Virus record (IMG/VR): IMGVR_UViG_3300044701_001692
Coordinates: 1-22,841 of that record
Length of the DNA stretch: 22,841 nt
Direction: 5' to 3' (one strand)
Source of the DNA: a virus
Shown here: piece after piece, positions 1 to 22,841 of the stretch
How the letters are laid out: each line of letters begins with the position of its first letter
How positions within the stretch are numbered: position 1 is the first letter of the stretch
The notes under the pieces: generated by a model
The model's input: only the letters and a program-made list of their open reading frames with translations
The model's database searches: none
Told to the model about the DNA's origin: nothing
Position numbers and translations under genes: made by a program

Positions 1-459
1 GGTCAGGCGCATTTGTTCGGAGCCGCCAAAAGTCCAAATTGGTTGGCCGCTTGAATCAATTACAAACGCATCAGTGTTCCATGCGTTATTTGTCGCTCTT
101 GTGTCAACACGGAAATCGCCACCATAACCGCTTCCGCCACCAGCACCAACAGCACGAATACGGGCGCGGACGTTGCTTCCAATAGAGTATGTTGAACGGA
201 AATTGATGTACTTTTCAGAGCCTTCGCTATTGATGTCCCCAGTCGTTGCAAAATTAGTCCCATCAAACGTCAGCGCACTCCCCGTAGTCAGGACTTTGGA
301 GCCGTCTAGATACGGCACACCATTAGCAGTGCCTGCCGACAGCGTGAGCGCAGCAGAGAACGCAATGTCCCGAGGGACAACGTATGTGTCACCCGACTGA
401 GCCGCCTGGATCTGCGGAACGGCTGTGTTTAACAAAAGCACTTCGTATGCTGGGGGCAT
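1..459 (-). CDS. Tail appendage / fibre-type structural protein, C-terminus beyond window
   Basis: The frame is open for 153 codons from ATG 459 to the window edge, so only the N-terminal part is visible. The start follows a strong GAGGTGA Shine-Dalgarno that overlaps the stop of the preceding gene. The N-terminus (LLNTAVPQIQAAQSGDTYVV, residues 8-27) is followed by repetitive Ser/Thr/Gly/Asn-rich sequence with short beta-type repeats (ALTLSAGTANGVPYLDGS, ALTFDGTNFATTGD), then a glycine-rich stretch at about 103-112 and WTFGGSEQMRL near 145-152. Such sequences are usual in phage tail fibres and other appendage proteins that end in an intramolecular chaperone or receptor-binding domain, which would lie outside the window. 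The structural role is inferred from composition and from its place at the end of the portal operon; the exact virion part is not determined. Confidence 0.7.
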   Translation of the reverse strand, partial: MPPAYEVLLLNTAVPQIQAAQSGDTYVVPRDIAFSAALTLSAGTANGVPYLDGSKVLTTGSALTFDGTNFATTGDINSEGSEKYINFRSTYSIGSNVRARIRAVGAGGGSGYGGDFRVDTRATNNAWNTDAFVIDSSGQPIWTFGGSEQMRLT

Positions 460-467
460 GATTCACC

Positions 468-695
468 TCAAATGGGGTTGTATGACGTGCCGTTACTGGT
501 CAGCACCGTCTCGACAACGTAAAAGCTTGTTCCAGAGCTGTTGAGCACTTCTTCGTCAACAGTGTAGGGTGTTGCATCGCTCGTCAGCACGATCCACGGC
601 GGGCCAGGGTTCGGCCCGGCGAAGTCAGTCGCCAGCGTAATAACCGTGCCCAGCCCGAGCGACAGGCCGTTGCGGGTGGCGACACCGAAGCTCAT
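468..695 (-). CDS. Small structural-type protein, 75 aa, unknown function
   Basis: I chose ATG 695 because it overlaps the stop of the upstream gene as ATGA, which implies translational coupling; a longer in-frame extension to 761 would lie inside that gene. The protein starts MSFGVATRNGLSLGLG and is rich in Thr, Ser, Val and Gly. Its C-terminal half carries three related short blocks (VLTSDATPYTV, VLNSSGTSFYV, VLTSNGTSYNP), a beta-repeat pattern like that of small virion or appendage-associated proteins. I do not recognise a named family with confidence. It sits between another small structural-type gene and the tail appendage gene, so a virion role is likely but inferred. Confidence 0.7.
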   Translation of the reverse strand: MSFGVATRNGLSLGLGTVITLATDFAGPNPGPPWIVLTSDATPYTVDEEVLNSSGTSFYVVETVLTSNGTSYNPI

Positions 696-994
696 CGGAT
701 ATTGATCGGTTTGGCGTACACGGTGCCAGCCGAAGCGATCTGGATCGCGCTGACGCGCCACGGTGCGCCGGTGCCTTGCGGCACGATGAACGGGATGGGT
801 GTGTTGGCAGGGATTGGAGTGTCGCTGCTGGTTGCCGTCACACCCTCACCGACTGAGACGTAAGCCGCTGTGGTTGACCAAATCACCACGCCCTGCGGGC
901 CAGCCGGCCAGGTGCTGGTACTGCCAGCGGTGCCAGTGTACGCAGCGTTTGCCGCAGCGAACTGGGCATCGGTCATAGGATTCAAAAGTTCCAT
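692..994 (-). CDS. Small structural-type protein, 100 aa, possible head or tail accessory
   Basis: The ATG at 994 follows an AAGGA Shine-Dalgarno seven bases upstream that overlaps the stop of the preceding gene. The protein is Ala/Thr/Ser/Pro-rich: residues 5-20 look helical (NPMTDAQFAAANAAYT), and the remainder (VVIWSTTAAYVSVGEGVTA; TPIPANTPIPFIVPQGTG; WRVSAIQIASAGTVYAKPIN) looks like an all-beta domain. That arrangement resembles small decoration or stabilising proteins found near phage head genes, but I cannot assign a family. Its 4-bp overlap with the next gene and its location between portal and fibre genes support a virion role. Function remains inferred. Confidence 0.7.
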   Translation of the reverse strand: MELLNPMTDAQFAAANAAYTGTAGSTSTWPAGPQGVVIWSTTAAYVSVGEGVTATSSDTPIPANTPIPFIVPQGTGAPWRVSAIQIASAGTVYAKPINIR

Positions 995-1004
995 TTGAGC
1001 GTCC

Positions 1005-1367
1005 TTACGCTAGGAATTTGAGCTTGTACAAGGTGGAATAGTACAACGCCAAGATCTCATCAATGATGTTCTGGAGCGGTGTGCAGTCCTTATCGACCAC
1101 CTTGTACCGGGTGTTTTCGATCTCTTTGACGTGGTCTTCAAGAAATTCAACGACGTTGTTGGTCTTTTTTGCTGACTGCAACGCAATCGGCCCGATCAGT
1201 CCGTACTTGCCTTGGTAGGCTTCTGCAAAGTCGTCCGCCAAGTTAATGATGCCCGTGTAGAACTTGTTCAGCGCTTTGTGTTTGGCGTATGACCGGGTGT
1301 TGAGATGCACACTATGTGTGACGTCTCGCGCCAGAAACAGTTGGCCAATGAAGACTTCACAGGTCAT
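1005..1367 (-). CDS. DUF5856-like phage protein, 120 aa
   Basis: A helical protein with an N-terminal FLARDVTHSVHLNTRSYAKH segment (residues 11-30), then ALNKFYTGIINLADDFAEAYQGKYG, and a C-terminal helix rich in Leu, Tyr and Ile. The HLxTxSYAxHxALxxFY and DxxAEAYQG patterns match my memory of a small phage family of unknown function (DUF5856) that is predicted to be a helical bundle with a conserved His/Tyr/Asp face, reminiscent of ferritin-like proteins. The ATG overlaps the portal stop as ATGA and follows AAGGG eight bases upstream, so it is co-translated with the portal. I cannot say whether it is a virion component or an enzyme. Confidence 0.75.
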   Translation of the reverse strand: MTCEVFIGQLFLARDVTHSVHLNTRSYAKHKALNKFYTGIINLADDFAEAYQGKYGLIGPIALQSAKKTNNVVEFLEDHVKEIENTRYKVVDKDCTPLQNIIDEILALYYSTLYKLKFLA

Positions 1368-3463
1368 TGCGGCATCCCTTGTTCAGGCATCATTGGTTGT
1401 TCTGGAGTGAGTTGCTGCGGCATGGCCGCTAGATTGCCCAAATCCATCACGTCACGCAAGGTCTGAACAACCACTTCCTGAACCTGTTCAGGGGTCATGG
1501 CTTGCGCCAGCGCTTGGACCCGTCTTGTTTCGGCCTCGTAAGCTTTGATATCGTTGGCCTGCTGCTTGATCGCCAGATCCTGCGCTTCCATTGACTGGTT
1601 GACGTTCTGAAGCAGCCCCATCATCTGCTGCAACTGAGCGTTCAGCGCTTCGATCTGCTGGTTAGCCGCTTGGATTGTCGGATCGTCCTCGTCTTGCAGC
1701 AGTTTGGGGTCGATCATCTTTTTCAAGCGCGCTGCGAGCTCTTGAGCGCCTGGCCAGTCCATGTTCTTGACAAACAGGTCGCCTGCGGCCATCCACAACT
1801 GCGGGTTGCCTTGCAGAATCTGGCCCATCGCGTCCATCGACTCTTGGCGCTTGGTCATGTAGCTGGGACCGGTCGTGACGCGAACGTCGTATTTGCCGAC
1901 GTTGGGGTTGTAAATCTTCTGAATGACGATGCCTTGCTCGTTGACGATCTTGGTCACCGCCTGCTGCTGGCTGGGGTCAATGACCGCTTGGTCCACCTCG
2001 CCATCAATGCCAATGATGCGAGCAATCCGACGGGTGTCGTAAATCTTGGGCACCAAGTCAATGATCTGACGCGTGATGTAACGGATGGCTCGAGCCAAGT
2101 TGTCGACGTAATGAAACGTGCCGGTGTTGCTTTGCTGCTGGCGGGCGAGGATGGCCCGACCAGAACGCTCGTTTGAAGTTGCTCCAAGGCTGGGGTCGTA
2201 CTGGCCAGTCGTTGCTTTGAGGTCATCCGACGCCCCCATTTTGGCTTGTATAAGCCCCGTTTGAGCCATCGGAGGGGTAGACCGCTGCGGCAGCGGCAGA
2301 GGCGCTCCTTGACCGTCTGTGGCGTCTGGATTGACCTCAAGATACGGCCAGTTGTTGACGTTAGCCGTCTTCCACTGGTGCTCGTAGCCTTCAAACTGTC
2401 CGCCGTAGCCAATAAACGGCGCTTTGGGGGCCAGCGCCAGCATTTCTGCTTCTTGGCTGACCCAGTAGTTGTACAGTCGCTGGGCGTCCTTGGCATTCCT
2501 CACCAGGCCCGAAATCTGCACGTCGCCGTTGACTTCGTACTCGTTTCCAACCACCCGGACGACCGGAATGTATTGGCCCGGCCAGTCGCGCTCTTCCAGC
2601 ACTTCAAAACCGTTGGTTTTGATCCATTTGACTTGTTTTAGGTCGACTTTACGGGTGCGGATCGGCTGCAAGCCCATCTGACGCATCTGTTTGTCTTGCG
2701 GATCGTCCGAAAAGAACGTTTGGCCGTTTGGGTACAGGTTGAGCGTGGCTTCTTTGTGCTCGTAGTAGAAGTATTCCGCAATCCGGATGGTCAGTTCCGC
2801 GACCCACTGCGTGAGGTCTGCGTCGCCCACGCCTTGCGCCATGATTGACGTCACCGGAGACGCTTTTGGGTACATCCGGTGGTAGTCTTCTTTGGTGATC
2901 TCTTCGGTGATAAAGCAATACTGCGCGTCTGCCCCGCAAGGGTCTTGGATCATCGGGTCCATGTAGACTGAAAACGGGTTTCTGACCCGTCCAATCTTGA
3001 TGTCCTGATCAAAACTCGTGTCGTCGCAATACTCGGTCAAAACGCGTATGTAGCCCTCACCGTGGACGACTTGGTTCTCGCAAGCCGTATCGTAAGCGAC
3101 GTCAGCGTCTGAAATGTACTCGATGTGCCGAACAATGCCGTCCAGCACTTCCGCCATTTCAATGTCAGCGTTGTCGTCGACCGGGATAACCTTGCCGCTG
3201 GGTCGGTTCTGCCGTTGGTCGTTGGTGACCTGACGGACGTGTTGAGGCAGTTTGTTGACGGTCAGGCAGGGGCGGGCGTTGATCGTCTGCCCTTGGGCGC
3301 TGCCTCGAGTCTTCAGGACGTCTGCGGGCCATTGCCAGTTGTTGTCCGGCGAGCCCGCCATAAATCGCAGGTCGTCGAGCTGATCCTGACGGCTGTCTGA
3401 ATATGCGGACATGGCTATTCTTAGCCGTGTCCGCATCGTCCCAAGGACGTCTTTTTCGTTCAT
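1364..3463 (-). CDS. Portal protein, P22 gp1-like
   Basis: The 699-residue product would form the dodecameric ring at one capsid vertex through which DNA is packaged and ejected, and which docks the terminase and the tail. Its length is close to P22 gp1 (about 725). Recognisable blocks are PCLTVNKLPQHVRQVTNDQRQ (residues about 66-86), then VIPVDDNADIEMAEVLDGIVRHIEYIS, and NPFSVYMDPMIQDPCGADAQYCF, all typical of the P22-like portal family. Residues about 600-665 are Gln-rich and probably coiled coil, like the helical barrel of P22 gp1, followed by a Pro/Gln/Met tail. The start has AAAGG six bases upstream and overlaps the preceding stop as ATGA. The gene lies downstream of TerL with three small genes between. 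No scaffold or coat gene follows directly, which departs from the P22 order. Confidence 0.95.
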   Translation of the reverse strand: MNEKDVLGTMRTRLRIAMSAYSDSRQDQLDDLRFMAGSPDNNWQWPADVLKTRGSAQGQTINARPCLTVNKLPQHVRQVTNDQRQNRPSGKVIPVDDNADIEMAEVLDGIVRHIEYISDADVAYDTACENQVVHGEGYIRVLTEYCDDTSFDQDIKIGRVRNPFSVYMDPMIQDPCGADAQYCFITEEITKEDYHRMYPKASPVTSIMAQGVGDADLTQWVAELTIRIAEYFYYEHKEATLNLYPNGQTFFSDDPQDKQMRQMGLQPIRTRKVDLKQVKWIKTNGFEVLEERDWPGQYIPVVRVVGNEYEVNGDVQISGLVRNAKDAQRLYNYWVSQEAEMLALAPKAPFIGYGGQFEGYEHQWKTANVNNWPYLEVNPDATDGQGAPLPLPQRSTPPMAQTGLIQAKMGASDDLKATTGQYDPSLGATSNERSGRAILARQQQSNTGTFHYVDNLARAIRYITRQIIDLVPKIYDTRRIARIIGIDGEVDQAVIDPSQQQAVTKIVNEQGIVIQKIYNPNVGKYDVRVTTGPSYMTKRQESMDAMGQILQGNPQLWMAAGDLFVKNMDWPGAQELAARLKKMIDPKLLQDEDDPTIQAANQQIEALNAQLQQMMGLLQNVNQSMEAQDLAIKQQANDIKAYEAETRRVQALAQAMTPEQVQEVVVQTLRDVMDLGNLAAMPQQLTPEQPMMPEQGMPQ

Positions 3464-3606
3464 TTCTTGCCTTTAGAGGGCTTAGCCGCAGCGCGTTTAG
3501 TCGCGTATGCAATTGCAACCGCTTGCTTTTGCGGTTTGCCGTGAGCCATCTCAGTTTTCACGTTTTTCCGGAAGGCGGCAGGTGACGCTGACTTAACGAG
3601 CGGCAT
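3460..3606 (-). CDS. Small basic phage protein, 48 aa
   Basis: A short ORF starting MPLVKSASPAAFRKNV and containing the segment EMAHGKPQKQAVAIAYATKR (residues 19-38). That block (GKPxKQAVAIAY) recurs in a family of tiny basic phage proteins, possibly DUF6496-like. It has about twelve Lys/Arg against one acidic residue and a lysine-rich tail (KPSKGKK). The start follows AAGGAAAG nine to ten bases upstream, and the stop overlaps the portal start as ATGA, so it is clearly in the operon. The strong positive charge suggests nucleic-acid or capsid-interior binding; that is inference only. Confidence 0.75.
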   Translation of the reverse strand: MPLVKSASPAAFRKNVKTEMAHGKPQKQAVAIAYATKRAAAKPSKGKK

Positions 3607-3608
3607 GA

Positions 3609-3764
3609 TCACTTTCCTTTTTTAGCCGTTTTAGCTGATTCTTTGAAGTCTTTAGCCGTCGGTGCGCCTTTGGTGCCAGGTTTACGCATTTTCTCGCCGC
3701 TGCCGGCTGCAATGCGGGCGCGTTTAGCGTTAATTGCAGCATATAGACCGGGTTTAGTAGCCAT
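3609..3764 (-). CDS. Small basic phage protein, 51 aa
   Basis: The product starts MATKPGLYAAINAKRARIAAGSGEKMRKPG and ends in a Lys/Ala/Ser-rich tail (KESAKTAKKGK). The N-terminal GLYAxINAKRxRIAAGSGEKMRKPG block looks strongly conserved; I recognise the type from other phage genomes but not a function. I prefer ATG 3764 over an in-frame upstream start because GGAAG lies seven bases upstream and because the longer form would overlap the previous gene. It has fourteen Lys/Arg against three acidic residues. It is the middle gene of three tandem basic proteins between TerL and portal. Confidence 0.75.
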   Translation of the reverse strand: MATKPGLYAAINAKRARIAAGSGEKMRKPGTKGAPTAKDFKESAKTAKKGK

Positions 3765-3765
3765 G

Positions 3766-4026
3766 TCAGCACTTCCATCGTTTGAGCGCCGCTTTGGCGC
3801 GTTCGCCATCTTTGGCCTTGGCCGCTACCCCGCCCATACGCGCGCAAAATGACGCTTTGCGTCCTTTGTCCGCTTCAGTCTTGGGATTAGGCGCGGGTGC
3901 TTTCAAATTCGACCCCGTTTCGCGATTGTACTTGGCTCGACCTTTGGCTGTCAGCCCTGCGCCCTCGCTTGTTGGGCGCTTCTCACCCCGACCGACGCTG
4001 AGACTGACTGACTTCTTGCTAGCCAT
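3766..4026 (-). CDS. Basic phage protein, DUF6321-like, 86 aa
   Basis: The product contains GAGLTAKGRAKYNRETGSNLKAPAP (residues about 22-46) and ends KASFCARMGGVAAKAKDGERAKAALKRWKC. The LTAKGRAKYNxxTGSNLKAP ... FCARMxG ... ALKRWxC pattern is that of a small basic phage domain I associate with DUF6321. Two cysteines, C62 and C86 (the last residue), are kept in a family that is otherwise Cys-poor. Start ATG 4026 lies one base after the TerL stop; an in-frame extension upstream would overlap TerL and was not used. Net charge is strongly positive. Members often lie near terminase genes, so a packaging or capsid-interior role is possible but not shown. Confidence 0.8.
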   Translation of the reverse strand: MASKKSVSLSVGRGEKRPTSEGAGLTAKGRAKYNRETGSNLKAPAPNPKTEADKGRKASFCARMGGVAAKAKDGERAKAALKRWKC

Positions 4027-4027
4027 G

Positions 4028-5557
4028 TCACGCCCCCATCCAGCCGGCTGACTGGTTGATACGGTCAGCGTACACCGTCTGACGCTCTGGCCGGAAGCTA
4101 GACTGCCGCGAGGCGACGGGGAAAGCAAACGTACACGCCAGCGCGTCGGCTGCGTCAGGCGATGCCAGTCCTCTTGCTTTCATGTCCTTCTTGCTCTCCA
4201 AGAAGATCGTTCCAGCCGAATCCGGTTTAGTCTTCGGCCCTGTCAGGTCGGACTTCAACTGCCGATCCGTTGGGATACTCGCACTACGCAACCAGTCGCG
4301 CATGGCGCCCCACAGTTCCGCTCGCTTGTTGCCCCACATGATCGGGTTCTTTGACTTCCAACCAAAGTTCACCCCACGCACCTTATACCGCTGTTCTGTC
4401 AGCCGGTCAAGTATCCCGTAACCCAGGCCACCCTCGTCGATCACCGTCAGCGTGGGCTTAAACTCTTCGATCGCGTCGATGACGTGCCCGACCGTCGTCA
4501 TCGTGTCGTCGCCTCGATACCGTTTGATGTGCAGCAGGTCGCGCCCTTGTCGCACCACGATCACCGTGCTGTCGGCGCCCGAGCGAGCCGGGTCGATACC
4601 AATCACAATCGGCGCGTCTGCGTCCTTGTACTTAGGGCGCCGCGCGGCCTCGTCGACCAGCGACGGCGCGATGAACTGATCGTCCCCCGCTGACGGGAAC
4701 TGACCGTAGACCTCAATGCGCGCCTGCGGGCTGTCCTCGCCGTACTCCTCAATGATCTGCTCGTAAACGCTTTTGTCGGTGTCTTCAACGTCGCGCGCGT
4801 CAATTGAATCTGTGTTCCAAAAGTCCCGCTTAGCGTTAAAGCACTCAAAGAAGTAGCCGCTGTTGCGACGCGGGTTACTGAACGCGCACCAGAACCGATG
4901 CGGGGTGTTCTCTGTGAAAAAACCCTGGGCGACGTCCCAAATCGGGTCCGGAATGCCCGACGCCTCGTCAAAAATCAAACACACCCCGTCGACGTTGTGC
5001 AGACCCGCGTACGCGTCCGGATTTTCCTCCGACCAGAGGCGCCCCTCTGCCGACCAAAACCGCGTACCTTTTCGCAGATCCCGCTCCACAATCTCAGCCA
5101 GCCATTTAGCCGGTGTGACGCGCGTTGCGCTGATCTCAAACCAATGGTTGTTGATCAGCAGCGCCAGCCACTTGGTAATCTCCGCCCAGGTGATTGAGCG
5201 AAGCTGCGCCTCGCTGTTGGCTGAAACAATTGTGGTCGACCCAATACGCGTTGTCAGCATCCACAGCACGATCCAGCTGACCAAGGCCGACTTGCCAATA
5301 CCGCGCCCGGACGCCACCGCGCTTCTGAACACCTTGTACGCCGTTGCGTCGTCGTTGTCTCGAATGTGGTCGGCCATCTTCCGCAGGAGGCGCCGCTGCC
5401 ACCGTCTAGGTCCAGCGTGGTGGGCGAGAGGTGTGTTGGGCTGCCCCCACGGGAACGCGAAAAGGACGAACGCTTCAGGATCGTTCTTGAGCTTCGACGA
5501 CCACAGGCGCGACATGAGGAGTTCTTCCTCCGCCGCTGAGTAGCGGGGTTGCTGCAT
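4028..5557 (-). CDS. terL: Terminase large subunit (ATPase and nuclease)
   Basis: The 509-residue product is the motor that pumps DNA through the portal and cuts concatemers. The ATPase half has Walker A ASGRGIGKSA (residues 82-91), Walker B LIFDEAS (194-200) and a coupling-type segment around FSNPRRNSGYF (226-236). The RNase H-like nuclease half has GIDPARSG (D322), TVIDEGG (D374) and SPDAADALA (acidic pair D468/D471), the usual three acidic clusters. Start ATG 5557 has GAGGTG just upstream and lies 83 bp inside the terS frame; a second candidate, Met15 at 5515, has GGAGGA about ten bases upstream. The gene is followed within 1 bp by the basic-protein cassette. The packaging mode (headful or cos) cannot be settled from this gene alone. 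Confidence 0.95.
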   Translation of the reverse strand: MQQPRYSAAEEELLMSRLWSSKLKNDPEAFVLFAFPWGQPNTPLAHHAGPRRWQRRLLRKMADHIRDNDDATAYKVFRSAVASGRGIGKSALVSWIVLWMLTTRIGSTTIVSANSEAQLRSITWAEITKWLALLINNHWFEISATRVTPAKWLAEIVERDLRKGTRFWSAEGRLWSEENPDAYAGLHNVDGVCLIFDEASGIPDPIWDVAQGFFTENTPHRFWCAFSNPRRNSGYFFECFNAKRDFWNTDSIDARDVEDTDKSVYEQIIEEYGEDSPQARIEVYGQFPSAGDDQFIAPSLVDEAARRPKYKDADAPIVIGIDPARSGADSTVIVVRQGRDLLHIKRYRGDDTMTTVGHVIDAIEEFKPTLTVIDEGGLGYGILDRLTEQRYKVRGVNFGWKSKNPIMWGNKRAELWGAMRDWLRSASIPTDRQLKSDLTGPKTKPDSAGTIFLESKKDMKARGLASPDAADALACTFAFPVASRQSSFRPERQTVYADRINQSAGWMGA

Positions 5558-5948
5558 CCGTCACCTCTATATCTATTATGCGCTGGTCTGCTTTCTCCAG
5601 CGCGGCCATCACGCTGATCTGTTGCGTCACATCCACTTGAACGTGTTGAGTCGTGTACCACCCGTGCTTGTGCTTTAGCACTTCCAACGCCGCCTTGGCG
5701 TCGCCCGACAGCGCTGCGTCCATCATCACTTTAGACAGGCTAGCCTCAGCGTCGGCGCGGCCTTTCTGTTCCGCCAGCGCCGCCATCGGATCCATCTCGC
5801 ACAACCGTCTGAACTCGGTGGGCAGCATTCCTGCCGCTAGCGCTAGGTTGTCACCGCGAAGCCCTAGCTTTGCGGCGTCATAGATCGACTGGAGGCGCCC
5901 CTCCGTCGCTTTCAGTTGTCGTGTCGTAATTGGCAGATTCTGAAACAT
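5475..5948 (-). CDS. terS: Terminase small subunit-like protein
   Basis: The 157-residue protein lies directly upstream of TerL and overlaps it by 83 bp out of frame. Residues about 10-55 (TTRQLKATEGRLQSIYDAAKLGLRGDNLALAAGMLPTEFRRLCE) look like a helix-turn-helix DNA-binding region. The middle (MAALAEQKGRADAEASLSKVMMDAALSGDAKAALEVLKHKHGW) matches the helical core and GDxKAALxxLKxxxGW pattern common in small terminases. This subunit usually forms a ring that recognises pac or cos and regulates TerL. No strong Shine-Dalgarno precedes ATG 5948, although no other ATG start is plausible. It is the first gene of the minus-strand packaging operon and faces the repeat-rich non-coding region. Family assignment rests on position and pattern. 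Confidence 0.85.
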   Translation of the reverse strand: MFQNLPITTRQLKATEGRLQSIYDAAKLGLRGDNLALAAGMLPTEFRRLCEMDPMAALAEQKGRADAEASLSKVMMDAALSGDAKAALEVLKHKHGWYTTQHVQVDVTQQISVMAALEKADQRIIDIEVTDAATPLLSGGGRTPHVAPVVVEAQERS

Positions 5949-6005
5949 TTGGCTTTTTTATCAGATTGCTGTGCGGCTGGCAAGCATACTGGGTATTTGT
6001 ACAGC

Positions 6006-6062
6006 AGTTGGTGGTTAGTAGTTGGTGGTTAGCAGTTGGTGGTCAGTGGTTAGCAGTTTGCA
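6006..6062. repeat. Heptamer-based short tandem repeats
   Basis: Eight consecutive 7-base units are visible: AGTTGGT, GGTTAGT, AGTTGGT, GGTTAGC, AGTTGGT, GGTCAGT, GGTTAGC, AGTTTGC. They read as three imperfect 14-bp copies plus a degenerate tail. Similar heptamer repeats are known from cyanobacteria and some other bacteria. They lie about 60-115 bp upstream of terS, where a terminase-binding or regulatory function would be conceivable. Confidence 0.85.
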
Positions 6063-6386
6063 GAAAAAATAAAAAATTTTTGCGACCCCTCCGATTTTGA
6101 CCGGTCGGCGCGCCGGCCCTACCCGGGGGGCCGCAAGCTGGCGGCAACCATCCCCTGGCCGCGCGTCCTGGCATGGGTCAGATGGGTCATGCCCCACGCA
6201 GTCGGTCGGCACGCGAACACGGCGCACGCCTGATCGGCGCATGGGTCGCATGGGCCATGCACCATGCTTTGATGCCGTGATGCGAGCGGGGGAGGGGGCG
6301 CGGCCCATGAGGCGCCCCCAATGGGTCACCGGGGTCATATGGGCGTGGGTATTTAAGTCGCTGCCTGCGTAGCGCTGTACGTACTA

Positions 6387-6402
6387 CTGTATATATATAC
6401 AG
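6387..6402. promoter_or_regulatory. 16-bp perfect palindrome, TA-rich
   Basis: CTGTATATATATACAG is a perfect palindrome located where the flanking GGGTCA/TGACCC motifs change orientation. It could be an operator for a dimeric regulator or an easily melted core of an origin. A TTGACA hexamer sits at 6413-6418, but I see no -10 at the right distance on the plus strand. Confidence 0.6.
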
Positions 6403-6602
6403 CCAAACAATTTTGACAGTCTTCCACCGATACATGACCCATTTAGCCCATTAGCTCGGGGCGCTGGCCCGAGCGCCTACCCCGCGCATGACCCCGACAA
6501 ATGACCCCGCTGCGACAGATTATCAATCAGACGCCGATAGCCCATATGACCCACGCCTTCCCGGGGCCAGATAGGCCATGTAAGAAATAGTAAGAAAGCT
6601 AC

Positions 6603-6630
6603 TTGCAACACAATCTGCAATCGTGTATCG
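6603..6630 (+). promoter_or_regulatory. Weak candidate promoter for the early operon
   Basis: TTGCAA (6603-6608) and TATCGT (6625-6630) are separated by 16 bp, each matching four of six sigma-70 consensus positions. The position, about 45 bp before the first early start codon, is suitable. The match is modest and phage or host factors could use other sites. Confidence 0.3.
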
Positions 6631-6675
6631 TTGTCATCAGTGCAGCAAATCATCAATCAACATGGAGTAACCCAT

Positions 6676-6876
6676 ATGACCCCGACGACACTTTCAAACG
6701 TCCAGGCGCAGCAAGTCGCGATCGCTCGCGCTGCCCTTTTCATCGGCGCATTCACCCCCGCCGCGCGCGCGCTGAGCGCTCAGATCCGCGCGTGCGTCGA
6801 CGCCGGCCAGCGCGCCGAGCTGCTGGCGATCGCGCGCGAGCTGGACATCGACTCGCATCGCGACTTCATTGTTTGA
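6676..6876 (+). CDS. Small early protein, 66 aa, unknown
   Basis: The first gene of the plus-strand early block. I chose ATG 6676 because GGAG lies eight bases upstream; an in-frame TTG at 6631 would add 15 residues without a comparable site. The start codon lies inside a CCCATATGACCC repeat shared with the upstream control region. The product is Ala/Arg-rich and probably all helical (QAQQVAIARAALFIGAFTPAARALSAQIRACVDAGQRAELLAIARELDID), without a recognisable motif. It is followed by a tetraloop hairpin and then the next gene. A regulatory role is conceivable because of the repeat at its start, but nothing in the protein shows it. Confidence 0.65.
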   Translation: MTPTTLSNVQAQQVAIARAALFIGAFTPAARALSAQIRACVDAGQRAELLAIARELDIDSHRDFIV

Positions 6877-6886
6877 TCACCGACCC

Positions 6887-6906
6887 GGCGCGCCGAAAGG
6901 CGCGCC
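6887..6906 (+). promoter_or_regulatory. Intergenic RNA hairpin with GAAA (GNRA) tetraloop
   Basis: An 8-bp stem GGCGCGCC closes the loop GAAA and is followed by GGCGCGCC. No T-tract follows, so it is not a classical terminator. It lies between two early genes and about 16 nt before the Shine-Dalgarno AAGG of the next gene. It may stabilise mRNA ends, separate translation units or mark an RNA-processing site. Confidence 0.7.
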
Positions 6907-6934
6907 TCAAACCCGAACTCTAAGGTCCAATATC

Positions 6935-7696
6935 ATGCTGAACTCTTTCATCTTCTATCAGGGTCCATCGGCCATTGACGGCGCGCCAATTGTCGGAATT
7001 GCTGTCTTACGCTCGGAAAATAGCAAAACCGGCGATATGGTGCAGACATACATTCTGCGCGCCGATATGCACCCGCTCGAAGCGCTCGCATCGGGTGCCG
7101 ATGCGAGCATATGCGGTACTTGCACGCATCGCCCGCGCCGTCAGCGTATGCGTGACAAACGCGGCCGATTCACGCGTAATACCAAAACCGTCCGGACGTG
7201 TTATGTCGACGTCGCGAAATCCGTCTCTTCAGTTTTCCGCGCCTTTATCGCCGGTTCATATGACGTGCTCGAGCCCGTCGACGGCGCGGCGCGTCTCGCC
7301 GGCCGCATGGTCAGACTCGGCGCATACGGTGATCCGACCGCGATTCCCGTGCACGTATGGCTTGCTTTGCTCGCCGATGCGGCCGGCCACACTGGCTACA
7401 CGCACCAGTGGCGCGCGCCGATCGCCGCTGATTTCGCGCCAATCCTAATGGCCAGCGCCGACAGTCCGACCGACCGTGAGCAAGCCCGCGCGCAAGGGTG
7501 GCGCACATTCACGGTCCGGACTGCCGATCAACCATTGGCTGCGCGCGAAATTGTCTGCCCCGCATCGCCAGAGGGCGGCGATCGCCTGCAGTGTATCGAT
7601 TGCGGCGCGTGCGACGGCGCTGACCGGCCGGGTAAAGTCTCGATCGCAATCGTCGTTCACGGCGCAATGGCCCGCCATTTTCGCGCCGCCGCCTAA
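6935..7696 (+). CDS. Conserved Cys-rich phage protein, 253 aa (possibly DUF7227-type)
   Basis: ATG 6935 follows AAGG nine bases upstream and was preferred to an in-frame upstream start that would run through the hairpin. Visible blocks are GDMVQTYILRADMHPLEAL (33-51), a cysteine pair C60-x2-C63 with C89 in RTCYVDV, RLGAYGDPTAIP (127-138), GHTGYTHQWR (151-160), and a C-terminal cluster C208, C220, C223, C226 (VCPAS ... CIDCGACDG). Seven cysteines in two groups suggest zinc or an iron-sulphur cluster. I recognise the pattern as a conserved phage/plasmid protein of unknown function, possibly DUF7227; the number is from memory. The Arg-rich stretch 66-81 may be an insertion between the first cysteines. 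No enzyme activity can be assigned. Confidence 0.75.
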   Translation: MLNSFIFYQGPSAIDGAPIVGIAVLRSENSKTGDMVQTYILRADMHPLEALASGADASICGTCTHRPRRQRMRDKRGRFTRNTKTVRTCYVDVAKSVSSVFRAFIAGSYDVLEPVDGAARLAGRMVRLGAYGDPTAIPVHVWLALLADAAGHTGYTHQWRAPIAADFAPILMASADSPTDREQARAQGWRTFTVRTADQPLAAREIVCPASPEGGDRLQCIDCGACDGADRPGKVSIAIVVHGAMARHFRAAA

Positions 7697-7705
7697 CATC
7701 AATTC

Positions 7706-7723
7706 GGGCGCCTACGGGCGCCC
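7706..7723 (+). promoter_or_regulatory. Intergenic RNA hairpin with UACG (UNCG) tetraloop
   Basis: A 7-bp stem GGGCGCC / GGCGCCC encloses TACG, giving a UUCG-type extra-stable loop in RNA. It is followed by GGAG and the ATG at 7741, with no T-tract. It repeats the hairpin-then-ribosome-site arrangement seen before the previous gene but with a different tetraloop class. Confidence 0.7.
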
Positions 7724-7740
7724 ATAATCGGAGTCCCACA

Positions 7741-8013
7741 ATGAAAACCATAACCGCACGCTTTCCAGGATACTGCGCCCGCACCGGCGCGCGCATCCTG
7801 CCAGGCGACACGATTGACTACCACGGTCGCGGCCGATCGATCTTACGCGCCCGCGCTGGCGCCGGCGCCGCTCGGCCGGACTTAGACGCGCCGGAAATCC
7901 GGCCGTCTGACGTCGGCGTGTCGGACCACTACATCATCGGCGGACGCGACTACTACCGCAACCGCAACGGTCGGTGCGAGGACGCGCCATGTTGCGGCTG
8001 TTGCACTATCTGA
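7741..8013 (+). CDS. Small early protein, 90 aa, possible metal-binding
   Basis: The start has GGAG seven bases upstream. The N-terminal half reads TARFPGYCARTGARILPGDTIDYHGRGRS, a pattern seen in small phage proteins where C..C[GN] ... I..G[DE] resembles a treble-clef or zinc-ribbon beta-hairpin; here only one cysteine of the first pair is kept (CART). The C-terminus is EDAPCCGCC, giving four clustered cysteines that could complete a metal site. The middle is Ala/Gly/Arg-rich (residues 34-45), then Asp/Tyr-rich. I cannot name the family. It lies between the Cys-rich 253-residue protein and a small helix-turn-helix-like gene. Confidence 0.65.
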   Translation: MKTITARFPGYCARTGARILPGDTIDYHGRGRSILRARAGAGAARPDLDAPEIRPSDVGVSDHYIIGGRDYYRNRNGRCEDAPCCGCCTI

Positions 8014-8054
8014 TATCATCACAATCTGATTCAATCAATCATAGGACGACAATC

Positions 8055-8207
8055 ATGGCTTACACACTCAAGCGCTCGATCAACGGGCTCACGCTCGACG
8101 ATATCAAACGGATTTACGACAACAACCCCAACATGACGCTACGCGAACTGTCGAGCCTGACCGGGCTCGCGGTCCCTTTTCTTAAAAAGCTTTTGCTCAA
8201 AGGCTGA
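8055..8207 (+). CDS. Small helix-turn-helix-like protein, 50 aa
   Basis: ATG 8055 has AGGA eight bases upstream; the longer in-frame ORF overlaps the preceding gene and was not used. The sequence LTLDDIKRIYDNNPNMTLRELSSLTGLAVPFLKKLLLKG (residues 12-50) fits a compact helix-turn-helix: a helix, the turn after NPNMT, a second helix RELSSLTG, and recognition-like helix VPFLKKLL. The T-L-R-E-L-S-x-L-T-G pattern is typical of short phage transcription regulators. DNA binding is inferred; targets are unknown, though the repeat array at 6.2-6.7 kb is one candidate. Confidence 0.7.
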   Translation: MAYTLKRSINGLTLDDIKRIYDNNPNMTLRELSSLTGLAVPFLKKLLLKG

Positions 8208-8209
8208 CC

Positions 8210-8344
8210 ATGCACCCCAACCCGCACCACAACTATCAACCACCGCGTGAACCCTCGCGCTTGATCGTCATTCTGTCGGCCCTCGCGGCCGTCGTCACCG
8301 TCGCGGCGCTGACCGTCGCATTCACATTGGAGCTTGCCAAATGA
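8210..8344 (+). CDS. Small single-pass membrane protein, 44 aa
   Basis: The ORF starts ATG 8210, two bases after the previous stop, with AAAGG six bases upstream, and its stop overlaps the next start as ATGA. The sequence is MHPNPHHNYQPPREPSR, then one hydrophobic segment of about 23 residues (LIVILSALAAVVTVAALTVAFTL), then ELAK. The polar N-terminus with His and Pro, followed by Arg before the membrane segment, suggests a small inner-membrane protein. No family is recognised. Strong coupling signals on both sides support translation. Confidence 0.65.
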   Translation: MHPNPHHNYQPPREPSRLIVILSALAAVVTVAALTVAFTLELAK

Positions 8345-8649
8345 TATCCACCGCATTCGCACACGGCGCTACCCGCGTCGACGTCACCGTCAAGGACAAC
8401 TACGTGGAGGTGCTCACGCACGCGCCGGATCGGTCGCTGCCTGACACGTCATTCACTATTTTCGGCGACACGCTCGCCCGGACCCGGCCGGCGCTGACGT
8501 ACGACGACGTCGACGTTCCCGCGCTCGTGAGCGCCGCCAGGCAAGCGCTGCGGGCGCTCCGCGAGGCCCACGAGGGGAACCCTGTCGCGCTGCCGCTCGG
8601 CGTGTCCGAGGCACTCGACGCGATCGCTGACGTGCTCGAGGGGCGCTGA
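8341..8649 (+). CDS. Early protein, 102 aa, unknown
   Basis: The start overlaps the upstream stop as ATGA and has GGAG about eight to ten bases upstream. The N-terminal third (TRVDVTVKDNYVEVLTHAPDRSLPDTSFTIFGD) looks beta-rich, and the C-terminal third (VPALVSAARQALRALREAHEGNPVALPLGVSEALDAIADVLEGR) is helical. I do not recognise a family. Codon use and base composition match its neighbours. It is probably co-translated with the small membrane protein before it and the 66-residue protein after it. Confidence 0.65.
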   Translation: MISTAFAHGATRVDVTVKDNYVEVLTHAPDRSLPDTSFTIFGDTLARTRPALTYDDVDVPALVSAARQALRALREAHEGNPVALPLGVSEALDAIADVLEGR

Positions 8650-8650
8650 C

Positions 8651-8851
8651 ATGAGACGACACTTCGGACAGACTAGAGCCCAACAGCAGGCGGACTGGCT
8701 CGCGCGGTTCTCGGACGCGCTCGTATCGCGCGAACCCCACCACGCCGGCCGGATCGATTGGGACACGGCCAAACATTACTATTTCAGCGGCGTGCCGCTC
8801 GACGACGCGGTCGACCGCTACTGTCGGTCGCACCCGGCCGAGGGGCGCTGA
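8651..8851 (+). CDS. Small early protein, 66 aa, unknown
   Basis: The ATG lies one base after the previous stop with GAGGGG about eight bases upstream. The protein has a basic N-terminus (MRRHFGQTRAQQQADWLARFSDALVSRE) and the segment IDWDTAKHYYFSGVPLDDAVDRYC (35-58), where the YYFSGVPLDDAVDRY pattern resembles a short helix-turn-helix-like phage module. No function can be named. It is followed by two hairpins and then the clamp-like gene. Confidence 0.6.
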   Translation: MRRHFGQTRAQQQADWLARFSDALVSREPHHAGRIDWDTAKHYYFSGVPLDDAVDRYCRSHPAEGR

Positions 8852-8868
8852 CCGCGTAGGGCTCGACT

Positions 8869-8905
8869 GTCAGGCCGCCGTGGCCTGACGGGCGCGCCTT
8901 GCGCC
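8869..8905 (+). promoter_or_regulatory. Two tandem intergenic hairpins before the clamp gene
   Basis: An 8-bp stem GTCAGGCC / GGCCTGAC (8869-8876 and 8882-8889) with loop GCCGT is followed by a 5-bp stem GGCGC / GCGCC (8891-8895, 8901-8905). GGAG and ATG 8929 follow. As with the other early junctions there is no T-tract, so an mRNA-structuring role seems more likely than termination. Confidence 0.6.
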
Positions 8906-8928
8906 TCAATCCACTGGAGTCCAGTACC

Positions 8929-9534
8929 ATGCTCGAATTCACCGTCACTCGTCGCGCCTTGCGCGCGATCGCATCCTGCGCGCCGACTGTCGACGTGCGC
9001 TATTACTTGCTCGGCGTGCACGTCCGCGCTGACGCGCGCGGCATCATCCTCGAGTCGACCGACGGGCACGCGCTCGCGCGCCTACGGGTCAGCCCCGCGC
9101 CTGTCGGCACGCCCGTGAGCGTGATTTTGCCGCTCGAGGGGCTCAAAGCCGTTACGGCCGGCGGGAAGAAAACCCTCGACGATATCCTGACCGTGACGGT
9201 CGACGCGGCAGCTAATCGCGTGACAATCGTCGACCGCACGGTAACGCATACGCTTACGCTAGTCGACGGCCAGTATCCGGACACCGATCAAGTCACGCGG
9301 AAAGCGCTTGCCGCGCCGGTCGAAATGGCGCAGTTTAATCCGGCGCTACTCGAGCGCCTGCACGCGTGCATTAAGACCGCGTCAGGTGCAGACAACGCGA
9401 TACCCTGCTACAGTCAACGCGGGATGAATCCGTGCATTGTCACCGCATCGGAATTGCCCGAGTTTATCGGCCTGGTGATGCCTTGGCGCGCCGACGACGT
9501 CGCCGTGCCGGCGTGGGCGAGCGCTCAAGCATGA
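8929..9534 (+). CDS. Sliding-clamp-like (DnaN-related) protein, 201 aa
   Basis: Three DnaN hallmarks are visible: VDVRYYLLGVHVRADARGIILESTDGHALARLRV (21-54), with STDGHALA matching the usual ATDGHRLA; a long beta segment with VILPLEGLKAV (65-75); and LTLVDGQYPDTDQV (109-122), matching the DG.[FY]PD motif at a domain end. Bacterial DnaN is about 366 residues with three domains per subunit. This protein is about half that and appears to hold two domains, so a closed ring would need three subunits, as in PCNA, if it forms a ring. A role as processivity factor for the phage polymerase is inferred. ATG 8929 has GGAG nine bases upstream. The stop overlaps a tiny hydrophobic ORF. Confidence 0.75.
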   Translation: MLEFTVTRRALRAIASCAPTVDVRYYLLGVHVRADARGIILESTDGHALARLRVSPAPVGTPVSVILPLEGLKAVTAGGKKTLDDILTVTVDAAANRVTIVDRTVTHTLTLVDGQYPDTDQVTRKALAAPVEMAQFNPALLERLHACIKTASGADNAIPCYSQRGMNPCIVTASELPEFIGLVMPWRADDVAVPAWASAQA

Positions 9535-9593
9535 TCACCGCAGCGCTGATCGCCCTGCTGGCGGCCGTGCTCGCGGCCGTGCTACGATTGTAG
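9531..9593 (+). CDS. Possible 20-residue membrane peptide
   Basis: ATG 9531 overlaps the clamp stop as ATGA and encodes MITAALIALLAAVLAAVLRL, almost entirely Ala, Leu, Val and Ile, long enough for one membrane segment. It ends just before the terminator. The coupling arrangement matches real junctions in this phage, but such a short Ala/Leu ORF could arise by chance in GC-rich DNA and its upstream Shine-Dalgarno is weak. Confidence 0.35.
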   Translation: MITAALIALLAAVLAAVLRL

Positions 9594-9627
9594 GTCGTCT
9601 CCTCTCCTCACGCTCGCCAGCGTGTTC

Positions 9628-9656
9628 GGCCCGCCTCCCGGCGGGCCTTTTATTTT
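9628..9656 (+). terminator. Intrinsic terminator ending the early operon
   Basis: An 8-bp GC stem GGCCCGCC / GGCGGGCC with loop TCCC (9628-9647) is followed by TTTTATTTT (9648-9656). A smaller hairpin CACGCT/AGCGTG sits just upstream at 9609-9624. The T-tract serves the plus strand only; the convergent minus-strand gene ends immediately beyond it. Confidence 0.9.
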
Positions 9657-11927
9657 CTAACCGACCGCCTTTAGGGGGCCGGACTTCGAGCGCTCAATCA
9701 GGCGCCGGACTTCCGACCGATTGCCGTCGAATTTCGTGAGCACTTCAGGCGACGACATGACGTGGACCTTGGTCGCGTGTTCGACCGTCTTGACCCGCCC
9801 AAGGTCCAGCCAGCCGGCCTCCCGAAACGCTGAGAACAGACTGTAGACGCTGATTTTTGACCCGGCGGGCATATAGCCGGTCAGACGGTCGCACAATTGC
9901 TGCCAGGGACCTTGAACCGCCCCTAGACTGAACTCGCCGCGCCGCTCCTGCATCATCTCGACGAGGATCGCCTCAACGGGCGAAAGCGCCGCTTGAAGCA
10001 TGATTGCTTTCGCCTCGGTCGTCATGGGGGCAGCGCCAGGCTGGAACCGGCTGACATCCCGCGCACGCAGCCAGCCCGCGACCGCGTCGCGCCCGCCGGC
10101 GTCGTACCACTGCCAGAGTCGTTCGGCCTCGGTCGGGTCCATCCGCGCCGCCTCGGACCAGAGCACAAACCAGCGCCGATCGTCGCTGGTCAACGTAATC
10201 GCGACCCGCTCGTTTGAAAATGCTACGACGGCCAAACGGTTCAGCGCGTCGAACGGGTGCAAGCCCTTGCGGTTCACGCTCAGAAGCTCGGGCGGCGCCG
10301 CCAACAGGGGTTTCAACCGATTCTCGAGCGCTCGACGGTCAGCCGCGTCGGTCTGGCGCAGTTCATTAATGACAAGCACTTCAGACATGAGCGCGTAGCC
10401 CCACTGGCTGTTGATCTCCTCGTTCCGGACCGTGCCGATGTTTTCCCGACTGGCGCCGCCGACCGCGTACAGGAACGGATCCCAGAGCGTATCCTTGCCG
10501 CTGCCAGGCACGCCGCCGTGCAGGATGCCGTGATTGATCTTGATGTCCGGATGCTGGACCTTGAACGCCATCCAATCGAGCAGGTGGACCCGCTCGGCGT
10601 CGTCTGGCACCATGCGCGCGCAGTGCTCGAGCCACGGCGTGACGTCACCCGGCACGCCGGCCGGCCGCGCGTCGCGCCACACGTTGGCGTACACGTCACC
10701 GGCCCGCGACACAAGCACGCCCGAGCCTGGCGCGTAGGTGACGCCTTGAAGCACCCGAGCGCCCATCTCCTGACGGTTCTCGTCGAACGATTTTGACGCC
10801 TCGATTTTGCGCGGCTTGCCGTTCGCCGTTCTGTGAATCGAATAGCAGGCGACGTGCCGGAACACGGCGTCGAAATTCGAGCGCGAATACTGCTTTCGGG
10901 CCACCAGATCAAAATACCCGTCATCGGCGTGCAGGTAGGCGAAGCGCTCGAACCAACCGGCCTTCTCAACCCGACCGGCCTCCCGCCGTTCGACCTGCGC
11001 CACGACGCGCGCGGCATCATCCGGGTACGCTGCGGTCGGTCGGATCTTATCCAGCGCTGCGCCGAGCGTCGTCGCGACAAGCTCGTCGCGCAGCCCATAG
11101 GCGACCGACGGGCCGCCCTGCGCGCCGACCCACTCGAGGAACCGCGCCGAGTCCCAGTCGACACAATGGGCGTGCAGACACTTATACGCGCGCGTCGTCG
11201 GGAAGTAACGCCCCTCGACGTCATCATTCGAGTGCTCGTCCGCATTCGGGCAGACCACGCCCGCCCAGCCGCTCGAGTTCGGGCGCTCAAGCAGCAGACC
11301 CTCGTCCGATAGCCACGCCAGCACCTCGTCTGACCCGTCGTCCTCGACCGTGATCGAGCGCACGTCCGCCGACACGGGACCGGGCGTCACACCCATCGCG
11401 TCAAGGATCTGTGTAAGTGAGTACTCACGTTCTTTGTGCCACTCGATCAGGCGCGCCTCGAACCCACCCTTCTTGTGGTTGACCGAGCCCGGCAGTCGGA
11501 AGTTGCGGACCGAGTTCGTCGCGCCCTCATCAGTAAACCCGGCGGCTGCGATCGCCTTGATCGCCGCGCTGAACTCGGCTTTGGTCGGTTGATCATCGAG
11601 CGCGAAGGCGTACCCCCACTGGAAGTTGCCCGGACTGCTCTCGATCTTCCAAGTCGGCTCGATCGGCGGCGCCTTGCTCTTGGTCCCGATGTCATCAAGC
11701 ATCATCACCAACACCCGCTCGATGTTGTCCCGCGAGGCGCTCATGCGCGCCTCGAGCCGCTCGACGATAAAGCTCCCGGTGTTGCCGTACCAGGCGCCGC
11801 GACCATCGTAGGCCGCCGGCAGCTCGGGCAAATAGACCCAACCGTTCCTGCCCTTCTTCTGACGCACCAAGAGCGCCGTCTCACCCTCTGGCGCCAGCCA
11901 CGCCAGCCATTGAACAAAGTCATTCAT
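9657..11927 (-). CDS. Primase/SF3-type helicase replication protein
   Basis: The 756-residue protein combines a primase-polymerase-like N-terminus with a superfamily 3 helicase. Residues about 65-185 resemble the AEP/RepB-like domain of phage and plasmid primases: an acidic pair in VMMLDDIG (D78, D79) and TNSVRNFRLPGSVNHKKG (137-154). A probable zinc site follows (C226, H232, C250, C255). The helicase has Walker A GGVPGSGKDT (471-480), Walker B VLVINE (517-522) and a sensor-like VVAFSNE (567-573), as in DUF5906/P4-type helicases. A winged-helix-like C-terminus is possible at about 650-730. It would unwind the fork and prime DNA synthesis. The start overlaps the polymerase stop as ATGA, so the two are co-translated; it is the last gene of its operon. 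Confidence 0.9.
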   Translation of the reverse strand: MNDFVQWLAWLAPEGETALLVRQKKGRNGWVYLPELPAAYDGRGAWYGNTGSFIVERLEARMSASRDNIERVLVMMLDDIGTKSKAPPIEPTWKIESSPGNFQWGYAFALDDQPTKAEFSAAIKAIAAAGFTDEGATNSVRNFRLPGSVNHKKGGFEARLIEWHKEREYSLTQILDAMGVTPGPVSADVRSITVEDDGSDEVLAWLSDEGLLLERPNSSGWAGVVCPNADEHSNDDVEGRYFPTTRAYKCLHAHCVDWDSARFLEWVGAQGGPSVAYGLRDELVATTLGAALDKIRPTAAYPDDAARVVAQVERREAGRVEKAGWFERFAYLHADDGYFDLVARKQYSRSNFDAVFRHVACYSIHRTANGKPRKIEASKSFDENRQEMGARVLQGVTYAPGSGVLVSRAGDVYANVWRDARPAGVPGDVTPWLEHCARMVPDDAERVHLLDWMAFKVQHPDIKINHGILHGGVPGSGKDTLWDPFLYAVGGASRENIGTVRNEEINSQWGYALMSEVLVINELRQTDAADRRALENRLKPLLAAPPELLSVNRKGLHPFDALNRLAVVAFSNERVAITLTSDDRRWFVLWSEAARMDPTEAERLWQWYDAGGRDAVAGWLRARDVSRFQPGAAPMTTEAKAIMLQAALSPVEAILVEMMQERRGEFSLGAVQGPWQQLCDRLTGYMPAGSKISVYSLFSAFREAGWLDLGRVKTVEHATKVHVMSSPEVLTKFDGNRSEVRRLIERSKSGPLKAVG

Positions 11928-13909
11928 TTGCCGTACCTCGTCATGATTTTCGCCTCACAATCAAGCGGCAGCCCACCCGCCCACGCAGGCGGGCGCCGCA
12001 TCACCTCCACCAGTCGGTCGCGCGCCGGCTCGGCGTCGGCCTCTGGCACCTCCAGAACCACTTCATCGTGAACGTGCAGCACCACGCCGTCCAGCACCCG
12101 CAGCGCCTCACGCAGGACGTCGTGCGCGCTGGCCTGCGTCACGTTCTCACACGCGAGCCCAGGCCACAACTTCCCGCGCGGCCACTCGCGCGCGTCGGCT
12201 GACGGCTTCCAGCTGGCCTTGGCGTAGGACACCGACCCGTCGCGCTCGCGGCGCGCGTAGGGGTAGCAGAGCACGCGGCCCGACGGCAGGACGTACCAGA
12301 GGTGCTGACCGTCGAACAGGTAGGTCACCCGACCGGCGCTGTACTCGGCGCCCGGGTGAAGCATGGCGCTGACGTAGGCGCGCTCGAGGTCGCTCCAGAA
12401 CATCGGCGCCCACTGGTTCGCAGCGCGCCAAGCATGGACCATCCGCCGCGCGGTCGGCTCAGGCAGGTTGACGCCGTAGATGCGTGCCATCGACGCGAAG
12501 GCGCCGACACCCCCGCCGAAGCCGCACGATAACTCTTGCACCTTGCCGATCTGACGCTCGTCCGACCTGCCGGCCTCGTGGTCGGCCAGGATGACCGCGT
12601 AGGGGCGCCCGAAGGTCGCGCTGGCGTTGACGATGTAAGCGTCGAGTCCGTCTGCGAACTGCTGCAATTTCTCGCGGCCTCGCGGACTGTCTGCGAGCCA
12701 AGGATTGACCCGGCCCTCGATCGCCGACCAGTCAGCCACGACGAAGACGTGACCGTCGGCAGGGATCAGCGTCGGGCGGAGCATGAGCTTCAGCACGTCG
12801 GTCACCCGCTTGCCGTGCGTCGGCACCAGCGCCTCGCGCCGCATCATGGCGTCTCGAATCGTCAGTGGATGCTTGGCCGCTTTCCGGGGGATGTTGTGGA
12901 CCTGCGCGCCATAGCTTGAAGCTCGGCCTGTTGCTGCGCCGCCAGCAAAGACAAATGCTCCTCTAACGCGCGCGTCCTCCGGATCAGCCAAGGCAGCGAG
13001 TTTGCCGAACTTCGCAGTCGAAGATGCCCAGACATCGTCGGTCGCTTGGATGACCTCGGCAACAGCGGGCGGTATCTCTTCATGGTTTTCCTCGGCAAAG
13101 GCGAGCAGATTGGCCCGCACGGTCTTATCCAGCGAATCCTTGGCCTCGCCACCCTTGTGGCTCACGGCGAGCTTTCGCGCCTGCGGCCCCAACCGCTCCA
13201 GCACCCACGCCCGCAAGGCCGGCGAGCGGATGGTCGTCACCGCGCCGTCGGTCACCTCGCGCACGCGGTCGGTCAGTTCGCGAAGCTCCTGCGCGGCGTA
13301 GCCCATCGCAGCGTGCGCGAGCGGCACGTCTACCCGCACGCCTCGGTCGTTGATCCGCTCGTTGACATGGTAGTCCGCAAGCTCGACCGCTGACAACTGC
13401 CGGATGGACTGCGAGACGGCGCGCATCGCGCGGACATCCTGCTTGCAGTACTCGAAGAGGTCAGCCAGATCTTCAGGCGTGTGCTTGAAGGGCGGAATGC
13501 AGCACTTGCGGACGAGCGCTGCACCCTTGTGGTCCTTCTTCATGGACGCACCCGCGAAGCGACCCGCGTCCTCCAGACTGCCAGGCATACAGTTCGAGCG
13601 CGCCTGCGCGGCGGTGCAGTAGAACTGCTCAAGCTTGGGCTCAGGCACGTCGAAGTCCGGGCAGACAACGTACCAGAAGATTAGGCGCTCGAATGCCGCG
13701 TTGTGGGCGCGGATGATCTCCAGATTCTGGAGGGCATCCTTGACCGCCTGCGGGAACGGTTGGTCAGGCGTCCAGAGTTCGACCTCGCCGTCGTCGATCG
13801 CCCACGCCATGCAGAGCACCTGCGTGCTGGGGTGCTGGGCATAGGTGTAAGCGCCGTGCCGGACGAGGTCGCACTCGGACCGGGTTTCAAAATCAAGCCA
13901 GATGGTCAT
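11924..13909 (-). CDS. Family A DNA polymerase with 3'-5' exonuclease
   Basis: The protein is 661 residues from ATG 13909. Exonuclease motifs are LDFET (D6, E8), AHNAAFE (68-74) and EYCKQDV (153-159). Polymerase motif A is ADWSAIEGR (392-400), motif B spans RQIGKVQELSCGFGGG (452-467) and motif C is HVHDE (612-616). This gives a replicative polymerase I-like enzyme with intact proofreading and no 5'-3' exonuclease domain, as in many phages. An in-frame GTG at 13945 would add 12 residues encoded through a terminator-like hairpin and matches no expected N-terminus; family members start close to the LDFETRS motif, so ATG 13909 is preferred although its ribosome site is weak. It is coupled to the downstream primase-helicase. 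Confidence 0.95.
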   Translation of the reverse strand: MTIWLDFETRSECDLVRHGAYTYAQHPSTQVLCMAWAIDDGEVELWTPDQPFPQAVKDALQNLEIIRAHNAAFERLIFWYVVCPDFDVPEPKLEQFYCTAAQARSNCMPGSLEDAGRFAGASMKKDHKGAALVRKCCIPPFKHTPEDLADLFEYCKQDVRAMRAVSQSIRQLSAVELADYHVNERINDRGVRVDVPLAHAAMGYAAQELRELTDRVREVTDGAVTTIRSPALRAWVLERLGPQARKLAVSHKGGEAKDSLDKTVRANLLAFAEENHEEIPPAVAEVIQATDDVWASSTAKFGKLAALADPEDARVRGAFVFAGGAATGRASSYGAQVHNIPRKAAKHPLTIRDAMMRREALVPTHGKRVTDVLKLMLRPTLIPADGHVFVVADWSAIEGRVNPWLADSPRGREKLQQFADGLDAYIVNASATFGRPYAVILADHEAGRSDERQIGKVQELSCGFGGGVGAFASMARIYGVNLPEPTARRMVHAWRAANQWAPMFWSDLERAYVSAMLHPGAEYSAGRVTYLFDGQHLWYVLPSGRVLCYPYARRERDGSVSYAKASWKPSADAREWPRGKLWPGLACENVTQASAHDVLREALRVLDGVVLHVHDEVVLEVPEADAEPARDRLVEVMRRPPAWAGGLPLDCEAKIMTRYGK

Positions 13910-13914
13910 ATGAC

Positions 13915-13936
13915 AAAAACGGGGGCCGCAGCCCCC
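13915..13936 (-). terminator. Terminator-like hairpin directly before the polymerase gene
   Basis: On the minus strand a 6-bp stem GGGGGC / GCCCCC with loop TGCG is followed, after one base, by five T residues. It lies between the 217-residue protein gene and the polymerase start, within one operon, so it may act as a partial terminator or attenuator that sets polymerase level. The T-run is short, hence moderate confidence. Confidence 0.55.
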
Positions 13937-13954
13937 GCCCTCCACTAGGCTAGG

Positions 13955-14608
13955 TTACGCAGTCCGACGGCGACGACGCGGCGCCTCACCTTCAGCAGCC
14001 TCGGGGGCGTCCAGTTCTTGGACACCCTCATCGGCAGCCTCGCCGTCCATCGAGGTCCAGTCCACCACCTCGAACACGGGCGTATAGACACGACCGTAGC
14101 TCTTGTGCTGGTAATGGTCCTTGCCCAGACGGATGATGGGCACCGGCAGGCTCGGGTTCTTGCCAACCTGCTCGGCAATCGCCAGGCCCAACTGCTGCAC
14201 CGCACGCTTACCGCCGACCGAGGTGGTCGAGTAGCGCGTCTCAAGCCCCGCATCCTCACCGCTGATGCACTTCAGCGAGAAGCCAAACTGCATTTCCCAA
14301 CCGCGCTCGGCACCGTCAGGCGCGGGCCCGACCTCCGGCAGCGGCTGCGTCAGCGGCGCCATCGCCTCGCCAAGCGCCTCGCCCTTACCCCATGCGATAA
14401 AGCCATGCACAAAGGAAAAGGGGTTGACCGCCCAGCGGGACTCGTCCTCGACCTCCGTCTGATCGGCGCCGAACACCCAATGGCCGGTCTTGTCCATCTT
14501 GAGGATGGCTTGGACCGAGGGCGCTACGGTTTCGAGTTTGCGGAGGCTGTCGGCCAAGGTGGTGACAGCGGGAAGACCAGCAGAAGCAAATTTCACGAGA
14601 TTAGACAT
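13955..14608 (-). CDS. Conserved phage replication-module protein, 217 aa
   Basis: ATG 14608 has GGAG seven bases upstream; a GTG three bases earlier is possible but too close to it. Conserved-looking blocks are GHWVFGADQTEVEDESRWAVNPFSFVHGFIAWG (about 43-75), WEMQFGFSLKCISGEDAG (about 104-121), and SYGRVYTPVFEVVDW (about 170-184). The C-terminus changes from acidic (DGEAADEGVQELDAPEAAEGE) to basic (PRRRRRTA). I recognise the type from phage genomes, where it sits with polymerase and Cas4-like nuclease genes, but no function is proven to my knowledge. An acidic tail and beta-rich core next to the polymerase would suit a single-strand DNA-binding protein; that is inference, and the basic end is unusual for one. 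Confidence 0.8.
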   Translation of the reverse strand: MSNLVKFASAGLPAVTTLADSLRKLETVAPSVQAILKMDKTGHWVFGADQTEVEDESRWAVNPFSFVHGFIAWGKGEALGEAMAPLTQPLPEVGPAPDGAERGWEMQFGFSLKCISGEDAGLETRYSTTSVGGKRAVQQLGLAIAEQVGKNPSLPVPIIRLGKDHYQHKSYGRVYTPVFEVVDWTSMDGEAADEGVQELDAPEAAEGEAPRRRRRTA

Positions 14609-14622
14609 CACAACACTCCAGA

Positions 14623-15714
14623 TCAGATTTTAGAAAGCGCAGCCGCGAACTGCTGCGCGAGAAGCACCTTCGCCGGCCGGGGATCGCTCTCCGGTGCGAT
14701 GGTGTCGCCAGAACTGACGGAAGTCACGACCTCGTCCGGCAGAGCGATCTTGCGCTTTTTCAGCACCTTCTCGATCTGCGCGGGCGAGCGTAACTCCATC
14801 AGTTCAGACTCGGGGGCGCCGACAGCCCTGAGCGCCGCAAGGGCGTCGGCATCATTGGTCCACTTCCTGCGCGCCTGCTTCGGTACAAGCTTCCAGCCTG
14901 GCACCGGCAGACCGGCCTCAAGCTTCTGCTGCACCAGCTGACGCGCGGCCGTGGCAAAAGACTCCAGCATATCAGCAAGCTCGAGCGCCTTGCCGAGGTC
15001 CGCGTCGTTCAGCGCCTCAAGACGCGTCTTCACTAGGCGGTCGATCTCGCCTGTCTGCGCGGGACAGATCGCCTTTGCCGGGCAGAACCGACAGTGACTG
15101 CCGACCTTGAGCGGCGGCGCCTCGAGCTCCGACGCGCGCAACGCAGACCGGAGATCCGCCTCGAAGTCTAGTAGACGCTGCACGTCAGTCACCCAACGAC
15201 GCACCTGAAACGGCTGCACGATGATGAGCTCAACAAACGTCGCGCCTTCAAACGCCCAGTGGTTCGACCGCAGCGCGGCCAGAGCGTAAAACATCAGCTG
15301 TGGGTTGTCCTGCGCGTCGACCATGACGCCGTCGCCGAACTTCCAATCCAGCACGACCGCCGTGTGGCCGAGGCGCCCGATGAAGTCCACCGTGCCGAAA
15401 GCGCCTGGCACCTCGTCCCACCTGACGCGCGCCTCGACGTCGAACTCCAAAACCTTGCCCGGCTCGTCAGCCTCAAGCTGATCAACGAACTTGAGCGCGA
15501 AGTCGAGCTTCGCGTTCTCATCGTCATCGAACTTCGTGCGGTCGACCGGCTTGTCGGACAGCAGGTCAGCAATCGCCTCGTGCAGCCGCGTGCCTGCGGC
15601 CATGTAAGCGTTCTCGACCTGAGGCGGCGCTTTCCGGACGAGCTGCACGCTGCCAGGGCAGGCCATGACACGACCCGCAGACGAGCCGCCAACGACTGTG
15701 GAGTGTGCGTTCAT
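14623..15714 (-). CDS. Cas4/RecB-like nuclease (DUF2800-type)
   Basis: The 363-residue protein has a PD-(D/E)XK nuclease core: GTRLHEA (H45, E46), FGTVDFIG (D110), VLDWKFG (D123, K125) and NPQLMFYALA (Q139, Y143). Four cysteines, C19 in MACPGS and C208, C211 and C217 in HCRFCPAKAICPA, match the iron-sulphur ligands of Cas4/AddB-type nucleases. It probably processes DNA ends during phage replication or recombination. The start follows a neighbour's stop as ATGA. The C-terminal part (about 230-363) is helical with a basic W-K-rich stretch and has no recognised motif. Family and active site are clear; substrate polarity is not. Confidence 0.9.
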   Translation of the reverse strand: MNAHSTVVGGSSAGRVMACPGSVQLVRKAPPQVENAYMAAGTRLHEAIADLLSDKPVDRTKFDDDENAKLDFALKFVDQLEADEPGKVLEFDVEARVRWDEVPGAFGTVDFIGRLGHTAVVLDWKFGDGVMVDAQDNPQLMFYALAALRSNHWAFEGATFVELIIVQPFQVRRWVTDVQRLLDFEADLRSALRASELEAPPLKVGSHCRFCPAKAICPAQTGEIDRLVKTRLEALNDADLGKALELADMLESFATAARQLVQQKLEAGLPVPGWKLVPKQARRKWTNDADALAALRAVGAPESELMELRSPAQIEKVLKKRKIALPDEVVTSVSSGDTIAPESDPRPAKVLLAQQFAAALSKI

Positions 15715-15974
15715 GGGTTGTCATCCGAGACGATGCTGTCAGAACCGCGATGCCAGAGCATTTGCGTGACAGGCTTTGCACCCTTCACGAGCAATTGCTC
15801 TTGCGTGTAGCGCTTGAGATTGTGCCGCCCGTAACCGGGCCCGACGAACACCTTACGGTTCCGGTAGTGCGGGACGTAGGTGATGCCTTTGAATACGAAC
15901 GTCAGCGCCTCAAACTGCTCTGCGGGCGCGTTCTGGCCCAGCAAGTTGGATGGGCTAAGTGGACTTGACTTCAT
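15711..15974 (-). CDS. Small phage protein, 87 aa, unknown
   Basis: The first gene of the minus-strand replication operon. ATG 15974 has GGAG nine bases upstream. A much longer in-frame reading upstream to 16283 would cross the divergent promoter region and run antisense to the nuclease gene, so it was not used. The core FEALTFVFKGITYVPHYRNRKVFVGPGYGRHNLKRYTQEQL (about 21-61) is rich in aromatic and basic residues and looks beta-stranded; the end is QMLWHRGSDSIVSDDNP. I do not recognise a named domain. Basic and aromatic character next to replication genes makes nucleic-acid binding possible, without direct evidence. Confidence 0.75.
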   Translation of the reverse strand: MKSSPLSPSNLLGQNAPAEQFEALTFVFKGITYVPHYRNRKVFVGPGYGRHNLKRYTQEQLLVKGAKPVTQMLWHRGSDSIVSDDNP

Positions 15975-15989
15975 TTTTGGGAACTCCAG

Positions 15990-16018
15990 TTGACTGTGGA
16001 GGCTCAAGCCTATACGAT
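15990..16018 (+). promoter_or_regulatory. Candidate promoter for the plus-strand nuclease-helicase operon
   Basis: TTGACT (15990-15995) and TACGAT (16013-16018) are 17 bp apart, matching five and four of six sigma-70 positions. Within the spacer lies the near-palindrome AGGCT-CA-AGCCT (16000-16011), a possible operator. On the opposite strand TTGCAA (16030-16035) and TATAGG (16009-16014) give a weaker 15-bp-spaced candidate for the leftward replication operon. Confidence 0.4.
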
Positions 16019-16073
16019 GACAAAAAACTTTGCAAGTGATAAACTTTGAAACATCTTTTGGAGAACAAAAATT

Positions 16074-16340
16074 TTGGAACGCGACATTGAAGCATATCTG
16101 GTCAAGCGCGTGAAGGCGCTTGGCGGGATGGCGTACAAGTTCGTCTCGCCGTCGAACCGGGGCGTGGCTGACCGTCTGGTCGTGCTGCCTGGTCAGATAT
16201 GGTTCGTTGAGGTGAAGCAAGAGACAGGTCGGCTGACCGCGTTGCAGGCGCTCTTCATGGAGCAGATGAAACGCATGGGCCACAACGCAATCGTAGTCTG
16301 GAGTAAGGAGGAGGTCGACAAATGGATCGCAAACCTATGA
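16074..16340 (+). CDS. VRR-NUC domain nuclease, 88 aa
   Basis: The whole protein is a stand-alone VRR-NUC domain: ERDIEAYLVKRVKALGGMAYKFVSPSNRGVADRLVVLPGQIWFVEVKQETGRLTALQ. Key residues are E6, D33 in GVADR, and E46/K48 in FVEVK, the PD-(D/E)XK-type active site. Stand-alone phage members are thought to act on branched DNA such as Holliday junctions; eukaryotic FAN1 shares the domain. The start is TTG 16074 with GGAG ten bases upstream; no ATG start gives a complete domain. It overlaps the next gene by 19 bp. Together with the SNF2-type helicase downstream it could resolve or process recombination intermediates. Confidence 0.9.
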   Translation: MERDIEAYLVKRVKALGGMAYKFVSPSNRGVADRLVVLPGQIWFVEVKQETGRLTALQALFMEQMKRMGHNAIVVWSKEEVDKWIANL

Positions 16341-16939
16341 GAGTGTTGGTCGCTTGCGAGTACAGCGGCGCGGTGCGGGACGCCTTCCTGCGCGCCGGGC
16401 ACTACGCCATGTCATGCGACTTGCTGCCTTGTGAATCGTTAGCGTCAGGCGACCACTACCAAGGCGACGTTCGCGACGTACTTGACCATGAATGGGATCT
16501 GATGGTGGCACATCCACCTTGCACTTACCTGTCGGTCAGTGGAATGCACTGGACGCGCCGTGGACTGCGCGATCCGCAGTTGACCGAAGATGCGCTGGCG
16601 TTTGTGCGGTTGCTGCTGGAGGCGCCCGTGCCGCGCATTGCGCTTGAAAACCCAATCAGCATCATCAGCAGCCGCATTCGCAAGCCCGACCAGATTGTGC
16701 AGCCGTGGCAGTTTGGTCACGACGCCAGCAAAAAGACTTGCTTGTGGCTGAAGAACCTGCCGTTGTTACGACCAACACAGATCGTTGAGCCGCGCATCAT
16801 CAACGGACGCAAGCGATGGGGCAACCAGACCGACAGCGGACAGAACAAACTCGGACCGAGCGTCGACCGCTGGAAGATTCGCAGCGCCACATACGCCGGT
16901 ATCGCGCAGGCGATGGTTGATCAGTGGGGTGACCTGTGA
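16322..16939 (+). CDS. Compact C5-methyltransferase-like protein, 205 aa
   Basis: The protein starts with a SAM-binding-type strand VLVACEYSG (8-16), followed by the acidic position CDLLP (32-36) and GDV (48-50). It has a catalytic-type HPPC (64-67, C67) and ALENP (107-111), equivalent to motifs IV and VI of C5-cytosine methyltransferases, then KKTCLWLKNLP (137-147) and RWKIRSATYAGIAQAMVDQW (183-202), where motif X is expected. At 205 residues it is much shorter than typical C5-MTases (about 300-400), and I see no distinct target-recognition domain. Such short proteins are common in phages and their activity is uncertain. ATG 16322 has a very strong AAGGAGG site. It overlaps both neighbours. 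Roles in shielding phage DNA from restriction or in another base modification are inference. Confidence 0.75.
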   Translation: MDRKPMRVLVACEYSGAVRDAFLRAGHYAMSCDLLPCESLASGDHYQGDVRDVLDHEWDLMVAHPPCTYLSVSGMHWTRRGLRDPQLTEDALAFVRLLLEAPVPRIALENPISIISSRIRKPDQIVQPWQFGHDASKKTCLWLKNLPLLRPTQIVEPRIINGRKRWGNQTDSGQNKLGPSVDRWKIRSATYAGIAQAMVDQWGDL

Positions 16940-18225
16940 AGCTCAGACCCTATCAAGAGGAAGCCGCTGACTTCCTGTACGCCAACGATCGGGCGATGAT
17001 GTTGGCGCCGGTCGGTGCAGGCAAGACCGCGACCACGCTGGTGGCGCTGCGCGCCCTCTTGGGCGACGGGTTTGCCAAACGCGTGCTGGTGGTCGCGCCG
17101 CTCCGGGTCGCGCAGTCCGTCTGGCCGGTCGAGATCAAGAAGTGGGCGCCGACGCTATCGTTTGCGCTGTGCGTCGGGTCGCCTGCGGTGAGACAGCGCG
17201 CGCTTGGCGCACCCGTCCAAGTCGTCATCACCAACTACGACAACCTCCAATGGCTGGCCGAGCAGAAGCTCGACTTCGACGCACTAGTGTTCGACGAACT
17301 GACGCGGCTCAAGAACCCGTCAGGCAAGCGCTTCAAGGCGCTCGACAAGGTCATCAAGGACATCAAGATTCGTTGGGGTCTGACCGGATCGTTTACGTCC
17401 AACGGACTCGAGGACGTGTTCGGCCAGTGCAAGATCATTGACCAGACTATGCTCGGCCGCAGCAAGGGCGCCTTCTTGCAACAGTACTTCCATTGCCTGA
17501 ACCGCGAGCACGGTCAGTGGGTGCCGCTTCCGACGTCGCTGCCCTTGGTCATGCAGAAAATCAAACCGTGGACGTATGTGCTCGAGCCCGCTGACTACAA
17601 GGACAGCCTGCCGCCGCTCCATACGGTTGAGGTACCCGTCAAGATGGACCTGACCGAGTACCAAGCGATGAAGAAGGACATGGTGCTGGAGTTTGGCACC
17701 GAATACATCACCGCCGCGTCCGCAGGCGCCGTCGTGAACAAGCTTCAGCAGCTCGCCAGCGGGTTCGTTTACGACGGCGGCCGGCTCGCCGTGCGACTGC
17801 ACAGCGAGAAGATGGACGCGCTCGAGGACTTGTTCTTAGAGAACCAACGCGCGCCCACGCTCGTCTGGTACCAGTTCAAGGAGCAACTGATGGCGTTGCA
17901 GGCGCGCTTTCCGCGCTGCGAGACGATTGTCAACTCCTCGACCATCGACCGTTGGAACGCTGGCCAGATCGAGATGCTGGCGGTACATCCGCAGTCAGCC
18001 GGGCACGGGTTGAACCTGCAAGGCCAGTCGAAGATGATCTGGCTGACGCTGCCGTGGTCGCTGGAACTTTACGAGCAGGCGGTCGGGCGCTTGCACCGTA
18101 GCGGCCAGCGCTCGGACGTCTGGAACTATGTGCTTCTGACTGAAGGTACGATTGACGTTGAGATATACAAACGACTTGGGGAGAAACGAACCCTTTCTGA
18201 AATTGCGCTGGAGGCGCTGAAATGA
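16936..18225 (+). CDS. SNF2-type DNA helicase/translocase
   Basis: The 429-residue protein starts MKLRPYQEEAADFLY, the usual Q-motif-like entry of SNF2/superfamily 2 helicases. Walker A is APVGAGKTA (24-32), motif II is VFDEL (118-122, DEL rather than DEAH), motif III is LTGSF (149-153) and motif VI is QAVGRLHRSGQ (381-391), whose GRxxRxGQ is diagnostic of SNF2-like enzymes. It probably translocates on duplex DNA or remodels branched DNA during phage replication or recombination. The start is a GTG overlapping the methyltransferase stop as GTGA, so expression is coupled. VRR-NUC plus SNF2 is a recurrent pair in phages. Confidence 0.92.
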   Translation: MKLRPYQEEAADFLYANDRAMMLAPVGAGKTATTLVALRALLGDGFAKRVLVVAPLRVAQSVWPVEIKKWAPTLSFALCVGSPAVRQRALGAPVQVVITNYDNLQWLAEQKLDFDALVFDELTRLKNPSGKRFKALDKVIKDIKIRWGLTGSFTSNGLEDVFGQCKIIDQTMLGRSKGAFLQQYFHCLNREHGQWVPLPTSLPLVMQKIKPWTYVLEPADYKDSLPPLHTVEVPVKMDLTEYQAMKKDMVLEFGTEYITAASAGAVVNKLQQLASGFVYDGGRLAVRLHSEKMDALEDLFLENQRAPTLVWYQFKEQLMALQARFPRCETIVNSSTIDRWNAGQIEMLAVHPQSAGHGLNLQGQSKMIWLTLPWSLELYEQAVGRLHRSGQRSDVWNYVLLTEGTIDVEIYKRLGEKRTLSEIALEALK

Positions 18226-18383
18226 ACCGATGGGCAGAGCAACTGAAGGTGGCACGAGCAGAGGCGCGCATTCGGCAGCGGGAGTTCAACGCTGCCAAAC
18301 GTGCGCTCGAGCGAGTGTTGGGTGAAATCGCAAAACTGGAGAAACGTCTTGAACTCTCGAGAACTGATGGCAAAACTGCGTGA
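18222..18383 (+). CDS. Small coiled-coil protein, 53 aa
   Basis: ATG 18222 overlaps the helicase stop as ATGA and has GGAGG seven bases upstream. The product (MNRWAEQLKVARAEARIRQREFNAAKRALERVLGEIAKLEKRLELS...) is almost entirely a charged helix with heptad-like Leu/Val/Ile spacing at about 30-45, so a short coiled coil is likely. No family is recognised. It may accompany the helicase or simply fill the operon; the strong ribosome site supports translation. Confidence 0.65.
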   Translation: MNRWAEQLKVARAEARIRQREFNAAKRALERVLGEIAKLEKRLELSRTDGKTA

Positions 18384-18540
18384 CTTTACAGAGGAAGAAC
18401 TATGGGAACTGATCGAGAAGGAAATGCGCGTGGGGCGTCGCTGGACGATCATCGAGCGGCTGCACATGAGGCTGTGCGCGCTGCGTTCGACGCGAGAACG
18501 GCTGGAACTGATGAAGAAGTTCTCTGGACAGCCGGCGTAG
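18367..18540 (+). CDS. Small helical protein, 57 aa, in doubtful overlap
   Basis: From ATG 18367 the frame reads MAKLRDFTEEELWELIEKEMRVGRRWTIIERLHMRLCALRSTRERLELMKKFSGQPA. The TEEELWELIEKEMR ... RLHMRLCALRSTRERLELM pattern is amphipathic and looks like real protein. However, the start has only a weak ribosome site, and it overlaps the 53-residue gene by 17 bp and the 83-residue gene by 139 bp in another frame. Either both frames are used, or one is the remnant of a frameshifted gene. Confidence 0.5.
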   Translation: MAKLRDFTEEELWELIEKEMRVGRRWTIIERLHMRLCALRSTRERLELMKKFSGQPA

Positions 18541-18653
18541 CGACCGACGTCCAGAAGACGTGGCGCCGCTACGGATGGGTACCACCGTCAGAACTGCCGC
18601 AGTACCAGGCCAAGTGGGACTTCTTCAAAACGCTACGGACAAGGATCAGATGA
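18402..18653 (+). CDS. Small protein, 83 aa, partly overlapping another frame
   Basis: ATG 18402 has a strong GAGGAA seven bases upstream, and the stop overlaps the next gene as ATGA. The C-terminal 35 residues (TDVQKTWRRYGWVPPSELPQYQAKWDFFKTLRTR) look like a conserved aromatic-rich segment. The N-terminal 45 residues are low in character and coincide with the overlapping 57-residue frame, so the genuine protein may be shorter or may be a fusion by frameshift. No function is known. Confidence 0.6.
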   Translation: MGTDREGNARGASLDDHRAAAHEAVRAAFDARTAGTDEEVLWTAGVATDVQKTWRRYGWVPPSELPQYQAKWDFFKTLRTRIR

Positions 18654-18820
18654 TGGTGGACTACAGCGAAGGCTATCTTGAACTGAAACGACTAGTCGAC
18701 GAGGCGTGGCAGCTGATCCTCGATCAGAAGTTCGCTGAGGCGCGCGCGCTTTGCGACGAGATCGTGGTGACGGCGCGGCTCACCAAAGCTCAGATCGGTG
18801 TGCAGCATGAGCCCGAATGA
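18650..18820 (+). CDS. Small helical protein, 56 aa
   Basis: There are two adjacent ATGs: 18650 overlaps the preceding stop as ATGA, while 18653 has better spacing from AAGGA (seven bases). The sequence DYSEGYLELKRLVDEAWQLILDQKFAEARALCDEIVVTARLTKAQI (4-49) is a pair of amphipathic helices resembling a TPR-like hairpin (AWQLILDQKFAEA). This type of small helical protein is common in phage accessory regions. Function unknown. Confidence 0.65.
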   Translation: MMVDYSEGYLELKRLVDEAWQLILDQKFAEARALCDEIVVTARLTKAQIGVQHEPE

Positions 18821-19052
18821 CAAGGCGGCTGTCGACCCGGACTACTTCTGGCAGCCGATCAGCACCTGCCCAAGCGGCGTCAAGGTGCAGTTGCTGAATC
18901 GCGCTGGCATTGGCAGCACCGGGAAGATCACCAGCAACAAGGACAACTGGTGGATCGCTTGGGCGCCCATGCCCAAGATCCCGCCAGAGATCAAAGCGCT
19001 GATCGAACCGACCTACCGCCCGAGCAACATCGGGCTGCTCATTGGAGACTGA
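18807..19052 (+). CDS. DUF551-like small protein, 81 aa
   Basis: ATG 18807 overlaps the previous gene by 14 bp; an in-frame GTG nine bases earlier is less likely. The sequence FWQPISTCPSGVKVQLLNRAGIGSTGKI ... WWIAWAPMPKIPPEI keeps the W-x-P-I/V-S ... L ... W-x-P-x-P plan of DUF551-like proteins, small beta domains found widely in phages. The C-terminus (EPTYRPSNIGLLIGD) is not part of that domain. The function of the family is unknown to me. The ribosome site is weak, so translation probably depends on the upstream gene. Confidence 0.7.
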   Translation: MSPNDKAAVDPDYFWQPISTCPSGVKVQLLNRAGIGSTGKITSNKDNWWIAWAPMPKIPPEIKALIEPTYRPSNIGLLIGD

Positions 19053-19053
19053 G

Positions 19054-19290
19054 ATGACTGAAGAAGAAATCATTGACCTTGCGGACAAGGCCGGATCGTT
19101 TTCGATGATCCAGTACGGCGTGACCAGCGCCAAGATTGAGTGGTTGCAGAAGTTTGCCAGTCTGGTTGCGGCAAAGGAGCGTGAGGCGTGTGCTCAGATG
19201 TGTGAGGATCAGGACACAGGGCAAGATCTGCCGTATGACCTCGCTGTCATTGACTGCGCCAAATCAATCAGAGCAAGGGGGGAGAAATGA
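19054..19290 (+). CDS. Ea22-like small phage protein, 78 aa
   Basis: ATG 19054 lies one base after the previous stop, with GGAG six bases upstream. The pattern TEEEIIDLADKAG ... FASLVAAKEREACAQMCED ... DCAKSIRARGE resembles the C-terminal part of lambda Ea22 and related phage accessory proteins (AAxEREACAxxCE ... CAxAIRxRG). Such proteins are dispensable in many phages and of unknown role. Two cysteine-containing helices may form a hairpin. The stop overlaps the next start as ATGA. Confidence 0.75.
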   Translation: MTEEEIIDLADKAGSFSMIQYGVTSAKIEWLQKFASLVAAKEREACAQMCEDQDTGQDLPYDLAVIDCAKSIRARGEK

Positions 19291-19709
19291 ACGACAGAGA
19301 ACTGATGCAGCAGGCGCTGGAGGCGCTGGAAGAAGGCATGACAAGTAAAGAGTGGCGCGAACTGGTCAAAGCCCTGCGCGAGAGGCTGGCGCAGCCCAAC
19401 GAGTTCAATCCAGACTGGGATGCAATGGCGGTGATGATTGCAGAACAGCAGCGAATGGCGACTGAAATTGAGCGGCTAAAAAACGGATTCAATAAATCTG
19501 AATCACGCCTTCACGATGTTGCCGTTCACTGCGAGCGAGTCGAGCGAAGGCTTAAAGATGTAAATACAGCAGCAATGAAACTTACGCATGACCTTGTATG
19601 TATGGATTATTACGACGATGAACGCCTAGATCGTGACAGGGTGATGGCGCGCATCACGCGGTGGCGCACCGAGTGGGATAAAGCGATGTTTGAGGAGCGT
19701 AATAAATGA
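19287..19709 (+). CDS. Coiled-coil accessory protein, 140 aa
   Basis: The start overlaps the preceding stop as ATGA with GGGGAG just upstream. The N-terminus (LMQQALEALEEGMTSKEWRELVKALRERLAQPNE) is a module repeated in many phage accessory proteins. Residues about 48-95 (MIAEQQRMATEIERLKNGFNKSESRLHDVAVHCERVERRLKDV) are a probable coiled coil. The rest is charged. The gene is less GC-rich than the replication block. No enzyme motif is seen. Confidence 0.7.
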   Translation: MNDRELMQQALEALEEGMTSKEWRELVKALRERLAQPNEFNPDWDAMAVMIAEQQRMATEIERLKNGFNKSESRLHDVAVHCERVERRLKDVNTAAMKLTHDLVCMDYYDDERLDRDRVMARITRWRTEWDKAMFEERNK

Positions 19710-19951
19710 CTGACGACTTTTGGGAGTGGCTACCTAAAGCCTATGGTGAGGTTGGAGACGAGCCGATTTTCACCAAGTACAACATGGAGATCGCTTTTGC
19801 GGCAGGGGCAGAAGCAGAAGCTCAACGAATGTGGCAAGGGCTGACGGACGAGGAAATTGAAATGGCTTGTGTGCCGCTTGGTGCGGCAATGCTGTCTTTT
19901 ACAGAAGTTGCTAGAGCTATCGAAGCCAAACTGAAGGAGAAGAACACATGA
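19706..19951 (+). CDS. Accessory protein, 81 aa, with WQGL(T/S)D-EI module
   Basis: ATGA overlap with the previous gene and GAGGAG eight bases upstream. The C-terminal half AQRMWQGLTDEEIEMACVPLGAAMLSFTEVARAIEAKLKEKNT carries the WQGLTDEEI ... IEAKLKEKN module that recurs in the 129-residue protein further on. This module is widespread in phage accessory proteins of unknown role. The N-terminal half (DDFWEWLPKAYGEVGDEPIFTKYNMEIAFAAGAEA) includes an AFxAGxxA motif also common in such proteins. Confidence 0.72.
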   Translation: MTDDFWEWLPKAYGEVGDEPIFTKYNMEIAFAAGAEAEAQRMWQGLTDEEIEMACVPLGAAMLSFTEVARAIEAKLKEKNT

Positions 19952-20175
19952 GCAAACTACAACCAGTAACAATCTCAGACAAGTACAAGGAAGCCGCAGC
20001 GGAAATGCTGCACGAGTCACTTGATGAGAACCCAGACACAGCAATCGTTATTCTGTTCTGGAAAGATCGTGGTCAATTCAAGATCAAAACAAGCGCGACT
20101 CAAGATCGTTTGCAACTGATCGGAGCTTTGACTGAGGCATTGCACAAGGTAGTGCATGACGGATACGCATCATGA
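19948..20175 (+). CDS. Small accessory protein, 75 aa
   Basis: ATGA overlap and a strong AAGGAG eight bases upstream. The sequence SDKYKEAAAEMLHESLDENPDTAIVILFWKDRGQFKIKTSATQDRLQLIGALTEALHKVVHDGY suggests a helix, a two-strand beta hairpin (AIVILFWKD, FKIKTSA) and a final helix. The layout is like small phage proteins of the kind that begin with an SDKYxEAAxEML helix; I know no function. Its stop overlaps the next start as ATGA. Confidence 0.7.
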   Translation: MSKLQPVTISDKYKEAAAEMLHESLDENPDTAIVILFWKDRGQFKIKTSATQDRLQLIGALTEALHKVVHDGYAS

Positions 20176-20528
20176 GCGGAGATCACAACATGTATCAAAA
20201 CGACGACCCGGGACGATTGGGCAGAAACTGGAATACCAAACCGATACCACAACCTGTCCAAAGTTTGCGCTCTGAACCAGAGCAATACCGCAGTGTCATG
20301 GAAGAGCAGTTGTCTAGCCTTGAGTCTCGAATCGAATACCTAAGCAATGCACTGACAACACTTGAGCACCGGCTAGCACCAGTCATGCGCGAGACACCTT
20401 GCAAAACGGTAGAGGCTTCGCTGCCATGTGCTGATTCGCCGCTTGGTAAAAAGTTAGAGAACTTCAACAGCCGTATGAACGGTCTACAAAACCACATCTT
20501 GTACATCATTGAAAGGTTGGAGATATGA
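20172..20528 (+). CDS. Accessory protein with coiled coil, 118 aa
   Basis: The first ATG overlaps the previous stop, but the ribosome site is weak; a second ATG at 20190 has GGAG eight to nine bases upstream and may be the true start (112 residues). After a polar N-terminus (NDDPGRLGRNWNTKPIPQP), residues about 38-75 (QYRSVMEEQLSSLESRIEYLSNALTTLEHRLAPVM) form a clear heptad coiled coil. A second helix ends the protein (LENFNSRMNGLQNHILYIIERLEI). It probably oligomerises. No family recognised. Confidence 0.7.
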   Translation: MSGDHNMYQNDDPGRLGRNWNTKPIPQPVQSLRSEPEQYRSVMEEQLSSLESRIEYLSNALTTLEHRLAPVMRETPCKTVEASLPCADSPLGKKLENFNSRMNGLQNHILYIIERLEI

Positions 20529-20914
20529 CCTATCCATTCGCAGGAGAAATCAAAATGACCAAAGTAATCAAGGACGGCAAGGAAGTGATTGAGTGGGAGG
20601 AGGTAAAGTGGGATGCGTCTGCTCCGCTGGTAATCGGCGAGCCTGTTGAGCGTACGACCGAATGGGCACGAGTGGACAAAGACCTGAACGTCACTCACCT
20701 CGACATGGACTTGTGTCGCAAGGGCCAGCAGAACGAATACACCGCTCTAGCGATTGCAATCTGGGACGCAGCAACTAAAGCAGCTCAGAAGGAATGGCAA
20801 GGGCTATCTGATCAGGAGATCGTGGACCTCCTGAACAAGTACTTCCACTCATACCCTGATCTGATTCATGTGGTCCACATGATCGAGGCAATCCTTAAGG
20901 AAAAGAACGGATGA
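20525..20914 (+). CDS. Accessory protein, 129 aa, with WQGL(T/S)D-EI module
   Basis: ATG 20525 overlaps the previous stop; an in-frame ATG at 20555 has AGGAG eight or more bases upstream and could be the true start, making 119 residues. The N-terminal part TKVIKDGKEVIEWEEVKWDA looks like a small beta region. The C-terminal part AQKEWQGLSDQEIVDLLNKYF ... HMIEAILKEKNG parallels the WQGLTDEEI ... AIEAKLKEKNT module of the 81-residue protein at 19706-19951, so the two share an exchanged or duplicated segment. Function unknown. Confidence 0.7.
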   Translation: MTYPFAGEIKMTKVIKDGKEVIEWEEVKWDASAPLVIGEPVERTTEWARVDKDLNVTHLDMDLCRKGQQNEYTALAIAIWDAATKAAQKEWQGLSDQEIVDLLNKYFHSYPDLIHVVHMIEAILKEKNG

Positions 20915-21102
20915 GTATGTGCTCTGAGTGCGGGTCTTGGAACACCAAAACACTTGAGACAAGAAAGGATACGAGGTACAACTGGCGATGGAGAAGAAAG
21001 AAATGCAACGATTGTCAGGCAGTGTTCTCAAGCTACGAGATTGCAGAAAAGTTTCTGGGGACTCCAGAACCACTGCCCGGCGGCCGGCTCGAACGCCGTT
21101 AG
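20911..21102 (+). CDS. Small zinc-ribbon protein, NrdR-N-terminus-like, 63 aa
   Basis: The start overlaps the previous stop as ATGA with AAGGA upstream. Cysteine pairs C4-x2-C7 and C32-x2-C35 frame CSECGSWNTKTLETR ... WRRKKCNDCQAVFSSYE, matching the zinc ribbon at the N-terminus of NrdR (CPxCGxxxTxVxxSR ... RRRECxxCxxRFTTYE). The ATP-cone domain of NrdR is absent, so this is a ribbon alone, probably DNA- or protein-binding. Its 3' end overlaps the next gene frame by 115 bp. Confidence 0.75.
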   Translation: MSMCSECGSWNTKTLETRKDTRYNWRWRRKKCNDCQAVFSSYEIAEKFLGTPEPLPGGRLERR

Positions 21103-21464
21103 AGCTGTACACCGAAATGCTCAAGCACCTGCTCGAGGGCGGCGTCACCGCCCAAGAGATCGCTCATCTGTCTAACAGCACCCCGCAGTCGGTGCAGAAG
21201 TTTCTGAAAGAATTGAAGCGACAGAAGCTCATCTACATCTCAGGATGGCAGATGAAAAACAACAACCGCATCAGACTACCGCAGTACAAACTAGGAGACG
21301 GCGTTGATAAACCTAAACCCAAACGATTGCCCGCCAGCGTTGCCTCGAAGCGGTGGCGCGACCGGCAGAAAGTCAAGAAGCACTTCGACCCGTTCTTCGC
21401 CATCTGCCGTCCGATGGCCGTTCCCGGCGCAGCCGATTCCACCAAGCGGGCCCGTGCCGCTTAA
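20988..21464 (+). CDS. Winged-helix-like protein, up to 158 aa, start uncertain
   Basis: The convincing part begins near PLELYTEMLKHLLEGGVTAQEIAHLSNSTPQSVQKFLKELKRQKLIYISGW (about 37-87), a helix-turn-helix with recognition helix TPQSVQKFLKELK and a wing-like IYISGWQ. A Lys/Arg-rich tail with SKRWRDRQKVKKHF follows. The frame is open upstream through the zinc-ribbon gene. Candidate starts are ATG 20988, ATG 21003 (GGAG about ten bases upstream) and ATG 21117, which would clip the first helix. The residues before about 35 look like out-of-frame translation. It probably regulates phage transcription; targets are unknown. Confidence 0.7.
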   Translation: MEKKEMQRLSGSVLKLRDCRKVSGDSRTTARRPARTPLELYTEMLKHLLEGGVTAQEIAHLSNSTPQSVQKFLKELKRQKLIYISGWQMKNNNRIRLPQYKLGDGVDKPKPKRLPASVASKRWRDRQKVKKHFDPFFAICRPMAVPGAADSTKRARAA

Positions 21465-21515
21465 ACCCAGCAACCGAACGCTCCGAGCGGAGTCCCTTGA
21501 AGATGGAGATCCACC

Positions 21516-21779
21516 GTGGTAGATCCTATGACGCCTGAAGAAGAGGAAGCTTGGAAAATGAAAGCAGACCAAATGCAAGTCGGCGGCAGCCACTACAAGG
21601 ACATGGCCGTCGAGCCGTGGACCGTGATGGCGGCGCTGCTGACGCGTGACGAGTTCATCGGGTTCTTGAAAGGCAACATCATCAAGTACTCAATGCGCCA
21701 AGGGCGCAAGGACTCTGATGACGCGGGCAAGTGTCAGCACTACATCCAGAAGCTGCAAGAAGAACTTTTGAAGTGGTAG
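21516..21779 (+). CDS. DUF3310 (SaV-like) protein, 87 aa
   Basis: The start is GTG 21516 with GGAG seven bases upstream; ATG 21528 is an alternative. The sequence QVGGSHYKDMAVEPWTVMAALLTRDEFIGFLKGNIIKYSMRQGRKDSDDAGKCQHYIQKLQEEL is diagnostic of DUF3310: GGSHY, the P-W pair, GFLKGNxIKYxxR and DxxKxxHYxxKL. The family is very common in phage genomes and its function is not established. It ends the plus-strand operon and converges, four bases away, on the endolysin gene. I see no intrinsic terminator between them. Confidence 0.92.
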   Translation: MVDPMTPEEEEAWKMKADQMQVGGSHYKDMAVEPWTVMAALLTRDEFIGFLKGNIIKYSMRQGRKDSDDAGKCQHYIQKLQEELLKW

Positions 21780-21783
21780 TGCG

Positions 21784-22299
21784 CTATGTCAGAAGCATGA
21801 GCAGCGCTTGGCGGCGCACGTCGGTGACGCGGCGCCCCCATCCGCTGCCAAACGTCGACCAGGTGGACAGTTCTTGCAGCCAGTTGAGCCGCGAGGCGCT
21901 GTACGCTTCGATAGTCTGGCGGGGGTCGGCCTCGAGCACTGCCGCCAGCGTCTTGGGTCCGATCGCGCCGTCAGCGGTCACGCCGATAGACTCTTGCAAG
22001 AACTTGGCCGCGCGGCCCGGACCCGAGTTGATCGCCGTGTCGAAGACGCAGTAGTCGACGCCGGTCGGCAGGTCGTCACCCTTGATCTTGTCCCAGTACT
22101 TTTCCTTGTAGAGCGGCGCGACGTCAGCCGGCACCAGCGCCTTGATCTCGTCAACGGTGCAAGGGCGCCCGATCCACTTCTCCCACGTCGCCTTGGTGCA
22201 ACCGAGGTTGGTGGCGCCCCCAGGATCGGCGGGGTGGTCAACGAAGCCGCCCTCGTGATGGAGAACGTACTCGAGACACTTCTCAAAATTTCCAATCAC
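21784..22299 (-). CDS. Endolysin, glycoside hydrolase family 108 muramidase
   Basis: The start is GTG 22299, overlapping the holin stop as GTGA; the longer ATG reading at 22497 would run antiphase through the holin. The 171-residue protein begins with CLEYVLHHEGGFVDHPADPGGATNLGCT, where E16 in HEGGF is the catalytic glutamate of GH108, and DPGGATNxGxT is conserved. VDYCVFDTAINSGPGRAAKFLQESIGVTADGAIGPKTL follows, matching the C-terminal peptidoglycan-binding-type domain of this family. It cuts the glycan backbone of peptidoglycan to release virions. No signal peptide is seen, so export depends on the holin encoded just upstream. Confidence 0.92.
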   Translation of the reverse strand: MIGNFEKCLEYVLHHEGGFVDHPADPGGATNLGCTKATWEKWIGRPCTVDEIKALVPADVAPLYKEKYWDKIKGDDLPTGVDYCVFDTAINSGPGRAAKFLQESIGVTADGAIGPKTLAAVLEADPRQTIEAYSASRLNWLQELSTWSTFGSGWGRRVTDVRRQALLMLLT

Positions 22300-22709
22300 T
22301 TCTTCGCCCTCATGTCGATGATCTTCTCGAGTGTTCGGCCGCCAAAGTAGAAGGACATGATCAGCATCCCCCACTGGCCGAGCAACTGGACGTAGGACTC
22401 GTTGGTGTCCTTGCCGAATGCGCTCATCATAGCGAAGGTAAAGTAGCCCGCCAAGATAAAAATCAGCGTCATTGGACGGATGTTTTTGGACAGCCAACTA
22501 TCCGACTTCATGTCGGCGGCGTGCCTGTCGGTCAGGTTCTGCTGTTCGGCCTTGAAGAGTTCAGTCTCATTGGCCATCTTGGCCAGTTCGCCGGACTGCT
22601 GAAGCTGCGCCAGTTCGGCCTGCGCCTTGGCTTTCGCCTCGGGGTCGGGCACGACCTTGTCGAGGATTTTACTGGCGAATGGAAGCAGGGCTGTCAGGGC
22701 TGGGAGCAT
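22296..22709 (-). CDS. Holin of the 3-TM superfamily type
   Basis: ATG 22709 has GGAG seven bases upstream; an earlier in-frame ATG lacks such a site. The 137-residue protein begins MLPALTALLPFASKILDKVVPDPEAKAKAQAEL, followed by a charged helix to about residue 65. Two hydrophobic segments follow (MTLIFILAGYFTFAMMSAF and VQLLGQWGMLIMSFYFGGRTLEKI). The SWLSKNIRPM(T)LIF, AKAQAEL and FYFGGRTLEK elements match the 3-TM phage holin family (PF11351-like), where the first hydrophobic helix may also contact the membrane. It permeabilises the inner membrane at lysis and is coupled to the endolysin by GTGA. Confidence 0.9.
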   Translation of the reverse strand: MLPALTALLPFASKILDKVVPDPEAKAKAQAELAQLQQSGELAKMANETELFKAEQQNLTDRHAADMKSDSWLSKNIRPMTLIFILAGYFTFAMMSAFGKDTNESYVQLLGQWGMLIMSFYFGGRTLEKIIDMRAKK

Positions 22710-22836
22710 CTCGCTTCTCCAATGCAGTCGATAGTGATTTGCGACCGACGACACCGCCAATCGCTCCGATACACAAGAGCATCACATCTTTCAAAATCGC
22801 CAAGAATGCTTCGTCGATTGGTGATATACGATCCAT
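22669..22836 (-). CDS. Small membrane protein of the lysis cassette, 55 aa
   Basis: The ORF from ATG 22836 to TAA 22669 reads MDRISPIDEAFLAILKDVMLLCIGAIGGVVGRKSLSTALEKRDAPSPDSPASIRQ. Residues about 11-30 are hydrophobic and form one membrane segment; the C-terminus is polar with several prolines and serines. It overlaps the holin start by 41 bp. The frame remains open to the window edge, so the start could lie further upstream, although TGA of a preceding frame two bases before this ATG supports it. It may be a holin partner or antiholin; this is inference from position and topology. Confidence 0.6.
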   Translation of the reverse strand: MDRISPIDEAFLAILKDVMLLCIGAIGGVVGRKSLSTALEKRDAPSPDSPASIRQ

Positions 22837-22841
22837 GTCAT

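Follow-up and report, generated by a model that had tools for sequence, protein, structure and literature searches.

A predicted iteron origin with a LexA box in its AT-rich core, matched to the C-terminal domain of an NrS-1/P4-type primase-helicase in uncultured phages

Analysis of the virus record IMGVR_UViG_3300044701_001692 (22,841 bp, hereafter the window) and its relatives indicates that an array of short repeats between the late and early operons probably serves as the origin of replication for a phage primase-helicase of the NrS-1/P4 type, with a LexA site in the AT-rich core. What can be read directly from the sequences is the array with its geometry and conserved place, the LexA box and the pairing of the repeat motif with the C-terminal part of the primase-helicase; from these we infer binding by the enzyme, origin function and repression by LexA. 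The window is taken to be a fragment because the relatives of its large terminase subunit (TerL) include complete podovirus records of 38 kb.

The array lies, as the first-pass annotation of this DNA had stated, between divergent operons, inside the approximately 0.7 kb of non-coding DNA that separates the leftward late operon from the rightward early operon. The first gene of the late operon is a small-terminase-like ORF (TerS, 5475..5948, minus strand; the ORF in the matching place of OR003940 is annotated as terminase small subunit), which precedes TerL (4028-5557). The first early ORF (66 aa, 6676..6876, plus strand) has a GGAG just upstream of its start codon. The proposed initiator (9657..11927, minus strand) is a fusion of a primase with a D5/SF3-type helicase, in which a RepB-primase-like N-terminus (the RepB_primase match is just below the Pfam cut-off) is combined with a DUF5906/NrS-1-type helicase. 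The early genes additionally include one for a sliding-clamp-like protein (DNA polymerase III beta; 8926-9534), of which the relatives' versions are highly divergent. A BLASTN comparison of the array region with known phages returned no match.

The hexamer GGGTCA/TGACCC occurs 18 times in the window, compared with 11.0 occurrences expected from dinucleotide shuffles, and 9 of the 18 fall within the 508 bp of 6175-6682, where the window-wide shuffle rate gives, by simple arithmetic, an expectation of about 0.25. The first-pass annotation, which had put this expectation below one and proposed counting the hexamer genome-wide, is borne out on both points, the motif not being frequent in the rest of the window. 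Its description of four GGGTCA copies to the left and five TGACCC copies to the right of a palindrome is likewise accurate, with all nine in the claimed strand order (GGGTCA on the plus strand at 6175, 6184, 6323 and 6332; TGACCC at 6435, 6489, 6502, 6547 and 6677), as is its report of an exact 12-mer present once forward and twice as its complement: GGGTCATATGGG is found forward at 6332 and reversed at 6541 and 6671, with no further copy in the window. The last of these 12-mers contains the first early start codon, again as described, the TGACCC at 6677 overlapping the ATG at 6676. What the hexamer count had missed is the real repeat unit, which was recognised by comparison with relatives as a 17-bp tandem site, TGACCCATnTGACCCAT, made of hexamer halves with a 9-bp period. 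Across 109 loci, 9 bp is the most frequent same-strand spacing (293 cases), followed by 10 bp (71 cases).

Scanning with TGACCCATnTGACCCAT identifies six sites in the region; the remainder of the window has four weaker ones. Three tandem sites on the minus strand lie to the left of a 97-bp AT-richer gap, namely 6173..6189 (TGACCCATCTGACCCAT, the exact consensus), 6241..6257 (TGGCCCATGCGACCCAT, degenerate) and 6321..6337 (TGACCCCGGTGACCCAT), and three on the plus strand lie to its right, namely 6435..6451 (TGACCCATTTAGCCCAT), 6538..6554 (TAGCCCATATGACCCAC) and 6668..6684 (TAACCCATATGACCCCG, in which the first early ORF has its start codon, at 6676). Two single ATGACCCCG copies, 13 bp apart, are located on the plus strand at 6488..6509. 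The cluster is unique in the genome, as judged from the window, which is a fragment, and from complete-length relatives; the window shows no second such cluster.

The site-free stretch between the opposed iteron sets (6338..6434) is a candidate unwinding element. In 60-bp windows, its AT content reaches 62%, compared with 25-33% over most of the left flank, and across 81 loci whose arrays switch strand, the DNA separating the two sets (median 94 bp) is 60% AT versus 43% in the rest of the array. The change of GC skew that the first-pass annotation had proposed to look for does not materialise: there is no turn at the array, and we dropped GC skew as evidence for an origin. Detrended cumulative AT skew, computed over the window, is lowest at 6397, and the corresponding minimum falls within approximately 0.7 kb of the array for 7 of the 8 longer relatives; this turn coincides with the divergent gene orientation, which counts against reading it as an origin signal.

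The palindrome, which the first-pass annotation had placed exactly (6387-6402) without recognising its identity, is CTGTATATATATACAG, a consensus LexA/SOS box of the form CTGT-N8-ACAG and the sole such site in the window. The extended box (6385..6404, TACTGTATATATATACAGCC) matches the E. coli-type consensus TACTGTATATATATACAGTA, which may not be that of the host, at 18 of 20 positions. CTGT-N8-ACAG is the LexA motif in most beta- and gamma-proteobacteria (PMC3323433), and relatives of the TerL are present in contigs of Rhodoferax/Burkholderiales metagenome-assembled genomes (MAGs). Among relatives, CTGTN8ACAG is found in 61 of 174 distinct array regions, versus 1.65 expected, with the arms retained and the inner octamers many and varied. 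Where the box lies mid-array, the motif is mostly in one orientation on its left (152 versus 53) and mostly in the opposite one on its right (296 versus 78). Given that about two thirds of the relatives lack the box and only about one third carry it, LexA control appears to be common in this group but not universal. The relatives lacking it include a TGACCC group with GTTTTATAGGTGAAAC at the box position (L016, L020, L023 and L027 carry this sequence mid-array, as a putative regulator site, in place of the LexA box). A scan of the region for sigma-70 promoter consensus sequences and terminators found nothing.

The place of the array upstream of TerS is kept in many relatives, in line with the positional conservation on which the first-pass annotation had made its proposal depend, and the motif differs by lineage (TGACCCAT, TACCCCAC, TGTCCACA, TACCCCAA, TGACCCAA, TGCCCAT and (G/A)CCTA, among others; the TGTCCACA arrays came from primase-based searches). 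Where TerL identity is 72-100%, arrays frequently occupy the corresponding position but are built from other motifs, and in some more distant relatives no clear array was seen. All of these relatives come from metagenomic or database contigs. We assigned motif classes by our own rule, and 110 loci remained after a score threshold was applied. One of the relatives, L005 (DSL-LC05, OR003940), carries a CTGACCCAC array in the matching position; its primase found no match in the search with the window primase, and the C-terminus of that primase contains a GW...KKKVTWAINP stretch that resembles a helix-wing pattern.

The DNA between the array and terS shows features of its own. At 6003-6058 of the window, there is a short tandem repeat of 14-bp AGCAGTTGGTGGTT units, and at the matching place L010, L018, L023 and L231 have, in several cases, unrelated short tandem repeats of up to 17 copies. 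Non-coding conservation in the region is highest next to terS, at about 6069-6125 (columns 680-760 of alignment A1), in a block with AAAACGGAGGGGTCGCACAAATTTTTTT and a GC-rich GGGCCGGC stretch in relatives; this block is possibly a packaging site or a late leader.

The motif is uniform within each genome and differs between phages with nearly identical flanking genes, and this pattern therefore calls for a matched trans-acting partner. In an attempt to identify it, we determined, for each gene, the share of pairs at least 90% identical that differ in motif class, pairs that are not independent of each other. This share is 7% (33 of 489) for the primase C-terminus, with 25 of the 33 conflicts tracing to one contig, compared with 20% (85 of 432) for the helicase core, 35% (256 of 731) for TerS, 43% (341 of 799) for TerL and about 25-53% for those early genes that provide enough pairs. 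A matrix regression over 87 loci gave the primase C-terminus the only large independent effect (0.234 per SD, a value reached in 0 of 1000 permutations), TerL retaining a small one (0.074), with -0.006 for TerS and -0.07 for the helicase core. Nearest-neighbour prediction of the motif was correct for 38-41 of 49 loci with the C-terminal segments, which are only modestly ahead of the helicase core (36 of 49), for 30 of 49 with TerS and for 23 of 42 with TerL. Taken together, these comparisons suggest that the array motif follows the C-terminal domain of the primase-helicase, better than it follows TerL or the helicase core, and does not follow TerS or the early genes.

Contradicting this pairing, the contig IMGVR_UViG_3300044911_001532 (L023/L182) combines a TACCCC-type primase with a TGACCC array and could be a recombinant, an assembly chimaera or a true exception. 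The identity of the C-termini of L023 and L025 had led us to an early reading that excluded the primase, which was overturned when approximately 200 more loci left L023 as the single clear exception; a few further primase C-terminal pairs, 91-98% identical, have somewhat different motifs. Among the binders that the first-pass annotation had named, covariation favours the primase-helicase and speaks against the two small early proteins. The 50-residue helix-turn-helix (HTH) protein is 95% identical in L010, whose array is TACCCCAA, and was not detected in several TGACCC phages, and the 66-residue protein was not detected in most TGACCC relatives. The small early proteins e49, e61, e66, e90, e221 and e253, as well as the clamp, do not track the motif and were set aside. 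The same applies to a winged-HTH ORF near the endolysin gene, whose recognition helix, in a comparison of four genomes, does not distinguish TGACCC phages from TACCCC phages. This small, fast-evolving winged-helix-like protein is encoded near the lysis genes (20988-21464 in the window; near the endolysin gene in G002, G003 and G006) and ends, in three relatives, in a conserved SYPHxRGYDD tail.

Within the C-terminal domain of the primase-helicase (residues 617-756; 9660..10079, minus strand), the type of which predicts the array motif, covariation with the motif is highest in the wing (residues 713-720; 9768..9791, minus strand), where the mean mutual information is 0.46, versus 0.14 in the helicase core; the top columns are 715 and 716 (wing), 702 (recognition helix) and 709 (strand). 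A natural chimaera is particularly informative. L160, with a TGTCCAC array, and L166, L168, L169 and L175, with TGACCCA arrays, share 98-99% of the helicase core and have essentially the same HTH helices; up to and including the recognition helix they show little or no difference, and divergence begins at the strand and wing. The pairing of SGDYP(S/T)KK wings with TGACCCA arrays, and of RLKSRxxDxKKH-type wings with TGTCCAC arrays, recurs in separate primase backgrounds; a Rhodoferax-MAG contig from outside the comparison set (L290) fits this scheme, with a TGTCCACA-type array and the RLKSR-type wing RLKSRRHDSKKHVF. An AlphaFold model of residues 617-756, built with 25 sequences, consists of a helix, a short strand, two helices and a strand-wing-strand unit (pLDDT about 90-95 over the core), so that the domain is modelled as a winged helix. 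The best viral fold match (BFVD) is the C-terminal part of a protein annotated as an NrS-1-like helicase (TM 0.85), and the PDB fold matches are weak (best E 0.05) and mainly to winged-helix proteins of the replication terminator protein, PadR and HsmR types; a sequence search of solved structures with the C-terminal profile found none.

These results bear on three other explanations. The first-pass annotation had offered an iteron origin and a master operator set side by side, and the evidence favours the former. An operator array, on which a phage repressor or activator would control the divergent early and late promoters in the manner of immunity operators or stoperators, would account for the divergent intergenic location, the site over the first early start codon, the outward orientation, the LexA box and the fast turnover of the motif among relatives. 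However, neither an S24-type or HTH_3 repressor nor a tyrosine integrase was found in the eight records searched, some of which are perhaps fragments, so that a classical lysogeny repressor is not evident; none of the early genes tested follows the motif, a phage whose array has a different motif conserves the 50-aa HTH protein, and the small winged-HTH protein near the lysis genes does not follow it either (four genomes). We consider this explanation unlikely. It is improbable, too, that the primase-helicase acts on the repeats mainly as a regulator of early and late transcription while replication starts elsewhere. Covariation points to a likely partner rather than to a process, and there is a start codon under one of the sites and a LexA box between them, but enzymes of this class are known to use origins in which iteron sets surround an AT-rich core (PMC6092414, PMC7581432), and the window shows no other cluster of the motif.

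A packaging site of the pac or cosB kind, with the small terminase binding the repeats, is suggested by the position of the array upstream of the small terminase gene in relatives. Nevertheless, TerS is 100% identical in L027 (TGACCC) and L025 (TACCCC), 256 of the 731 closely similar TerS pairs differ in motif, and TerS has no effect in the regression, which together speak strongly against it as the binder; moreover, the separate conserved block adjoining terS is a better packaging candidate. We regard a packaging function of the array as highly improbable.

Under the favoured origin model, the C-terminal winged helix of the primase-helicase would bind the 9-bp-period tandem iterons, the helicase would load on both sides of the AT-richer segment, and the loaded helicase would melt this core, whereupon replication would start. 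Given that the LexA box lies in the AT-rich core, host LexA bound there is expected to hold back divergent early and late transcription until it is cleaved, and perhaps also to block origin opening. As a tentative extension, core-bound host LexA might gate origin firing directly, and the family might diverge into origin types through joint change of wing and iterons; if so, phage replication, beyond transcription alone, would wait for host DNA damage. The analysis yields a predicted origin and initiator for a group of uncultured phages that is widespread and probably has Burkholderiales hosts (the window phage is from freshwater), and places a host SOS site within the predicted origin. It also provides a natural series of matched variants of a winged helix and its putative DNA site, among them near-isogenic wing swaps; a recognition code might be read from this series.

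The proposed system resembles the origins of PICI/SaPI and P4-type elements in that two sets of short repeats flank an AT-rich region, in the self-loading helicase initiator (Rep or Pri-Rep) with an iteron-recognising C-terminal domain, which is predicted here, and in the existence of allelic variants (PMC6092414, PMC7581432, PMC4234260). In particular, SCCmec Cch2 binds its own direct repeats, its isolated C-terminal domain binding the origin (PMC7581432), and the winged helix of the P4 alpha protein binds the P4 origin repeats (PMC4234260). Unlike in those elements, the array belongs to a tailed phage genome, so that, at the sequence level, an origin layout reported as particular to satellites is now seen in a full tailed phage; its iteron sets are inverted about the core, which contains the LexA box; and, whereas the SaPI/PICI origin is directly downstream of the initiator gene, the array is approximately 3 kb away, across the early operon. 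The window helicase domain matches the solved C-terminal region of the NrS-1 phage primase-polymerase (PDB 6k9c/6k9e, residues 443-592, E 5e-5; PMC7102993). The NrS-1 tail was reported to have a novel fold that hexamers require (PMC7102993), whereas the C-terminal domain analyzed here is modelled as a winged helix and is linked to iterons. With the LexA-controlled phages GIL01, CTX, N15 (antirepressor) and 186 (tum), the window phage shares a LexA box in a control region (PMC4551915 and references therein); it differs from them in that the box is located between two iteron sets and that no CI-like repressor was found in the phages searched.
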